Position numbers and translations under genes: made by a program. Shown piece after piece: positions 1-64,000 of a DNA stretch of 64,000 bases; position 1 is the stretch's first letter; each line of letters starts with the position of its first letter. Source of the stretch: Bacteroidales bacterium (GTDB lineage Bacteria > Bacteroidota > Bacteroidia > Bacteroidales > UBA10428); NCBI GenBank assembly GCA_016929525.1, contig JAFGIP010000067.1, forward strand, positions 62,001 to 126,000, given 5' to 3'. The notes beneath the pieces are model-generated. The model ran no database searches. It saw nothing but the letters and a program-made list of their open reading frames with translations, and was not told the origin of the DNA.

Positions 1-794
1 TAATTCTGTTTTTATATTTATTATTAACAGATAAAGCGTCACTGAAAATTTTAATAAACCCCCCGCTATTATTAATTCTTGCTTCATGTTTTCTGGGTTT
101 AAATTACCTGGGATTTATTTCCGGTATCGATCACACTACCCCTGCCATTGCACAGATTTTTATACAAACAGGCCCTGTTCTTCTTGCAATGTCAGGTTTT
201 ATATTTTTCAAAGAAAAAGCTTCACACCGACAGATTGTCGGATTATTTCTGGTATTTCTTGGCCTGATCGTATTTTACCGTAATCAAATCCTGGCTTTTA
301 CTTCTGATATTGCCAAATATCAAAACGGTGTGTTACTGACATTATTTGGAGCGGTAATGTGGGCCGGTTTTGCTGTACTCCAAAAAAAACTTGTAGCTAA
401 TCATCATCCCATGCATCTGAATCTGGTGCTTTTTGGACTGCCGGCCCTGGGATACACACCTTTTGTGAATTTTAAAGTCCTGCCTGACTTATCAAATCTT
501 GAATGGGGCTTATTGTTATTCCTGGGATTAAATACGTTGCTTGCATATGGTTCGCTTGCCTATGCTTTCAAATTTCTTGAAGCAAATAAAGTAAGTGTTA
601 TCATTACTCTGAATCCAATACTTACCTTTATTGCAATGGCAATATTGGGTGTTTTTGAAGTAACCTGGATTATGCATGAGAATTTTACTGTGATTTCAGT
701 ATTTGGTGCTTTATTTGTAATAGCCGGAGCTGTTCTGACCATTTTAAAAAGCAGGAATGGTCAAAGAAATATTATATCCGAAAAAACAAAATAA
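1..794 (+). CDS. EamA/DMT-family inner-membrane transporter, 5' end outside window
   Basis: The reading frame is open from base 3, so the gene begins before the window. About 263 residues are visible of a family that is usually near 290-300. It is a chain of hydrophobic helices forming two EamA repeats. The first repeat ends in a segment reading FIQTGPVLLAMSGFIFFKEK and the second begins near base 325 (GVLLTLFGAVMWAGFAVLQK). The family moves small metabolites across the inner membrane, and the substrate cannot be read from sequence. The ATG at 189 is internal and should not be taken as the start, because family-like sequence continues upstream of it. Confidence 0.85.
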   Translation, partial: ILFLYLLLTDKASLKILINPPLLLILASCFLGLNYLGFISGIDHTTPAIAQIFIQTGPVLLAMSGFIFFKEKASHRQIVGLFLVFLGLIVFYRNQILAFTSDIAKYQNGVLLTLFGAVMWAGFAVLQKKLVANHHPMHLNLVLFGLPALGYTPFVNFKVLPDLSNLEWGLLLFLGLNTLLAYGSLAYAFKFLEANKVSVIITLNPILTFIAMAILGVFEVTWIMHENFTVISVFGALFVIAGAVLTILKSRNGQRNIISEKTK

Positions 795-819
795 CCTAGA
801 TTTGTGACTCAATTTCCAT

Positions 820-2208
820 TTGGTGCGTGAACTGATAAAAAATATCTGGGATGCTATACGGGGGTATGAACATGACTATACCAGGATAAATCTTGGTAAA
901 GCCATTCTATTGCTTTCGATTCCGATGGTTGCCGAAATGTTGATGGAATCTTTATTTGCGATCCTTGACATATATTACGTATCGCGACTGGGTGATGATG
1001 CCATTACTGTTGTTGGCCTTACAGAATCGCTCATGACAATTGTATATTCAATTGGAGTTGGTATTGCCATGGCTACTACTGGTCTGGTAGCAAGACGAAT
1101 TGGAGAGAAGAGGGATGAAGATGCAGGAATAGCAGCAACCCAGTCCATATTTCTGGGCGTGTTTTTATCTCTTTTCATAGCTCTCCCGGGAATATTATTC
1201 CCTGGAAAAATCCTTGCCGCCATGCACGCTGAACCGGAAGTCATCAGACAGGGTAAAAGCTTTATGGCATTAATGATGGGGGGAAATGGTCTGATCATGC
1301 TCCTTTTTATCAATAACGCAATTTTCAGAAGCGCCGGTGCTCCCGCTCTTTCAATGCGTGTATTACTTTTTGCCAATATAATAAATTTAATTTTAGATCC
1401 ATGCCTGATTTTCGGAATCGGTCCTTTTCCTGAATTAGGTGTATATGGTGCAGCAGTTGCTACAAATATCGGGCGCGGACTCGGGGTATTATATCAGTTC
1501 TATCTGATGTTTAGTGGTAAATGCCGGATAAAACTTAAATTAAGGCAATTTAAAATACAGCCTGCTGTAATTTATAAAGTCTTGTATTTATCCGGAGGTG
1601 GAATTCTTCAGTACCTCATCGCCACTGCAAGCTGGATTTTCCTATATCGTATCCTTGCTGATTATAAAAGTGAGGTTATAGCAGGTTACACTATTGCCAT
1701 AAGGATATTTGTCTTTTTCTTATTACCCGCCTGGGGACTCAGTAATGCTGCTTCAACCCTGGTCGGACAAAATCTCGGAGCAAAAAATCCGAAAAGAGCA
1801 GAACGTTCTGTCTGGATCACATCACTGGTAACTTCGATATATATGTTGATTGTGATGTCCTTTTTCTTAATATCACCCGATTTCCTTATCGGACTTTTTT
1901 CTGATGGAGGAAAATCAAACGAAGTAGGAATTGCCTGTCTGAAAATCATGGGTATGGGAATGTTATTTTATGGATTTGAAATGATTATAGCCCAATCTTT
2001 TAACGGGGCCGGTGATACATATACTCCCACAATCCTTAATGTTATAGGCTTCTGGATTATTGAAATTCCACTGGCTTTGCTTTTAGCTCGTCATTTAAAA
2101 ATGGAAGAAATTGGTGTGTTCTATGCTATATTCATATCAGAAACATTGCTTGCTCTGATGGGTATTATTATTTTTCGCCGGGGTAGATGGAAATTGAGGG
2201 AAGTTTAA
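820..2208 (+). CDS. MATE-family multidrug/Na+ antiporter
   Basis: A 462-residue polytopic membrane protein with two MatE repeats and about 12 predicted helices, the normal length for the family. Family hallmarks are the N-terminal segment LLLSIPMVAEMLMESLFAILD and the second-half segment LGAKNPKRAERSV. MATE proteins export drugs or metabolites in exchange for Na+ or H+; the substrate is unknown. The start is TTG at 820 or GTG at 823, with no ATG nearby that fits. It follows the EamA gene by 25 bp on the same strand, so the two may be cotranscribed. Confidence 0.9.
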   Translation: MVRELIKNIWDAIRGYEHDYTRINLGKAILLLSIPMVAEMLMESLFAILDIYYVSRLGDDAITVVGLTESLMTIVYSIGVGIAMATTGLVARRIGEKRDEDAGIAATQSIFLGVFLSLFIALPGILFPGKILAAMHAEPEVIRQGKSFMALMMGGNGLIMLLFINNAIFRSAGAPALSMRVLLFANIINLILDPCLIFGIGPFPELGVYGAAVATNIGRGLGVLYQFYLMFSGKCRIKLKLRQFKIQPAVIYKVLYLSGGGILQYLIATASWIFLYRILADYKSEVIAGYTIAIRIFVFFLLPAWGLSNAASTLVGQNLGAKNPKRAERSVWITSLVTSIYMLIVMSFFLISPDFLIGLFSDGGKSNEVGIACLKIMGMGMLFYGFEMIIAQSFNGAGDTYTPTILNVIGFWIIEIPLALLLARHLKMEEIGVFYAIFISETLLALMGIIIFRRGRWKLREV

Positions 2209-2380
2209 ACTAACTTTAGTATTAAACCTTTATTAATGAAGGTCGCATATTTTTATTTTGGAAAAGCCATAATCAATTTTGAATGTTTTCAAACAGATTC
2301 TTTTTCAGAAATTTTAGATTTCTATCTAAGGCTTCTAACCAGGAAGTTCATAAATAATGAAATGAATAGAATTAATAATA

Positions 2381-2974
2381 ATGCACTTTGAAATGGATCT
2401 ATTAGACAGTAATATTTATGCTTACCTGATTTTACCGCTGTTAATAATTATAGCCCGTATCGTCGATGTTTCAATAGGAACTCTTAAAATAATATTTATA
2501 TCACGCGGAAATATGGCTCTCGCTCCTGTGCTTGGATTCTTCGAAGTACTGGTATGGCTGCTGGCTGTAACCAAGATCTTCGAAAATCTTGACAATTGGA
2601 TATGTTATTTTGCATACCCTTTAGGTTTTGCTATTGGAAGTTTTGTAGGGATCAAACTTGAAGAAAAGCTTGCTATTGGCGTGCAACTTATAAGGATTAT
2701 AACCAGAAAAGATGCATCACAGCTTATTCAGAAACTACGGGATAATGGCTATGCTGTAACCTCAATTAGTGCCGAAGGAAGCCAGGGGAAAGTCGGAGTT
2801 CTCTATTCTGTGGTAAACAGAAAAAATATACCCGATTGCGTTTCTGTGATTAAAGAGTTGAATCCTAATGCTTTTTACACTATTGAAGATATCAGATTTG
2901 TAAGCCAGGAAATTCGTAAAGCTAAAATCAAATCCGGAATTCAAAGATCAAAACTTCAAAGTGAAGGTAAATAG
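2381..2974 (+). CDS. DUF5698/DUF2179 (UPF0316-like) membrane protein
   Basis: A 197-residue protein. The first ~100 residues form three hydrophobic helices with the family segment ARIVDVSIGTLKIIFISRG (DUF5698). The rest is a soluble alpha/beta domain of the DUF2179 type (ITRKDASQLIQKLRDNGYAV...). The biochemical role of the family is not known. An alternative ATG at 2393 (MDLLDSNIY) would remove four residues and looks equally plausible. The stop lies 2 bp before the ATG of the next gene, which suggests translational coupling. The 172 bp upstream of it contain nothing recognisable. Confidence 0.8.
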   Translation: MHFEMDLLDSNIYAYLILPLLIIIARIVDVSIGTLKIIFISRGNMALAPVLGFFEVLVWLLAVTKIFENLDNWICYFAYPLGFAIGSFVGIKLEEKLAIGVQLIRIITRKDASQLIQKLRDNGYAVTSISAEGSQGKVGVLYSVVNRKNIPDCVSVIKELNPNAFYTIEDIRFVSQEIRKAKIKSGIQRSKLQSEGK

Positions 2975-2976
2975 CG

Positions 2977-5820
2977 ATGAAATTTACTTTTGCATTTACA
3001 GTAATATTATCTGCTTATTTGAATATAAGTGCACAGTTTTATAATATCGGACAAGCACCTGCTTCGGTGAAATGGATACAAATTAAAACTGAGCATACAC
3101 AAATTATTTTTCCTTCAGGTTATTATTCCGAAGCAAACAAAGTCGCAAATATACTTGAATTCATGTATGACTATAATTCATCAGATTATAGTCGCCAACC
3201 TAAAAAAATATCAATTATACTTTATAATCAGTCTGTTTTATCTAATGGGTTTGTAACTCTTGCTCCCAGAAGATCAGAATGGGTAACAACACCCCCGCAG
3301 CAGACACTCCCTCAGGACTGGCTATCGCAGCTTTCCCTTCATGAGTACAGACATGTAATACAACTCGATAACCTCGAGCAGGGAATTACTAAAGCTCTAA
3401 AATTTGTTTTTGGTGAAATGGCTGTTGGCGCAATTACCGCTTATCTTCCATTTTGGTTTCTTGAAGGTGATGCAGTTATAGCTGAGACTGCCTTTTCATC
3501 TTCAGGCAGAGGCCGTGAAACACAGTTTATGCAAGATTTGCGCTGTATAGAATTAACAAAAGAATCAAGATATTCTTACGATCAGTCATATCTTGGAAGC
3601 TATAAATATTATATACCTAATCATTATCAATATGGTTATCATATGGTTGCTAGTTCCAAATTAAATTATAACATTAATATTTGGGATAATACCTTAAAAA
3701 ATGTTGCAAGAAAACCATATTTACTGGCACCATTCTATTTTGGCCTTAGAAAAAACGGAGCCGGCTCAAAAGAAAAGCTTTATCATAATACTTTCGATTC
3801 TTTAAAACAAGTTTGGAAAAACGATTATTTACAGGATGCCTTATTTGAAACACAATACATTCCCACATCAAAACATAAAAACTATACCAGTTATCTTTTC
3901 CCAGTAGCCATTAAGGGAAAGATCTATGCTGTCAGGACTAGTAAAGATGACATTACGCGGTTTATTGAAATTAACAACGATGCAGAAAATGTAATACACA
4001 CCCCGGGATTGTATATGAATTCCCCACCGGCAATAACCGATGAATATATTTTTTGGGAAGAGCTTATCCCAGACACCAGGTGGCAACAGAAAAGTTATTC
4101 TGTAATAAAAAAGTATAGCTACGCAGATAACAGCGTAAAATGTATTAGTAAAAAAACCAGATATTTTTCTCCTTCTGCATCCCCGACAGGCGACTCCCTG
4201 GTAATAGTACACATTGATGAGCAGAATAATTACTCACTTGTGTTGCTGGATTCAGACAACGGAAGGAAAATTAAAGAGGTATCTATCAAATCAAATGATT
4301 ATATTATATCTCCAGTTTGGATATCCAGTTCAGAAATTGCATTTATAAGTTTAAATGAAAATGGTAAAAACATTGTTATATATGATTTTAAAGAAGATAA
4401 ACATTTAATAGTTTATAAGTCAGGATTTATAAACATTGAATACCTCGAATTTGGGAATGGTTATCTTTTCTTTGCCTATGATAAAGAACTTGTCCGGAAC
4501 ATTTATGCCTTTAACTTAAAAACAAATCGAATTTACAGGATAACCTCATCAGAATATGGTGCAAACTATCCTTCATACGATAATGAAGAGCAAAGTCTTT
4601 ATTATTCAGACTATACACCCGACGGATACAGAATAGCTAAAATTAATATTGCGGATTCATCCAATTGGAAGAGTTCTGAAAATATAGAAAAATATAATTG
4701 GCCTATTGCCAAAAAGCTTTCAGCGCAAACATCTGTTAATATTCAGTTAAATGAAATTCCATCCAAATTATATGACACACTTGGATATAACAGAATAATT
4801 CATTCTTTAAATATTCATAGCTGGTTGCCTTTCTATTTCAATCCGGATGATGTCATTAATTTGGAATCAAGAATATATCCGGGATTTACTTTGTTATCCC
4901 AGAATAAATTAAGTACTGTTACTTCAAGTCTTGGTTACTTTTATACTAATAACAGTCATTACCTTGAACCAAAATTAACCCTTGCACGATTTTATCCGGT
5001 AGTTGAATTTAGTGCCCTTGTGCGCAATAATCCTTCCTTCACTGAAATTGATACTGTAGATATTCCTGACAATCTTATGAATTACTATAGACTCACAGTA
5101 AATATATATCTGCCTTTAAATTTCACCCGTAACCGGTTTTATACCTACTTACAACCTCAGGTCGGGTATACCTATAACAACAGATACGTTTATGATGAGC
5201 TGTATTTAAGAGGCATTAGCTATATGAAATACAGCTTTTACGGCAGTATTTTACTTAAGAAATCTGCAAGAGATATCAATCCAAAACTTGGGCAGACCAT
5301 TTATTTGTCTTATGTCCAACCATTAGGTAATAACAGTTATGTTAGCGATGCACTGATTGTTAGTTCTAATACTTATTTACCCGGATTTTTCAGACACCAT
5401 GGCCTGCATATCAATCTGGGATATGAAAACCAAAACCAAAAACGGTATACTTTCGGCAATCAAATAAGTTTACCAAGAGGATTTATACAAACCACAGATT
5501 ATAATGAAATAAAAAAAGGAAGTTTTGAATACACTCTCCCTTTATTTTACCCGGACTGGAGTTTAGGACCAATTGCATATATCAAACGATTTCATGCCCG
5601 ATTATTTCACGATGTGGCTTTAACCGATTATAATGAAATAATCAATAAAGAAGAATTTTCTTCCCATGTGATATATTCTTTCGGTGTAAGTTTACATACT
5701 GATATGAATTTCTTCCGTTTTATTCTTCCTTTTACCCCTTGTATTGCATATTCATATTTACCACAAATAAATTTATCTTCCTTTCAGTTCTATATCACGG
5801 TTAATACAAGTGTCTTTTAA
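2977..5820 (+). CDS. Peptidase_MA-like HEYRH domain + beta-propeller + probable outer-membrane barrel
   Basis: A 947-residue secreted protein with a signal peptide (about residues 1-19, cleavage after SAQ). An HExxH motif, HEYRH, lies at residues 122-126. A further acidic motif, WFLEGDA, follows with Glu163. This spacing matches gluzincin-type Peptidase_MA domains, in which that Glu is the third zinc ligand. Residues ~290-580 hold repeated TolB/WD40-like blades (ISPVWISSSEIAFIS, GANYPSYDNEEQSLYYSDY). The last ~300 residues alternate aromatic and polar residues and end in ...FYITVNTSVF, as in outer-membrane barrels. Proteolysis is inferred and not shown. It starts 2 bp after the DUF5698 gene. 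Confidence 0.7.
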   Translation: MKFTFAFTVILSAYLNISAQFYNIGQAPASVKWIQIKTEHTQIIFPSGYYSEANKVANILEFMYDYNSSDYSRQPKKISIILYNQSVLSNGFVTLAPRRSEWVTTPPQQTLPQDWLSQLSLHEYRHVIQLDNLEQGITKALKFVFGEMAVGAITAYLPFWFLEGDAVIAETAFSSSGRGRETQFMQDLRCIELTKESRYSYDQSYLGSYKYYIPNHYQYGYHMVASSKLNYNINIWDNTLKNVARKPYLLAPFYFGLRKNGAGSKEKLYHNTFDSLKQVWKNDYLQDALFETQYIPTSKHKNYTSYLFPVAIKGKIYAVRTSKDDITRFIEINNDAENVIHTPGLYMNSPPAITDEYIFWEELIPDTRWQQKSYSVIKKYSYADNSVKCISKKTRYFSPSASPTGDSLVIVHIDEQNNYSLVLLDSDNGRKIKEVSIKSNDYIISPVWISSSEIAFISLNENGKNIVIYDFKEDKHLIVYKSGFINIEYLEFGNGYLFFAYDKELVRNIYAFNLKTNRIYRITSSEYGANYPSYDNEEQSLYYSDYTPDGYRIAKINIADSSNWKSSENIEKYNWPIAKKLSAQTSVNIQLNEIPSKLYDTLGYNRIIHSLNIHSWLPFYFNPDDVINLESRIYPGFTLLSQNKLSTVTSSLGYFYTNNSHYLEPKLTLARFYPVVEFSALVRNNPSFTEIDTVDIPDNLMNYYRLTVNIYLPLNFTRNRFYTYLQPQVGYTYNNRYVYDELYLRGISYMKYSFYGSILLKKSARDINPKLGQTIYLSYVQPLGNNSYVSDALIVSSNTYLPGFFRHHGLHINLGYENQNQKRYTFGNQISLPRGFIQTTDYNEIKKGSFEYTLPLFYPDWSLGPIAYIKRFHARLFHDVALTDYNEIINKEEFSSHVIYSFGVSLHTDMNFFRFILPFTPCIAYSYLPQINLSSFQFYITVNTSVF

Positions 5821-6051
5821 TCAGTACAGTCTTTAATACTTCGTCTGGAAATTAATAATCCTCGATTCTGTTTCCCGTAATTTCACCTATTTATATACCA
5901 GCCTAATTATAATGTTTTATTAAAATACTGATAATATACATTGACAAACCGCAAATGTTTTTGTAAATTAGGTTTATACAACATGCCTAATTCCGAAGGG
6001 TAGAGCCCTTATTATTGTGTGAGAATATTTCATTTATCAAAACTTGAGGTA

Positions 6052-6798
6052 ATGGAACAACATGAAGTAATTGAAACAATTGGAAGTATTACCAAAATGG
6101 AACATCTTCGCTCCCTCGAAGATAATGTACTGGAAAACTCTCTTGTGCTTGCAAGTGTGGACCCCTTTCCTGGTTATCGTACCGATCAGGACAGCGCCAG
6201 ATCTGATAAACCACAATCGACATACATAATTTTAAGATACAGGTATGCTCCTGAAAAAATAAACCGGATCAATAAAGATTTGGCAATTAAAAGAATTACC
6301 AGGTGTTATCCATCATTTGGAGAAATTTTAACTCGCGATTCAATCTTACCATGTATCAGACTTAAAGGTATTGACGATCTCAGGCAAATACCAATGATCC
6401 AGGATTATTTTAAACAAAATGACCTGAAATTAATGGCATATCGCGATATTGAAGGATCAGCCAGAATAAAGATTTTTAAAACATTTAAGCTTATTGAAAT
6501 AGCAGAGGGACTATACCGCGATCTAAACGACAGTAAAAAAATTTATATCAAGATTCCACATGCTGTAAACTGGAAAAGGTTCGACTATATCAGTAAGAAA
6601 ATTAAATTCAACCTGAAAAACAGAAATTTTGATGCTGCATTAGGTATTATTTATCGTTTCTGTGGCCCGGAAGATGTGATTCGGATATACGATCATGATA
6701 AAACTCTTGAGCGTGCTTTATTATTAAAGAAGCATTTCATTAAGCAGATAAAAAGCGATATGCTTATTTCTGCCAATCTTAATCTGCCTGAGTTTTAA
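6052..6798 (+). CDS. Uncharacterised protein, paralog of the protein at 49400-50089
   Basis: A soluble protein of 248 residues that I do not recognise. It aligns along its whole length with the protein at 49400: both open with (V)IETIGS, then share NS.VL....DPFPGY, a G..D......IQ.YF segment and a C-terminal NFDAAL..(I/V)YG motif. The paralog starts at MIETIGS, so ATG at 6052 (MEQHEVIETIGS) is preferred here. A GTG at 6019 in the same frame would add 11 residues. There is no signal peptide or membrane helix. Its 3' end overlaps the convergent U32 peptidase gene by 20 bp. The 231 bp upstream hold no gene. Confidence 0.75.
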   Translation: MEQHEVIETIGSITKMEHLRSLEDNVLENSLVLASVDPFPGYRTDQDSARSDKPQSTYIILRYRYAPEKINRINKDLAIKRITRCYPSFGEILTRDSILPCIRLKGIDDLRQIPMIQDYFKQNDLKLMAYRDIEGSARIKIFKTFKLIEIAEGLYRDLNDSKKIYIKIPHAVNWKRFDYISKKIKFNLKNRNFDAALGIIYRFCGPEDVIRIYDHDKTLERALLLKKHFIKQIKSDMLISANLNLPEF

Positions 6799-8047
6799 CT
6801 AAAAGGGCATCAACAATTTTATATAGTTTATCTGACCTGCGAATCATTTGTTTTAACGGGATAGAGAAACGTTCTCCTTTATTGGCCTGATCAACAGTTT
6901 TAAGATCAACACGAATTTCTTCTACAGTAGTTTGAATTATACCGGTAGTTGGCCCTGTTACCAGTATTTCATCGCCAATTTGAATATGTGTAGCCTCACA
7001 TAAGAATTCCGCAACCTCAATATTTGAAAAGTAATTCATTCCCTTCCCTACATATATCTTTCGTTTTGTTGCTTTTGAACCATACACATGACTCCACTCT
7101 CCCAATTTTTGACCAAGATAGTATCCATCCCAGAATCCCCTGTTAAACACAGTTTCGAGGTGACTTATCCAATCTTCAATTTTTTCTTTTGTATAGGAGC
7201 CATTAATGTAATTATCAACTGCTTCACTGTAGCATTTTGTAACTGTATAAACGTATTCCGGTGGCCTGGCCCTGCCTTCAATTTTTAATACTGTAACCCC
7301 TGCATCCAGTATTTTATTCAGAAAATGTATGGTACATAAGTCTTTTGGTGACATAATATATTCATTTTCAATATCCAGTTCCCTTCCCGATTCCTTCTCT
7401 TTAACAGTATATCCCTTGCGACAGGTTTGCAAACATGCACCACGATTAGCTGAATAATTATATTCGTGCAGGCTTAAATAACATTTCCCTGATATCGACA
7501 TACAGAGTGCCCCATGAATAAACATTTCAATTTTAATTTTCCTGCCTCCGGGCCCAACTATGTTTTCCTTTTCTATTGCAGAAGACATTTCTTTAACCTG
7601 GTCAAGATTCAGTTCACGGGCTAAAACGATAACATCCGCAAATTCTGAATAAAATTTAAGTGCCTCAATATTGCTGATATTTACCTGGGTGGAAATGTGT
7701 ACTTCCATTCCAACCGATCGTGCATACTGAATTATCCCCTGATCACTCAAAATCAGTGCATCGACTTTTTTCTCTTTTGCAAAATCAATCAGTCTCCGGA
7801 CATCTTCAATTTCATTATCGTAAAATATAATATTAAGGGTCAGATAAGTTTTAACCCTGTGTTCTTTGCATATTGCCACAATTTTTTCAAGATCTTTTTC
7901 AGTAAAATTGGCTGAAGAACGGGCACGCATGTTTAATTTGTTAATCCCGAAATAAACAGCATCAGCCCCGGCCTGTATTGCTGCCATCAGTGATTCATAA
8001 GATCCTGCCGGCGCCATTATTTCAATATCTTCCCTTTGCAGTTTCAA
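6779..8047 (-). CDS. U32-family peptidase / RlhA-TrhP-type protein
   Basis: A 422-residue protein of the PrtC/YegQ/RlhA family. The N-terminal TIM-barrel-like region has EIMAPAGSYESLMAAIQAGADAVYFG. The central cysteine cluster typical of the family is present (ALCMSISGKCYLS ... GACLQTCRKGY), which in RlhA/TrhP is tied to an Fe-S-type site. Members were named collagenase-like peptidases, but the better-studied ones hydroxylate or help modify rRNA or tRNA using prephenate. At 422 residues it resembles the single-domain TrhP class. It may be cotranscribed with the AHSA1-like gene, whose stop lies 13 bp upstream of this start. Confidence 0.88.
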   Translation of the reverse strand: MKLQREDIEIMAPAGSYESLMAAIQAGADAVYFGINKLNMRARSSANFTEKDLEKIVAICKEHRVKTYLTLNIIFYDNEIEDVRRLIDFAKEKKVDALILSDQGIIQYARSVGMEVHISTQVNISNIEALKFYSEFADVIVLARELNLDQVKEMSSAIEKENIVGPGGRKIKIEMFIHGALCMSISGKCYLSLHEYNYSANRGACLQTCRKGYTVKEKESGRELDIENEYIMSPKDLCTIHFLNKILDAGVTVLKIEGRARPPEYVYTVTKCYSEAVDNYINGSYTKEKIEDWISHLETVFNRGFWDGYYLGQKLGEWSHVYGSKATKRKIYVGKGMNYFSNIEVAEFLCEATHIQIGDEILVTGPTTGIIQTTVEEIRVDLKTVDQANKGERFSIPLKQMIRRSDKLYKIVDALLVKTQAD

Positions 8048-8060
8048 TTCTTATTGCTTA

Positions 8061-8438
8061 CTATTTAAAAAATTGTTTTAAAGATCCCCAGTAATTTTTT
8101 CTCCAACCATCTTCCATTTCCTGATATACTTCATCAGGTACATTTTCATGGATAAGTTCAATGCGTGTATTACCTTTTTCAGGTTTCAGATAGATTGTAA
8201 CAATAGATTCTTCTACTTCACCATCGAAATACCATTGTTGTTTTATCCATTCCTTTTCTTTGAATTCCAGGTTTTTACCAACAATATCTCCGTCAAAAAG
8301 TGAGAATTCCGAGCCTGTTTCAGTTGACATTTCAGCTTTATAGCCAGTCCACAGTTCTATAGTGAAAGGATTTGTTAATGCCGTGTAAACTTCTTCGGGT
8401 GTAGCCGATATATAATGTTTTTGTCGTATTGTTTTCAT
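8061..8438 (-). CDS. SRPBCC / AHSA1-like domain protein
   Basis: A small START-fold protein of 125 residues. It has the usual opening for this group (KTIRQKHYISATPEEVYTALTNPFTIELWTG) and the closing helix DGWRKNYWGSLKQFF. The fold binds hydrophobic ligands, and in eukaryotic Aha1 a related domain stimulates Hsp90. The bacterial role is usually unknown. ATG at 8438 is chosen; an in-frame ATG at 8459 would add seven residues that match nothing in the family. It lies 13 bp upstream of the U32 gene on the same strand. Confidence 0.82.
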   Translation of the reverse strand: MKTIRQKHYISATPEEVYTALTNPFTIELWTGYKAEMSTETGSEFSLFDGDIVGKNLEFKEKEWIKQQWYFDGEVEESIVTIYLKPEKGNTRIELIHENVPDEVYQEMEDGWRKNYWGSLKQFFK

Positions 8439-8593
8439 ATATATATTATTATTCTGCAAAATTAATTATAAAAATTGCAGTACTGCTCAGATCATAAGAC
8501 CACTATTAATTTTTAACAGTAATTTATTGTTAATAAAGCTGTTCATATACCGATTTTTATTATTGATCTATATTTAAGATTTTTGTTAAATAA

Positions 8594-8641
8594 CCCAAAG
8601 CTAAGAATTTGGGGGTGTTTGCCGAAAAACCTAAGAGTAGG
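8594..8641 (+). other. Two small hairpins in the leader of the outer-membrane protein gene
   Basis: CCCAAA (8594-8599) pairs with TTTGGG (8608-8613). CCTA (8630-8633) pairs with TAGG (8638-8641). Both sit within 70 bp of the ATG at 8661, in an unusually G-rich patch for this AT-rich chromosome. They could form structure in the 5' untranslated region. No known riboswitch or thermometer consensus was recognised. Confidence 0.25.
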
Positions 8642-8660
8642 CTAATTAAATCCACTTAAA

Positions 8661-9299
8661 ATGAAAAAATTCCTTATCATTACAGCAATTGTATTGTTAG
8701 CTATTCCTGCTGTTAACGCGCAGGAACCTTCAGGTAACTTTGCAGTAGATTTTAATTTTGATCCGGCCGCTATTTTTGATGCCAATGCCGGTCCTATGTT
8801 TCAAATGCCGTATATCAAAGGAAGGTATTTTCTATCATCCAAAACAGCTCTGCGTGTAGGATTTGATTTTGGTTTTGGAAGTAGTAAAGATTACGAAGAT
8901 CCGGATGGTGATGATTACACTAAAATGTCCAGTGCTAATTTTTCTCTGGCAGCAGGAATAGAAAAACAATTTGGCACAGATAAGTTTAGAGCCTATGTTG
9001 GAGGTGAACTACCTATTTCCGTATACAGATCATCTTCTGAAGTAAGTATTGCTGATAATACAATAGAATCGACAAACCCTTATGGTGATGATTTTTTTGG
9101 CATTGGTTTAGCAGCAGTAGTTGGTTTTGATTATTACATTTTACCAGCCTTATATGTAGGAGCAGAATTTTCTCCGGGATTTGCTTTTATTAAATACAGA
9201 GATCAGGAAGTAGATAACGATGTGATTGAAAAAGGAGGCAACGGTTTCGGTTTCAATATTTCTTCAGCTTCTGGAGTAAGAATTGGTGTAAGGTTTTAA
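8661..9299 (+). CDS. Outer-membrane beta-barrel protein
   Basis: A 212-residue protein with a clear signal peptide (MKKFLIITAIVLLAIPAVNAQ, cleavage after residue 20). It is followed by alternating hydrophobic/polar strands rich in Gly and aromatics, for example TALRVGFDFGFGSS and YYILPALYVGAEFSPGF. It ends in ...GVRIGVRF with a terminal Phe, the usual signature for BAM-dependent insertion. This fits a small OmpW/OmpA-like eight-strand barrel. There is no peptidoglycan-binding domain. The precise role is unknown. It stands alone between a divergent gene and rsgA. Confidence 0.75.
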   Translation: MKKFLIITAIVLLAIPAVNAQEPSGNFAVDFNFDPAAIFDANAGPMFQMPYIKGRYFLSSKTALRVGFDFGFGSSKDYEDPDGDDYTKMSSANFSLAAGIEKQFGTDKFRAYVGGELPISVYRSSSEVSIADNTIESTNPYGDDFFGIGLAAVVGFDYYILPALYVGAEFSPGFAFIKYRDQEVDNDVIEKGGNGFGFNISSASGVRIGVRF

Positions 9300-9352
9300 C
9301 AATATGTAATTCCAATTAATGTTTATATTGTCCGATCGATAAATTAGCGGTA

Positions 9353-10276
9353 TTGAAGGGAATTGTTATTAAATCGACAGGTAGCTGGTACAGTGTGCAG
9401 GACGGTAAAAAGGTTATTCCATGTAAAATAAAGGGCAAACTCAGGCTAAAAGGTATAAAAACTACCAATCCTGTTACGGTAGGCGACAATGTTGAATATA
9501 TTATGTATGATGAAAGTACCGGGTTAATTGAAAGAATTGAGGAGAGAAAAAACTACATCATCCGGCGATCCACCCACTTTAGTAAAGAAGCTCACCTTCT
9601 TGCCGCTAATGTCGATCAGGCAATGCTTATGGTATCGGTTAAAAATCCTGTGACTCCGAGCGAATTTATGGACAGGTTTCTTGTATCTGCCGAAGCTTAC
9701 TATATTAAAAATATCATTATTATAAATAAAATAGATCTTCTTGACAGTAAAACCCAAAGTGCTTATGAAGAAATGCTTAAAACGTATCAGGATCTGGCAG
9801 GATATGAATGCATTTCAGTATCGGTTGAAAAAAACATCAACATAGAACAGGTTAAAAAGGCCCTCAATAATAAAACAACCCTGATCGCAGGTAATTCGGG
9901 AGTTGGAAAAACATCACTGATAAATGTTCTTATACCCGATTTGGATCTAAAAACCGAAGAAATATCAGATTATCATAAAGCCGGTAAGCATACAACTACA
10001 TTTTCTGAATTATTCCAATTGAATGATAAAAGCAATATTATTGATTCTCCCGGAATTAAAGGTTTTGGACTAATTGATATTGAAAAATCGGAAATTGCCC
10101 ATTTTTTTCCGGAAATATTCAGCATTTCTAAAAACTGCAAATATTATAACTGTACTCATATTCATGAACCAGATTGTGCTGTAATAGATGCAGTTCAAAA
10201 AGGATTAATCGCAAAATCGCGGTATAAAAGTTATGAAAATCTGTTTCTTGAAGAAAATTCAAAATACAGAACATAA
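9353..10276 (+). CDS. rsgA: Ribosome small-subunit-dependent GTPase RsgA
   Basis: A 307-residue circularly permuted GTPase that helps mature the 30S ribosomal subunit. An N-terminal OB fold (IKSTGSWYSVQDGKKVIPCKIKGK) is followed by the G4 motif NKID, then the P-loop GNSGVGKTS at residues 180-188, then the G3 motif DSPG. A C-terminal zinc-binding cluster follows (CKYYNCTHIHEPDC: Cys, Cys, His, Cys). All elements are intact and in the family order. The start codon is TTG at 9353; the conserved N-terminal strand begins directly after it, so a later start would cut the OB fold. Confidence 0.95.
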   Translation: MKGIVIKSTGSWYSVQDGKKVIPCKIKGKLRLKGIKTTNPVTVGDNVEYIMYDESTGLIERIEERKNYIIRRSTHFSKEAHLLAANVDQAMLMVSVKNPVTPSEFMDRFLVSAEAYYIKNIIIINKIDLLDSKTQSAYEEMLKTYQDLAGYECISVSVEKNINIEQVKKALNNKTTLIAGNSGVGKTSLINVLIPDLDLKTEEISDYHKAGKHTTTFSELFQLNDKSNIIDSPGIKGFGLIDIEKSEIAHFFPEIFSISKNCKYYNCTHIHEPDCAVIDAVQKGLIAKSRYKSYENLFLEENSKYRT

Positions 10277-10381
10277 CATAAAGAAAATTGAGAGTATTTA
10301 TTAACAGTAAAAGAACTTACATTATTTTTATTAAACGTACATTTATTCTAATTTAGTTGCTCCTATAAGTTTTAGCACTTC

Positions 10382-13219
10382 ATGATAGGTACCTCTATGA
10401 AAAAATCTATCTTCATTGGAATAGCAGCAGGACTGATTCTTCTCATCATCAATATTTTTATCTTCAATAAACTATATCATAATCATCTAAACTATCAGAA
10501 AAACATTCTTGTTAGTCAGTCTGAGTTGTGCAGCGAAACTATTGAAGATGTAATACAGCGTTTTGAAAGCGATCTGAATTTTATTCTTTTTTCCGATGAC
10601 ATATCAGAATTATTTGCTGACAATGCTGAAAATTCGAATTCATTAAGAAAACTTGAGCTTTTTTACAGTTCATATACTACACTCATTAAAAATATCGACA
10701 TATACGATAACCAGAAGAACGTATTCAATATTTTCAAGGACAAGGACTTTATTACAGACAGATACCTTGCGCAACGTCAGCGTAAGCTTGTATCGACAGA
10801 GCAGGTTAAATCTCGGAATAGTGAATATCACTATTACATCCCGGTATTTAAGGATAATGAAGTGTTTGGTAATATCGTAGTCTCAATCAATCTTTCAAAT
10901 TATATAATGTCGGAACTGGAAAAATTCCATGTGCCCGACAACAGTTTTCAGTGGATCATAAACCCGGTTGAAAAAAATTTTCAGACAAACCTGAAGGCTG
11001 AAAATATCATCATACAGGATTTTAATATAATACTGTCGAATTTAACCAATGATCTGGAAGATATCAAAATCCATGTAATTACAACAGACAGCGCAAAACT
11101 TAAAGTTATTACTGCATATAAAACACTTGATTTACTCGACCATAAATTTGGAATCGCATTCAGTTACATTAATAATTACTTTATAAAGGAAATTGTATTT
11201 AGAGTTGGTATGATCTTCATTATCAGCACAGTTCTAATACTTTTTACTATTTTTTTTCTGATTATCCAGGTTGGTAAAAGTGAAAAAAAAACTCTGAACA
11301 CTTTACAGGAAAAGGAGAAAATTCATAACGTACTTCAAAATTTACCCATCGGTGTCATCGTATTCGACGATCATGATAAAATTATATATATCAATCAAAT
11401 TGCCAAGGAATTATTCCTAATCCGCGAGGGAGAAGAATTTACCAAGAATACAGTGGTTGATAAATTCCTTATGACCGGTCACAGGTCTATAAAAGAAAAG
11501 GGTAAAGTAACAGCCTACGATTCAAACCAGTTTATTTTATACCAGCGGGAAGGTAATGAAGTAATATTGTACAGGAAGGAAGTCCCCTATTTTATCGATG
11601 AAAAAGAATTTATTTTATCTGCATTTATTGATATTACATCGCTTGAAAAAGCCCGCAAATATGAGGCAGCTTCAAACACAGCCAAATCAGAATTTCTTGC
11701 CAAAATGAGTCATGAGATAAGAACCCCCATGAATGGTATTATTGGCATGACAGATGCATTAAACCAGAAAAATCTTACTAAGGAGCAAAAAGAATATGTT
11801 GATATAGTGAAACGATCAGCCGATCTTCTGTTAAATATCATTGATGACATCCTCGATTATTCAAAAATCGAAGCAGGGAAAATGCAGCTTGAGGAAATTC
11901 CGTTCAAAATAAGCGAAGAAGTAAAATTATCTCTTGATCTGTTCCGTGCAATTATTGAGGATAAAGGAATTAAGCTGGCTATAGACATAAGTCCCGACGT
12001 ACCTGATGATATTATTGGTGATCCGTTCAGGCTTAGGCAGGTTCTGTCAAACCTGATAAGCAATTCCGTTAAATTTACACACGAAGGTGAAATACGCATT
12101 TCTGTCAAACTTGATGAAAAGTATAATGGCAACCTGACCCTTCTGTTTGAAGTTGCTGATACAGGTGTTGGTATACCTAATGAAAGGCTCGACAGTATTT
12201 TTAATTCTTTTACCCAGGCCGAGCAAAGCACCTCACGTAAGTATGGTGGATCCGGACTTGGAACAACCATATCAAAACAGTTGGTAAATCTGATGCATGG
12301 CGAAATATGGGTTGAAAGTCCATCAGGAATTTCTAAAAATAAAAAATACCCCGGATCGATTTTTAGTTTTACTATTGAAGTATTCTCAAATGAGGATATT
12401 GTTAAAAACATTGACTTCAGTGATATAAAGTCTTTCGATCAGGTTAATGCTTTTATAATTGCCCAGAATATTGCCACCAAAAAACGTTTGCAGGGATTCC
12501 TTGATCATCTGGGCATTAATACTAATATAGTTGAGCTAACAGAAGATACACAAGTAATTAATAACATTACCAAACAATTATCCGGATCGGACAATTACCA
12601 CCTGGTATTCATAATGGATGAGGTTAATCTGGATGGGTTATGGCTTGCCAATCAGCTAAATCATAAAAAAATCAATGATCAATTCAGAATTGTAATGATA
12701 AGTTCAAATCATAAGCAGGAGAACTATATTCAGACAAAAGTGGCCAGAATAGATTCATATTTGTTACAACCCTTTGATCAGAATATTCTGAAAGGCTTAC
12801 TATTAAAATGGTTCCCGGGAATAGAACATGCCGAGAAAGAAAAACTTGTGTCGTTAAGAAAAGACCTGAATATATTGGTTGCTGAAGATAATCTTATTAA
12901 CCAGAAAGTAGCTGAAACCATTTTCAGTAGCCTGGGTTATACCATCGATATTGCTATTGACGGAAAAGAGGTCGTAGAAATGGTGAAGAAAAAATCTTAC
13001 GACATTGTATTTATGGATTTACAAATGCCTGAAAAAGATGGAGTTGATGCAACTGTTGAAATAAGGGGACTTGGATTTCAAATGCCAATAATAGCAATGA
13101 CTGCTACTGCTTCTAAAATTGGGAAAAACAGCGCTATAACATCAGGGATGAACGACTACATTGTTAAACCAGTTAAGGTCGACGCGGTAAGAACAGTACT
13201 TGAAAAATGGTTTGGGTAA
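10382..13219 (+). CDS. Membrane hybrid sensor histidine kinase/response regulator
   Basis: A 945-residue hybrid kinase. TM1 lies at about 8-30 and TM2 at about 272-296, enclosing a ~240-residue periplasmic sensor. A PAS-like domain follows at ~315-420. The HisKA box is AKMSHEIRTPMNG with phospho-acceptor His444. The HATPase domain has N, G1 (DTGVGIP) and G2 (GGSGLGTTIS) boxes. A receiver-like stretch at ~675-810 has Gln in place of the conserved Lys (YLLQPFD), so it is probably inactive. A complete receiver domain ends the protein, with phospho-acceptor Asp879 (VFMDLQMP). No partner regulator is adjacent. The signal is unknown. Confidence 0.93.
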   Translation: MIGTSMKKSIFIGIAAGLILLIINIFIFNKLYHNHLNYQKNILVSQSELCSETIEDVIQRFESDLNFILFSDDISELFADNAENSNSLRKLELFYSSYTTLIKNIDIYDNQKNVFNIFKDKDFITDRYLAQRQRKLVSTEQVKSRNSEYHYYIPVFKDNEVFGNIVVSINLSNYIMSELEKFHVPDNSFQWIINPVEKNFQTNLKAENIIIQDFNIILSNLTNDLEDIKIHVITTDSAKLKVITAYKTLDLLDHKFGIAFSYINNYFIKEIVFRVGMIFIISTVLILFTIFFLIIQVGKSEKKTLNTLQEKEKIHNVLQNLPIGVIVFDDHDKIIYINQIAKELFLIREGEEFTKNTVVDKFLMTGHRSIKEKGKVTAYDSNQFILYQREGNEVILYRKEVPYFIDEKEFILSAFIDITSLEKARKYEAASNTAKSEFLAKMSHEIRTPMNGIIGMTDALNQKNLTKEQKEYVDIVKRSADLLLNIIDDILDYSKIEAGKMQLEEIPFKISEEVKLSLDLFRAIIEDKGIKLAIDISPDVPDDIIGDPFRLRQVLSNLISNSVKFTHEGEIRISVKLDEKYNGNLTLLFEVADTGVGIPNERLDSIFNSFTQAEQSTSRKYGGSGLGTTISKQLVNLMHGEIWVESPSGISKNKKYPGSIFSFTIEVFSNEDIVKNIDFSDIKSFDQVNAFIIAQNIATKKRLQGFLDHLGINTNIVELTEDTQVINNITKQLSGSDNYHLVFIMDEVNLDGLWLANQLNHKKINDQFRIVMISSNHKQENYIQTKVARIDSYLLQPFDQNILKGLLLKWFPGIEHAEKEKLVSLRKDLNILVAEDNLINQKVAETIFSSLGYTIDIAIDGKEVVEMVKKKSYDIVFMDLQMPEKDGVDATVEIRGLGFQMPIIAMTATASKIGKNSAITSGMNDYIVKPVKVDAVRTVLEKWFG

Positions 13220-13220
13220 T

Positions 13221-13257
13221 ATTTTAAGATTACTTTATTACCGCCATATCTTAAAAT
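13221..13257. terminator. AT-rich hairpin between convergent genes
   Basis: ATTTTAAGAT (13221-13230) pairs perfectly with ATCTTAAAAT (13248-13257) around a 17-nt loop. It lies just after the kinase stop and overlaps the end of the opposing B3/4 gene. The low GC makes it a weak terminator at best. Confidence 0.35.
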
Positions 13258-13919
13258 TTCAGCATTTTAATTGTGATATTTTTTGCGGCGGAAAACATCT
13301 TTAGATACGTTTCTGATTTTGTCATATATGACGACAAAGATGCATCAATTCCAAAATCGTAAAATACCCATAATATCGATACTGTATTTTCAGTTATCAT
13401 TGTCCTTTCAGAATCGGAAGTAGGTGTTCCAAATGCACCTATACTATCACGAAGTACAATTAGCTTATCAATGTTTACCTGCCCTCTGCCGATACCTTTG
13501 TAAGGTTCCTCTTTCCTTCCTATTCCCAAACATATATCACCTTTGATTTTTTCTGCATCATAACCCCCAATTGAATACCCGCTTTGGATTGAAATAAGAT
13601 TCAGCGTATCAACAATATTGTTTACTCTATAAAGATTATTGCCTTTCACAATTCTTCGTAAAAGTGAGTCGGCCGAAGGTCTGTATCTGTTCGGGTCATT
13701 CCCTGCTTTACGGTAAGCTGTGCGAGTTGCATTAATAATCGGCTTTTTACTTATTTCATCCAGTTTATAATTATTTTTTATATACTGTGAGCTTTTCTCT
13801 ATTTCATATAATAATTTTTCTGATGAGTCTGAACAGGTGATAATTTTAGCGTGTAAAAGACCCAGTCTTAAGCTTCCAAGCTTTATTTTTATTTTCCCAT
13901 CAATATTGACTTTTACCAT
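13251..13919 (-). CDS. Stand-alone B3/B4 (PheRS-beta editing-like) domain protein
   Basis: A 222-residue protein matching the B3/B4 domain of phenylalanyl-tRNA synthetase beta subunits. Visible elements are KPIINATRTAYRKAGNDPNRYRPSADSLLRRI, YSIGGYDAEKI and the closing DSERTMITENTVSILWVFYDFGI. In the synthetase this domain removes mischarged Tyr. Free-standing copies are widespread and are presumed, but not shown, to act in trans editing or amino-acid binding. It is transcribed toward the kinase gene, with 31 bp between stops. No tRNA synthetase lies nearby. Confidence 0.82.
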   Translation of the reverse strand: MVKVNIDGKIKIKLGSLRLGLLHAKIITCSDSSEKLLYEIEKSSQYIKNNYKLDEISKKPIINATRTAYRKAGNDPNRYRPSADSLLRRIVKGNNLYRVNNIVDTLNLISIQSGYSIGGYDAEKIKGDICLGIGRKEEPYKGIGRGQVNIDKLIVLRDSIGAFGTPTSDSERTMITENTVSILWVFYDFGIDASLSSYMTKSETYLKMFSAAKNITIKMLKF

Positions 13920-14090
13920 AAAATATTATCAGTTAATAAAGTCTGATGACACATTCGTCCAAAAAACGGTGAGCAATGTCATCAAAAATAGATATTTCAT
14001 CAACATACATGATACTTCTTTGAATTATTTACGTTTCTAATGTTATAAGGCAACAAATTAAAGTCAATAAAACAATAACGAAGATAAAAA

Positions 14091-14465
14091 ATGGAAAGCA
14101 TTGTATACAGCCAATTATCATCACTGCCCGAAGTCAATTTTTCTCCCGATGGGAAAATGTTGATTAAAGGGCGATCAATTCCTGAAGACGCCTCCGAATT
14201 CTATAGTCCGTTGATCCAGTTCGTTGATGAGTTACAGGTAGAAAGTGCTGTGCTTGATATCGATCTGGAATATTTTAATACTGCATCATCGAAAAAAATA
14301 CTCGATTTGTTAAGACATCTCGATGCCAATAACGGTATTAAGAACATACTAGTAAACTGGCATTTCGAAGAAGGTGATGATGATAGTGTCGAGACAGCGG
14401 AAATATACGAAGAATCTCTCTTAAGAATCGACTTCAGATATCATGAATATGCTGAAGTTGCATAA
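14091..14465 (+). CDS. SiaC-family (DUF1987) regulatory phosphoprotein, canonical copy
   Basis: A 124-residue DUF1987 protein. In Pseudomonas aeruginosa SiaC, a Thr in the equivalent region is phosphorylated by SiaB and dephosphorylated by SiaA, and the unphosphorylated form activates the diguanylate cyclase SiaD. Here the segment YFNTASSKK keeps Thr64 at that place. The acidic C-terminal half (WHFEEGDDDSVETAEIYEESL) is also typical. No SiaA, SiaB or cyclase gene is nearby, so the partners are elsewhere or different. A strong terminator follows. A second, divergent copy is at 34080. Confidence 0.85.
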   Translation: MESIVYSQLSSLPEVNFSPDGKMLIKGRSIPEDASEFYSPLIQFVDELQVESAVLDIDLEYFNTASSKKILDLLRHLDANNGIKNILVNWHFEEGDDDSVETAEIYEESLLRIDFRYHEYAEVA

Positions 14466-14499
14466 TAAGTCACTCTAAGACTCTCACAGATAATCTCTG

Positions 14500-14536
14500 A
14501 TACGCTGGCAACAATTAGTTGTCGGCGTATTTTTTT
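14500..14536 (+). terminator. Rho-independent terminator after the SiaC-like gene
   Basis: ATACGCTGGCAAC (14500-14512) pairs with GTTGTCGGCGTAT (14518-14530), with two G-U pairs around a 5-nt loop, and is followed by seven or more T. It overlaps the last codons of the convergent carA gene. The T tract is only on the plus strand, so it serves the SiaC-like gene. Confidence 0.8.
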
Positions 14537-15600
14537 ACTTCATCCATAAATAAATCGAATAGAAATTCGGTATCTGTTGGTCCGCTTGAAGCTTCAGGAT
14601 GAAATTGTGATGAAAAGAAAGGTTTTGTCTTGTGCCGAACACCTTCATTGGTATTATCGTTGAGGTTGATGAACAAAGGTTCCCATTCATCGGATAATGT
14701 GTTGTTATCAGTTGCAAATCCATGATTTTGTGAAGTGATATAAGCTTTATCCGTACCAACCTGGATTACAGGTTGGTTATGACTACGGTGCCCATATTTT
14801 AATTTGTATGTATCTGCCCCGGAAGCTAAAGACATCAGCTGATTACCAAGACATATCCCATAAATAGGTTTATCCCTGCCATAAGCCTTGCTGATACTTT
14901 CAATTGTTTTGGTACAGTACTTAGGATCGCCGGGACCATTTGAAATAAACAATCCGTCATACTTTTCATTTTCAAAATTATAATCCCAGGGAACAACTGT
15001 TACTGTTGCATTACGCTTGATCAGGTTCCTGATTATATTGTACTTGACTCCGCAGTCGATCAGTAATATTTTATATTTCCCGGATCCATACTGCTTCTTT
15101 TCCTTAATACTTACTTGTGCCACAAGGTTTTCTTTATTCGGATCGTACATGGGCACATCATCGTTATTGAACACAACCTTCCCAAGCATGGTGCCTTTTT
15201 CCCTGAGTATTTTTGTGAGCAGCCTGGTGTCGACACCATAAATACCAGGGATATCATATTCTTTTAACCAATCGCTCAGACTTTTTTCAGCATTCCAATG
15301 GCTGTATTTTTCTGAATAATCTGAAATTATTAATCCCGATATGTGCAGAGCATAGGATTCAAAGAATTTAAATAAGTTATCTTCCAGTTCTTTACCAGGA
15401 ACCCCATAATTACCTACCAGAGGATAGGTTAAGGTAAGTATTTGCCCTTTGTATGAAGGATCTGTCAGGCTTTCAGGGTAACCCGTCATTGAGGTATTAA
15501 AAACCACTTCACCTGATATTGATCTCTCACTGCCGAAAGATTTACCTTTAAATTCCGTCCCATCTTCCAGTATTAGTTTTATTTCTTTCCTTTTTTCCAC
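14515..15600 (-). CDS. carA: Carbamoyl-phosphate synthase small (glutaminase) subunit
   Basis: The 361-residue glutamine amidotransferase subunit that supplies ammonia for carbamoyl phosphate in pyrimidine and arginine synthesis. The N-terminal domain has FNTSMTGYPESLTDPSY. The class I GATase domain has the nucleophile Cys in YGICLGNQLM and the His/Glu pair in SQFHPEASSGP. The start is GTG at 15600 (VEKRKEIKLILEDG), which gives the usual family length. An in-frame ATG at 15672 would add 24 residues and run into the preceding gene. The large subunit carB is not in the window. Confidence 0.93.
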   Translation of the reverse strand: MEKRKEIKLILEDGTEFKGKSFGSERSISGEVVFNTSMTGYPESLTDPSYKGQILTLTYPLVGNYGVPGKELEDNLFKFFESYALHISGLIISDYSEKYSHWNAEKSLSDWLKEYDIPGIYGVDTRLLTKILREKGTMLGKVVFNNDDVPMYDPNKENLVAQVSIKEKKQYGSGKYKILLIDCGVKYNIIRNLIKRNATVTVVPWDYNFENEKYDGLFISNGPGDPKYCTKTIESISKAYGRDKPIYGICLGNQLMSLASGADTYKLKYGHRSHNQPVIQVGTDKAYITSQNHGFATDNNTLSDEWEPLFINLNDNTNEGVRHKTKPFFSSQFHPEASSGPTDTEFLFDLFMDEVKKYADN

Positions 15601-15634
15601 TAAATTATTTTTCCCTTTTTTTATTAAATTCTGA

Positions 15635-17137
15635 TTAATTCTGCTTATCCCCAAACTGTTCCTTATGTGCATTAATTAACCCGACAACATTATCAGCTCC
15701 AAGTTTTTTCCCGATTATTTTTCTGTTTTTATCGAGCACAAATATTTGTGGTGTCGACATTATATCATATCCTATTTTATACTCTGCACTATATGGATTC
15801 CAGGCATTATCCCAGTTGTATAACTGATTTTTATTTACAAAATCAACCCATTTTATCTTACCTTCTTCACCAAATAAAGTACTAATTGCAATTATTTTTA
15901 CATTCATTGATTTTAGTGTGTCATTGTAAATTTTATACAATTTAGGCACTTCTTTCTTACAATGACTGCAACCAGATTCCCAAAATAACAGTACTGTGTA
16001 ATCTGCCTGTATATCACTCATTTTCATTAATTTCCCGGCATGAGGATATTTTTTGAGTGCTTCATCATTTTGTGCCTCTTTAAAATGCTCTGACTGCACG
16101 AACATGAGCTCATAATCCGGTGCCACTTCCCCAATAAGTAAAGGTTCTATCTTCTCTATTTTATCTCTAAGATCACTAATAAACTCATCGGAACTCCACC
16201 ACGCTTCATCAAGATAATATTGTTTCGCAATGTGAACCTGCACAGCATCCATCCCCATAATCTTTTTCTTGCCGTAGTGATTGAATAAAGTAATCAGCAT
16301 GTACCTGAAAAGTGCTGAATCGCTTCGGGATTTCCCAATTAAAAAATCCACTTCTTTAATTAATGTGTCAGGTATTTGGGGTACCATATTATCGATATAG
16401 TACATTAATTTGTCTTCATACAGTGGCGTGCGCAGTAATCTGACATCTCCAGGATCAAGATTATCGAAAAAATGTTTCCTTAAATAATAATATTTCCATT
16501 GAGTAGTATCAACAGGTCCTTCCAAATCTGCAGGGGGTTCCGGGACTTCTACATATAATGTTGCTTTCAGGAATGTCGAAACGAATAATTCCGGGTGGTT
16601 CTTAATAATATTATTTATTTTTTGTTTGCGCTCTTCATTAAGTTCTTTTATTTTTTGTGAAGCATTTTTACTATCGGCTTCATTATCTGAATTTTTTAAT
16701 GTCTTTTGGGATTCTTCCAACACTTTTCTTTTTTCATACATGTACTTTTGAAAGTCGAAAAAAATTTCATTTTCGAGTGATCCTTCAGCATGAAGATTGG
16801 TTATCAGATTTGAAGTATCGGTTTTTATTTCAAATTCCTGATCTTCTCCTATAATCAATTCAAAATAACTCCCATCAGGCAGAAATATCAGATACATCCC
16901 CTGCGGCAATAGTTGGTTTCCTTTAAAAACACCTTTCCCTTTTGAATTAAAAAAAGTGGTATCATCGGGGTACATCGATTTATTAAGATAATGCCCTAAT
17001 ATTGCCGTTGTGTCTGCAAAACCATTAATTTCCAAGCCTATATTATATCCTTTGGAATAAGATAAAACTATCAGGACCGTATTAAAAACAACGATTAGTA
17101 TAACATTTTTTAACTGTCTGATAAATAAATATGCCAT
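15635..17137 (-). CDS. TlpA-like thioredoxin-fold protein with DUF4369/DUF5106-type N-terminus
   Basis: A 500-residue envelope protein. The N-terminus is a hydrophobic helix or signal anchor (ILIVVFNTVLIVLSYS). It is followed by a DUF4369-like beta domain, a Lys/Glu-rich helical linker at ~150-180 and a DUF5106-like helical part. The C-terminal thioredoxin fold carries the redox motif CSHC (FWESGCSHCKKEVPKL) and the cis-Pro region ISTPQIFVLDKN. Such proteins act as periplasmic thiol-disulfide reductants in Bacteroidota. It lies 34 bp upstream of carA on the same strand, but a functional link is unlikely. Confidence 0.8.
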   Translation of the reverse strand: MAYLFIRQLKNVILIVVFNTVLIVLSYSKGYNIGLEINGFADTTAILGHYLNKSMYPDDTTFFNSKGKGVFKGNQLLPQGMYLIFLPDGSYFELIIGEDQEFEIKTDTSNLITNLHAEGSLENEIFFDFQKYMYEKRKVLEESQKTLKNSDNEADSKNASQKIKELNEERKQKINNIIKNHPELFVSTFLKATLYVEVPEPPADLEGPVDTTQWKYYYLRKHFFDNLDPGDVRLLRTPLYEDKLMYYIDNMVPQIPDTLIKEVDFLIGKSRSDSALFRYMLITLFNHYGKKKIMGMDAVQVHIAKQYYLDEAWWSSDEFISDLRDKIEKIEPLLIGEVAPDYELMFVQSEHFKEAQNDEALKKYPHAGKLMKMSDIQADYTVLLFWESGCSHCKKEVPKLYKIYNDTLKSMNVKIIAISTLFGEEGKIKWVDFVNKNQLYNWDNAWNPYSAEYKIGYDIMSTPQIFVLDKNRKIIGKKLGADNVVGLINAHKEQFGDKQN

Positions 17138-17156
17138 TGAACCGTAATTTAAGCGG

Positions 17157-17164
17157 CAAAATTA
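17157..17164 (-). promoter_or_regulatory. Putative -7 box for the TlpA-like gene
   Basis: On the minus strand the sequence reads TAATTTTG, a match to the Bacteroidota -7 consensus TAnnTTTG, 20 bp before the ATG. No convincing -33 TTTG was seen. Confidence 0.35.
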
Positions 17165-17242
17165 GCATAAAAAAGGCAATTCCGAAATCGTTAACAAATA
17201 GATAACAAAGTTTAACCATGGCTGTTGTATCTTGAATAGTTA

Positions 17243-17250
17243 TATTTTTG
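17243..17250 (+). promoter_or_regulatory. Putative -7 box for the prenyl synthase gene
   Basis: TATTTTTG matches the Bacteroidota TAnnTTTG -7 element, 22 bp before the ATG at 17273. A TTG occurs upstream, but at shorter spacing than usual. Confidence 0.3.
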
Positions 17251-17272
17251 CTTATCAGATATTTTATATACT

Positions 17273-18247
17273 ATGCTCGAATACTCAGATTGTCAAAAAT
17301 TGATTGAAGAAAATCTCATTCAACTTTATTATGATGAAGAACCAAATCAGTTGTATAGTCCCATACGTTATATTCTTCGCCTGGGCGGAAAGAGATTAAG
17401 GCCCTGTTTTACTCTTCTTGCCCATAATTTGTTTTCAGAAAACATCAAAGATGCTTTATACCCTGCGCTGGGAATTGAAGTGTTTCATAATTTTACTCTT
17501 TTACACGATGATATTATGGACAATGCTTCAATGAGGAGAAAACAAGAAACTGTCCATAAGAAATGGAATGAAAATACGGCAATTTTATCTGGTGATGCTA
17601 TGATGATAATAGCCTATGATCTTATTTCAAAATCCCGTAGTGAAATTTTCCCTGATGTTTTCAAAATTTTCAATAAAACTGCTCTTGAAGTGTGTGAAGG
17701 TCAGCAATATGATATGAATTTTGAAAAGCAAAATTCTGTAAAAGTGAACGAATATCTTAAAATGATAAGACTTAAAACAGCTGTACTTTTTGGAGCTTCA
17801 CTTGCCATTGGGGGAATAACGGCACTTTCAGGTTCGGAAAATATTGAAAATTTATATCAGCTTGGTATAAATGTAGGATCAGGCTTTCAGTTACAGGATG
17901 ATTATCTTGATGTGTTTGCCTCAAGTGCTGATTTTGGGAAAAAAATAGGAGGCGATATAATAGCAAATAAAAAAACATATCTGCTAATAATGGCATTGAA
18001 TTCAAATAATAAAAATGCTGTGAAAGAACTAAAAGGCTGGATTGAAAAGAAAGGTTTTGATCCTGAAGAAAAAGTCCAGGCCGTAAAAAGAATATATCAG
18101 AATCTTGGGATTGATGAAGCTACCAGAATACTGGCCAGTGAATATATTGAAAAAGGGCTTATATACCTTTCACAGATCAGTGCTGATAAAGAAAGGAAAA
18201 ATGCCTTGCAAAATCTGATACTGCAAATTACAAAAAGGGAGAACTGA
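17273..18247 (+). CDS. Polyprenyl synthetase (farnesyl/geranylgeranyl-diphosphate synthase class)
   Basis: A 324-residue trans-prenyltransferase that chains isopentenyl diphosphate onto allylic diphosphates. The first Asp-rich motif is LLHDDIMDNASMRR and the second is QLQDDYLDVFA. Both are intact, and the GGKRLRP substrate loop is present. Small residues precede the first motif less clearly than in long-chain enzymes, so the product length (C15-C20 or longer) cannot be fixed from sequence. A second, different synthetase is at 53449; one likely makes quinone side chains and the other shorter chains. It ends in a terminator. Confidence 0.9.
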   Translation: MLEYSDCQKLIEENLIQLYYDEEPNQLYSPIRYILRLGGKRLRPCFTLLAHNLFSENIKDALYPALGIEVFHNFTLLHDDIMDNASMRRKQETVHKKWNENTAILSGDAMMIIAYDLISKSRSEIFPDVFKIFNKTALEVCEGQQYDMNFEKQNSVKVNEYLKMIRLKTAVLFGASLAIGGITALSGSENIENLYQLGINVGSGFQLQDDYLDVFASSADFGKKIGGDIIANKKTYLLIMALNSNNKNAVKELKGWIEKKGFDPEEKVQAVKRIYQNLGIDEATRILASEYIEKGLIYLSQISADKERKNALQNLILQITKREN

Positions 18248-18262
18248 AAATTGTTCTCCCTT
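18235..18262. terminator. Bidirectional hairpin terminator
   Basis: AAGGGAGAAC (18235-18244) pairs perfectly with GTTCTCCCTT (18253-18262) around an 8-nt loop. A-rich sequence lies on the left and a T/A-rich tail on the right. It overlaps the stop codon of the prenyl synthase gene and sits between two convergent genes. Confidence 0.7.
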
Positions 18263-18278
18263 ATAATTTATTCCGTTT

Positions 18279-21200
18279 CTACCTGAGTAATGAATATAGG
18301 TTGCTGTATTCATCGAAAACTTCCTCAGCATGCGAAGCAAGATCGGTCTGCTTATATTGCTGAGTAATTTGGATAATATTCCCGATTACACGCATATGAT
18401 ATTCTATTTCTCCGGTGATTCTTACAATGTTCTTTGGTTTAAATGAGAAGTAATATTCTAAATGCCTATCTGAAATATCAAGCATTTTATTCAATATTTC
18501 ATTCCCTTTTTCATATTTACCAATGCGATAATATGAATCAGCAATACCTGGCATAAACATATGGTATGGAATCTTTTCATGAGGTGTGAGTTCAATTATT
18601 CTGTCAAGGACTTTTTCTGCTTTTTCAAAATCCCCTCTATTGATAAGCGCATCAGCCAGACGAGTGAATCGGAAACGTAATCGCACAACCGAAAGTGTCC
18701 TGATATGAAAATTATCAAGAAAAACATCTTCTTCATTCATCCTTCCATATTTAAAAACATTCATTAATTTATCGTGAAGAATATCGGCATCAACCCTTCC
18801 ATGTTCGAAACTTGAACCTGAAGAAGTTTTTATCGGAACCAGACGATACGCAAGTCCATCCAGTTGAACATAATCACTAAGCCCTAAATCGTCTGTATGA
18901 TTTGTTCCGACAAAATAAACAGGCCTTTCCCAGTCGTTGTTTGCAATTATATCCAATGCTATCAGATTGCTTTTGGTAATATGTCCTCCGGTAATGCGTC
19001 CGATTGGCGATTCAATTTGTGAAGCATTCTCTTTCTTAACGGTCTCATTGCCAATTACTAATGCTGTATCGACAGGCAAAATAAATTTTCGAACAGGAAC
19101 GTAATCAAGATATTCTCCGCTTTGGGTTGGCAATCTGCTTGCTTTGCTATCACTACCAATAAATTCAACTATATCTTTTGCAGGAAATGCAATATTCTTA
19201 TATTTTTCTTGCTCATAAATCGGAACAGCATCGCGTGTGCCATTTATGTATTGTTCTATTTTAAGTGAGATAGGTAATGGATCAGATTCATATGCTTTTA
19301 GTTTCATTTGATCAATATACCAGTCCATGTTTAAAAGCATTAGGTTTACAACCCGAACATCGGTGCGTATACCTTCTACTTCCTGAGCATACCAAAGCGG
19401 GAAGGTATCATTATCGCCACCTGTAAACAATATTGCGTTAGGCTCACATGAATTTAGATAATCATATGCAATATCACGAGCTAAATATCTTCCTGAACGA
19501 TCATGATCATCCCAGTTCTCTCTTGCCATGATACCTGGCACCAGAAATAGGCAGATTAATGAAATAACAACTACAGAAGGCAGATTTCTGGCTTTTTTAC
19601 CAATCAGATCAATTATTCCTAAAACCCCCAGTCCGATCCAAATTGCGAAAGCATAAAACGAACCGGCATAAGCATAATCTCTTTCACGCGGTTGAATAGG
19701 AGTTTGATTAAGATAGACCACTACTGCAATTCCTGTAAGCACAAATAACAGCATCACAATTGAAAAGTCTTTTTTATGTTTAGAATACTGGAATATCAAT
19801 CCGATAATTCCAAGTAAAAGTGGGAGAAAATAATATGTATTTCGTGCAGGATGGTTTTTTATTTCATCAGGCATATTCCCTTTCCCTTCTCCGACAAGCC
19901 ACTGATCGATGAACTCAATACCAGATATCCAGTTCCCATCGAGTGGCCCTCCGTCAGCCTGAATATTATTTTGACGCCCTGCAAAATTCCACATAAAATA
20001 TCTGAAATACATATGACCGAGCTGATAGCCCAGGAAAAACCTAATATTTGATATAAAGCTTGGTTTAGCCTTTGGATTATTTCTGTCATATATGACATCT
20101 CCGTTTCGGTTTGTTTTAACACTACCATCTTCATTATACCTTGGATAATAAACATCTCTTTCTTCAATGCCTCCCCAATCGAGGTATACTCTAATATGCT
20201 CATTTTTACTGCTATACATTCTCGGGAAGAAGGTTGTAAAATCACTGTCATATTTTATATTAGGTTTACGATTGGTAATAACATACTTTCCGTCGATCTG
20301 CGTATATGTTGGTTTACTATCTGTATATTCAGGACGTGGAGCATTAAAATACTGACCTTTTATCAAAGGCCTGTCTCCGTATTGTTCCCGATTCAAATAA
20401 TACATAAGTGCAAAAACAGTTTCCGGACTGTTTTCATCCATAGGAGGATTTGCCAATGATCGAATTACAATCATTGAGAATGATGAATAGCCAAGAATTA
20501 TTACCGTGATACCGATAATAATTGTGTTTGCAAGTACTTTTCTGTATTTGTGTGTATAATGAATTCCGAATACCAGTCCTCCGATAAGTAATGCTGAATA
20601 AAACAGTACCCCGGAGTTATATTTTAGTCCGAATACATTAACAAAAAGCAGTTCAAACATTGATGCCATCCACACAACACCAGGTATAATCACATACATG
20701 ATTCCTCCTAAAAGCATTAAAGCGATTAACAGAGCTCCGATAATCCCTTTTCGTGAATAACGGTATTTTTTAAAATAATACACCAGCACGATTGCAGGAA
20801 TTGCGAGTAAGTTCAGTAAGTGAACCCCAATCGAGAGACCCATTAGATATGCTATAAGAATAAGCCATTTGTTGGCATATTTTTCACTGGCAACATTCTC
20901 CCACTTCAGAATAGCCCAAAATACCAAAGCTGTAAATAGTGATGAACTTGCATATACTTCACCTTCAACAGCCGAGAACCAGAAAGTATCTGAAAATGTA
21001 TATGCCAGAGATCCAACTAAAGAGCTTCCGAGAATAGCAATGATCTGCCATGTTTTTAAATCATTATCATCATTTTTTACCAATTTCAGAGCCAGATGCG
21101 TAATAGACCAAAACAGGAATAAAATTGTAAAAGCACTTGCAAGTCCAGAAAGAGCATTGATCATTAAAGCTACATTACTTTCACTACCGGCAAAAAGAGA

Positions 21201-21392
21201 GAATAAACGGGCTAAAATCATAAATAATGGAGCTCCCGGGGGATGTCCAACCTGTAATTTATATGCACTTGCGATAAACTCACCACAATCCCATAAACTC
21301 GTTGTGGGTTCGAGTGTTTTAAAATATACAAAGGCAGAGATAATAAAAACACCCCAACCAATGATCCTGTTATAAAGCCTTAAGGTTTTCAT
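18279..21392 (-). CDS. DUF2723 (GT117-type) membrane glycosyltransferase
   Basis: A 1037-residue protein with about 12 N-terminal membrane helices, a large periplasmic region and a C-terminal TPR-like stretch (residues ~930-1030). The opening TTSLWDCGEFIASAYKLQVGHPPGAPLF is the DUF2723 signature, with the Asp/Glu pair thought to be catalytic. The family is assigned to GT117 and is related to TMEM260 O-mannosyltransferases, so it may glycosylate secreted proteins. Bacteroidota often carry one such large protein. It is convergent with the prenyl synthase gene, with a shared terminator between them. Confidence 0.85.
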   Translation of the reverse strand: MKTLRLYNRIIGWGVFIISAFVYFKTLEPTTSLWDCGEFIASAYKLQVGHPPGAPLFMILARLFSLFAGSESNVALMINALSGLASAFTILFLFWSITHLALKLVKNDDNDLKTWQIIAILGSSLVGSLAYTFSDTFWFSAVEGEVYASSSLFTALVFWAILKWENVASEKYANKWLILIAYLMGLSIGVHLLNLLAIPAIVLVYYFKKYRYSRKGIIGALLIALMLLGGIMYVIIPGVVWMASMFELLFVNVFGLKYNSGVLFYSALLIGGLVFGIHYTHKYRKVLANTIIIGITVIILGYSSFSMIVIRSLANPPMDENSPETVFALMYYLNREQYGDRPLIKGQYFNAPRPEYTDSKPTYTQIDGKYVITNRKPNIKYDSDFTTFFPRMYSSKNEHIRVYLDWGGIEERDVYYPRYNEDGSVKTNRNGDVIYDRNNPKAKPSFISNIRFFLGYQLGHMYFRYFMWNFAGRQNNIQADGGPLDGNWISGIEFIDQWLVGEGKGNMPDEIKNHPARNTYYFLPLLLGIIGLIFQYSKHKKDFSIVMLLFVLTGIAVVVYLNQTPIQPRERDYAYAGSFYAFAIWIGLGVLGIIDLIGKKARNLPSVVVISLICLFLVPGIMARENWDDHDRSGRYLARDIAYDYLNSCEPNAILFTGGDNDTFPLWYAQEVEGIRTDVRVVNLMLLNMDWYIDQMKLKAYESDPLPISLKIEQYINGTRDAVPIYEQEKYKNIAFPAKDIVEFIGSDSKASRLPTQSGEYLDYVPVRKFILPVDTALVIGNETVKKENASQIESPIGRITGGHITKSNLIALDIIANNDWERPVYFVGTNHTDDLGLSDYVQLDGLAYRLVPIKTSSGSSFEHGRVDADILHDKLMNVFKYGRMNEEDVFLDNFHIRTLSVVRLRFRFTRLADALINRGDFEKAEKVLDRIIELTPHEKIPYHMFMPGIADSYYRIGKYEKGNEILNKMLDISDRHLEYYFSFKPKNIVRITGEIEYHMRVIGNIIQITQQYKQTDLASHAEEVFDEYSNLYSLLR

Positions 21393-21709
21393 AATAAATT
21401 CAGTATACTATACTAACCTGATTAATTTAAACTATTAACTCATAAATTATAATCGATTAATCCCTTATATATCATGATCAATCGGATTAATCTGCTTGAA
21501 CACATATTTAAAAAATTAAATCCGAAAGCATTGCAGATTAAGGGCAACTAAGATAATGAAATTATTCAGGTAAGAACTTTTAAACTTCTTATTAGGTTAT
21601 GGATCATTCTTAAATAATCATAAATATAAAAATATCGACATTTTATAAATACAAATAGGCTCAGAGATTTGAGCCTATTTAAATTAAAGTATTATGTTCA
21701 ATAATTATC
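21393..21709. other. 317-bp intergenic region
   Basis: No gene or RNA was recognised. The right part contains the terminator at 21653-21680. The left part must hold the promoter of the DUF2723 gene, but no clear -7 box was identified. Confidence 0.5.
21653..21680 (-). terminator. Terminator of the barrel-protein gene at 21710
   Basis: AAATAGGCTCA (21653-21663) pairs perfectly with TGAGCCTATTT (21670-21680) around a 6-nt loop. On the minus strand it lies 30 bp past the stop and is followed by a T-rich tract. Confidence 0.7.
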
Positions 21710-22318
21710 TTATTTGAACCAGCCGAATTTAAATGACATAAATACTGCGGGTTTGAAAAAATCTTCCCTGGTATAATCTGTATCGGTTATTCCGCGCCCG
21801 GTAACATAGCTGACAGATGTCCCTGCCCCTAATACAAAATAACGGGAAAAGTTAAATTCCAGTTCAATAACCGGAGTTATTACAAAAACAGGATACGAAT
21901 TAATATTTTCAGATTCAAAGTCAGGTAAACTTAGAGATTCCGAAATACTACCCCATCCTATTAATGATGAAAATGAGAAATGAACCGGTTTCTTATATCC
22001 AGCTACTGCACCGAACATTAATCCCCCATGTCCAAAATTCAGATTATATTCATTATTACCTTTAAACGGCGTTTTATTGGTTTTCCCCATTCCATAACCT
22101 CCAAAAAAGGTATTACCAACAATAACAGCTGCATAACCTCCCATCATATGTGCAAAATCGTTACCTGTTGAGGTAAATATCATCACAGGGCCTCCGAAAC
22201 CACTAATCCGAAGTCTTTTATCATCCTTTTTCTTAAAAATGGTTTGAAAATCATCGTCCTGGGAAAAACAACTCAGTGGTATTATAGCACAGAATATCAG
22301 GATTTTAAATACTTTCAT
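21710..22318 (-). CDS. Probable outer-membrane barrel protein
   Basis: A 202-residue protein with a signal peptide (MKVFKILIFCAIIPLSCFSQ). After it come strands rich in Gly and Phe (GGYAAVIVGNTFFGGYGMG, RYFVLGAGTSVSYVTG) and a C-terminal ...FKPAVFMSFKFGWFK. It looks like a small outer-membrane beta-barrel; no specific family was recognised. It is a single gene with its own terminator, and its ATG lies 116 bp from the end of queA. Confidence 0.65.
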   Translation of the reverse strand: MKVFKILIFCAIIPLSCFSQDDDFQTIFKKKDDKRLRISGFGGPVMIFTSTGNDFAHMMGGYAAVIVGNTFFGGYGMGKTNKTPFKGNNEYNLNFGHGGLMFGAVAGYKKPVHFSFSSLIGWGSISESLSLPDFESENINSYPVFVITPVIELEFNFSRYFVLGAGTSVSYVTGRGITDTDYTREDFFKPAVFMSFKFGWFK

Positions 22319-22434
22319 TTATTCTTTTTTTGATAATTGTTCAGAAACGAATTAATTGCGTTTCTAATGACAAAAGAATTGTATAATGGTTGCACCTTGT
22401 TTTGCTTTTATCAGTTTTACTTAAACGCACTTTT

Positions 22435-23484
22435 TCAAATTATTAACATGGCATCGCCATAAGTTCCAAATCTGTATTTCTCTTTAATAGCTATATCGTA
22501 CGCTTTAAATAAATATTCGTAACCTGAAAATGCTGAAACGGACATGAGCAAAGTAGAAAGTGGCAGATGAAAGTTAGATATCATACTGGTAGGTACACTA
22601 AATTCATAAGGAGGAAATATAAATTTATTTGTCCAACCATCATAAGGTTTTAAATATCCCTGTGTTGATACGGAACTTTCCAGAGTTCGCATAACTGTTG
22701 TACCAACCGCGCACACTTGTTTACGTTTTTCTTTTGCGTCGTTTACAATTTTAGCTGCCTTTTCAGGTATAATAATTCTTTCCGAATCCATTTTATGTTT
22801 TGTGAGATCTTCCACATCAACAGTGCGGAAATTTCCTAAACCAACATGCAGTGTTATTTCAGCAAACTCAAGGCCTTTAATTTCCAAGCGCTTTAATAAC
22901 TCCCGACTAAAATGCAGACCGGCAGTAGGAGCCGCGACAGCTCCTTCATGTTTAGCAAATATTGTCTGATATCTTTCTTTGTCCTCAGGTTGGACTTCTC
23001 TTTTTATGAATTTTGGAAGTGGTGTTTCTCCCAATCCATAAAGAGTCGCTTTAAACTCTTCATAATCCCCATCAAAAAGAAATCTTAATGTGCGCCCTCG
23101 TGAAGTTGTGTTATCAATTACCTCAGCAACCAAAACATCATCTTCACCAAAATATAGTTTATTCCCAATCCGTATTTTTCTGGCCGGATCTACCAATACA
23201 TCCCATAAGCGTTGTTCTTTATTAAGTTCCCTTAAAAGAAAAACTTCTATTTCCGCACCTGTTTTCTCTTTGTTGCCATATAACCTTGCCGGAAAAACCT
23301 TGGTATTATTAAATACCATAACGTCTTCCGAATTGAAATACTCTATTATATCTTTAAAAATCCGGTGTTCAATTGATCCATCTTTCCTTCTAAGAACCAT
23401 TAATCTGGATTCATCCCGATTTTCTGCCGGATATTTCGCGATCAGTTCTTCTGGCAGATTATACTTGTATTGTGATAATTTCAT
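22435..23484 (-). CDS. queA: tRNA preQ1(34) S-adenosylmethionine ribosyltransferase-isomerase
   Basis: A 349-residue QueA, which transfers the ribosyl part of SAM to preQ1 in tRNA to make epoxyqueuosine. Family segments are the opening [24 protein letters not shown], then [30 protein letters not shown] and [16 protein letters not shown]. The length is normal. It is the last gene of the ftsX-DUF3098-uppP-truB-queA run and is separated from truB by 115 bp, so it may have its own promoter. Confidence 0.95.
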
Positions 23485-23599
23485 GCGCTTCAGTGTTTTA
23501 ACAAGTAAATAAATAAACTGTAATTATCCTAATTCTTTTGAACACATCTCAAATGCCCTGTTTTCAAGTCGACCGTTATACGTAAAATAAATATAAAGG

Positions 23600-24304
23600 T
23601 TACAAAAAATTTAATTCTCTTTTAAAATTTTCTATCTGTATTGCTGAATCAATATTAAATTGTCCAACTGCAGTTCTTCGTAAAGCCGAAAGATGAGCTC
23701 CTGAACCTAAAGCAATCCCAATATCCCTGGCAAGAGAACGAATATATGTGCCTTTACTGCATTTAATTCTAAGTTTTAATAATGGCATGACATATTCCTG
23801 TATCTCAAGTTCATATATTTCAATCTCGTTTGCCTCAAGTTCTTGCTGAATGCCTCCCCTAGCTAATTTATATGCCCGAATACCATTTATATTCTTTGCA
23901 GAAAATAATGGCGGAATTTGTTTATTTTTCCCTTTAAATTTCTTAAGATTTTCAGCAATAAGATCTTCCGTAATATGGCATATACCATATTCATGATCAA
24001 TTTCTGTTTCCAGATCGAATGATGGCGTTGTTTTTCCCAAAGTAATTTCAGCAATATATTCTTTAAACTTATCCTGAATTTCTGTTATTTTCTTTGTTGC
24101 TTTACCAGTACAAAGAACCAGTACACCTGTAGCCAAAGGATCTAGAGTACCGGCATGTCCTACTTTAAGTTTTTTTATACCAGCATGTTTACAAAGAATA
24201 TATCGTACTTTATTAACCAAATAAAAGGAAGTCCAACCATAAGGTTTGTCAAAAGTAAGAATAAGACCTTCTTTGAGTTTTTCTGCAGTATACTTTTTTG
24301 CCAT
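23600..24304 (-). CDS. truB: tRNA pseudouridine(55) synthase
   Basis: A 234-residue TruB that converts U55 in the T loop of tRNAs to pseudouridine. The catalytic Asp is in VGHAGTLDPLATGVL; the upstream segment FDKPYGWTSFYLVNKVR and the C-terminal CSKGTYIRSLARDIG are also conserved. It lacks the extra C-terminal PUA domain of the longer E. coli protein, as is normal in Bacteroidota. It lies 14 bp after uppP. Confidence 0.95.
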   Translation of the reverse strand: MAKKYTAEKLKEGLILTFDKPYGWTSFYLVNKVRYILCKHAGIKKLKVGHAGTLDPLATGVLVLCTGKATKKITEIQDKFKEYIAEITLGKTTPSFDLETEIDHEYGICHITEDLIAENLKKFKGKNKQIPPLFSAKNINGIRAYKLARGGIQQELEANEIEIYELEIQEYVMPLLKLRIKCSKGTYIRSLARDIGIALGSGAHLSALRRTAVGQFNIDSAIQIENFKRELNFL

Positions 24305-24318
24305 TGCAGGGCCTAATA

Positions 24319-25101
24319 TTATAAACTAAATATTAATGTTAATGATGCAACAATAAAACAGTATAAAGCAAACCATATGAGTTTACTCCTTTTCACAATT
24401 GAAATCATCAATTTACAGGCTATTAAACCCACAATAAATGCTGAAATGAATCCTGTAAATAAAGGTATCAATTTAACTGAATCAGAGATCATTCCCCCAC
24501 CTATAATATCAAGACCAGCTTTCCCAAGTATAGGCAACAGAACCATAAGAAAAGAAAACCTAGCTGCATTTTCTCTTTTATTTTTTAAAAGTAATGCTGT
24601 AGCTATTGTTGCGCCTGAACGTGACATGCCTGGTAAAACTGCTATTGCCTGTGCAATTCCAATAATAAAAGCATGAAAAAACGATATTTCTTTTTCTCTT
24701 GGTTTTGAATAATGGGTAAAAGCCAGCAATAAGGCTGTTACCATCAGCATATATCCAACCAGTACCAAACTACCTGAAAATAATTGTTCTACTTTATCTT
24801 CTAAAAATAGTCCGACAAATACAACCGGTATTGCTGAAAAAATAAGTTTTGAAATATACCGTGTTTCTGAATTCCAGCTTATTTTGGCTAATCCCGAAAA
24901 CAAGCCGACTATATCTTTCCTGAATACTACCAGAGTAGAACACACTGTGGCTGTATGAACAATAATATCGAAAGTAAGATTGTCTTCCACCTGAACACCT
25001 AATAAAGCTTTACCTATTTCTAAATGACCGCTGCTGCTTACAGGTAAAAATTCAGTAAGTCCTTGAAGTATTCCAAGAATTAATGCTTCAAACCAATTCA
25101 T
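24319..25101 (-). CDS. uppP: Undecaprenyl-diphosphatase
   Basis: A 260-residue inner-membrane phosphatase that recycles the undecaprenyl carrier for cell-wall synthesis and gives bacitracin resistance when overproduced. The two catalytic segments are intact: GLTEFLPVSSSGHLE near the N-terminus and the later LPGMSRSGATI. About eight helices are predicted. It lies between the DUF3098 and truB genes and is probably cotranscribed with them. Confidence 0.95.
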   Translation of the reverse strand: MNWFEALILGILQGLTEFLPVSSSGHLEIGKALLGVQVEDNLTFDIIVHTATVCSTLVVFRKDIVGLFSGLAKISWNSETRYISKLIFSAIPVVFVGLFLEDKVEQLFSGSLVLVGYMLMVTALLLAFTHYSKPREKEISFFHAFIIGIAQAIAVLPGMSRSGATIATALLLKNKRENAARFSFLMVLLPILGKAGLDIIGGGMISDSVKLIPLFTGFISAFIVGLIACKLMISIVKRSKLIWFALYCFIVASLTLIFSL

Positions 25102-25130
25102 AATATGTTTTTATGAAAAATCCTCTCTGA

Positions 25131-25388
25131 TTATTCTCCTTTAGGCTTTCTCATAATTGCCCATATCTCAAAGGCAAATCCGGCCAGAACAATTATAGGA
25201 GCCAAAGTAATTCTTCTAAAACTGAAGATTTCATCACCATTAAATATATTAGGATCTTCTGACCGCCCGCCAATCATAAGAGCAAAACCAATAATAATTA
25301 TCAGAAATCCTATCAACAGGTATTTATAATTCTCGCGAGGTAGAGCAAAATCCGTTGAGGGTTGATTAATTTCTCTTTTTTGAGCCAT
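25131..25388 (-). CDS. DUF3098 small membrane protein
   Basis: An 85-residue protein with two hydrophobic helices (YLLIGFLIIIIGFALMIGG and APIIVLAGFAFEIWAIM) and short polar ends. It matches DUF3098, a family found in Bacteroidota right after ftsX. Its position 3 bp after ftsX and 29 bp before uppP suggests a role in division or envelope growth, but no function is known. Confidence 0.85.
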   Translation of the reverse strand: MAQKREINQPSTDFALPRENYKYLLIGFLIIIIGFALMIGGRSEDPNIFNGDEIFSFRRITLAPIIVLAGFAFEIWAIMRKPKGE

Positions 25389-25391
25389 ATT

Positions 25392-26270
25392 TTAAGTATA
25401 TAATTTATCAGTTTTAATAAATAAATATTTTGTAACTGCAGTATAAGTTGAGATCCAATTTATAAATACCCCCATTAAAAGAACTAATCCAAATAACAAT
25501 CCTAAAGTTTTCACATCATTTAACCTAATAATTCCTTCCATTTCATTTTGCAGAAAATATATAAATGCCGTCAAAGTTCCAATTGCAAACAGAGCACTTA
25601 TTATTCCTTGAATTAAACTCCGATAAAGAAATGGCCTTCGAATATATCCTGCTGTTGCCCCAACCAGCTGCATTGTTCTGATTATAAAACGTTTTGCATA
25701 AACAGCAAGTCTGATAGTATTGTTTATAAGAGCAATAGCAATTAAAAGCAGAAATCCGCTAAAAAACAGCACTAGCAGGCTTATTTTCCTGACATTTTGA
25801 TTCACGGTATGAATCAGATTTTTCTGATAATAAACTTCTTTTATTTGACTGAATTCTTTTAAATCTGATTCAATTATGGCTATACTGTCAGCATTGGCAT
25901 ACGATGCAAGGAATTTTACCTCGATTGACGGTAGTAATGGATTATGCCCAATAAATTCAATAAAATTTTCTCCAAGTTCTTCTTTTAATTCAACTGCTGC
26001 TGCTTCTTTGGTAATGTAATCCGTTTCCTTTACATAAGGTTTTGCATCCAGAGATTTTTGAATTTGAAAAATATCAACTTCCCTGACATTGTCGGCTAAA
26101 ATTACTTTGAAGATTATATTTTCCCTGACGTAATCTGATAATCGCTTTGTATTAAGCAATAATAAACCTACTGATCCCAGCAGTATAAGCAACAATGTAA
26201 TACTTACCGTTGAGGTAAAGTATGAACTCCTTAATCTTCGTTTCTCAAGTTTTATTTCGCTTTTCGACAT
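25392..26270 (-). CDS. ftsX: Cell-division protein FtsX
   Basis: A 292-residue permease-like subunit that, with the ATPase FtsE, controls peptidoglycan hydrolases at the septum. There is one N-terminal helix, then a ~100-residue periplasmic domain (VREVDIFQIQKSLDAKPYVKE...YYQKNLIHTVNQNV), then three helices in the FtsX domain. ATG at 26270 (MSKSEIKLEKRR) is chosen over one at 26294 because of the charged N-terminus. ftsE is not adjacent. EnvC, its usual periplasmic partner, is encoded at 59113. Confidence 0.92.
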   Translation of the reverse strand: MSKSEIKLEKRRLRSSYFTSTVSITLLLILLGSVGLLLLNTKRLSDYVRENIIFKVILADNVREVDIFQIQKSLDAKPYVKETDYITKEAAAVELKEELGENFIEFIGHNPLLPSIEVKFLASYANADSIAIIESDLKEFSQIKEVYYQKNLIHTVNQNVRKISLLVLFFSGFLLLIAIALINNTIRLAVYAKRFIIRTMQLVGATAGYIRRPFLYRSLIQGIISALFAIGTLTAFIYFLQNEMEGIIRLNDVKTLGLLFGLVLLMGVFINWISTYTAVTKYLFIKTDKLYT

Positions 26271-26353
26271 TAATATGTAAAGGTTGAACGGCAAAAATAA
26301 AAAGAAATATCAGTAGCAAATCAATTATTTAATTACAAAAATTGTTAAAGATA

Positions 26354-27373
26354 CTAATCAACATACGTAATCCACCCGAATTTATCTTTTTCATCACCGG
26401 TTTGTATGGCAGTAAGCTTACGATAAAGCCTACTTGAAACAGGACCTGCCTGGTTTCCTTCACCAAATTGATATATCTTATTTGCATCTGGATCGATAAT
26501 TTTTCTGACAGGTGTTATTACTGCAGCGGTACCACATGCACCTACCTCATCAAAATCCTTTAGTTCTTCAACTGAAACAGGTCTTCTTTCAACTTTCATT
26601 CCCATATCTTTTGCCAGTTCCATCAGACTCATATTTGTGATGGAAGGTAATATCGATTTCGAATCGGGAGTTATGTATGTATTCCCTTTAATTGCAAAGA
26701 AATTGGCAGGACCAGCTTCATCAATATATTTTTTTTCTTTTGCATCGAGAAACAGAGTTGTTCCAAAGCCAGCTTCGTGAGCTTCCTTTAGTGATATGAG
26801 ACTTGCCGCATAGTTACCCCCTACTTTATACGCGCCGGTCCCCAATGGAGCAGCTCTGTCGAATTTACGGCAAATCATTATATCAACCGGAGCGAATCCT
26901 TCTCTGAAATATGGCCCAACCGGTGTAACAAATACCATAAACAAATATTCCTTTGAAGGCTTAACGCCTACTTCCGCGCTAATTCCCAATAATAAAGGTC
27001 TTATATATAAAGTAGCTCCATACCCGTAAGGTGGTACATATTTTTCATTTTCTTTTACAACTGTAAGTATTGCCTCACAAAACATTTCTTTTGGCACAGG
27101 TTGCATTTCAACACCTTCAGCCGAATTTATCAACCTTTGAGAATTTTCCTCCCAGCGAAATAATCTAATTCTGTTATCCTTTCCACGATATGCCTTCAAC
27201 CCTTCAAATATTTCCTGCCCGTAGTGCAAACAGGTTGAAGCCATATGTAAATTAATATATTCTGAATCAGTAATTTCAATACTACTCCATTCGCCATTTT
27301 TAAAGTAATAACGTACGTTACAATTTGTTTTTCTATAGGCAAACGGAAGATTTTTCCAATCTGTATTTTGCAT
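26354..27373 (-). CDS. ilvE: Branched-chain-amino-acid aminotransferase
   Basis: A 339-residue PLP class IV aminotransferase of the type II (eukaryote-like) subgroup. It performs the last step of Val, Leu and Ile synthesis or the first step of their breakdown. Visible segments are LHYGQEIFEGLKAYRG, the lysine region GTGAYKVGGNYAASL and EVGACGTAAVITPVRKI. The length is normal for the subgroup. It is divergent from the universal stress protein gene across 174 bp. Confidence 0.93.
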   Translation of the reverse strand: MQNTDWKNLPFAYRKTNCNVRYYFKNGEWSSIEITDSEYINLHMASTCLHYGQEIFEGLKAYRGKDNRIRLFRWEENSQRLINSAEGVEMQPVPKEMFCEAILTVVKENEKYVPPYGYGATLYIRPLLLGISAEVGVKPSKEYLFMVFVTPVGPYFREGFAPVDIMICRKFDRAAPLGTGAYKVGGNYAASLISLKEAHEAGFGTTLFLDAKEKKYIDEAGPANFFAIKGNTYITPDSKSILPSITNMSLMELAKDMGMKVERRPVSVEELKDFDEVGACGTAAVITPVRKIIDPDANKIYQFGEGNQAGPVSSRLYRKLTAIQTGDEKDKFGWITYVD

Positions 27374-27547
27374 ATAATTAAATTTGTCTAATGATATTTA
27401 GGAAAAATATACTAAAATTCTCGAATTACGGATATCAATCATAAGTCATCCTTGTTTGAAAACGAATATACAATTGATGTTTGAAATAACAATATGCTTT
27501 AGTATTTTAAATTTAATTATTATCTTAAGCCCTAAATTACCACAATT

Positions 27548-28384
27548 ATGGAGCAGGAAAAAACATATATTCTTGTTACCTGGGATTTTACTGAAAAATC
27601 CGAGTATGCTTTAGCCCATGCTCTGCTGGCAGCAGAGAAACTAAAGCATGAAGTTGCACTCGTGCATATAGTTAAAAAAGAAACCGAGATTGAATCAGCC
27701 AAAGAAAGAATGCATGGAATTTTGTCAAGTAAATATGCCGATGTTGATCCAAAACCTGAGGTTATTGTCAAAGATGGAAATATTTTTTCAACAATTACCG
27801 ATTTGGCTAATGACCTGCACGCAAGGATGGTTTTCATGGGCACACATGGCATTAAAGGTATGCAGAAATTTCTTGGTAGCTGGGCACTTAAAGTAATAGC
27901 CCATACAAAAATGCCATTTATTGTTGTTCAGGATCATCCTCCGGCACATTTTTACAAAAACATAGTAATTCCAATTACTTTCAGAAGTGAAAATAAGGAG
28001 TGTATTAACTGGGTTGGTTATTTCTCAAGATACTTTGGATCACATTTCCATGTTTTTAAAGCAAAACATACAGATCCTAATTTTATTAAAGGTATTGATT
28101 CAAACGTATTCTTTTTAACTAAGTACTTTTCCAGTAAAAATGTTTCATGGGAGTTGGCTGAATCGCCCAGTGAATCTGAATTTGTTGTAGAAACCATTAA
28201 ATACGCATCCAAAGTAAAAGCAGATGCAATATTAATTATGGTTACCAAAGACATCGGATTTGCCGATTATGTACTCGGTGCTCACGAACAATATATCATA
28301 GCAAACGAAGCTAAACTTCCTGTAATATGTATTAATCCAAAACCACCTAAATTAGGTGGTAGCTTCAGTGCATCCGGAGGTTAA
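27548..28384 (+). CDS. Universal stress protein, two tandem UspA domains
   Basis: A 278-residue cytoplasmic protein with two UspA folds. The first domain has the ATP-binding signature G-x2-G-x9-G-S (GTHGIKGMQKFLGS), so it likely binds ATP. The second, from about residue 150, has no clear copy of it. Such proteins respond to starvation and stress; the exact target is unknown. It is a single gene with its own terminator, and its promoter lies in the divergent region shared with ilvE. Confidence 0.9.
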   Translation: MEQEKTYILVTWDFTEKSEYALAHALLAAEKLKHEVALVHIVKKETEIESAKERMHGILSSKYADVDPKPEVIVKDGNIFSTITDLANDLHARMVFMGTHGIKGMQKFLGSWALKVIAHTKMPFIVVQDHPPAHFYKNIVIPITFRSENKECINWVGYFSRYFGSHFHVFKAKHTDPNFIKGIDSNVFFLTKYFSSKNVSWELAESPSESEFVVETIKYASKVKADAILIMVTKDIGFADYVLGAHEQYIIANEAKLPVICINPKPPKLGGSFSASGG

Positions 28385-28409
28385 TCATCATTTAAAATAT
28401 TATGCAGTA

Positions 28410-28437
28410 AAAACAAGGGCGAATTCGCCCTTGTTTT
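28410..28437. terminator. Perfect 28-bp palindromic terminator
   Basis: Each arm is 14 bp (AAAACAAGGGCGAA and its exact complement), centred at 28423/28424, and followed by a T-rich tract. It lies 25 bp after the universal stress protein stop and 14 bp before the rdgB ATG, so it also falls in the rdgB leader. Confidence 0.8.
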
Positions 28438-28450
28438 AATTTTATATCCT

Positions 28451-29029
28451 ATGAAAATTCTATTTGCCACTAATAATCAGCACAAGTTAAAAGAGATCCG
28501 TGAATTAATTGGTGACAAAATTTATATTGAAAGTTTAAATGATCATGGAATATTTGAGGAAATTCCGGAAACAGGACAAACACTCGAACAAAATGCTTTA
28601 CAAAAAGCCCGGTATATTAATAATAAATATAATATTGATTGCTTTGCGGATGATACAGGCCTTGAAGTAAAAGCACTAGATAACAGACCCGGAGTATATT
28701 CTGCACGATATGCAGGTGAAAACTGTACTTTCGATGATAATGTTAATAAACTTCTTAAAGAACTAGGAGATATCAAAGACAGAAGAGCTTGTTTCAGGAC
28801 AGTAATTGTATTCATTCGTAATAACAGGATTCATAAGTTTGAAGGGATTATCGAAGGAATAATTACAAAACAAAAATCTGGTTATGAAGGATTTGGCTAC
28901 GATCCCGTTTTTAAGCCAAACAGTTCAGTAAAAACATTTGCTGAAATGAGTAGGGATGAAAAAATTTCAATTTCACACAGATCAATTGCAATGAATAAGC
29001 TAGTAACTTTCTTAAAGACGATCAGCTGA
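28451..29029 (+). CDS. rdgB: XTP/dITP diphosphatase (HAM1 family)
   Basis: A 192-residue house-cleaning pyrophosphatase that removes deaminated purine nucleotides (dITP, XTP). Motifs are TNNQHKLKEI at the N-terminus, FADDTGLEVKALDNRPGVYSARYAG in the centre, YEGFGYDPVF, and ISHRSIA near the C-terminus, all intact. It joins two other nucleotide-pool enzymes in the window: the MazG-like protein and the broken dut. Confidence 0.95.
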   Translation: MKILFATNNQHKLKEIRELIGDKIYIESLNDHGIFEEIPETGQTLEQNALQKARYINNKYNIDCFADDTGLEVKALDNRPGVYSARYAGENCTFDDNVNKLLKELGDIKDRRACFRTVIVFIRNNRIHKFEGIIEGIITKQKSGYEGFGYDPVFKPNSSVKTFAEMSRDEKISISHRSIAMNKLVTFLKTIS

Positions 29030-29114
29030 TTTTAATTTTCTTTACTTTGAATACTAACTCCTTTGTTATTTCGTATTATTGATTAACATTTAAGGATCAA
29101 TGGACTAAGTATTA

Positions 29115-29122
29115 TAACTTTG
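29115..29122 (+). promoter_or_regulatory. Putative -7 box for porZ
   Basis: TAACTTTG fits the Bacteroidota -7 consensus TAnnTTTG and ends 14 bp before the porZ ATG, implying a short leader. A good -33 element was not found. Confidence 0.35.
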
Positions 29123-29136
29123 TTATTTTTCAAATT

Positions 29137-31428
29137 ATGGATTATAAAAGACTTTCTGTTTTACTTGCTTTGCTCATAAGTTGTTATGCTAAATCACAGT
29201 ATGTTCAGGGAGATTGGCGTGACCACCTTTCATACAAAGACTCATACCGGATTGCAGAAGCCGGTAATATAATTTATAGCGCAGCACAATCAGGATTGTT
29301 ATCTTATAATAAAGAGACCGGTGAAGTAAGAAAACATAGTAAAATACACGGTCTTTCTGATGTGGAGGTTAGCACTATAGCATATTCAAATGACTTCCAT
29401 AAGTTAATTATCGGTTATAAGAATGGTAATATAGATATTGTTGAAAGTGATGGTTCATTGAACAATATTTCAGACATTAAAAGAAAAACGATAACAGGGG
29501 AAAAGGATATCAGGTTTATTTACATAGTAAGTAGTAAAGCCTACCTTGCCTGTGGTTTCGGTATTGTACTGCTTGATATTGATAAAGAAGAAATTAAGGA
29601 CACCTATCTGTTTGGTGATGGAGGAACACAGCTTAAAGTTAATGATATTGTTCTGCATAACGATCGTTTGTATACAGCAACTGAATATGGTATCTATTCA
29701 GCAAATATAAATGATCCAAATTTGAATTTAGTGGATTATAATTACTGGATTAAAAATACCAGTATTCCCGAATGGAATTCAGAATATAAACAAGTTGATG
29801 TATTTAATAATCAAATCTTCGCTGTATATAATAGTACAATTGATTCTATGGACAAAATTATAATTATCGAAAATGATAGTTATAGTGAATGGACGAGGGA
29901 TTATGATAATGTAATTAATGATATATCAGTTACTCAGGGTTTTTTAGGAATAAGCGGATCCATAAGGGCATTAGTATATGATGAATATGAAAATCTTGTT
30001 GTACAAAGAGAATTTTTTAATATTATGCATACATTTGTTGATTCAGAGCAAGACATATATACGGCCGGCACATCGGCCGGATTTAATCGTATCGAACCTT
30101 CACAAAATGTAAAGTTTGAAGTAAACGGTCCTAAATATCGAGAAAGTAACAAAGTTGAGGTACTTGGCGATCATGTTTGGGTTACTTCCGGCGGACCGTA
30201 TAATCTGTATAAACATGGTGCAGCTTATTCATTTATAGATGATCTCTGGGAAAGTTATACATCCAGTCAAATTCATACTACCAATCCACTCGGTAATACT
30301 CACCGAATAGCTATTGACCCGCGAGATTATAATCATGTCTATGCCGGAGCATATGAATATGGAATAATTGAATTTCTCGATGGAGAAGTAGTGAATATCT
30401 TCGAACTTGATTTTGAAATATTCCAGGATGTGCCTGAAAATGTTGATCTCAGAATAGTTGATCTTGAATTCGATAGTAGAAATAATCTCTGGATCTTATT
30501 AGATCAGGTATCACAGCCGTTATATCTGCTGAATTCAGACGGTAGCTGGTCACATCCGGAAGTAACAAATTCACTTATGAATGATTCCCGCATGCGCTAT
30601 TGTGACTTACTTATTACAACGGCAAATCAGATCTGGATATGCACAGGTTACGATGGCATTATTATTCTCGAATCTGACGGAGCCGATGGATTTGAAGAAA
30701 CAACCTTCGCGGCCAAGAATCAGGAAAATACTGTCTTAACACGTTTATTCTGCCTTGATGAAGACCGGGAAGGAAATATTTGGGTAGGCAGCAACAGCGG
30801 ACCTTTAATTTATTCAAGTCCATCGAATATTTTTAATATATCAGATGTGACTGGTTACCAGGTGAAAATCCCGCGAAACGACGGAACAAATAATGCAGAT
30901 TTTTTACTCTTCAGTGAAGCTATTCTCGATATCAAAATAGACGGGGCAAACAGAAAATGGATGGCAACAGAGAATTCAGGAGTATTCTTTGTCTCTGAGA
31001 ACGGTGATGAAACATATCTGAATTTCAGGGAAGAGAACTCTCCGTTGCTTACCAATACCGTATCGGGTATCGGAATAAATGAAAAAAGCGGGGATGTGTT
31101 TTTTGCATCCGGATTGGGAGTTGTAAGCTATAAGGGATCTGCTATAACCGGTTTGGATAAATTTACTGATGTATATGTTTATCCTAACCCCGTTCGTCCA
31201 AATTATAATGGAATTATTACGATAACAGGACTTGTATATAATACCATTGTTAAAATTACTGATATTAGTGGTAACCTGGTTTATGAAACCCGTTCATTGG
31301 GTGGCCAGGCTATATGGGATGGTAAAAACTTTGACGGCCATCGCGTTGCTACCGGAATTTATTTTGTCCTGCTAGCTACTGAAGATGGAGGTCAAACGCA
31401 TATAACTAAAATAGCTTTTATTCACTAA
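29137..31428 (+). CDS. porZ: PorZ-like T9SS component with C-terminal sorting-type domain
   Basis: A 763-residue secreted protein with a signal peptide (to about residue 20). The PorZ-like start GDWRDHLSYKDSYRIAEAGNIIYSA opens a series of two-component-type beta-propeller blades, such as NNLWILLDQVS, NQIWICTGYDGI and GNIWVGSNSG. The last ~80 residues form a T9SS C-terminal domain (VYPNPVRPNYNG ... DGHRVATGIYFVLL). In Porphyromonas gingivalis, PorZ is part of the cell-surface attachment complex that presents A-LPS to the sortase PorU. The adjoining recO gene, with 1-bp overlap, is the arrangement I associate with porZ, which strengthens the call. Confidence 0.8.
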   Translation: MDYKRLSVLLALLISCYAKSQYVQGDWRDHLSYKDSYRIAEAGNIIYSAAQSGLLSYNKETGEVRKHSKIHGLSDVEVSTIAYSNDFHKLIIGYKNGNIDIVESDGSLNNISDIKRKTITGEKDIRFIYIVSSKAYLACGFGIVLLDIDKEEIKDTYLFGDGGTQLKVNDIVLHNDRLYTATEYGIYSANINDPNLNLVDYNYWIKNTSIPEWNSEYKQVDVFNNQIFAVYNSTIDSMDKIIIIENDSYSEWTRDYDNVINDISVTQGFLGISGSIRALVYDEYENLVVQREFFNIMHTFVDSEQDIYTAGTSAGFNRIEPSQNVKFEVNGPKYRESNKVEVLGDHVWVTSGGPYNLYKHGAAYSFIDDLWESYTSSQIHTTNPLGNTHRIAIDPRDYNHVYAGAYEYGIIEFLDGEVVNIFELDFEIFQDVPENVDLRIVDLEFDSRNNLWILLDQVSQPLYLLNSDGSWSHPEVTNSLMNDSRMRYCDLLITTANQIWICTGYDGIIILESDGADGFEETTFAAKNQENTVLTRLFCLDEDREGNIWVGSNSGPLIYSSPSNIFNISDVTGYQVKIPRNDGTNNADFLLFSEAILDIKIDGANRKWMATENSGVFFVSENGDETYLNFREENSPLLTNTVSGIGINEKSGDVFFASGLGVVSYKGSAITGLDKFTDVYVYPNPVRPNYNGIITITGLVYNTIVKITDISGNLVYETRSLGGQAIWDGKNFDGHRVATGIYFVLLATEDGGQTHITKIAFIH

Positions 31429-32096
31429 TGCTAAGCAAATATAAAGCTATTGTACTCCGAAGCATCAAATATGGTGAATCTGGTATTATTACCCAGGTTT
31501 ATACCGAAACAGAAGGGCGACAATCATTTATTGTACATGGTGTCAGAAAGAAAAACAGTAAAATTAGTCCCTATTTTTTTCAACCACTTACGCCTTTATC
31601 AATTGTAGCATACCGAAAGGAATCACGTGAACTTCATATAATTAAAGAAATACAGCCTTTAATACATCTTACAAATTTTCATTTTGATATTAAGCGCAAT
31701 ACCATAGCACAATTCATCAGTGAAATTATTTACAGATGTTTACGTGAAAACGAACCAAATACCAGTTTATTTAATTATTTACTGGGGGCTATACAGGTTC
31801 TCGATATTACCGAAAGTCATATCCATAATTTCCACCTTATTTTTATGATGCAGTTCACAAGATTTATAGGGATTTATCCCAAGGATAATACTGAACTTCA
31901 TCAATATGTTTCTGATACTACTTTTACTTTAACCGATCTGTTAAATTACTCATTATCCGATATAAAAATATTACGACTGGATTCAAAAACGAGATCGGAA
32001 ATACTAAATCAGCTTTTAAAATATTATTACGATCACCAGGAAGGTATTGGAGAAATAAAATCCTTACAGGTATTTAAAGAAGTATTTAGTGAATAG
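31428..32096 (+). CDS. recO: DNA repair protein RecO
   Basis: A 222-residue RecO, which loads RecA on single-stranded DNA together with RecR. The N-terminal OB fold is clear (KYKAIVLRSIKYGESGIITQVYTETEGRQSFIVHGVRK), followed by an all-helical domain. The zinc-finger cysteines present in some RecO proteins are absent, as is common in Bacteroidota. Its ATG overlaps the porZ stop codon by one base, which indicates translational coupling. Confidence 0.9.
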   Translation: MLSKYKAIVLRSIKYGESGIITQVYTETEGRQSFIVHGVRKKNSKISPYFFQPLTPLSIVAYRKESRELHIIKEIQPLIHLTNFHFDIKRNTIAQFISEIIYRCLRENEPNTSLFNYLLGAIQVLDITESHIHNFHLIFMMQFTRFIGIYPKDNTELHQYVSDTTFTLTDLLNYSLSDIKILRLDSKTRSEILNQLLKYYYDHQEGIGEIKSLQVFKEVFSE

Positions 32097-32106
32097 ATGT
32101 TTAAAA

Positions 32107-33585
32107 TTATGAATGTAGTTTATTGTAATCAGCTTCAACCTTTCCTGTTACTAATTTGCCTGAAAGCAATGCCATAGGAATACCAAAGCCTTGAAGTGAC
32201 GTATGCCCGGTATAATAAAGGTTTGTGAGGTATTTATTTCTTAATAACTTATTAAGTTTACTATAATGACTAAATGTATTTGCAAAACTAAAAGCATTGC
32301 CTTGAAAAGCATTATAATCCGAAATAAAATTAGTCTGTGCATATGAACGTTTGTAAACAATTTTGTCCATAATAATTTGACCAGTGATCTTTTCCAGATT
32401 CTGAATAATATAACTAAAATAATGATCGCGTATTTTCCCTGAATCCTCCAGCCCAGAAGCAACAGGTATGAGTGCTACTAAATTTTCCATTCCTTCCGGC
32501 GCTGATGAAGCATCGGTTTTTGATATGCAGGTAACATAAAAGGAAGGTGCTTCCGGCCATTTCCAGTTTACATGTGTATCTTCCATATAAATCTCAAAAT
32601 CTGAATTAATGAAAACATTATGATGTATCAGATTTTTAACTTTTGTATTAATCCCAATAAAAAATAATAGTGCCGATGGTGATATAACACTGTTTCGCCA
32701 ATATTTTTCGGTGAAATTTCTAAATTCCCTTGATAGCAATTGTTCTGTATGATGATATTCCGCAGCAGATACAAAGTAATCGGCATGCAGACTTTTTTTA
32801 TTTGTAAATATCCCGGTAACTATTTTGTTTATTACTTCGAAATCTTCTACTTCATTTGAATAATGAATTGATACGCCAAGATCATTTATAATTTTTACCC
32901 ATGCATCAACAATTTTATACATTCCTCCCTGAGGATACCAGGTACCAAATTTTAAACACCCATAATTAACGATATTATAAATTGAACCTATCTTATCGGG
33001 AAATGCTCCCAGAAAAGCCAACGGAAATTCAATAATTCTTATCAACCTTTCATCTTTAAATAAAGATCGTGCATAATGTGCCAAAGAACCATGCAATTTA
33101 AACTTTAACAGGACAGCCAATATATCCCAGTCAAACCAACCGGAAATTCCTGTTTCGGCTTTATAAATTAATCTATTTGTAATCAGATTATAAGCCTGTG
33201 AAGCATTTTTTAAAAATTTGTCGAGTTTCCTGGAACTATTCTTCTCAACAGTTTCAAAAACATCGTTCAAAGCATCTTTATCTGCTGGTATATCAATGAA
33301 CAGATCATTATCAAAATAAATCCTGTATCCCGGATCCAGTTTTTTTAAAGAATAAAAATCAACAGAACTTAATCCAAAATCATTATAGAATTTTTCAATT
33401 ATTTCCGGGAACCAGTACCAGGAAGGACCCATGTTAAAGGTAAATCCTTCAGCACTGAAAATTCTTGCTTTTCCTCCAGGAATTTCGTGCTTTTCAAAAA
33501 GATCAACTTCAAATCCTTTTTTTGCCAGATATGCTGAAGCGGACAGCCCTGACAGACCTGCTCCGGTAACAATTGCTTTTTTCAT
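32107..33585 (-). CDS. Phytoene desaturase-like FAD oxidoreductase (CrtI family)
   Basis: A 492-residue flavoprotein. The N-terminal Rossmann FAD site is VTGAGLSGLSASAYLAKKGFEVDLFEKHEIPGGKARIF. The C-terminal family motif is LYYTGHTSLQGFGIPMALLSGKLV. CrtI enzymes desaturate phytoene in carotenoid synthesis, and close relatives act as other carotenoid or lipid oxidoreductases. No phytoene synthase (crtB) or other carotenoid gene is in the window, so the substrate is uncertain. The gene is convergent with recO and stands alone. Confidence 0.82.
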   Translation of the reverse strand: MKKAIVTGAGLSGLSASAYLAKKGFEVDLFEKHEIPGGKARIFSAEGFTFNMGPSWYWFPEIIEKFYNDFGLSSVDFYSLKKLDPGYRIYFDNDLFIDIPADKDALNDVFETVEKNSSRKLDKFLKNASQAYNLITNRLIYKAETGISGWFDWDILAVLLKFKLHGSLAHYARSLFKDERLIRIIEFPLAFLGAFPDKIGSIYNIVNYGCLKFGTWYPQGGMYKIVDAWVKIINDLGVSIHYSNEVEDFEVINKIVTGIFTNKKSLHADYFVSAAEYHHTEQLLSREFRNFTEKYWRNSVISPSALLFFIGINTKVKNLIHHNVFINSDFEIYMEDTHVNWKWPEAPSFYVTCISKTDASSAPEGMENLVALIPVASGLEDSGKIRDHYFSYIIQNLEKITGQIIMDKIVYKRSYAQTNFISDYNAFQGNAFSFANTFSHYSKLNKLLRNKYLTNLYYTGHTSLQGFGIPMALLSGKLVTGKVEADYNKLHS

Positions 33586-33723
33586 TTAAAAGGAGATTAA
33601 CCCTTGCTATAGGTTAATTTGATGGAATTTGTTAACAATTGCAAATAATATTAAATAAGAATTGAATGTAATAATTTATTAACAATCTGAATATGTGGCC
33701 AGAATTTTTTAAAAAGGAGAGAA

Positions 33724-33930
33724 TCAATACAAATCGTCATCGTAATTATATGATGCTCTGTATCTTAATGCATTCAACTGTGCTCTTTCAATTTCAAAGG
33801 CTGTTTGCCAATCGTGCGATGCTTCATAATGGTTCAAAAGTTCACTCTTGCATGACTGACATATGAGATCTTCGCTTTGTGTATACTTGTTGCACCGTTT
33901 ACACAATTTTGTTTTTTTGGGACTTTTCAT
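33724..33930 (-). CDS. Small zinc-ribbon protein
   Basis: A 68-residue protein with two CxxC pairs (CKRC at residues 10-13 and CQSC at 23-26), which together form a single zinc ribbon. A helical part (WQTAFEIERAQLNALRYRAS) and an acidic tail YDDDLY follow. No named family was recognised. A role in binding nucleic acid or a protein partner is possible but not supported by more than the zinc site. Its regular coding frame and intact Cys pairs argue that it is a real gene. Confidence 0.6.
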   Translation of the reverse strand: MKSPKKTKLCKRCNKYTQSEDLICQSCKSELLNHYEASHDWQTAFEIERAQLNALRYRASYNYDDDLY

Positions 33931-34079
33931 GCCTGTGAGATGCTTTATTCACAAACATTCATACGCCTACATTCATCTTTGTGTTGCATTAATTCGTAAA
34001 TTTATTGGTGATATGAATCATTTTTTAATTTACAACCTATCATATGTCATCTACGTATGATAAAGTAAATTATATACCG

Positions 34080-34445
34080 ATGACCTTTACAATAGCGCAG
34101 ACAAGAACTACACCATACGCCGAGTTTCGTGATGGTTACCTTTTAATTAAAGGTAAATCGGTTCCTTTCGATCATCCTGATATATACGATACTATAAAGG
34201 ATAGATTGTTGGTTTATTCTGAAAATCCTGAAAAGAACACACAAATTGATTTTAACCTGAGTGCGGTAAATGCAGTATCTAAAAGATACATTATTAATAC
34301 TTTCAAGTTACTGGAAGATTTAAATGCTATGGGTACAAACATTAGCGTTAACTGGTATTACCAGCAGGATGATGAAGATATACAGGAACTGGGTGAAATT
34401 TGCAGAATGAGTTTCAACATTAATATTGAATTGAAACCAATGTAA
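34080..34445 (+). CDS. Divergent SiaC-family (DUF1987) protein lacking the phospho-Thr
   Basis: A 121-residue DUF1987 protein paralogous to that at 14091. Common elements are the FRDGYLLIKGKSVP opening, the NxSVNWYYQQDDEDIQELGE acidic region and similar length. At the segment where the other copy reads FNTASSK, this one reads VNAVSKR, so the expected phospho-acceptor Thr is Ala (residue 65). It may be locked in an unphosphorylated-like state or have another task. ATG at 34080 (MTFTIAQ) is preferred; an in-frame ATG at 34044 would add 12 residues. Confidence 0.75.
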   Translation: MTFTIAQTRTTPYAEFRDGYLLIKGKSVPFDHPDIYDTIKDRLLVYSENPEKNTQIDFNLSAVNAVSKRYIINTFKLLEDLNAMGTNISVNWYYQQDDEDIQELGEICRMSFNINIELKPM

Positions 34446-34467
34446 TTGGATAATTCCCATAAAAAAG

Positions 34468-34492
34468 AAAGAGGCCTTTATTAGGCCTCTTT
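34468..34492. terminator. Bidirectional hairpin terminator
   Basis: AAAGAGGCC (34468-34476) pairs with GGCCTCTTT (34484-34492) around a 7-nt loop. There is an A tract on the left and a T tract on the right, so it can stop transcription of both the SiaC-like gene and the opposing hemD. Confidence 0.8.
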
Positions 34493-34493
34493 T

Positions 34494-35267
34494 TTATACT
34501 TTTTCGATTTGTTTTGCTTTTCCGTTTTTATTAAACTCTTTAATAAAAAGATCCAGAGCCATTGTCATTGAAGGAGCATTAGGTAATGGCGCCTCCAAAT
34601 CAAGCCTTAATCCGGCTTCTTTTACTGCCCTGGCTGTAGAATTTCCAAACGAAGCAATAATTGTGTCTTTTTGTTCAAATTCCGGGAAATTCTTTAAAAG
34701 TGAACGAATTCCCGACGGGCTGAAGAAAACCAGCACATCGTAGTTCAATTTCATTAGATCAGACAAGTCACTGCTTACAGTACGATAAAGTACTGCAATA
34801 GTGAACTTTAAGTTCCATTTTGTTAACAACTCAGGAATTTCAATCTTGTGCTGCTCTGATAACGGCACAAGAAAATTTTCAGTTTTGTGTTTCTCCAACA
34901 CCTCCACTAAATCAGCAAATCCACCTTTACCAAAAAAAATCTTTCTTTTTCGGTAAACGATATATTTCTGTAAATAATGAGCAATGGATTCTGAAGTACA
35001 GAAATACTTCATTGAATCAGGTACAGAAATACGCATTTCATTCGCTACTCTGAAGAAATGATCAATTGCGGTTTTACTGGTAAAAATTACTCCAGAATGA
35101 TCCAGGATATTAATACGTTGTTTCCTGAAATCTTTTGTTTCAATTGGTTCAACATGGATAAAAGGCCTGAAATCAATTTTTACGTTGTTCTTCTCCGCGA
35201 TCTCGTAATACGGTGATTTTTCTGATTGTGGTTCAGGTTGAGATACCAGAATTTTTTTTATCTTCAT
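34494..35267 (-). CDS. hemD: Uroporphyrinogen-III synthase
   Basis: A 257-residue protein of the HemD fold, which closes hydroxymethylbilane to uroporphyrinogen III in haem and sirohaem synthesis. Family elements are weak, as usual for HemD: ILVSQPEPQSEKSPYYEIAEKNNVKIDFRPFIHVEPI at the start, GVIFTSKTAIDHFF, VLVFFSPSGIRSLLKNFPEF and IASFGNSTARAVKEAGLRLDLEAPLPNAPSM. It lies 28 bp after a DUF4271 gene, a common pairing in Bacteroidota. No other haem gene is nearby. Confidence 0.85.
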   Translation of the reverse strand: MKIKKILVSQPEPQSEKSPYYEIAEKNNVKIDFRPFIHVEPIETKDFRKQRINILDHSGVIFTSKTAIDHFFRVANEMRISVPDSMKYFCTSESIAHYLQKYIVYRKRKIFFGKGGFADLVEVLEKHKTENFLVPLSEQHKIEIPELLTKWNLKFTIAVLYRTVSSDLSDLMKLNYDVLVFFSPSGIRSLLKNFPEFEQKDTIIASFGNSTARAVKEAGLRLDLEAPLPNAPSMTMALDLFIKEFNKNGKAKQIEKV

Positions 35268-35295
35268 ATCTGCGAGCCTTCTGTTATAACTTCTT

Positions 35296-36351
35296 CTATC
35301 TCAGCAATGTAATTAACTTAGAACCTATTACCAAAGGTAAAAGTTCGAGCGTACAAAGGTACAAAAAGGAATAAAATAATAAAAATCCATTCTTCACAAT
35401 TATCTGAAACCCGCGAATAATCTTAAATACAGTGGCAAGAATTACGACAACTAATGCAATAATCAGTGCTATTTTAGAAATATTAGAACTCGTATAAATG
35501 GTTATAAATAGAAGTGGTAATAATATGAGGCCTAAATTTTTATTTATTAAAAAAGTATTATGCAGGTACTCTGAAACAACTTTAATTGACTCAAAAATGT
35601 ATCCCAGAATATATAAAAAAACAATTCTGGTAATTAATACAACAAACACTGCTACATTAATAATTAAGTAATCGGTCCAGCTTGATTTTGTAATACTTAC
35701 TGCAAAGTATTTCAAAATCAATAAAATGAATAGTGAAAATACAATCTGAAAATTGATGTTAAGCAAAAAGAACGCACGCCTTATAACTATATTCTTTTCC
35801 CGAAAAAGTTTATCAGCAAGTTGATAATTAACCAAAGTATTGATAACCTGAATAATAAATTTGTTATACAATGCTTTTAATGATAATAATATTGACACAC
35901 TTAAAAATCCTATAATAAGGGTCCAATTGAACTGAAGGCGTTGATAATGATGAGGTATAAAATTTATTTCACCAACATTTTTTATTATGTGTTCTGCAGT
36001 CTCTTTATAGATTTTCCTTGGTTTATAACTAAATTCATTATTATGTCCTGAAAAGTTAAATCGCTGAAATTCCTCTGTCTTTTTATCCTGTTTAATATTC
36101 AACTCGGTGGTGTCTGATTCTGCATGTGATACAACTTTTATTTGCTTTTGTATTTTATATTTTGCGACTGTATCTGTTTTAATTTGTTTAACGACAGCTT
36201 CGTAATTAGTACCTGAAGAATCAGATATATTTCCCGCTATATTTTCAGGTTTTTCAATTACAGCTTTCCCCGTATCGACAAATACAGTATCAGAGTATGC
36301 ACTGAAGTGTCCAGTACTGTCCTGAAGATTTATTTCTTTACTTTCCAACAT
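35296..36351 (-). CDS. DUF4271 membrane protein
   Basis: A 351-residue protein. The first ~130 residues are polar, rich in Lys, Thr and Asp, and probably disordered. The rest holds about six to seven membrane helices (LIIGFLSVSILLSLKALYNKF, FSLFILLILKYFAV, LGLILLPLLFITIYTS). This layout and the position before hemD fit DUF4271, whose function is unknown. The polar N-terminus is likely outside the membrane. Cotranscription with hemD is likely. Confidence 0.8.
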   Translation of the reverse strand: MLESKEINLQDSTGHFSAYSDTVFVDTGKAVIEKPENIAGNISDSSGTNYEAVVKQIKTDTVAKYKIQKQIKVVSHAESDTTELNIKQDKKTEEFQRFNFSGHNNEFSYKPRKIYKETAEHIIKNVGEINFIPHHYQRLQFNWTLIIGFLSVSILLSLKALYNKFIIQVINTLVNYQLADKLFREKNIVIRRAFFLLNINFQIVFSLFILLILKYFAVSITKSSWTDYLIINVAVFVVLITRIVFLYILGYIFESIKVVSEYLHNTFLINKNLGLILLPLLFITIYTSSNISKIALIIALVVVILATVFKIIRGFQIIVKNGFLLFYSFLYLCTLELLPLVIGSKLITLLR

Positions 36352-36423
36352 AATTTTGCAAAATTATTACTTTCCGCCCATAGTAACAGCTTCTGAAACT
36401 TACTATTCTGTTATTATTTCAAC

Positions 36424-36753
36424 TTAATTGTTCAGCCTGAAATTCTTTTTATGTCTTTCTGCATCGCGTATAGTTTTTTTTCTTATGTTTTCAGTAAATG
36501 CCTTGTCAAGATCAATTCCGGTCTGGTTAGCCAGACAGATAAGTACAAATAATACATCTGCCATTTCATCGGCTAAATTTACATTTTCATCTCCGGGTTT
36601 CTTTGATTGCTCACCGTATTGCCTTGCTATAATACTTGCTACTTCACCTACCTCTTCAGTAAGTATTGCCATATTTGTAAGTTCATTGAAATACCTGACA
36701 CCATAGTCTTTTATCCATTTGTTGACTTCTTGTTGTGCTTCCTTAATTTCCAT
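36424..36753 (-). CDS. MazG-like nucleotide pyrophosphohydrolase
   Basis: A 109-residue all-alpha NTP pyrophosphohydrolase. The metal-binding signature EExxE..(n)..ExxD is present (LTEEVGEVASIIARQYGE ... NLADEMADVLFVLICLANQ). This short form is close to dCTP or RS21-C6-like pyrophosphatases. ATG at 36753 (MEIKEAQQEV) gives a 1-bp gap from the dtd stop; an upstream ATG at 36777 would overlap dtd. It may share nucleotide-pool cleaning with rdgB and, in the ancestor, dut. Confidence 0.88.
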   Translation of the reverse strand: MEIKEAQQEVNKWIKDYGVRYFNELTNMAILTEEVGEVASIIARQYGEQSKKPGDENVNLADEMADVLFVLICLANQTGIDLDKAFTENIRKKTIRDAERHKKNFRLNN

Positions 36754-36754
36754 A

Positions 36755-37207
36755 TTATTCTTTGTTTTTAGTATCAATAAGAATAGTTACAGGTCCGTCA
36801 TTTACTAATTCAACTTTCATATGTTTACCGAATTCACCGGTTTTTATTTTTTCACCACACTCTTCTGATAACATTTCAACAAATTTCTCATACATAGGTA
36901 TTGCAAATTCAGGTTTTGAAGCCTTTATGTAAGACGGCCTGTTCCCTTTTTTTGTGCTGGCATGCAAAGTGAACTGACTTACAACTAACAATTCACCTTT
37001 GATATCGCTAACAGAATTATTCATTACACCATTTTTATCGTTAAAAATCCTTAACCTGCATATTTTGTTGCACAACCATTCTGCATCAGACAGAGTATCT
37101 GAATCTTCTATACCTAAAAAAATTAATAAACCGGTACCTATTGCAGAAATTGTCGTATCGGTAACAACAACCGAAGCGTGTTTTACTCGTTGAATTACTG
37201 CCCGCAT
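36755..37207 (-). CDS. dtd: D-aminoacyl-tRNA deacylase
   Basis: A 150-residue DTD that removes D-amino acids and glycine from mischarged tRNAs. Both active-site motifs are visible: SQFTL (VVSQFTLHASTKKGNRPSY) and the NxGPVT loop (NDGPVTILIDT). The N-terminus MRAVIQRVKHASV is typical. It is first in a two-gene run with the MazG-like gene. Confidence 0.95.
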   Translation of the reverse strand: MRAVIQRVKHASVVVTDTTISAIGTGLLIFLGIEDSDTLSDAEWLCNKICRLRIFNDKNGVMNNSVSDIKGELLVVSQFTLHASTKKGNRPSYIKASKPEFAIPMYEKFVEMLSEECGEKIKTGEFGKHMKVELVNDGPVTILIDTKNKE

Positions 37208-37317
37208 AATTAATCAGGATTATTTTAAACCTCTTGTCCATATTTTGTGTTATAAACAATTTACGAATGTATAAAAATGATGGTAGGTTACCATCTGTAT
37301 TAAAATGAATTGGATAA

Positions 37318-37908
37318 ATGAATATTTTGAGGAGTATAGTTATTTGTGCGATACTATCTAGTTTATGTGTAGCACATGGTCAGAATTGTAACAGCAATAT
37401 TGATGAAATATATTTGAATTCAGTAATGGAAAAAATGGGAACAAACAAAAAGTTCGATTCCGGTTTTATTATAGCTTCATTACCGGTATTAGAACATTAT
37501 CCGGAATTAAAAAACACCAAAATAAATTTTAATAAAAAACGTATTTCAACACTTATGGCAGCACGGTCATCGTTTGCATCAATACTTTAAAAAAAGGAAG
37601 ACAGAATATATGTGATATTCATAGGTTTAAATAGAAATTTAAAATGTCGAAAAGTATTTAATTCTATTTCGGTTTGTGTACAAACAGGAATTCTTGGACA
37701 TGAAATTACACATGTAACGAGTTATGAAAAAATGAATAATTTCCAGGTATTACTTTACTGAATTGAATATTTGTTTACTAAAAGAAAAATCGAAAGAGAA
37801 ACTGATAAAACAGATATTCTTCGCGGTTTATGGGATGAATTGCTGGAGTTTAATCACTATGTCAGGAATAACAGATTTTCATCACGGATATACCTGAAAA
37901 ATAAATAA
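37318..37908 (+). pseudogene. Broken secreted HExxH metallopeptidase-like gene
   Basis: One reading frame of 197 codons runs from ATG at 37318 to TAA at 37906, but it is cut by TAA at 37588 and TGA at 37759. It starts with a signal peptide (cleavage after VAHGQ). After the first stop come ILGHEITHV, an HExxH zinc motif (codons 37696-37710), and later RKIERETDK, whose Glu could be the third ligand. No frameshift is needed, so two nonsense mutations explain the break. The specific peptidase family is not recognised. Confidence 0.7.
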
Positions 37909-38047
37909 CATTTATCGGCCACTGAAATAATAGTGCTTAACGGAGAGGTGTTTTATTAAATTTGCCTGAGTTTTTCCTATCGAATTTTAATTGACATATA
38001 CAGCAGTTAATTTATGTTAAACACCCATATTACAATTTCTTTTAGAT

Positions 38048-38055
38048 TACTTTTG
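38048..38055 (+). promoter_or_regulatory. Putative -7 box for the S41 protease gene
   Basis: TACTTTTG matches TAnnTTTG and ends only 11 bp before the first ATG at 38067. If this box is used, the leader is very short, or the start is ATG 38076 or 38088. Confidence 0.35.
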
Positions 38056-38066
38056 TATTTGGTTAA

Positions 38067-39797
38067 ATGAAGCATATGAATACGATAATGAGTACGTTTA
38101 ATAAAAGAAGAAGGAGCTTTATTCTGATAGCTTTGGTAATTTTAGCTCCGTTTATTTTTTTATCAACCACTGATAAAGATTTTAAGATAGCAAAGAACCT
38201 GGATATTTTTGTCACACTTTTCAGAGAAGTTGATCTGTATTATGTTGATGAAAAAGATCCCGAAAACCTTATAAATTCAAGTATTCAAGGAATGCTTGAA
38301 AGCCTGGATCCTTACACCACATATATTGCTGAGTCGGAAATGGATGATTTTAAATTCATGACTACAGGACAATACGGAGGTATAGGAGCACTTATCCGAA
38401 AAGGTGGAGATTATACTATCATATCAGAACCCTATGAAGATTTTCCTGCACAAAAAGCAGGATTACAGGCCGGTGATACAATTCTTTCTATTGATGGCAT
38501 AAGTACTAAAGATAAAGATATCAGTCAGGTAAGTGATATGCTTAAAGGAACTCCCAATACCGAATTGACATTACAAATAAAACGATTTGGAAATAGTTCT
38601 ATCCTAGAAAAGACTTTTACACGTGAACAAATAACCATTAAAAATGTGCCATATAGTGGTATGGTAAATATAGATATAGGATATATACGAATATCAAACT
38701 TTACTAAAAATGCTTCAAAAGAAGTAAGGAAGGCATTTACAGAATTAAAAGAACTAGGAGCAAAATCAATCATTATTGACCTAAGAGGTAATCCTGGTGG
38801 ACTGTTAAATGAATCGGTTGAAATTGCCAATATCTGGGTTGAAAAAGGTCAGGAAATAGTAAGCACAAGAGGAAAAGCCAAACAATGGGATAATACTTAT
38901 ATCACAGAGAAACCAGCACTCGACACATCCATCCCGCTCGCCGTGTTGGTAAACAGAGGATCGGCTTCGGCATCTGAAATTGTTGCCGGCTCATTGCAGG
39001 ACCTGGACAGAGCTATTGTAGTTGGTCAAAGAACATTTGGGAAAGGACTTGTTCAAACTACCCGCCCACTCAGTTACAATACTCATCTTAAAATAACCAC
39101 GGCAAAATATTATATCCCAAGCGGAAGATGTATTCAGGCTCTTGATTATACGCATCGAAATGAAGATGGAAGCGTTGGTTATATCCCTGATTCACTTATT
39201 TCTGAGTTTAGCACTAAAAACGGCCGCACAGTTTATGACGGAGGCGGTATCAGGCCTGATGTGTCGGTCGATCTTCCGCAGCCGGGAAATATTACCTATA
39301 GCTTGTATGCAAACAATTATATATTTGACTTCGCAACTTATTTCGCAGCAGAGAACAGCACAATAGAATCTCCTGAATTATTTCAAGTAACAGATGAAAT
39401 CTATACAGAATTTATTCGGTTTGTAAAAGATAAAGATTTTGAATACAGTATTGAAAGCAACGAAAAACTCAACGAACTTATTGAATCAACAAAAAGAGAA
39501 GGATATTACAAATTAGCGGAAAATGAAATTGCCGGGCTTAAAACAAAACTGGTTGCTGATAAAGAGAATGATCTTATTACTTTTCAGGATGAGATCAAAG
39601 AAATTCTGGCCGAAGAAATTGTAAGTCGTTATTATTATCAATCAGGAAGGATTATCACTTCATTAAAAAATGATCCGCAGCTTGAAAAAACAGTTGAATT
39701 ACTTAAAGAACCAGGCGCCTTTTCATCAATATTAAATGGCACATATGACGGAGGTGATATTAAACTGGCACTTGAAAAAGTAAAAATAGCACAATGA
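38067..39797 (+). CDS. S41-family C-terminal processing protease
   Basis: A 576-residue periplasmic protease of the CtpA/Prc class. An N-terminal hydrophobic anchor (FILIALVILAPFIFL) is followed by the entry domain, a PDZ domain at about 95-190 (GLQAGDTILSIDG), and the S41 catalytic core. The Ser-rich catalytic loop NRGSASASE covers residues 296-304, and the general-base Lys326 lies in FGKGLVQ, so it should be active. Starts at 38067, 38076 or 38088 are all possible and differ only ahead of the anchor. It degrades or trims envelope proteins. Confidence 0.92.
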   Translation: MKHMNTIMSTFNKRRRSFILIALVILAPFIFLSTTDKDFKIAKNLDIFVTLFREVDLYYVDEKDPENLINSSIQGMLESLDPYTTYIAESEMDDFKFMTTGQYGGIGALIRKGGDYTIISEPYEDFPAQKAGLQAGDTILSIDGISTKDKDISQVSDMLKGTPNTELTLQIKRFGNSSILEKTFTREQITIKNVPYSGMVNIDIGYIRISNFTKNASKEVRKAFTELKELGAKSIIIDLRGNPGGLLNESVEIANIWVEKGQEIVSTRGKAKQWDNTYITEKPALDTSIPLAVLVNRGSASASEIVAGSLQDLDRAIVVGQRTFGKGLVQTTRPLSYNTHLKITTAKYYIPSGRCIQALDYTHRNEDGSVGYIPDSLISEFSTKNGRTVYDGGGIRPDVSVDLPQPGNITYSLYANNYIFDFATYFAAENSTIESPELFQVTDEIYTEFIRFVKDKDFEYSIESNEKLNELIESTKREGYYKLAENEIAGLKTKLVADKENDLITFQDEIKEILAEEIVSRYYYQSGRIITSLKNDPQLEKTVELLKEPGAFSSILNGTYDGGDIKLALEKVKIAQ

Positions 39798-39813
39798 TTG
39801 GTTTTATTTTCCA

Positions 39814-40641
39814 TTATTTATACCGGGTAATATAATTCTGAAAAATTTCATTAAATTTTTCAGTTGCGTATCTGCATATTGAATTGTTTACAACGTAGTT
39901 TATATTATCGACCTTTCTTACCGGAATTACTTTTGGAGATGTACCACAAATTATTGCGCCTTTGAAAGAATTAAGTTCTTTCAAATGAATATTACGCTTA
40001 ATAAGTTTAATATTCCCTTCTTCCAGAATTTCAATAACCTTCCCGCGCGTTATTCCTTTTAAAACAGATTCATCAGTTGCTGTAATCACTTCTTCATTCC
40101 TAATAAAAAAAACATTTGATTTACTTCCTTCAGTAACGTAACCTGATTCATTTACCAATAAAACTTCAAACACATTTGATCCTTTAATATAGTCAGTTAT
40201 TTCCCTTCTGATTAAATCACTTATTGCTACCTGTTTAAGATGTGGATCGGGTCTTTGAATTTTGTAGGTTATCAGATCAACTCCTTTCTTATATAAAGAT
40301 TCATCCGGATAATTATGTTGTATATAATATGCTGAAAAACAAATTCTTTGATCTACTCTTTTAACCAGAAGCTTAATGTTTCCCTCTTTATCATTGTTAA
40401 CACTAACCAATTTTTTAAGTATATTTTCAGCCTTTTTAAATTCAGTCTTATTATAAAGATTTATTGAAAGTATTGACCGGCTAAGCCTATCCAGATGTTC
40501 CTGTAAAAATATCAAAACCCCGTTTTGGGATCGGACTACTTCATAGAGTAAATACCCTGAAGTATTAAATTTATAATTAATATTATACGATTTAAATAAT
40601 TGATTTTCTTGAAAATAAAATTCTCCTCTTACTTCATCCAT
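39814..40641 (-). CDS. PLP class IV aminotransferase/lyase (PabC-like)
   Basis: A 275-residue fold-type IV PLP enzyme. Visible elements are LYEVVRSQNGVLIFLQEHLDRL, the lysine segment HLKQVAISDLIRREI, TEGSKSNVFFIR and ESVLKGITRGKVIEI. The length fits aminodeoxychorismate lyase (folate synthesis) or a D-amino-acid/branched-chain aminotransferase, and sequence alone does not decide. It lies 3 bp after the TonB gene on the same strand. It differs clearly from ilvE at 26354. Confidence 0.82.
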   Translation of the reverse strand: MDEVRGEFYFQENQLFKSYNINYKFNTSGYLLYEVVRSQNGVLIFLQEHLDRLSRSILSINLYNKTEFKKAENILKKLVSVNNDKEGNIKLLVKRVDQRICFSAYYIQHNYPDESLYKKGVDLITYKIQRPDPHLKQVAISDLIRREITDYIKGSNVFEVLLVNESGYVTEGSKSNVFFIRNEEVITATDESVLKGITRGKVIEILEEGNIKLIKRNIHLKELNSFKGAIICGTSPKVIPVRKVDNINYVVNNSICRYATEKFNEIFQNYITRYK

Positions 40642-40644
40642 TCG

Positions 40645-41346
40645 TTATTGTGCTACAAATTCATATGTGATTGTCCCTTTCTGACGTGGATCGGCTCCTA
40701 GATCAATATTAAATAAAGAACGATATGCCGATTCAAGAGCTGTTTCTGAAACACAGCCTTCGGGTGTTGATGTACTTTCAATGTTAGCATTTATAACTTC
40801 TCCATTGTTATTTACCATTATACTGACCACAACTTTTCCTCCTCCCTGACATTTATATATTGGCCTGTGTATGTATCTGTCCGTTCTGTTTTTTAAAAAA
40901 TAAGAAATTCGTGTAGGCCCGTGATATTCTGATTTTTTCTTTTCCTCCCTTTCAGGTTTTTTAATTTCTGATTCAACAACCGGATCATTAGCTTTTTCAG
41001 GAGGTTTTGGGTTAAGATCTTCAATATTTAGTTCTTTTTTAAGATTTTCAATATATTTATCTGTGCTGATCTGCTGCTCCAGTTGATTTGCTGTATTAAC
41101 AGCAATGTTTTTAACTTCTTCCTGTGTAAGAGGTGTTGCTTTTGATTCAATTTGCTTTTTTTCCTCAATAAGTTGTTCTATTGTTTTATAGAGCTGTTCA
41201 TCGAATTCTATTACAATCTGCTCCTGGTGCCGGTCGTGCACTTTTTCAAGTCTTGCAATAAGAAATATCACCAATACCAATAAATGAATCCCAATAGTTC
41301 CAACAATTCCGGTAAGTATATTTTTTTCTTCTTCTTTTAAAAGCAT
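40645..41346 (-). CDS. TonB-family energy transducer
   Basis: A 233-residue protein with one N-terminal membrane helix (ILTGIVGTIGIHLLVLVIFLIA). A long charged periplasmic linker rich in Lys, Glu and Gln replaces the Pro-rich one of E. coli. The C-terminal TonB domain (GGKVVVSIMVNNNGEVINANIESTSTPEGC ... GTITYEFVAQ) follows. It would pass proton-motive energy to outer-membrane transporters. No ExbB/ExbD genes are nearby. Two Cys residues (CQGGG and EGCVSE) could form a disulfide. Confidence 0.82.
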   Translation of the reverse strand: MLLKEEEKNILTGIVGTIGIHLLVLVIFLIARLEKVHDRHQEQIVIEFDEQLYKTIEQLIEEKKQIESKATPLTQEEVKNIAVNTANQLEQQISTDKYIENLKKELNIEDLNPKPPEKANDPVVESEIKKPEREEKKKSEYHGPTRISYFLKNRTDRYIHRPIYKCQGGGKVVVSIMVNNNGEVINANIESTSTPEGCVSETALESAYRSLFNIDLGADPRQKGTITYEFVAQ

Positions 41347-41718
41347 AATTAATATATGAGTATACTAAATTAGAAAAATGTTCAATCTTAATCGATGAAT
41401 GGATATTAATTAACTCCAAGGCTACTACATTATTTTCCCTGACGTAATAAATATAATCATAGTAATTTATGCGCTTTGATCAATGGGATAGCCCTTTGTT
41501 ATTCAAACTGTAATTATAGAAAACGCAAATTAAGAACTATCCATATAAAAATCCTGGTTATTCTTAAAAGTAAATCAGAGATTTCTGGTTTATCGGAGCT
41601 GAGCTATATCTTTTTATTTATTCTTTTAAATGTATTCCTGTTATTAAAAATTCATTATTACTTTGGCAACTATTACCTGTATATAAAATCAATACTATCA
41701 TAATGATTATTTAAAGAT
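41347..41718. other. Intergenic region with a partial repeat copy
   Basis: No supported gene. A 75-codon frame at 41476-41703 runs through the repeat and resembles nothing. The useful content is the 25-bp repeat copy at 41572-41596 with the tRNA-like sequence after it. The 3' side borders the broken DGC gene. Confidence 0.5.
41572..41596. repeat. Partial copy of the hairpin element found at 45600-45683
   Basis: These 25 bases are identical to 45658-45682. They are followed by AGCTGAGCTA, where the other copy has GACTGAACTA; both resemble the complement of a tRNA D-arm (TAGCTCAG). The left hairpin of the element is missing here, so this copy is truncated. Confidence 0.6.
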
Positions 41719-42086
41719 TCAGATTATTTCAGCTTTTTCATACACCTCCTTGATGGTTTTCTCTGTACTTGGTGTCTTTCCTTTCTAATAGCCCAAATCA
41801 GTAAGCCGTAGATACATGTAATTAATTCCTATCATGACCATTATTTTCTTCCCGCAATCTTCATTGCAACCATCAATAACAAGAATATTACTATTTTTAA
41901 ATTCATCTATTATTTCTTTTGTCCCGGTTGCTGCTAAAGTCAAACAATTCATCTTTCTCACATTATTTCTTGATTGTTTTCGTGCAACCTGATCTGAAAT
42001 ATATCCAAGGTCTGATGCCCCCGAACAAGCAAGAATAATGTATTGATTTATACTGCATCCACAGGTTGGTTTTTCATTTTTTTCAT
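41719..42086 (-). pseudogene. Broken DGC-domain (putative zinc-binding) gene at the end of the ars-like operon
   Basis: On the minus strand this region encodes a DGC-domain protein (PF08859 type): CGCSINQYIILACSGASDLG, DQVARK, RKMNCLT, ILVIDGCNEDCGKK and LRLTDLGY. Two lesions are visible. The ATG at 42086 is followed by a run of seven A; one more A would give MKKNEKPTCGC in frame, so 1 nt is missing. A TAG also interrupts the frame after DLGY, with readable sequence (KGKTPSTEKTIKEVYEKAEII) continuing to TGA at 41719. No other in-frame start exists. It begins 21 bp after the permease stop. Confidence 0.72.
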
Positions 42087-42107
42087 AATTACTATTTAAA
42101 AATTAAA

Positions 42108-43424
42108 TTATAGATCTCCGTAAATAAAACCCGTAATTGTTGCCATAATAATAACAAGTATTACATAAATAATGGTTTTTTGAGTACCAAGGACTCCACG
42201 TATCACAAGCATATTTGGTAACGACAAAGATGGCCCTGCCAAAAGTAGAGCCAGTGCCGGGCCTTTACCCATTCCGGCTGCAATTAATCCCTGTAAAATA
42301 GGTACTTCGGTAAGTGTGGCGAAATACATGAAAGCCCCAACAATGGAGGCAAAGAAATTGGAGAATACCGAGTTGCCACCAACCAGTTTAGCAATCCATT
42401 CATTAGGGATTATACCGGCCATTACAGTGCTGTCATGTGTTGATCCAAGCAAAAAACCGGCAATAACCACTCCTATGGCCAGTAATGGCATAATCTGTTT
42501 AGCAAAATCCCATGAGGATAGTGCCCATTCCCTGTTCTCAGGCTCTCTTTTATCGATAATGGTAATTACACTGACCGCAGCAATTCCAATTACCATAGGG
42601 ATTAGGGGCGAAGGACTGAGAAATGCCGAAACTGCAATTATTATAGTTGCCAACATAACATGCTGCCATTTCAATTTAAGGATGTATATCAACGAGAACG
42701 ACAATAAAACAGCAAATGCAGAGGTAATATACCATTTATTAGCCCATAACCAGTACCAGCCTCCATTTGTTACATCATCACCGGGTTTTCCCCAGTTTGC
42801 AAAAACAAGGATCAGCACAAGTGTGAAAAAGTGCAAGGCTGTTTGCCACATGGGACGTTTCTCGGGCATGTCGGGGAAATTGATTTGTTCCTCTTTTTTT
42901 GCCTTTTCTTCTTTTCGATAGATAAGCGACATTACCGAACCAATAACAACAGCAAATACTACTGCCCCGATAACACGGGCAACTCCCATTTTAAAACCAA
43001 GGATACGTGCTGTTAATATAATTGCCAATATATTGATAGCTGGCCCGGAATATAAGAAAGCGATTGCCGGTCCTAACCCTGCTCCTCGTTTATGAATACT
43101 TGAAAACAATGGCAAGATGGTACAACTGCAAACTGCCAGTATTGTACCCGAAACCGAAGCCACTGTGTATGCCAGCCATTTTTTTGCTTTTGCTCCAAAA
43201 TATTTTATTACAGCACCCTGACTGACAAACACGGCAATTACACCAGCAATAAAAAATGCAGGTAACAGGCATAGAATGACATGTTCCTGCGCATACCATT
43301 TGGTAAGGTCAAACATGGCCAAAACGGCCTCTTTGAACCTATCGCTTTCCAAGGGCATAAAGAAAGCAAAGATGAATATTACTACTATCCATGATAATAT
43401 TTTAATTTCTTTTTTCCACTCCAT
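42108..43424 (-). CDS. Permease of the ArsP_1/PF03773 family
   Basis: A 438-residue polytopic membrane protein with about 10-12 helices. The family signature VCSCTILPLFSSIHKRGAGLGPAIAFLYSGPAINILA is present, including the Cys-Ser-Cys of metal(loid) exporters in this group. A second copy-like segment, MYFATLTEVPILQGLIAAGMGKGPALALLLAGPSLSLPNML, lies near the end. Relatives export organoarsenicals or are found in arsenic operons. The operon context supports that, but the substrate is inferred. An operator palindrome lies 33 bp upstream. By eye the gene has higher GC than its chromosomal flanks. Confidence 0.85.
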   Translation of the reverse strand: MEWKKEIKILSWIVVIFIFAFFMPLESDRFKEAVLAMFDLTKWYAQEHVILCLLPAFFIAGVIAVFVSQGAVIKYFGAKAKKWLAYTVASVSGTILAVCSCTILPLFSSIHKRGAGLGPAIAFLYSGPAINILAIILTARILGFKMGVARVIGAVVFAVVIGSVMSLIYRKEEKAKKEEQINFPDMPEKRPMWQTALHFFTLVLILVFANWGKPGDDVTNGGWYWLWANKWYITSAFAVLLSFSLIYILKLKWQHVMLATIIIAVSAFLSPSPLIPMVIGIAAVSVITIIDKREPENREWALSSWDFAKQIMPLLAIGVVIAGFLLGSTHDSTVMAGIIPNEWIAKLVGGNSVFSNFFASIVGAFMYFATLTEVPILQGLIAAGMGKGPALALLLAGPSLSLPNMLVIRGVLGTQKTIIYVILVIIMATITGFIYGDL

Positions 43425-43456
43425 TTCGCTTCAAATTATCATTAGTTTATAATGTA

Positions 43457-43476
43457 TGTTCGCTAATTAGCGAACA
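43457..43476. promoter_or_regulatory. ArsR-type operator 3 (before the permease gene)
   Basis: A perfect 20-bp palindrome: TGTTCG, CTAATTAG, CGAACA. It lies between the ArsG-like stop (43492) and the permease ATG (43424) and has the same TGTTCG-N8-CGAACA layout as the sites at 44878 and 45216. Confidence 0.65.
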
Positions 43477-43491
43477 GTTTCTGTAAATTTT

Positions 43492-44193
43492 TTAGAAATA
43501 AATTATAACAACATAATAGCTCCCTATTCCAATAAATACAAGAGCAATTACCCTTCGAAACCAGATTTCAAAGATTTTAAGCCGGTGATATAATTTCCCA
43601 ACCCCCGAAACGGTAAAAGCCAGTAACCATGCAAAAATGATAACCGGAATACCTGTTGCAAAAGCAAACACAATTGGAAGAAATAAGCCCGATGCACTGC
43701 TTATGGTCATGGGAATTAACATCCCGAAATATAAAACACCACTATATGGACAAAAAGCAAGTGCAAACAGTATTCCTAATAATAGGACTTCCCAATAACT
43801 ACTGATGCCATTTTCCTGAAATCGTTTTGTAAGGTAACTCATTCCCGGAAATTTAATTTTCAATATGTCAAGCATGAATAAACCAATGATGATCAACAGG
43901 GGGCCAATAATTTTTTCACCATATTGCTGGAACCATCCCGACAATTTAAATTGGTCGGCACCGATAAAAATAATGACTGCCAGTATTGTATAGGACAATA
44001 CCCTGCCTAAGGTATAAACCAATCCATTGATAAATACTTTCTTCTGATGCTCAATGTCTTTGCTTATAAAACCGATGGCAGTAATGTTCGTAGCAAGCGG
44101 GCATGGGCTGACAGCAGTCATCAGCCCCAGAACGAATGCAGAAATAAAAGGTAAAGAACTATTACCGATTAAATTATTTAAAGACTCCTCCAT
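43492..44193 (-). CDS. arsG: ArsG-like permease (CcdA/DsbD-related membrane protein)
   Basis: A 233-residue membrane protein with six to seven helices. It is related to the CcdA/DsbD transmembrane domain, with Cys residues in SPCPLATNITAIG and LAFCPYSGVLYFG at the positions used for electron transfer. It fits the group annotated as ArsG, named after Shewanella arsEFG for aromatic arsenicals. Here it may move electrons to the periplasmic ArsF-like protein or export the substrate; the two are not distinguishable from sequence. It lies 5 bp after arsF. Confidence 0.8.
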   Translation of the reverse strand: MEESLNNLIGNSSLPFISAFVLGLMTAVSPCPLATNITAIGFISKDIEHQKKVFINGLVYTLGRVLSYTILAVIIFIGADQFKLSGWFQQYGEKIIGPLLIIIGLFMLDILKIKFPGMSYLTKRFQENGISSYWEVLLLGILFALAFCPYSGVLYFGMLIPMTISSASGLFLPIVFAFATGIPVIIFAWLLAFTVSGVGKLYHRLKIFEIWFRRVIALVFIGIGSYYVVIIYF

Positions 44194-44198
44194 TAGTA

Positions 44199-44606
44199 TT
44201 ACAATAGCGGGTCGATTTTTTCTTTGATTATTGCTTTGAGTTTATCGGGATTACTGCGGGCATTCATGAACCCTTCGTTGGTAATATTGATTTTTGTATC
44301 GCCCGCCACAATTAACAGAGTTTGTCCTGATACTTCCAACTCATCTCCTTTGGTTTTTCCGATATCTTCATCAAGATTATAATCCGTAAAACTTACTTTA
44401 TCGCCGTACAACTCAGCTATAGCCTTTTTTGAAACACTTTCTACAGCATTGCAGGTAGCGCATCTACGGGTATAATGAAAATAATGCACTTCAACTTTGT
44501 CAGCTTGGGATAATTTTATTTCTTCTTTTTTATTGGTTTGTGCTGAGCAAGAGCTGTTTATATACAAAGCTACCAATGCGAAAAACATGAGTTTAATTGT
44601 CTTCAT
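44199..44606 (-). CDS. arsF: ArsF-like periplasmic thioredoxin-fold (lipo)protein
   Basis: A 135-residue exported protein. The signal sequence ends in NSSC at residues 16-19, a possible lipobox, so it may be a lipoprotein. The mature part has a CATC redox motif (HYTRRCATCNAVESV) in a thioredoxin-like fold (SFTDYNLDEDIGKTKGDELEVSGQTLLIV). This matches the ArsF family, named as a subunit of nitrophenyl-arsenical reduction. Its place between a cytoplasmic thioredoxin and a CcdA-like membrane protein suggests a thiol relay. The biochemical role is inferred. Confidence 0.78.
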   Translation of the reverse strand: MKTIKLMFFALVALYINSSCSAQTNKKEEIKLSQADKVEVHYFHYTRRCATCNAVESVSKKAIAELYGDKVSFTDYNLDEDIGKTKGDELEVSGQTLLIVAGDTKINITNEGFMNARSNPDKLKAIIKEKIDPLL

Positions 44607-44609
44607 ACA

Positions 44610-44849
44610 TTATTGATTTTGAGTTATTAAGTTTTTTATTTCATCCATTTTCGGAACACGACCTGAGAGAACAACTTTCCCATTTATTACCAATCCTGGG
44701 GTACGCATTACGCCATATTCCATTATTTTCATAATATCTTCAACTTTAGAAACATCAGCTATTACATTCATTTCAGCCAATGAATCAATTACCGCTTTCT
44801 CAAGTGCTTTACATTTTGGACATCCGGTTCCGAGTACTTTTATTTCCAT
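44610..44849 (-). CDS. Small thioredoxin/glutaredoxin-like protein (MTH895 type), ArsE position
   Basis: A 79-residue cytoplasmic thioredoxin-fold protein with the redox motif CPKC (LGTGCPKCKALEKAV). Its cis-Pro loop is MRTPGLVINGKVVLSGRVP. It belongs to the small redox-active disulfide proteins of the TM0996/MTH895 type. It is first after arsR, ends 3 bp before arsF and takes the place of arsE in arsEFG-like operons. An operator palindrome lies 29 bp upstream, so it may have its own regulated promoter. Confidence 0.85.
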   Translation of the reverse strand: MEIKVLGTGCPKCKALEKAVIDSLAEMNVIADVSKVEDIMKIMEYGVMRTPGLVINGKVVLSGRVPKMDEIKNLITQNQ

Positions 44850-44877
44850 TTTTCACAATTATTTATTATTCATTCGC

Positions 44878-44897
44878 TGTTCGGGAAACAGCGAACA
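44878..44897. promoter_or_regulatory. ArsR-type operator 2 (before the thioredoxin gene)
   Basis: TGTTCG, GGAAACAG, CGAACA: the outer arms match the other two sites and the centre is imperfect. An overlapping hairpin (TTCGCTGTT 44873-44881 with AACAGCGAA 44887-44895) also exists. It lies between the arsR stop (44914) and the thioredoxin ATG (44849). Confidence 0.55.
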
Positions 44898-44913
44898 TAT
44901 TCTATAAAAAATA

Positions 44914-45213
44914 TTACATCTTTAAGTATTTTTTAAATAACACCTGTGCTTCCGTCCAATTTTCTTTATTAATACAGTATTTAATCTTTGGTCCTTCAAT
45001 TTCACCCTGTATCAGGCCGGCACTTTTAAGTTCTTTAAGGTGTCCTGACAAGGTGGATTTAACAATCGGCAATACCTCGGTTAAATCTCCACTGTAACAA
45101 CAGCTCTGATTAGATAGTAATTCCAAAACATACATACGAATTGGATGTCCCATGGCTTTAGCATACCTGGCCATTTTCCTCTGATCTTCAGTAATTACGT
45201 CTTTATTTGTCAT
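44914..45213 (-). CDS. arsR: ArsR/SmtB-family repressor of the ars-like operon
   Basis: A 99-residue winged-helix repressor. The start of the fold is KMARYAKAMGHPIRMYVLELL, and the recognition helix region is LTEVLPIVKSTLSGHLKELKSAGLI. A vicinal cysteine pair, SCCYSGDL, near the alpha3 helix could bind As(III) or a similar thiophilic ion. ATG at 45213 is chosen; the in-frame ATG at 45246 lies upstream of the -7 box and would put the operator inside the coding region. The operator ends 3 bp before this start, so it likely represses its own gene. Confidence 0.88.
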   Translation of the reverse strand: MTNKDVITEDQRKMARYAKAMGHPIRMYVLELLSNQSCCYSGDLTEVLPIVKSTLSGHLKELKSAGLIQGEIEGPKIKYCINKENWTEAQVLFKKYLKM

Positions 45214-45215
45214 TA

Positions 45216-45235
45216 TGTTCGGTAAATACCGAACA
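45216..45235. promoter_or_regulatory. ArsR-type operator 1 (arsR promoter)
   Basis: TGTTCGGTA and TACCGAACA are perfect 9-bp arms around AA. The site overlaps the end of the -7 box and stops 3 bp before the arsR ATG, an ideal position for autorepression. Confidence 0.75.
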
Positions 45236-45241
45236 AAGGTA
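45234..45241 (-). promoter_or_regulatory. Putative arsR -7 box
   Basis: On the minus strand it reads TACCTTTG, matching the Bacteroidota TAnnTTTG element. Its last two bases are the first two of operator 1, so bound ArsR would block initiation. Confidence 0.5.
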
Positions 45242-45432
45242 AACAAGATTTTGGCTTTTTAAAACGTTTAACATAAACAATACCCACAAAATATATTTCC
45301 TACATCTAACAGTGCTGCAATTATTGCAATTCTTGGGAACTTACATAAGATAATTATTATTGAATCATTAAAATGAATGGTATCCTTTACCTCATACTCA
45401 AGAAGGGCGTGCGATTTTATGAGGTTGAAAGC

Positions 45433-45460
45433 AAAAAAGGTCAGTCAAACGACTAACCTT
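45433..45460 (-). terminator. Terminator of tRNA-Asn
   Basis: On the minus strand AAGGTTAGTC (45460-45451) pairs with GACTGACCTT (45446-45437), with one G-U pair and a 4-nt loop, and runs into a T tract. It lies 10 bp after the tRNA 3' end. Confidence 0.75.
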
Positions 45461-45470
45461 TCTTATCAGG

Positions 45471-45544
45471 CTCCCCAGGTAGGACTTGAACCTACGACCT
45501 ACGGATTAACAGTCCGCCGCTCTAACCAACTGAGCTACTGAGGA
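45471..45544 (-). tRNA. tRNA-Asn (anticodon GTT)
   Basis: A 74-nt cloverleaf on the minus strand. Acceptor arms TCCTCAG and CTGGGGA pair with one G-U. The D arm is GTAGCTCAGTTGGTTAGAGC, the anticodon arm GGACTGTTAATCC has a central GTT, and the T arm contains GTTCAAGTC. The discriminator base is G, as expected for Asn. The CCA is not fully encoded. A hairpin terminator follows, and a decayed partial copy lies upstream. Confidence 0.95.
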
Positions 45545-45587
45545 ATTTATAAATAAAAATAATCGTCAGTCTAATTTTAGCAAACAT

Positions 45588-45703
45588 CGCTCTAACCAAT
45601 GCCGAAAATCATGAAATTTTATTTCAAATGATTTTCGAGCATCCTCGATAAACTATGAAATCAGAGATTTCTGGTTTATCGGGACTGAACTACTGAGGAA
45701 TTT
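45588..45703 (-). pseudogene. Split remnant of a second tRNA-Asn 5' half
   Basis: 45588-45599 is identical to 45518-45529 of the intact tRNA gene. 45684-45703 matches 45529-45548 with one change. The two pieces would join into a tRNA-Asn 5' half, but 84 bp of hairpin sequence separates them inside the D arm. The anticodon and 3' half are not recognisable, so no functional tRNA is made. Confidence 0.6.
45600..45683. repeat. Two-hairpin palindromic element inside the tRNA remnant
   Basis: Hairpin 1: CGAAAATCAT (45603-45612) with ATGATTTTCG (45628-45637), plus inner GAAAT/ATTTC pairing. Hairpin 2: CGATAAAC (45646-45653) with GTTTATCG (45674-45681), plus inner GAAATC/GATTTC. Part of hairpin 2 recurs exactly at 41572-41596. 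No transposase is present, so this looks like a REP- or MITE-like element. Confidence 0.6.
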
Positions 45704-45803
45704 TGAGCCAGCAAAAATATGCGGAAAACTTCAATTATGCAATACAATTCTTTAGTTTTTTGGAAAAATTAGCTTACTTCGAAAAGTATCATTAAACTAA
45801 ATA

Positions 45804-46781
45804 ATGAAAACACTTGGCCTCGGCAATGCACTAGTCGATCTGCTTGTTCAGCTGGATAATGATTCTGTTATTAAATCGTTGAATTTTCCTAAAGGCAGTA
45901 TGCAACTGATTGAACAGGAAGAAATCGGATCAATTACCAAAATGATCGAATCTTTACCTGTAATGATGGTATCGGGCGGATCTGCAGCTAATACCATACA
46001 CGGACTGGCATGTTTAGGAAATGAATGTGGATTTATTGGTAAAGTTGGTCGTGACGAACTTGGAAGATTTTACGATACCGATCTGAGTAATGCAGGTGTA
46101 AAAAGTTACATTTTACTTTCAAACGCAGTAACCGGGCATGCATATACTCTTATTACCCCCGATACTGAGAGAACTTTTGCAACTTTTCTGGGTGCAGCCG
46201 TTGAGATGAAATCCAACGATTTGAATCCTGAAATATTTGCCGATTATGATTTACTTCATATTGAAGGTTATCTAGTTCAAAATACAGATCTCATTAAAAG
46301 TGCCTTACAAATTGCGAAAGAAAATGGTTTGAAGATTTCACTCGATCTGGCAAGTTTTAATGTAGTTGAATCCAATATTAAATTTTTGACCCATATTATT
46401 CCGGAATATGTCGATATTTTGTTTGCCAACGAAGAAGAAGCCAGAGCATTTACAGGAAAAAATCCATTAGAAGCAATTAAAATGGTGGCTTCACAATGTG
46501 AAACTGCTGTTGTGAAAATTGGTAAACAAGGATCGCTCGTCCGTTCCGGAAATGAACAGGTAAGAGTAACTGCCATACCATCTGACGTAGTTGATACAAC
46601 AGGTGCAGGTGATCAGTATGCAGCAGGATTTCTTCATGGTTTCTCAATTGGCCTCGATCTTGAAAAGTGTGGACAACTTGGATCGTTGCTGGCAGGTAAA
46701 GTAATTGAAAATTTTGGCGCAAGAATTAAACCTGAGTTTTGGAAGGATATTTTAACAGAAGCTAACAGAATAAAAACTTAA
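45804..46781 (+). CDS. PfkB-family sugar/nucleoside kinase (adenosine kinase-like)
   Basis: A 325-residue ribokinase-fold kinase. The N-terminal substrate region has GNALVDLLVQLDN and SGGSAANTIHGLACLG. The C-terminal PfkB signature VDTTGAGDQYAAGFLHG holds the anion hole and the catalytic Asp. Bacteroidota annotate such proteins as adenosine kinase or sugar kinase, and the substrate is not settled by sequence. It is convergent with the deoxynucleoside kinase gene, 7 bp apart, so both may serve nucleoside salvage. Confidence 0.88.
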   Translation: MKTLGLGNALVDLLVQLDNDSVIKSLNFPKGSMQLIEQEEIGSITKMIESLPVMMVSGGSAANTIHGLACLGNECGFIGKVGRDELGRFYDTDLSNAGVKSYILLSNAVTGHAYTLITPDTERTFATFLGAAVEMKSNDLNPEIFADYDLLHIEGYLVQNTDLIKSALQIAKENGLKISLDLASFNVVESNIKFLTHIIPEYVDILFANEEEARAFTGKNPLEAIKMVASQCETAVVKIGKQGSLVRSGNEQVRVTAIPSDVVDTTGAGDQYAAGFLHGFSIGLDLEKCGQLGSLLAGKVIENFGARIKPEFWKDILTEANRIKT

Positions 46782-46788
46782 TAATTGC

Positions 46789-47403
46789 TTAGAATAAGCC
46801 ATGTAATTCGGCATTGACTTTATCAATTACTAGACTAAGATCCTCTGAGCGATCGATAAAATTTGTACTGTCAACATCAATAATCATAATTTTACCCAGA
46901 TTATAGGCATTTACCCACGATTCATATCTCTCGTTCAATTTTCGCAGATAATCGAGCCTGATGTTATCTTCATACTTACGCCCTCGTTTTTCAATTTGCT
47001 TAACAAGCGTGGGCACAGATGCCCTTAGATAAATAACCAAATCCGGAGGCTGAATAAGTGAAGATACCAGATTAAATAGTGTGAAATAATTCTCAAAATC
47101 TCTTGTTGACATCAGCCCGAGCGAATGAAGATTTGGGGCAAAAATATATGCATCCTCATAAATGGTGCGGTCCTGTATGATATTTTCATCTGCTTTTTTT
47201 ATTTCCAGAATATGATTAAACCGGCTATTTAGGAAAAAGATTTGCAAATTAAATGACCATCTCTGCATATCGTTGTAAAAATCATCAAGATAGGGGTTAT
47301 CGTCAACATCTTCATAATGTACTTTCCACCCAAAATGACGAGCCAGCAGACCAGCTAAAGTTGTTTTTCCTGACCCGATATTTCCTGCTATTGCTATATG
47401 CAT
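46789..47403 (-). CDS. Deoxynucleoside kinase (dGK/dCK type)
   Basis: A 204-residue salvage kinase that phosphorylates deoxynucleosides. The P-loop is AGNIGSGKTTLAGLLA. The catalytic base region is YEDVDDNPYLDDFY, the DRS-like motif appears as QDRTIYED, and the lid contains EKRGRKYEDNI. Specificity among dA, dG and dC cannot be told. It is a single gene on the minus strand, convergent with the PfkB kinase gene. Confidence 0.9.
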   Translation of the reverse strand: MHIAIAGNIGSGKTTLAGLLARHFGWKVHYEDVDDNPYLDDFYNDMQRWSFNLQIFFLNSRFNHILEIKKADENIIQDRTIYEDAYIFAPNLHSLGLMSTRDFENYFTLFNLVSSLIQPPDLVIYLRASVPTLVKQIEKRGRKYEDNIRLDYLRKLNERYESWVNAYNLGKIMIIDVDSTNFIDRSEDLSLVIDKVNAELHGLF

Positions 47404-47475
47404 TTCGCTTACAAATTAAATTGATTGTTTAAGTTATAGATTTAGATTAAATAAATAGGATAAAAATATATTTTT

Positions 47476-48990
47476 TTACTTATCAATCAGCCTTATAAGA
47501 TCATCGATGTATTTTCTGGTATTATATAATCTTGGAACTTTGTTTTGTCCACCAAGTTTTCCCCGTTTTTCCATCCATTTATAAAATGTTCCCTGTGGAA
47601 CAGCTTTAACTATAGGTTTTTCAAGTGTTATATTTTTATATCTTTTAGCTTCGTAATCCGAATTGATATTCATCAGTGCATTATCGAGGATATATGTAAA
47701 TTCTTCAATATTTTTCGGACTTAAAGCAAATTCAATCAGCCATTCGTGTGCACCTTTGGTCTTTTCAGTCATGAATACAGGCCCAACTGTATAGTCTGTT
47801 ATCTGTGCTCCTGTTTTTTCACATGCAGTGTTTATTGCTTTCTCTGCATTATCGATAATAACTTCTTCACCAAAAGCGTTAATGAAATGTTTTGTACGCC
47901 CGGAAATTTTTAATTTATGCGGAAATGTCGAGGTAAATATTATTGTATCGCCAATCAGATATCGCCAAAGACCAGAGTTTGTTGAAATTACAATTGCATA
48001 GTTTTTATTTTTTTCAACCTGTTCTATGGTTAAAGCTTTCGGATTATCCTTGTCAAGTTCATCAATTGGAATAAATTCATAGAATATTCCGTAATCGAGC
48101 ATAAGCAGCATATCATCCTTAAGCGGATCATCCTGAATCGCAAAAAAACCTTCTGAAGCGTTATATGCTTCTAAATAATGCATGTTTTCTGAAGGTATTA
48201 ACGTTTTAAACTGCTTTTTATAAGGAGAAAAATTTACACCTCCATGAATAAACAGTTCTAATCCCGGCCAGATTTCAAGTAAATTATTTTTACCGGTATA
48301 TTCGAGAATATATTTTATCATAACCAGGTTCCAGGAAGGAACTCCCGCAATGCTTGTAACATTTTCGCGTATCGTTTCTTTGGCAATTTTCTCTAATTTT
48401 TCTTCCCATTTGTCAAGCAACGCAACTTCCTGGCTTGGAGTGCGGATAAATTCTGTCCAGAACGGAAGATTTTCTATCAAAATTGCAGATAAATCACCGT
48501 AATAAGATTGATTATTATAGTTGTCAATTTTATGACTTCCCCCCAATGTAAGGCCCTTTCCCTTGAATATTTTTGAATCCGGATAATTGTTTGTGTATAA
48601 TGCCAATACATCTTTGCCCCCTTTGAAATGACATTTTTCCAATGCATCGCGGCTTACCGGAATAAACTTACTTTTATCATTTGTTGTTCCTGATGATTTA
48701 GCAAACCATTTTATCTCACCTGGCCAAAGAACATTCTGTTCTCCCTTGCGAACCCTGTCGATATATGGTTTAAAATCTTCATAGTTTTGTATCGGAACCC
48801 TATCCTTGAAATCTTTAATATTTTCAATTGAATCGTAATTATACTGTTTTCCATATTCGGTATTTATTGCTTCATTTATCAGATTTGTAAAGCACTCTTC
48901 CTGAACCTGTTGTGGGTATTTTCGAATGAGTTCTATCTGGGTAACTCTTTTAAAATTAAGCCAGTTTACTATGGATGTTATCAATGGCAT
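47476..48990 (-). CDS. GH3-family acyl-adenylating enzyme
   Basis: A 504-residue protein of the GH3 auxin-responsive family, an acyl-adenylate-forming fold. The ATP-binding P-loop-like motif FAKSSGTTNDKSKFIPVS is clear, as are YNASEGFFAIQDD and LWRYLIGDTIIFTS. Plant GH3 enzymes conjugate amino acids to hormones; bacterial ones are of unknown substrate. ATG at 48990 (MPLITSIVNW) is chosen, since an in-frame ATG at 49044 adds 18 residues atypical of the family. No amino-acid or lipid pathway gene adjoins it. Confidence 0.87.
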   Translation of the reverse strand: MPLITSIVNWLNFKRVTQIELIRKYPQQVQEECFTNLINEAINTEYGKQYNYDSIENIKDFKDRVPIQNYEDFKPYIDRVRKGEQNVLWPGEIKWFAKSSGTTNDKSKFIPVSRDALEKCHFKGGKDVLALYTNNYPDSKIFKGKGLTLGGSHKIDNYNNQSYYGDLSAILIENLPFWTEFIRTPSQEVALLDKWEEKLEKIAKETIRENVTSIAGVPSWNLVMIKYILEYTGKNNLLEIWPGLELFIHGGVNFSPYKKQFKTLIPSENMHYLEAYNASEGFFAIQDDPLKDDMLLMLDYGIFYEFIPIDELDKDNPKALTIEQVEKNKNYAIVISTNSGLWRYLIGDTIIFTSTFPHKLKISGRTKHFINAFGEEVIIDNAEKAINTACEKTGAQITDYTVGPVFMTEKTKGAHEWLIEFALSPKNIEEFTYILDNALMNINSDYEAKRYKNITLEKPIVKAVPQGTFYKWMEKRGKLGGQNKVPRLYNTRKYIDDLIRLIDK

Positions 48991-49399
48991 ATACTGATTG
49001 CGATTAGGACGGAACAAAGATATGTATTCACCCAAACAATGCAAATATGCATTAGCGAATGTGTAATATTAAAATGTTATTGAGTATACTTCGTAAAAGA
49101 AATTTTATCAATATCTATTCAAATAATACTCAAAATAACAAGTTCTCATATTTTATTAATTCAAAAGAACGACAAAAAATGATTAGGGATGAATGTATTT
49201 AAAAGCTGCATATTTTATATAGTTCAGTTACGAACTTACATAGAATAATATTTTATAAAACCTTGTTCGCTATAGTGTACTAATAAAACTTAATTTAATG
49301 TTAATTGTTATTGTAAATAATTATAAAATTGCTAGGTGTAAATCTGTTGATCGATTTTATAAATAATTTTAAATTTTATATGCATTAATTTCATTAAAC
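48991..49399. other. 409-bp AT-rich intergenic region
   Basis: It lies between the divergent GH3 gene and the paralog gene at 49400. It is very AT-rich with no coding frame or RNA recognised. One ars-type half-site, TGTTCGCTA, occurs at 49264-49272 without its partner arm. Confidence 0.4.
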
Positions 49400-50089
49400 A
49401 TGATTGAAACTATCGGATCCTTAGCCAAAGAGGAACAGCTAAAAACTGTAGAACACTATATTATGAGCAATTCGTTTGTGTTGCAAAACCTTGAACCATT
49501 TCCCGGGTATCATGGAAGTAATTTACCTACTGAAAATGTTCCCGATACTTTTTTTCTCATCACTACAGAAGAATACTCATCTGATATGATTTTCCGAATT
49601 GCAGATAATATAAAACACTTTACAGATTTTAAGTTTAAAGCAAGCCCGGGGAAAATATGTATAGACAATGATTCATATCCATTTGTTCGTGTAAGAGGTT
49701 TACAGGATTATAAGCCTGTTAAAGAAATTCAGCGTTATTTTATGGATGCCGGAATAAAATATCAAAAAAAGAAAGAGATTGATGCCGTTGGCCTGATAGA
49801 ACTCAGGAAAGTCTTTATTCTTGAGAATGTTACGGAAAATATCTTTAACGATAAAGAAGATAATATGCATTATCTGCTTATAAATAAACAACTTAGTTGG
49901 GGAAGATTTAAAAATCTTACTTATTGGGTTAAAAATAATCTTGATGATAACAATTTCGATGCTGCTCTGGCAGTTGTTTATGGTCGGAGAGTTTATGATA
50001 TGGTAAGAATCTACATGCAAAACGAAACCATTGAACGTTTAGAGGCAATACGGCATAAATACCTTGAAGGCATTCAAAGAACAGAATAA
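49400..50089 (+). CDS. Uncharacterised protein, paralog of the protein at 6052-6798
   Basis: A soluble protein of 229 residues that I do not recognise. It shares with its paralog the opening IETIGS, the NSFVLQNLEPFPGYHG segment, a PFVRVRGLQDY...EIQRYF core and the C-terminal NNFDAALAVVYGRRVYDMVRIY. ATG at 49400 directly precedes the conserved start. There is no signal peptide or membrane helix. It ends 8 bp before the opposing polA stop. The two paralogs are 43 kb apart with unrelated neighbours. Confidence 0.75.
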   Translation: MIETIGSLAKEEQLKTVEHYIMSNSFVLQNLEPFPGYHGSNLPTENVPDTFFLITTEEYSSDMIFRIADNIKHFTDFKFKASPGKICIDNDSYPFVRVRGLQDYKPVKEIQRYFMDAGIKYQKKKEIDAVGLIELRKVFILENVTENIFNDKEDNMHYLLINKQLSWGRFKNLTYWVKNNLDDNNFDAALAVVYGRRVYDMVRIYMQNETIERLEAIRHKYLEGIQRTE

Positions 50090-50097
50090 AATTGAAT

Positions 50098-52860
50098 TTA
50101 ATGAGCCTCTAGCCAGTTATTTCCAATTCCCATTTCAACCTCCAATGGTATAGAAAGGTTTGCTGCATTTTCCATTTCATATTTAACTGTTCTCATAACA
50201 TTTTCTTTTTCAGGGATATAAAGGTCAAATACCAGTTCGTCATGAACCTGAAGTAACATTTTTGTATTAAATCTGCCTGTAAGTTTATTATGAATTCGAA
50301 TCATCGCAATTTTAATGATATCGGCTGCAGATCCCTGAATTGGTGAGTTTATTGCATTTCGCTCTGCTACACCACGAACAACCGAATTTGGAGAATTGAT
50401 ATCTGGTAAGTATCTTTTTCTTCCGTAAAGAGTTGTAACGAATCCATCTTTTTTCGCCTGTTCGATACTATTGTCCATATATTGCTTCACTTTTGGATAA
50501 GTTTTAAAATAATTGTCAATCAATTCTTTAGCTTCTGAACGAGATATATACAGGCGTTGGGAAAGACCAAATGCTGATATCCCATAAATAATCCCGAAAT
50601 TGGCAGTTTTTGCATTCGATCGCATCTCACGTGTAACAGCCTGATTATCTACTTTATATACTTTTGACGCTGTTGAAGTATGAATGTCTTCTCCATTTCT
50701 GAATGCTTTAATCATCTGTTCATCTCCACTCATATGAGCCATTAAGCGAAGTTCAATCTGTGAATAATCGGCTGATAATATTTTATAATCTCCTTGTGAT
50801 GGAATAAATGCTTTTCTTATTTCTCTGCCTCTTTCTTCTCGTATAGGAATATTCTGAAGATTTGGATTAATTGAGCTTAAACGGCCTGTTGCAGCAATTG
50901 TCTGATTAAATGATGTATGAATCCTGCCAGTAGTTTTTTGAATAAGCCTGGGAAGCGCACTCACATATGTTGATTGTAATTTTGTTAAACTTCTGTAATC
51001 CAGGATTCTTTCAATAATCGGGTGTTTATCCTTCATTCTTTGCAAAACATCTTCACTTGTTGAATATTGTTTTGTTTTGGTCATTTTTGTATTTGCACTG
51101 ATCTTCAACTTTTCAAACAATATAATACCCAGCTGTTTTGTAGAAGCAATATTAAATTCTTCACCTGCATTATTATAAATTTCTTTTTCCAGTCCAATTA
51201 TTTCTTCATGTAATTTAATCTCATAATCCTTTAAAGATTTTATATCCAGATTAAACCCGGTAAGTTCCATAACAGTCAGTACCTCAATAAGCGGCATTTC
51301 AATATTTGTAGCTATATCATAGAAATCGTTTTTTTGAATATCTTCTTTTAATTTCCTATACAATCTATATGTTAAATCAGCATCTTCACATGCATAGTCT
51401 TTTACTTTTTCAATTTCAATATTACCCATATTCAGCTGATCTTTTCCCATTTTTCCTATAAGTTCCTCAATACTTATCATTTTATAATTCAGAATTGTCT
51501 CTGTAAGAGCATCGAGTTTATTTTTTCCATCAGGTTGTATCAGATATTTTGCCACCATTGTATCAAAATAAGGTCCTTTAACTACAATGTTGTACCTGTT
51601 TAATATTTGAATATCAAATTTAATATTATGTCCAATTTTTATAATTGTTTCATTATTAAATAATTCTTTAAATTTATTTAAAGTTTCGCATGAAGATTTA
51701 TAATTGTTTTTATGAAACGGAATATAATATGCCATTTTTTCTTTAAAAGATATCGCCAATCCTATAATATCTGCCTCTAAAACATTTAAACCAGTAGTTT
51801 CAGTATCGAAGCAAAAACTACTCTGTTTTTTTAAGTTATTAACTAAACTGATTATTTCTTTTTCATCTTTAATGAGATGATATTTTACTTTGGATGGATC
51901 GAAAGATTCGTAATATTCCTGATTTGTTGATTTTGACAGAATTTCGGTTTCACCAAATAAAGTGCCTTGAGTTGATTCAGTCTGTATTCTATTTTCGTTG
52001 ACAATCCTTTTCGATAATGTATTGAATTCCAGTTCATTAAATATTTTTTTTACATTTCCCCAGTCCGGTTCTTTTATTTTCAACTCATCAATTTTATAGT
52101 TTATCGGAATATTCGTATCAATTGTAGCCAGTGTTTTCGACATTAATACCTGTTCTTTAAACTGTTCGAGGTTTTCCTTTTGTTTTCCTTTTAACTGATC
52201 TGTATTATTCAGTAAATTCTCAACACTTCCGAAATCAGAAATAAGTTTTTTAGCTGTTTTCTCCCCTATGCCGGGAGCCCCTGGTATGTTATCTGAAGAA
52301 TCGCCCCATAATGCAAGAATATCTATTACCTGCAACGGATCATTCACTTCGAAAACCTCTTTAACTTCATCTGGACCCAAAATTTCACTTTCATTTCCGG
52401 ATCTTCTGGGTTTATACATATATATTCCTTCTTCGACAAGCTGTGCATAATCTTTATCAGGTGTCATCATATATACTTCCATGCCCTCCTTTTTTGCTTG
52501 TTTTGAGATAGTTCCAATAACGTCGTCGGCTTCAAAACCTTCAACTTCTATTATTGGAATTTGGAATGCTTCCAAAATTTGTTTTATATACGGTACAGAA
52601 AGTTTTATATCCTCGGGAGCTTCCTGTCGGTTTGCTTTATACTCCTCAAATATCTGATGGCGAAAAGTTGGTGAAGGCGGATCGAAAGCCACAGCAATAT
52701 GTGTTGGTTTTTCTTTTCTGATAACTTCATCGAAAGCATTAACAAAACCAAATATTGCTGATGTATTTAACCCTTTTGAATTCCTTATTGGTCGATTAAT
52801 AAATGCATAATACGCCCTGAATATCAGTGCATAAGCATCAAGAAGAAATAACTTTTTCAT
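50098..52860 (-). CDS. polA: DNA polymerase I
   Basis: A 920-residue polymerase with all three domains. The N-terminal 5' nuclease has FDPPSPTFRHQIFEEYKANR and DNIPGAPGIGEKTA. The 3'-5' exonuclease is intact, with Asp and Glu in FDTETTGLN, then KIGHNIKFDIQIL and YACEDADLTYR, so it should proofread. The polymerase domain has SADYSQIELRLMAHMSGD, TANFGIIYGISAFGLS and LQVHDELVFD. ATG at 52860 (MKKLFLLDAYALIFR) is the family start; an in-frame upstream start at 52902 is unlikely. It fills gaps in replication and repair. Confidence 0.96.
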   Translation of the reverse strand: MKKLFLLDAYALIFRAYYAFINRPIRNSKGLNTSAIFGFVNAFDEVIRKEKPTHIAVAFDPPSPTFRHQIFEEYKANRQEAPEDIKLSVPYIKQILEAFQIPIIEVEGFEADDVIGTISKQAKKEGMEVYMMTPDKDYAQLVEEGIYMYKPRRSGNESEILGPDEVKEVFEVNDPLQVIDILALWGDSSDNIPGAPGIGEKTAKKLISDFGSVENLLNNTDQLKGKQKENLEQFKEQVLMSKTLATIDTNIPINYKIDELKIKEPDWGNVKKIFNELEFNTLSKRIVNENRIQTESTQGTLFGETEILSKSTNQEYYESFDPSKVKYHLIKDEKEIISLVNNLKKQSSFCFDTETTGLNVLEADIIGLAISFKEKMAYYIPFHKNNYKSSCETLNKFKELFNNETIIKIGHNIKFDIQILNRYNIVVKGPYFDTMVAKYLIQPDGKNKLDALTETILNYKMISIEELIGKMGKDQLNMGNIEIEKVKDYACEDADLTYRLYRKLKEDIQKNDFYDIATNIEMPLIEVLTVMELTGFNLDIKSLKDYEIKLHEEIIGLEKEIYNNAGEEFNIASTKQLGIILFEKLKISANTKMTKTKQYSTSEDVLQRMKDKHPIIERILDYRSLTKLQSTYVSALPRLIQKTTGRIHTSFNQTIAATGRLSSINPNLQNIPIREERGREIRKAFIPSQGDYKILSADYSQIELRLMAHMSGDEQMIKAFRNGEDIHTSTASKVYKVDNQAVTREMRSNAKTANFGIIYGISAFGLSQRLYISRSEAKELIDNYFKTYPKVKQYMDNSIEQAKKDGFVTTLYGRKRYLPDINSPNSVVRGVAERNAINSPIQGSAADIIKIAMIRIHNKLTGRFNTKMLLQVHDELVFDLYIPEKENVMRTVKYEMENAANLSIPLEVEMGIGNNWLEAH

Positions 52861-52948
52861 GTTATTTTTAAAATAAATTAAAGAAATATTTAGGCATGAC
52901 AATAATAGAACAATTAACTAGCAAAATAGGATAATTACAAAATAAAAA

Positions 52949-52967
52949 ACCGGATTGTACATCCGGT
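52949..52967 (-). terminator. Terminator of the ArsR-type gene at 52988
   Basis: ACCGGAT (52949-52955) pairs with ATCCGGT (52961-52967) around a 5-nt loop. On the minus strand it is followed by a T tract and lies 20 bp past the stop codon. Confidence 0.7.
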
Positions 52968-52987
52968 ATTTATCTATATAAATTCAT

Positions 52988-53287
52988 TTAATTACATGCG
53001 CAGGAATTAATGCATTCTATAAGTTTACTTAATTTATTATGTTTAATTGAATAGAACGAATTTTTACCATCACGAGTTGCCACAAGCACACCCCTGTCTC
53101 GTAAAATGCCCAAATGGTGTGATGCTGTTGATTGCTCTATCTGCAGTTTCTCATGAATTTCTGTAACAGTTTTTTTCTTACCATCTTCTAAAAAATTCAG
53201 TATGGCAATTCTTGTCGGATGAGCAATTGCTTTTAGCATATTAGCAGCAATTTCGAGTTGTTCAACTGTCAATTCATTTATTACCAT
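52988..53287 (-). CDS. Second ArsR-family winged-helix regulator
   Basis: A 99-residue regulator: AANMLKAIAHPTRIAILNFL is the entry helix, EKLQIEQSTASHHLGILRDRGVLVATRDGKNSFYSI the recognition helix and wing. The tail CINSCACN carries three Cys and could sense metals or thiols, a different place from the Cys pair of the 44914 protein. It stands alone with its own -7 box and terminator, and no target gene adjoins. AT-rich near-palindromic sequence lies upstream. Confidence 0.87.
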   Translation of the reverse strand: MVINELTVEQLEIAANMLKAIAHPTRIAILNFLEDGKKKTVTEIHEKLQIEQSTASHHLGILRDRGVLVATRDGKNSFYSIKHNKLSKLIECINSCACN

Positions 53288-53307
53288 ATACTATATATTG
53301 AATTATA

Positions 53308-53315
53308 CAAATATA
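53308..53315 (-). promoter_or_regulatory. Putative -7 box of the second ArsR-type gene
   Basis: It reads TATATTTG on the minus strand, an exact TAnnTTTG match, 20 bp before the ATG. Confidence 0.4.
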
Positions 53316-53448
53316 TAAATATTTTAATTACAATCTTTTTAAGTATTAGAATGTTGCTATGAAAAGACACCAATAATTCCCATTAAAATTTATTTAGCTG
53401 ATATTCTGTATTAGAATTTAAATATCTTTATCATACTGAATTAAGAGT

Positions 53449-54423
53449 ATGAATAAACTTTCAGAAATAAAGTCCCCGATTTCTTCTGAGCTTAAAACAT
53501 TTAACGATTTGTTTTCCAAAACAATGAAATCGAGTGTTCCGCTTTTAAATATTATAACAAATTATGTTTTACGCCGAAAAGGAAAGCAAATCAGGCCAGT
53601 TCTTGTTTTTCTAACAGCTAAAATGATTGGTGAAATCAATCAGACAACCTATACAGCTGCTTCACTCGTTGAATTATTGCATACTGCCACTTTAGTTCAT
53701 GATGATGTGGTTGATGAAGCATACGAAAGGCGTGGATTTTTATCTATAAATGCCCTTTGGAAGTCAAAAATTGCAGTACTGCTCGGTGATTATTTATTAT
53801 CTCGAGGTTTAGCCATCTCAGTTGAAACAAAGGAATATGATATTTTGGAAATTACAAATGAAGCTGTAAAAGAAATGATAGAAGGTGAATTGTTGCAAAT
53901 TCAAAAATCACGTAAATTAAACATTAAGGAAGAAGATTATTTCAGGATCATTAAAAAGAAAACAGCAACATTATTAGCAGCCTGTACAGCATCAGGAGCG
54001 CGTTCTGTCACTACTGATCCTGATATGATTAATAAAATGAAAGTGTTCGGACTACATATTGGAGTTGCTTTTCAAATTAAAGATGATTTATTTGATTATG
54101 AAAAAACATCTATAACCGGTAAGCCAAAAGGAAATGATTTACAGGAAAAAAAACTTACTCTGCCACTGATAGCATCACTTAATAAGGCAAACAAAGCTGA
54201 TTCAAAAAGCATTATTCGATTAATCAACAATAAATCTTCTAAGAAAGATACCTTTCAAAAAGTATATGACTTTGTACATAAGTACGAAGGAGTAAAATAT
54301 GCCGAGGAAAAGATGATTGAATACCGTCAAAATGCTTTAGAAATATTAAACAACTTTCAGGACAATAAAGCTAAAGAATCATTAAAAGCGCTGGTTAATT
54401 TTATAGTTGAACGTAAAAATTAA
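53449..54423 (+). CDS. Polyprenyl synthetase (long-chain, quinone type)
   Basis: A 324-residue trans-prenyltransferase. The Asp-rich motifs are LVHDDVVDEAYERRG and IKDDLFDYEK, with RRKGKQIRPVLVFLTA upstream. Residues before the first motif (ELLHTATLVHDD) have small side chains, as in octaprenyl/solanesyl synthases, so a long-chain product for menaquinone is likely. It overlaps uvrC by 4 bp at the 3' ends. Compare with the other synthetase at 17273. Confidence 0.88.
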   Translation: MNKLSEIKSPISSELKTFNDLFSKTMKSSVPLLNIITNYVLRRKGKQIRPVLVFLTAKMIGEINQTTYTAASLVELLHTATLVHDDVVDEAYERRGFLSINALWKSKIAVLLGDYLLSRGLAISVETKEYDILEITNEAVKEMIEGELLQIQKSRKLNIKEEDYFRIIKKKTATLLAACTASGARSVTTDPDMINKMKVFGLHIGVAFQIKDDLFDYEKTSITGKPKGNDLQEKKLTLPLIASLNKANKADSKSIIRLINNKSSKKDTFQKVYDFVHKYEGVKYAEEKMIEYRQNALEILNNFQDNKAKESLKALVNFIVERKN

Positions 54424-56213
54424 TCCTCTTTCAGGGCATTTATTATTATTGAAGCTTTACTATTACCGATAATATTTGCTATTTCTTCTTTCGATTTCAT
54501 TTTAATAATCTCAATCGTTCCAAATTCTTTTATTAATTTTTCTGCAGTAGATTTCCCTATTCCTTTAATTTCTTCTATTGAATTTCTCAACATGGATGAA
54601 GATCTTTTATTTCTATGAAAAGAAATTCCAAATCGATGGGCTTCATTCCTTAGGTTTTGGATTAGCTTCAATGTCGAAGAGTTTTTATCCAGGTAAATAG
54701 GAATGGGGTCATTAGGAAAATACAATTCTTCCAATCTTTTCGCTACCCCAATTACCGGTATTTTTTCAAATAAATTAAGCTTTTTCAGGCTTTTGATAGC
54801 AGCGTTAAGCTGCCCCTTTCCTCCGTCAATAATTATTAATTGGGGTAACTCCGCCTTCTCATCAATCCTTCTCCTATATCGACGATAAATAATTTCTTCC
54901 ATTGAGGCAAAATCATTGGCACCAACAACTGATTTTATATTGAAATGCCTGTACTCGTTTTTTGCCGGTTTGCAGTTTTTAAATACTACACATGAGGCTA
55001 CAGGATTTGAACCCTGAATATTTGAGTTATCAAAACATTCTATCCATTCGGGAAGTGCCTTTAAATACAAATCTGATTTTACCTTCTCTAACAGGGCAAT
55101 TTTTCCGGCATCATAGTTTTTTCTTTCAATCAGTTGTTGTTTTTGAACATAATATTGTAACGCATTTCTTTGCGAAAGTTCCAATAAATGTTTTTTATCT
55201 CCTGTTTTAGGTATTACGAATTTTATCCCATTAAAACTATCTGCCGGTAAGAAGGGTACTATTATCTCTTTGGAATTTGAATTCACCTTTGATCTAATAT
55301 CAATAATAGCAAAAAGTAAAAGCTCCTCTTTGGTTTCGTCTAATTTATTCTGTAATTCAACTGTGTGTGATTGAACAACAGCACCACTTACTATTTTTAG
55401 AAAATTAACATAATACTTGCTCCCCCTTTCCACAAAGCTGAAAATATCAATATTGCTGAGTTTTGAATTAACAATTGTTGATTTACTTTTATAACGTTCT
55501 AATAAAATAATATTTTGCTTGATATTTTCTGCTTCCTCAAACATATACTTATCAGAAAAGTCTTTCATAACAACTTTCAGATGCAGGATAACTTCCTGAA
55601 TATTCCCTTTTAATATTTCCTTAATGCTCTGAACTGAATCATTATAGTCTTCTTCATTTTGCAAATTCTCACATGGTGCTTTACAATTGCCAATATGAAA
55701 TTCAAGGCATTTTTTAAATCTATTTCTATTAATGCTATCTCTGGTAAGATTATACTTGCACGTTCTTAATTTATATAACTGCCTAATTAAACCAAGAAGT
55801 GTCTTAACCATCATGGCCGATGTATAAGGTCCAAAATAAGTGGAGCCATTCCTAACCATCTTTCTTGTTGAAAATATACGTGGGAAATTTTCATTCTTAA
55901 CGCATATCCAGGGAAAGGTTTTATCATCCTTTAATAAAACATTGTACTTAGGTTGAATTTTTTTAATTAAGTTGTTTTCAAGAAACAGGGCATCAGTTTC
56001 AGAATCAACTACAATATGTTTTATATCAACTACCTGTTTAATAAGAACTTTTGTCTTAAAAGATTCATATTTGTTTTTATTAAAATAAGAAGATACCCTG
56101 CTGCGTAAGTCCTTAGCCTTACCAATATAAATTATCTCACCATGTCTATTTATAAACTGATATACACCGGGTGATTTTGGTAAACTGCTGACAATCTTTT
56201 TAAGATGGTCCAT
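54420..56213 (-). CDS. uvrC: Excinuclease ABC subunit C
   Basis: A 597-residue UvrC that makes both incisions in nucleotide excision repair. The N-terminal GIY-YIG nuclease starts KSPGVYQFINRHGEIIYIGKAKDLRSRVSSYF. The central UVR motif (VVMKDFSDKYMFEEAENIKQ) contacts UvrB. The C-terminal RNase H-like nuclease (IIDGGKGQLNAA) and helix-hairpin-helix (IKGIGKSTAEKLIKEFGTIE) follow. It is downstream of mnmG on the same strand and complete. Confidence 0.95.
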   Translation of the reverse strand: MDHLKKIVSSLPKSPGVYQFINRHGEIIYIGKAKDLRSRVSSYFNKNKYESFKTKVLIKQVVDIKHIVVDSETDALFLENNLIKKIQPKYNVLLKDDKTFPWICVKNENFPRIFSTRKMVRNGSTYFGPYTSAMMVKTLLGLIRQLYKLRTCKYNLTRDSINRNRFKKCLEFHIGNCKAPCENLQNEEDYNDSVQSIKEILKGNIQEVILHLKVVMKDFSDKYMFEEAENIKQNIILLERYKSKSTIVNSKLSNIDIFSFVERGSKYYVNFLKIVSGAVVQSHTVELQNKLDETKEELLLFAIIDIRSKVNSNSKEIIVPFLPADSFNGIKFVIPKTGDKKHLLELSQRNALQYYVQKQQLIERKNYDAGKIALLEKVKSDLYLKALPEWIECFDNSNIQGSNPVASCVVFKNCKPAKNEYRHFNIKSVVGANDFASMEEIIYRRYRRRIDEKAELPQLIIIDGGKGQLNAAIKSLKKLNLFEKIPVIGVAKRLEELYFPNDPIPIYLDKNSSTLKLIQNLRNEAHRFGISFHRNKRSSSMLRNSIEEIKGIGKSTAEKLIKEFGTIEIIKMKSKEEIANIIGNSKASIIINALKED

Positions 56214-56256
56214 CGGTTAAAGTAAAAATTGTGTTCCACGTGGAACATTAGTGATT

Positions 56257-58119
56257 TTATCTTCCTATATGGACTAGCAATACATTTATATCAGCTGGTG
56301 ATACTCCAGATATTCTAGAAGCCTGACCTATTGTCTGTGGTCTAATCCTTTCCAGCTTTTGTCTTCCTTCTGTACTTATAGACGTCAAAACGGAATAATC
56401 TATATTATCGTAAATTTTTATGTTTTCTAATCTTTTTATTTTTTCAGCAATTGCTCTTTCTCTATGTATGTATCCCTTGTATTTTACTTCAATATCAACA
56501 CATTCCATTAAATCTTTTTTTGTGTATTTACATTTTTTTAATAATTCTCTGAATTCCAGTATCTCTTCTGCGATGTCCTCGAGTTTAAATTGAGGCCTTT
56601 TAGCAATTTCTATTAGTTTAATACTTTGCGTTAATTTTGCCGATTTATGATTTTCCAGGAATGTATTAATTTCCCCTGGTTTAACGCTTTTATTCTTTAT
56701 AAATTCTAATATTTTTTCCTTCTCCTTTATTTTTATTTTTAATAAATCCATTCTCTCCTTACCCGCAAGTCCTAATTTATACGATAATTGTGTTAATCTT
56801 TCATCACAATTATCTTGTCTTAATAATAATCTATACTCTGCTCTTGAGGTGAACATCCTATAAGGTTCGTCTACTCCTTTGTTTATTAAGTCATCAATTA
56901 AAACACCTATGTATGATTCATCTCTTCTTAAAATTAATTCTTCCCCCCCATTACATTTTATATGAGCATTAATTCCTGCTATTAAACCTTGCCCTGCTGC
57001 TTCCTCATAACCAGTTGTACCATTAATTTGACCTGCAAAAAATAAGTTATTTATCTTCTTTGTCTCAAGAGTATATTTTAATTGTGTTGGTGGATAATAG
57101 TCGTATTCTATTGCATAACCCGGTCTGAATATTTTAACATTTTCAAGTCCTTTTATTTTTTTTAGCGCTTCAAGCTGGATTTTCCATGGTAGGCTGGATG
57201 AAAATCCATTTATATAATATTCATTTGTATTCTTTCCTTCTGGTTCCAGAAATAATTGATGTCTTTCTTTTTCTGAAAATGTTACGATTTTCCCTTCTAT
57301 ACTTGGGCAATATCTGGGTCCAATACCTTTTATTGTACCAGAAAATAACGGTGATTTTTCAAATCCCGTTCTTAGAATATTATGAACTTCTTCATTTGTA
57401 TATGTTATATAACAACTTTTTTGCTCTAAATTTATTTCTTTCGTTAAATATGAGAATTTACCGCCCTCCTCATCTCCTTTTTGTTCTTCCAGAATATCAA
57501 AATTAATCGATCTCCCATCTAATCTAGCCGGTGTTCCTGTTTTCATTCTTCCCACTTCAAATTCTCTCTCCATTAGTTGTTTTACTAATCCTGTTGATCT
57601 TGGTTCCGATATTCGCCCTCCTTTTAACTTAACCTCACCAATATGAATTATTCCATTTTCAAAAGTCCCTGTTGTTAAAATAACAGTTTTTGAATAGAAC
57701 TCAACACCTATCTTAGTTTTTACTCCAATTACTTCCTTATTTTTAATAATTAATTCCTGAACATTATCTTGCCAAAATTCTATGTTTTTGTTTTTTTCTA
57801 ATTCTTCTCGCCAATAGTATGTAAATAAGAATCTGTCACATTGTGCTCTCGGACTCCAAAGAGCAGGTCCCTTACTTCTGTTTAGCATTCTAAATTGAAT
57901 TGTACTTTTATCTGTTACTATTGCACTTATACCACCCATTGCATCAATTTCTCTAACAATTTGTCCCTTTGCAATTCCACCCATTGCAGGATTACATGAC
58001 ATTTGCGCAATTTTTGTCATATCCATTGTTATCAGTAGTACTCTACTACCTAATTTTGCCGCAGCATAAGCTGCCTCGCTGCCAGCATGCCCTGCCCCCA
58101 CAACTATAACATCGTACAT
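56257..58119 (-). CDS. mnmG: tRNA uridine-5-carboxymethylaminomethyl modification enzyme MnmG
   Basis: A 620-residue FAD protein that, with MnmE, modifies the wobble uridine of tRNAs. The FAD site is VVGAGHAGSEAAYAAAKLGSRVLLI. The conserved segments CNPAMGGIAKGQIVREIDAMGG and SPRAQCDRFLF follow. The C-terminal helical domain has TSRAEYRLLLRQDN and PADINVLLVHIGR. It lies 36 bp after ybeY on the same strand. Confidence 0.95.
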   Translation of the reverse strand: MYDVIVVGAGHAGSEAAYAAAKLGSRVLLITMDMTKIAQMSCNPAMGGIAKGQIVREIDAMGGISAIVTDKSTIQFRMLNRSKGPALWSPRAQCDRFLFTYYWREELEKNKNIEFWQDNVQELIIKNKEVIGVKTKIGVEFYSKTVILTTGTFENGIIHIGEVKLKGGRISEPRSTGLVKQLMEREFEVGRMKTGTPARLDGRSINFDILEEQKGDEEGGKFSYLTKEINLEQKSCYITYTNEEVHNILRTGFEKSPLFSGTIKGIGPRYCPSIEGKIVTFSEKERHQLFLEPEGKNTNEYYINGFSSSLPWKIQLEALKKIKGLENVKIFRPGYAIEYDYYPPTQLKYTLETKKINNLFFAGQINGTTGYEEAAGQGLIAGINAHIKCNGGEELILRRDESYIGVLIDDLINKGVDEPYRMFTSRAEYRLLLRQDNCDERLTQLSYKLGLAGKERMDLLKIKIKEKEKILEFIKNKSVKPGEINTFLENHKSAKLTQSIKLIEIAKRPQFKLEDIAEEILEFRELLKKCKYTKKDLMECVDIEVKYKGYIHRERAIAEKIKRLENIKIYDNIDYSVLTSISTEGRQKLERIRPQTIGQASRISGVSPADINVLLVHIGR

Positions 58120-58155
58120 TCAAATTATTTTTTACAAATATACGAGTTCTATTAT

Positions 58156-58581
58156 TTATATTAATTCTAAATACGGTATGTAGTAATTTTCTTTTTCTCT
58201 CATTACCGCAATTTCCTGGGTGGTATTATCTGAATACCCTAACAAATGGAGTAATCCATGAATAATTACTCTATCAAGTTCTTTTCTAAAGTTATTTTGG
58301 CTGTATTCTTTAGAGTTTCTTTTAACAACTTCTATACATATAAAAATCTCGGCCCTTAACATATTTAAATATGTACTATCAAAAGTTATAATATCTGTTG
58401 GCCAATTATGATGTAAATATTCCTTATTTATTCTAATAATTTCATTCTCACTAACGAAATTTATTTCTAATAATTCAATTTCTTTTTTCTCAAATTTCGA
58501 GACTTTTATTAACCAGTTTCTGTATTTGCTTTTTTCCTTTATTTGAAAATCAACCCCTACTGAATAAAAATAGACTGACAA
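58156..58581 (-). CDS. ybeY: rRNA maturation endoribonuclease YbeY
   Basis: A 141-residue YbeY, a zinc-dependent RNase for 16S rRNA 3' processing and ribosome quality control. The zinc motif HGLLHLLGYSDN has two His; the third His of HGxLHLxGYDH is Asp here. I recall the same GYxD form in other Bacteroidota, so this is probably clade-normal. The start NKEYLHHNWPTDIITF segment is typical. It is 1 bp after the anti-sigma-type gene. Confidence 0.92.
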   Translation of the reverse strand: MSVYFYSVGVDFQIKEKSKYRNWLIKVSKFEKKEIELLEINFVSENEIIRINKEYLHHNWPTDIITFDSTYLNMLRAEIFICIEVVKRNSKEYSQNNFRKELDRVIIHGLLHLLGYSDNTTQEIAVMREKENYYIPYLELI

Positions 58582-58582
58582 T

Positions 58583-58981
58583 TTATTTTACATTAAATTC
58601 TAATTCAACTGTAGCTCCGTTTCTACTAAAATTTATATTATCTGATAACTTTTCCATCAGGAATATACCACGCCCATTAACATTTTCGATATTCTCAGGA
58701 GCTGTCGGATCTGGAATGTTCTTATAATCAAAGCCATTTCCTTCATCATCAACTTTAATCATTAGCTTTTTTTCCTTTAGTCTAAAAGAAATTGTAACAT
58801 CTTTATTTTCATCTAACTTATTACCATGCATAATAGCGTTATTTGTGGCCTCTAACGCTGCTATTAATATATTCCCGTAAAGGTCTTCACCAATCTTAAA
58901 CTCTCCAGATATTTCGTCAATAACTTTTTCGATCTTCCTGAGATTCTCAATTTTTGATGGTATTTTAATCACCTTTTCCAT
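58583..58981 (-). CDS. RsbW-type ATP-binding protein (anti-sigma factor-like)
   Basis: A 132-residue GHKL ATPase-fold protein of the HATPase_c_2 type. It has the N box EATNNAIMHGN, the G1 box DEGNGFD and the G2 box NGRGIFLMEKL. Such proteins phosphorylate or sequester partners, as RsbW does with an anti-sigma antagonist and a sigma factor. No partner gene is adjacent. It is first in the 58981-54420 run with ybeY, mnmG and uvrC, and 131 bp separate it from envC. Confidence 0.86.
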   Translation of the reverse strand: MEKVIKIPSKIENLRKIEKVIDEISGEFKIGEDLYGNILIAALEATNNAIMHGNKLDENKDVTISFRLKEKKLMIKVDDEGNGFDYKNIPDPTAPENIENVNGRGIFLMEKLSDNINFSRNGATVELEFNVK

Positions 58982-59112
58982 TTTTAATTAATAATATATC
59001 TTATCTACCCTTTATACTAAAAAGATAATTTTAAGTTACCGCTTGTACTAATAATTATGACGAATTTCTTTAAACCATTTCAATTATACAACGAATATGC
59101 GAATATTTTACA

Positions 59113-60303
59113 TCAATTACTTAACCAAAGTTCAGGATTTTGTTTCTCAAGTTCTCTCCATATCTCCAAATGAATAACACTTTCACCATTTTTTGAATCG
59201 GTGTAAACATTACCAATAACTTGCTTAGTTTGAACTTTATCACCAACTTTTACCTTTGTATTGATAAGATTATGGTACACAGTAAAAAAGCTACCATGTT
59301 GCACAATAACAGTACTATTAGCTCCTTTAATTGTAAATACTTTAGATACTACACCATTGAATATAGCTCTTACCTCTGAGTTTTTAATTGTTGATATATC
59401 AATTCCGTTATTTCTAACCTTTACATTTTTCAATACAGGATGGGCATGTTCTCCAAAGCCTTCTGTTATAATACCTTGCGTAGTTGGCCAAGGCAATCTC
59501 CCTTTGTTGCTTTCAAAATTCGTTGATATAATTTTTTCCTCCGGCGTTAGTTCTTCAAATTTATTTCTTCTCGCCTCTCTTTTTATCAGATCTTCAATTT
59601 CTTTATTTAACTTTTCTGCAATTCTTTTCTTATTCTCTAATTCCTTTAATAATTCTTCTTCCTGTTGTTGTAACCTTTTGATTATATTGTCATTATTTTC
59701 TCTTTCTGTATGCAAATTTGCTCTTTCAAATAGTTTTGTATTAACCAGATCAATTTTTTTTCCTCTTTTAATATTAAGTTCACTTATTTTATCTTCTATG
59801 GCTTTATTCAGGACAATTATTAATTTTATTTGTTTCAATCTATAATCTTTATATTGTTGTAGATATTTATATCTTGCGTAAAACTGATTTACATCTTTTG
59901 AAGCAAATAAATACATAAAATTTAACTCCGAATTTCTGTTTTTAAATGCATAGTAAATCAGAGTGGCATATTCATTTTTTGTTTTTTTTAAATCTTTTTC
60001 AAGTAATGTCAGTGTTTCTTCGTTTTTTGAAATTTCATTGTCAATCAAATTTATTTCATTATTTAATTGACTTATAAGCTTATTTCTATTTCTAATCTTC
60101 GTTTGAACAAGCTTTAATTCATTAACAGTATTTTTTTTCTTTACTCTAGTACTTTCAATAAGTTTATTTGTCAGCTCAATCTCTTTTAGAATCCTTTCTC
60201 TTTCATATACCAATTTTTCCCTCTTCTTTTCCTGTTGAAAAGAATTAATATATATTATACAGATTATAACAAGCAGCAGCTTCCTTGTTACATTTTTATT
60301 CAT
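59113..60303 (-). CDS. envC: EnvC-like murein hydrolase activator with degenerate LytM domain
   Basis: A 396-residue periplasmic protein. An N-terminal hydrophobic signal is followed by ~220 residues of coiled coil (KKREKLVYERERILKEIEL...EELLKELENKKR). The C-terminal M23/LytM domain reads GFGEHAHPVLKNVKVRNNGIDIS, where the HxxxD zinc pair is partly replaced (N-N-G-I-D), and ends HLEIWRE. It is therefore likely a non-catalytic activator of amidases, as in E. coli EnvC, tied to FtsX (25392). Its start overlaps the TPR gene end by 8 bp. Confidence 0.88.
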   Translation of the reverse strand: MNKNVTRKLLLVIICIIYINSFQQEKKREKLVYERERILKEIELTNKLIESTRVKKKNTVNELKLVQTKIRNRNKLISQLNNEINLIDNEISKNEETLTLLEKDLKKTKNEYATLIYYAFKNRNSELNFMYLFASKDVNQFYARYKYLQQYKDYRLKQIKLIIVLNKAIEDKISELNIKRGKKIDLVNTKLFERANLHTERENNDNIIKRLQQQEEELLKELENKKRIAEKLNKEIEDLIKREARRNKFEELTPEEKIISTNFESNKGRLPWPTTQGIITEGFGEHAHPVLKNVKVRNNGIDISTIKNSEVRAIFNGVVSKVFTIKGANSTVIVQHGSFFTVYHNLINTKVKVGDKVQTKQVIGNVYTDSKNGESVIHLEIWRELEKQNPELWLSN

Positions 60304-62014
60304 AACAATCAGCTTTGATTGTATTAATTTTCTCCTTAATCATGTAAGTTGAATCTAATCCCGGTATCTTTTCCCAAGCTTCTATCGCTTCCTTACATTT
60401 ATCAAGTTTTAACATAATTTCTCCATAATGATCCAGTACTTCCGGATTGTTATATGCTCCATTTCTTATAGCAGATTCAATATAATTCTTTGCTTCTTTT
60501 ACTTTATTCATTTTAAACATAATCCATCCATATGTATCCAGGTATGTTGGATTATCAGGTTCTCTAATAATAGTAAACCTACTTAATTCTTCAGCTTTCT
60601 CAAGCTTTTCTTCTCTTATTGATAAGTAATAACTGTAATTGTTTCGAATCATAAGGTTTTCAGGCTCAATTTTAAGAATTTCCTCATAACAGCTATCAGA
60701 TCTACTATATAACTTTTTTTCTCTATAAACATCTGCTAATATATTTAAAGCCTGAATTTTATTCTGATCATCACAATTCATTTTCAATACTTTTTCTGCT
60801 TCAATTATAGTAGAGTCATTATTTCCTAATTCCTTATTCGAAAGAGCAGATATTAAATACACATTAGGTTTTTCATTAAAATATTTTCTTGCTTCAGAAC
60901 TTATTTTTAATGCGTGGCTATAATCTTTTGTATAATAGTTAATTAATAAAGCCTGTTCCCATAATAAATAATTTTCCTTATTGTATAGTAATGCACTATC
61001 TAAGTAAGATTTTGCCTTTTTGTAATCTTCAAGATTTATATAAATATCTGCGTATGAAGCAAATATTCTGTAATCATTGCTGATTCTATTAAGTATTTTT
61101 AGTATTTCTTCAATTTTATCTTTGTGTTTTCTAACGAATTCTTTTTCACTAATAAAACCAATTAACACTGATATTTTATCTTCAAAATTTAGATCACTAC
61201 AACAAAATGCCTTATTGTAATAATAAAAAGCAGAGTCTGATTCCTTGTTCATAATGTAAAATTCTGCAAACGATAATAATGCTAAACCGTTTTTAGAATC
61301 CTTTCTTATAATTTCCTTATATATGCTTTTTGCATATTGCGTCTTTCCGATCTCAGCACAGTATTCTGCCAATAAACCATAATTATTTATATCATCTGGG
61401 AAATATTTTGTTATCAGCTGCAACTGTACCAAAGCAGAATCATATTTTCTTTGACTATGAAAAACATTATGCTTTAGTAAAAGCAGTTCTTTACTTCCAT
61501 CATATCTGTCTTCTAATTTTGAAATTACTTCAAGGGCTTTTTTGTTCTCACTGTTCTGATTATATAATAACGCTAAATTATACATTAGTTCAGGATCAGG
61601 ATTTATTCCAATTATTTCTTCATATATAAAAGCTGCGCTGTCCAATTTGCCCATAAATTGATAAATATTTGCTAAATTTATTTTATACCATATATTTTCT
61701 TGATCTCTATACTCAGCTTTAATAGCATAATCTTTTGCTATTTCATACTCTTGAGCTCTCATATATAACGAACTTAGCTGATAATATGGTGCTGCTTTTT
61801 CAGGGAATTCCTGTATACACAAATTATATAAAGTTATAGCACTGCGGTAATTTCCTAATAAAGCATGCTTAGTTGCATCAGTGAAATCCTTATAATATTG
61901 GTTTTCTTTAATTGTATCTTTTTTCTCATTATTATATTCTTCAATTTTGTTGGTACCTTTACAACAAACCGTACTTAATAAAATCAAAATCCCTATATAT
62001 TTACTGTTTTTCAT
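60296..62014 (-). CDS. TPR-repeat lipoprotein
   Basis: A 572-residue protein with a lipoprotein signal (LILLSTVCCKG, Cys18 likely acylated) followed by about a dozen TPR units (for example APYYQLSSLYMRAQEYEIAKDYAI and PTYLDTYGWIMFKMNKVKEAKNYIESAIRNG). TPR arrays are scaffolds for protein contacts, here probably at the inner face of the outer membrane. In related genomes I recall a DUF4292 gene between this gene and envC; none is present here. It overlaps the nucleotidyltransferase gene by 14 bp. Confidence 0.83.
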   Translation of the reverse strand: MKNSKYIGILILLSTVCCKGTNKIEEYNNEKKDTIKENQYYKDFTDATKHALLGNYRSAITLYNLCIQEFPEKAAPYYQLSSLYMRAQEYEIAKDYAIKAEYRDQENIWYKINLANIYQFMGKLDSAAFIYEEIIGINPDPELMYNLALLYNQNSENKKALEVISKLEDRYDGSKELLLLKHNVFHSQRKYDSALVQLQLITKYFPDDINNYGLLAEYCAEIGKTQYAKSIYKEIIRKDSKNGLALLSFAEFYIMNKESDSAFYYYNKAFCCSDLNFEDKISVLIGFISEKEFVRKHKDKIEEILKILNRISNDYRIFASYADIYINLEDYKKAKSYLDSALLYNKENYLLWEQALLINYYTKDYSHALKISSEARKYFNEKPNVYLISALSNKELGNNDSTIIEAEKVLKMNCDDQNKIQALNILADVYREKKLYSRSDSCYEEILKIEPENLMIRNNYSYYLSIREEKLEKAEELSRFTIIREPDNPTYLDTYGWIMFKMNKVKEAKNYIESAIRNGAYNNPEVLDHYGEIMLKLDKCKEAIEAWEKIPGLDSTYMIKEKINTIKADCYE

Positions 62015-62999
62015 ATTCGCTAAAATCCCCCAGGTTAAAATTACCTTTTGCGCCTTTTATTCTTGTATCACTTCCTATTATTGAACAGCTAATTTTAGAA
62101 TCAATAATAACTGCTCTGTCACCTATTATACTTTTCTTAATAACAGAATTTTCTATAATTGCGTCATCTTCTATTGAAACATAAGGTCCTAACTTACAAT
62201 GCTTTACTTTAACATTTCTTCCAATATATACCGGCTCAATTATTTTTACTCCCCCTAACTTTTTCTTGTTATTTTCAAATTTACCTGCCTTCATAACCTT
62301 TTCTGTACTTTTCAGATATTCTTCCTTATTTCCACAATCCAACCAGTCATCTAATATTTTACACTTTATTTTTAAACCCTGTTCTATCAAGCTTTTAATA
62401 TTATCTGTCAATTGAAATTCCGCACCGGTTTTTTTATTATTTTTAATCATATTTTCTATATCATATTTTATTTTTTCTCCTTCTTTAAAATAATATATTC
62501 CTATAACTGCCTTATCTGAGACAAATTTCTTTGGTTTTTCGTAAATATCTTTTATTATATCGTTCTTATCAGTAACAACAACACCGTAGTTTTCCGGATT
62601 TTTTACAATCATTGTCCAAATAATAGCTTCATCCTTATCTTCTATTTTAAAATTACCTTTATAGAGTGTATCAGCAAAAACCACAAAGCATTCACCATTT
62701 AAAGCTTCATTTGCGCAATATACCGCATGTGCGGTTCCCAACGCTTTTTCCTGATAATGTATATATCCTTTGTAACCGTTTTTCTTTGCAATTTTTAATA
62801 ACTTTTCTTCAACCTCTATTCCAAAATCTCCGATAATAAAGTGAATCTCTTTAATAGTTTTACCAGAGCTTTTTTCAAGATCTGTTACTATTCTTTCTAC
62901 AATAGTCTTTCCCGCAATTTTAAGTAGTGGTTTAGGTGTATTTAACGTATGTGGTCTCATACGTTTACCTGTACCGGCCATAGGAATAATCACTTTCAT
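62001..62999 (-). CDS. Sugar-phosphate nucleotidyltransferase with beta-helix C-terminus
   Basis: A 332-residue NTP-transferase. The N-terminal Rossmann-like domain starts MKVIIPMAGTGKRMRPHTLNTPKPLLKIAGKT, the nucleotide loop for NDP-sugar synthesis, with VVFADTLYKG as the metal site. The C-terminal part from ~residue 240 reads VYIGRNVKVKHCKLGPYVSIEDDAIIENSVIK, a left-handed beta-helix. It may make UDP- or dTDP-glucose type donors; the sugar cannot be fixed. It sits beside the flippase gene, consistent with surface polysaccharide work. Confidence 0.86.
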   Translation of the reverse strand: MKVIIPMAGTGKRMRPHTLNTPKPLLKIAGKTIVERIVTDLEKSSGKTIKEIHFIIGDFGIEVEEKLLKIAKKNGYKGYIHYQEKALGTAHAVYCANEALNGECFVVFADTLYKGNFKIEDKDEAIIWTMIVKNPENYGVVVTDKNDIIKDIYEKPKKFVSDKAVIGIYYFKEGEKIKYDIENMIKNNKKTGAEFQLTDNIKSLIEQGLKIKCKILDDWLDCGNKEEYLKSTEKVMKAGKFENNKKKLGGVKIIEPVYIGRNVKVKHCKLGPYVSIEDDAIIENSVIKKSIIGDRAVIIDSKISCSIIGSDTRIKGAKGNFNLGDFSEYEKQ

Positions 63000-63005
63000 T
63001 TTTTA

Positions 63006-63438
63006 TTAATTTCCATTATGCCCAAAACCTCCAGCCCCTCTTTTTGTTTCTTCAAGATTTTAAATTCTTCCCAGGTAACATGCACATGTTTTGCAATAAT
63101 CATTTGACATATTTTTTCGCCGTCTTTTATTATAAAATATTCATTTGATATATTTATCATAATAACACATATACTTTTGCTCTTTAATCCGAATCAATTG
63201 TAACAGGATTATTTAAATCATTAATTCCTTTTTTAACTGCTAGACCAGATCTAGGTCTTATTTGTGATTCGTAACCTGCTGGTAATTCAATCAACAAACC
63301 TGTTGTTATTAGAGCTCTCTTTAAAGTTTTTAATATAACATCTTCTTTTAATTTTGCTTTTAATTCCGTATCTGCCGATCTTTTTATTTCATACCTTAGT
63401 AGATCATGCTTATATGTATTAATAATTTTGATTTTCAC
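63006..63438 (-). pseudogene. dut: Broken dUTP diphosphatase gene
   Basis: Three pieces in different frames make up a dUTPase. The first 84 codons (start ATG 63438) end at TAA after VTIDSD, where motif III should continue with Tyr-Arg-Gly. A second frame then reads INISNEYFIIKDGEKICQMIIAKH...TWEEFKI, and a third reads TKRGAGGFGHNGN, the C-terminal motif. Two single-base deletions restore a 144-residue enzyme (433 bp plus 2 is 435). Motif I also looks altered (SADTELKA instead of AGxDLxA), and NNPVTID replaces NxPGTID. Confidence 0.82.
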
Positions 63439-63439
63439 T

Positions 63440-64000
63440 TTAATATTTTCTAATAATCATAAATAATCTTTCTCGCCAATTCACAAAAGTAAAAAATATA
63501 AGCAGCAATATTGTTTTAAATATAATCTTCATAATATCATTTTCAATGTCTACTATACGACTTACATAATAAATCAAACATCCCATTCCAATGTAAATAA
63601 TAATTCTTAATACATTATATCTTATTTTATAATGTCTTTGTCCTAGAATATAGGATATTATCACCATAACACTATATGAGATAACATGCGCTACAGCAGA
63701 TGCTTTATATCCATACTGTGGTATATACCAAATATTAATTATCAAAGTAATTATAGCACCTGTCGCCATAATTATAATTCCATATCTTGTTTTGTTCGAT
63801 AATTTAAACCAGACCGATAGATTAAATAATATGCCATATAAAATATAAGCCATTATTATGTATGGCACAACAAATAATCCTTCATGATATGACCTATCAA
63901 TGAAGTATTTGAAATAATCCAGAAATACCAGAACTAATAGACCCATTCCTACAGTTATACCTGTAAACATGTTTAACAATTTCGCGTATTTCTCTCTACT
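63440..64000 (-). CDS. Polysaccharide/oligosaccharide flippase, C-terminal part only
   Basis: The frame remains open to the right edge, so the start is outside the window. About 186 residues of a family near 480-500 are visible. Six hydrophobic helices resemble the C-terminal half of Wzx/RfbX-type flippases (GLFVVPYIIMAYILYGILFN, NIWYIPQYGYKASAVAHVISYSVMVIISYILG). They move lipid-linked glycans across the inner membrane. Its stop lies 1 bp before the dut start, and it heads the envelope-related gene run that continues to envC. Confidence 0.8.
   Translation of the reverse strand, partial: SREKYAKLLNMFTGITVGMGLLVLVFLDYFKYFIDRSYHEGLFVVPYIIMAYILYGILFNLSVWFKLSNKTRYGIIIMATGAIITLIINIWYIPQYGYKASAVAHVISYSVMVIISYILGQRHYKIRYNVLRIIIYIGMGCLIYYVSRIVDIENDIMKIIFKTILLLIFFTFVNWRERLFMIIRKY

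Follow-up and report, generated by a model that had tools for sequence, protein, structure and literature searches.

Candidate ArsR operators inside a Bacteroidales ars operon lie at a set distance behind stop codons and may act as roadblocks to transcription

An operator over the promoter of a repressor gene is easily understood, but what would two further copies of it do inside the same operon? The question is raised by the 20-bp palindrome TGTTCG-N8-CGAACA in a Bacteroidales genome (assembly GCA_016929525.1). The window analysed is a stretch of 64,000 nucleotides (contig JAFGIP010000067.1, positions 62,001 to 126,000, forward strand). As an earlier sequence-only reading had claimed, exact copies lie at 45216, 44878 and 43457, and the gene calls agree that they precede arsR, the thioredoxin gene and the permease gene of one operon. 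The gene order is arsR-arsE-arsF-arsG-arsP, all on the minus strand, and the features are as follows.

45234-45241, minus strand: -7 box TACCTTTG (TAnnTTTG), reaching two bases into site 1
45216-45235: site 1, candidate operator TGTTCGGTATTTACCGAACA (minus-strand reading), over the start region of arsR; exact motif match
44914-45213, minus strand: arsR, 99 aa, ArsR/SmtB family, first gene of the operon
44898-44913, minus strand: 16-nt gap from the arsR stop to site 2, with tract TATTTTTT
44878-44897: site 2, candidate operator TGTTCGCTGTTTCCCGAACA (minus-strand reading), between arsR and arsE; stop-anchored, exact motif match
44873-44876, minus strand: extra (third) half-site CGAA, directly 3' of site 2
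44610-44849, minus strand: arsE, MTH895/ArsE family thioredoxin-like protein (TIGR00412, 112.7 bits, cut-off 62)
44199-44606, minus strand: arsF, nitroreductase subunit ArsF family (NF040494, 86.6 bits, cut-off 60)
43492-44193, minus strand: arsG, ArsG family efflux permease (NF040495, 309.8 bits, cut-off 200)
43477-43491, minus strand: 15-nt gap from the arsG stop to site 3, with tract AAAATTT
43457-43476: site 3, candidate operator TGTTCGCTAATTAGCGAACA, between arsG and arsP; stop-anchored, perfect 20-bp palindrome
42108-43424, minus strand: ArsP_1-family permease gene, arsP (PF03773, 239.6 bits, cut-off 32.3)

The arsR product matches the family models NF033788 (56.7 bits, cut-off 55) and PF01022 (36.1 bits, cut-off 22). 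Its structure model (pLDDT 90.8) contains helices 9-21, 24-34, 55-64 and 83-97 and a two-strand wing, the predicted winged helix fold of the family. A Foldseek search with this model placed SrnR, CzrA and HlyU at the top of the solved folds and also listed NolR and ArsR, none with an E-value below 0.001. All 34 aligned homologues keep Cys38, Cys39 and Cys80, and Lys52 sits immediately before the recognition helix (residues 55-64). Judging from the gene context, arsenic would be the inducer. The genes arsE, arsF and arsG lie on one strand with intergenic gaps of 3 and 5 nt and all score above the curated cut-offs, making up an arsEFG set. A Pfam profile search gave no match for the arsF product, and the NCBIfam matches of the arsP product all score under cut-off.

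A chance origin of the three sites can be rejected, as no exact match occurs in 100 dinucleotide-preserving shuffles; with two mismatches, the window has 4 matches compared with 1.13 in shuffles. The genome-wide search proposed along with the original observation gave exact matches only at the three sites of this operon (4,062,668 bases), and the reversed control pattern has no exact place in the same genome. At one mismatch, the 5 further places are similar in number to those of the control at the same setting (4 places). Many copies elsewhere, which would have spoken against the idea, are absent: across 99 genomes, 33 of the 36 exact places are at ars loci, which also rejects a dispersed repeat. 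The spacings need a small correction. Site 1 is close to the start of arsR as described, with 2 nt before the ATG; the 3 bp given earlier comes from subtracting the coordinates. Sites 2 and 3 do lie shortly before downstream starts, with 28 and 32 nt, rather than 29 and 33 bp, before the next ATG.

All counts in relatives use the fixed core TTCG-N8-CGAA, which was chosen after the sites had been seen; a position weight matrix had been trained on the sites that it then scored, hence the fixed core for later counts. The arsR set comprises 143 homologues, 16 of 159 rows having been dropped for less than 52% identity. The core lies within -110 to +10 of arsR in 104 of the 143 homologues and between the genes in 87/121 arsR-arsE pairs, and in arsE-F-G coding DNA it shows no enrichment (1/91; resampled expectation, 1.6). 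Bacteroides and Parabacteroides, both gut genera, have an operator-like site behind arsR. With Lys52 repressors, the core is present in 80 of 87 arsR-arsE gaps. Site 2 is missing from 23 of 29 Arg52 operons, and site 3 is present in 34 of 101 arsG loci, so the three-site layout is not universal. The five Gln52 repressors have no TTCG core of their own; one (L185) merely lies upstream of the site of a Lys52 gene.

The -7 box has the consensus TAnnTTTG. As had been noticed, site 1 overlaps such a box at 45241-45234, and an exact box starting at -12 to 0 accompanies 59 of the 104 homologous sites (random positions, 0.2-1.2%). Thus an inverted repeat lies over the repressor gene's own promoter and recurs in relatives, as is typical of an ArsR operator, and the exact overlapping boxes support the predicted autorepression at site 1.

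In all 118 scorable operons, ArsR residue 52 corresponds to the base at operator position 2 (Lys52, 90 G and 0 T; Arg52, 0 G and 28 T), in a table that leaves out 9 mixed operons (G in one half-site, T in the other), 1 with Leu52, 5 with Gln52 and 9 without a site, and that ignores A and C at base 2. In Arg operons, T is also found in the site behind arsR (12/14 half-sites). The Lys/Arg switch may have been a single ancestral event: an AU test did not reject one Arg origin (p 0.80), and the independent-pairs test of residue against base, with 8 pairs on all branches, cannot reach significance because only 1 pair is on well supported branches. Residue 52 aligns with NolR Gln56 and RexT Lys50. 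In the accessible part of the RexT study, Gln56 reportedly makes a base contact and the K50A substitution in RexT weakens DNA binding, while Gln56Ala changes the DNA affinity of NolR less than two-fold (PMC8960804). The link between residue and base suggests that ArsR repressors may change specificity through a simple switch. Taken together, recurrence, specificity to ars loci and the tracking of residue 52 strongly support the proposal that all three palindromes are operators, predicted from these comparisons to be bound by the operon's own ArsR.

The internal sites are anchored to the gene in front of them. In relatives, they are mostly found 15-17 nt behind the stop codon of the preceding gene, with an A/T tract in between. 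Site 2 is 14-21 nt behind the arsR stop in 74/87 cases, site 3 is 15-18 nt behind the arsG stop in 27/34, and 34 of 47 distal sites follow the preceding gene's stop, whatever that gene is, by 14-21 nt. On the other side, the spacing to the following gene varies, from 14 to 3531 nt for site 2 (87 cases) and from 6 to 385 nt for site 3 (28 measured). A/T tracts occur at 21 of 30 operator-bearing ORF ends vs 23 of 850 other ORF ends. A general T tract behind stop codons was rejected, as the T frequency is 0.28-0.35 at each position behind the 850 other ORF ends. The gap contains a T-run of at least 4 in 41/62 cases at site 2 and 13/27 at site 3; sites beyond the stated gap ranges are left out of these tract counts and of the -7 box and pairing counts. 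The tract is also present in 11 of the 13 Lys operons in which site 1 is absent and site 2 is close to the stop. Within Lys52 operons, the third half-site CGAA (positions 22-25) accompanies 56/68 site-2 homologues, compared with 4/76 at site 1 and 2/25 at site 3. Stop spacing, A/T tracts and the third half-site had no place in the sequence-only reading.

Three roles had been offered for sites 2 and 3: internal promoters, a block to elongation inside the operon, and mRNA hairpins. The block to elongation fits best. On balance, we think it probable that site 1 blocks initiation and that ArsR at sites 2 and 3 forms natural roadblocks, with binding, elongation block and release at the tract all predicted from sequence. 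ArsR bound at site 1 would cover the -7 box and the start region and so repress initiation. Sites 2 and 3 would be second-line operators within the transcription unit, and a polymerase that had leaked through the promoter would be stopped by bound ArsR just past the arsR stop (site 2) or the arsG stop (site 3). Release would probably be aided by the weak A/T tract, which is positioned at about the RNA 3' end. Without inducer, leaky transcription would therefore yield little beyond arsR; the inducer, arsenic by gene context, would loosen ArsR and open all three blocks together.

If instead sites 2 and 3 were operators of internal promoters, transcription of arsEFG and of arsP would begin at separate starts under ArsR control. 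We regard this as unlikely for the present operon, where neither internal site has an exact TAnnTTTG; in relatives, exact boxes are found at 8/74 sites 2 and 0/27 sites 3, against 59/104 at site 1. The idea of three promoters gains something from boxes with one mismatch in TTTG, which accompany 29/74 sites 2 (random, about 8%) and 4/27 sites 3 (random, about 6%). Site 2 of the window has such a box, TATGTTCG, but it is partly made of operator letters, and some of the one-mismatch boxes elsewhere are likewise created by the operator's own TTCG. Exact boxes at site 2 are present in 5 of the 13 Lys operons without site 1, vs 3 of 61 with it, so in some lineages an internal site can work with a promoter. 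In one relative (G060), an operator precedes an arsP homologue behind an acr3-like gene, which also agrees with internal promoters. What they leave unaccounted for is that the anchoring is to the upstream stop codon rather than to the downstream gene. A sigma-70-type promoter scan was uninformative (17 hits; 14.0 in shuffles). One of the 74 site-2 rows is mis-placed in the box and pairing tests (73/74 coordinates check), by inference at a locus with two arsR genes.

The suggestion that the internal palindromes are mRNA hairpins, which would stabilise, process or attenuate the transcript, is disfavoured, and we consider it very improbable. In its favour, all three palindromes are able to fold as RNA, with an alternative stem of 9 bp at site 2, and an internal hairpin in the ars1 operon of Bacillus CDB3 lowers the long transcript, according to mutations described in the available portion of that report (PMC4562236). 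However, we found no conservation of stem pairing beyond the operator letters. The variable inner pairs of site 2 (7-14, 8-13, 9-12 and 10-11) do not exceed shuffled columns in complementarity, which led us to reject a conserved RNA stem, and the alternative stem has no consistent co-variation. Complementarity did exceed that of shuffles for pair 8-13 in Lys-type site 1 and, to a weak degree, for pair 7-14 both in Arg-type site 1 and at site 3; a small apparent excess at pairs 4-17, 5-16 and 6-15 and at the alternative-stem partners probably stems from one mis-placed row. The letters of the arms hardly vary, and they change with ArsR residue 52; the arms follow the protein. An intrinsic terminator was rejected, since the coding-strand T run precedes the palindrome instead of following it; a terminator scan made no call at the sites on the coding strand and three weak ones on the other, of which two fall at site 2 and one at site 3. 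A known RNA element was also rejected, as an Rfam search gave no match except the tRNA.

There is similarly little to recommend a joint action of the three sites through DNA looping, or as ArsR reservoirs, with no block to polymerase. Three exact operators within 1.8 kb and the extra half-site at site 2 would suit either arrangement, but looping or titration leaves the anchoring 15-17 nt behind stop codons and the A/T tract unexplained. Least credible is a regulator other than the operon's ArsR: relatives do hold further ArsR-family paralogues (16 rows, 37-44% identity), but 15 of these 16 have no core site nearby, and the class of the sites by base 2 goes with the residue that the neighbouring ArsR has at position 52.

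If ArsR does act as a roadblock at sites 2 and 3, we would tentatively go further, at somewhat less than even confidence, and propose a modular, inducer-gated terminator of Bacteroidota, in which a stop codon is followed by an A/T tract (T at +6 to +8) and, after about 8 nt, by an operator. The repressor would make polymerase pause and the U-rich RNA end would bring about release; one protein would thereby set both initiation and transcript ends. Such a module could be placed behind any gene of an operon (arsR, arsG, BFD-like and rhodanese-like genes), and the third half-site at site 2 would hold the repressor longer.

The window ArsR shares the ArsR/SmtB fold with NolR and with RexT of Nostoc. 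RexT has a Lys at the position of NolR Gln56 and binds ATTCG-N15-CGAAT, in which the half-site is once more CGAA, but it senses peroxide, and its half-site spacing and targets differ from those of the window sites, as far as the accessible text describes them (PMC8960804). The ars1 attenuator of Bacillus sp. CDB3 is likewise an inverted repeat inside an ars operon, where it splits short and long transcripts. In the part of the report available, it is an RNA hairpin followed by U residues, between arsC and arsD, whereas here a protein operator is likely and the A/T tract is in front (PMC4562236).

In the openly licensed literature on internal ArsR operators and repressor roadblocks, as far as its text was accessible, we found no report of stop-anchored internal ArsR operators. 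The new point would be the geometry, the internal sites appearing fixed to preceding stop codons. If our interpretation is correct, many Bacteroidota, including Bacteroides and Parabacteroides, naturally use the layout with which engineers silence leaky arsenic sensors, and the stop-operator spacing with its A/T tract could be tested as a concrete design for a protein-gated terminator. It also cautions that a palindrome behind an operon gene may be an operator and not a terminator.

Stocker reportedly described, in 2003, biosensors in which the reporter is separated from arsR by a second binding site for ArsR. In the available portions of later papers, engineered arsenic biosensors have this second site (PMC4287715, PMC5116461, PMC10310618), which slightly lowers the background (PMC4287715). 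The order is the same as here: promoter, arsR, second operator behind arsR, output gene. The engineered versions, as described there, use E. coli parts, whereas the present arrangement is natural, belongs to Bacteroidota, and has another operator, a set stop spacing, an A/T tract and, behind arsG, one more copy. A review, in the sections accessible, lists ArsR as a roadblock, regards many DNA-binding proteins as poor ones, and names PurR, GalR, CcpA, CodY and LacI as natural repressor roadblocks (PMC10310618). In those systems, as summarised there, a repressor bound downstream of the start stops the elongating polymerase, and we propose the same for ArsR; what sets the present case apart is that the candidate operators repeat within the repressor's own operon, at a set distance behind stop codons, where the block would take effect.

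The five-gene unit is an arsEFG operon that carries its own regulator. The sequence-only reading had noted one 20-bp palindrome, TGTTCG-N8-CGAACA, three times within this operon, and all three copies are exact:

45216-45235, site 1, before arsR, exact palindrome
45213-44914, minus strand, arsR, above the cut-off in both NCBIfam and Pfam
44878-44897, site 2, behind arsR, exact palindrome
44849-44610, minus strand, arsE, above the NCBIfam cut-off
44606-44199, minus strand, arsF, above the NCBIfam cut-off; no Pfam match
44193-43492, minus strand, arsG, above the NCBIfam cut-off
43457-43476, site 3, behind arsG, exact palindrome
43424-42108, minus strand, ArsP_1 permease gene, above the cut-off in Pfam only

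The palindrome occurred in none of 100 dinucleotide-preserving shuffles of the window, and the genome-wide search proposed by the same reading (4,062,668 bases, 122 contigs) returned only these three exact copies. Allowing one mismatch gave five further places, against four for a reversed control pattern, which has no zero-mismatch place in this genome. The operon and a tRNA-Asn gene (45469-45544) are flanked by an exact 23-bp direct repeat (41572-41594 and 45658-45680, minus strand; no other copy genome-wide, one mismatch allowed), possibly the trace of an insertion or duplication by which the operon was acquired. Partial tRNA-like stretches upstream of the tRNA-Asn gene (region 45469-45720, read by eye) might be leftovers of tRNA-linked integration. 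Behind the permease lies a DGC-domain (putative zinc-binding) gene (41830-42063) whose likely start is in a different reading frame; its open piece matches PF08859 with 62.1 bits.

The exact palindrome was found at 36 places in 26 of 99 genomes searched, and inspection of all 36 placed 33 at ars loci. Of these, 32 adjoin an arsR homologue (in one case a contig-end fragment, with arsE across the site from it). The remaining one precedes an arsP homologue and follows a frame judged acr3-like by eye. The three places not at ars loci fall within open frames, and the surrounding 3-4 kb show no ars gene. The control pattern had 17 places in the same genomes, so non-ars copies are, if anything, rare; the many copies away from ArsR-linked genes that the sequence-only reading had considered did not appear.

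ArsR was searched in 197 relatives, with a match in 162, and stretches 3 to 14 kb long, 60 in all, were taken around matches. We added the best 80 of 576 candidate loci from named genomes, and seven new loci from a phylum sample in which 182 of 296 genomes matched at E 1e-20. Removal of identical arsR DNA left 159 rows; 16 below 52% identity were left out as a different paralogue (no core site nearby in 15 of them), leaving 143. The core TTCG-N8-CGAA is present at -110 to +10 of arsR in 104 of the 143 rows (0.3 expected by first-order resampling). It lies in the intergenic gap of 87 of 121 arsR-arsE pairs (74/105 for gaps below 400 nt, versus 0.1 by the same resampling), and within 250 nt behind arsG in 34 of 101 cases with enough DNA. 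The arsE-F-G coding stretch contained it in 1 of 91 cases, with 1.6 expected by resampling.

Sites 1-3 are very probably ArsR operators. Residue 52 of ArsR lies just ahead of the recognition helix (55-64) in the predicted structure (pLDDT 90.8), and the second half-site base follows it: 268 G, 52 A, 25 T and 1 C for Lys52 repressors, versus 64 T, 2 G, 1 A and 1 C for Arg52 repressors. Counted per operon at the nearest site, with nine mixed operons left out, Lys goes with 90 G and no T, and Arg with 28 T and no G. Behind arsR, Arg operons have T in 12 of 14 half-sites, as would follow from recognition of every site by a single protein; site 2 itself is much less frequent in Arg52 operons (6 of 29) than in Lys52 operons (80 of 87). 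Going by where two HMMER matches begin and end, and assuming a one-residue gap before it as in HlyU alignments, residue 52 aligns with NolR position 56. According to PMC8960804, NolR Gln56 contacts a base, although replacing it by Ala changes affinity less than two-fold; the RexT residue at this position is Lys50, binding is weaker in the K50A mutant, and RexT recognises a half-site with CGAA. A single Arg clade is compatible with the ArsR tree (AU p 0.80; 98 columns, poorly resolved), so the Lys/Arg switch may have occurred once. Five Gln52 homologues (L185, L202, L206, L208, L209) lack their own TTCG core site. Gene context and three cysteines invariant in 34 homologues (Cys38, Cys39 and Cys80; alignment A2, window arsR 44914-45213) point to arsenic as the probable inducer. 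The vicinal pair presumably falls a few residues before the E. coli ArsR cysteine positions, and the As(III) site may accordingly differ in type.

The internal sites are anchored to the preceding stop codon. Site 2 begins 14-21 nt past the arsR stop in 74 of 87 cases, with a median of 16, but can be anywhere between 14 and 3531 nt from arsE. In 27 of 34 cases site 3 begins 15-18 nt past the arsG stop, and it lies 6 to 385 nt from the next permease start (28 cases with a start found). Of 47 distinct distal sites, 34 begin 14-21 nt past a stop, 27 of them behind arsG and the others behind a second arsR (L127), a BFD-like small protein (L092, L129, L134), a rhodanese-like protein (L093, L180) or another gene (L140), the BFD- and rhodanese-like names being readings of N-termini by eye rather than model matches. 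The spacing is therefore not inherited with one gene's 3' end. Among the remaining 13, six lie within a reading frame of at least 90 codons, six lack any frame of 50 codons that ends within 30 nt, and one sits 24 nt past a stop.

Between stop and operator lies an A/T tract. T occurs at +6, +7 and +8 past the stop in 89, 90 and 77% of site-2 cases (n=62) and 78, 96 and 63% of site-3 cases (n=27), with C and G nearly absent from +3 to +7, versus only 15-38% T behind arsE, arsF, and site-less arsG and arsR. Runs of at least four T were found at 41/62 site-2 cases versus 3/34 behind arsR without a site (Fisher p 3e-8), and at 13/27 site-3 cases versus 5/73 behind site-less arsG (p 1e-5), the p values being a guide only as related sequences are counted repeatedly; such runs occur behind arsE in 5/116 and arsF in 18/105. 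Among 880 distinct ends of mechanically called ORFs of at least 150 codons (1.29 Mb), the tract is present at 21 of 30 with an operator versus 23 of 850 without, and at least two of the 23 lie in ars operons themselves. At locus L096, TTTTTTT and a palindrome of different sequence, GTTATTTCACGAAATAAC, come after the arsG stop; this may be the same module fitted with another operator.

The sequence-only reading had offered three accounts of the internal sites, one being that ArsR controls three promoters. An exact TAnnTTTG, which we take to be the Bacteroidota -7 box, starts at -12 to 0 in 59/104 site-1 homologues but only 8/74 at site 2 and 0/27 at site 3 (random positions, 0.2-1.2%), which supports a promoter at site 1 and makes internal promoters at sites 2 and 3 less likely in this operon. 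Allowing one mismatch in TTTG gives 71/104, 29/74 and 4/27 (random, 6-8%); in the window, one is found at site 2, TATGTTCG, but not at site 3. Part of the site-2 excess comes from the operator's own TTCG, which is itself a one-mismatch TTTG. Among Lys operons in which site 2 closely follows arsR, site 2 carries the exact box in 5/13 without site 1 versus 3/61 with it, so a full box is possible where site 2 must be the promoter, and is usually absent in the window's layout.

The proposal of mRNA hairpins is disfavoured at site 2, where the variable pairs (7-14, 8-13, 9-12, 10-11) are no better matched than shuffled partners; pairs 3-18 to 6-15 are practically fixed in letters and hence uninformative. 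Pair 8-13 exceeds all shuffles at site 1 (Lys), and a weak excess is seen for 7-14 at site 1 (Arg) and site 3; the symmetry of a dimer site would account for these too. Site 2 is accompanied at positions 22-25 by a third half-site, CGAA, in 56/68 cases (site 1, 4/76; site 3, 2/25). This half-site allows an alternative hairpin in the window, for which relatives show no consistent co-variation at site 2, and is probably an extra protein contact. Loci L189, L191, L196, L199 and L178, Flavobacteriales operons among them, have instead two full operators behind arsR, spaced 26-29 bp. That the sites work by looping is very improbable.

We favour the third account, a block to elongation inside the operon: judging from layout and precedents, sites 2 and 3 probably act as roadblocks, at which bound ArsR halts the elongating polymerase. 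In work on EcoRI roadblocks, the halted polymerase's active site reportedly lay about 14 nt upstream of the bound protein. With that geometry, polymerase halted at ArsR would have its RNA end within or next to the A/T tract, a short way beyond the stop codon. Stop codon, tract and operator could even form a gated terminator, in which the repressor pauses polymerase and the U-rich RNA end releases, a step that we propose tentatively. A review (PMC10310618) names ArsR among roadblock proteins and states that a trailing ribosome helps polymerase pass obstacles; an operator behind a stop codon would be out of that ribosome's reach.

Operators, roadblocks and the engineered layout are already known. 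What seems new here is the natural, stop-anchored, repeated operator form with an A/T tract, of which we found no report in the openly licensed literature searched. Its closest counterparts are engineered biosensors in which, according to PMC4287715 and PMC5116461, a second operator lowers background; the order of promoter, repressor gene, second operator and output genes is common to them and the window's operon.
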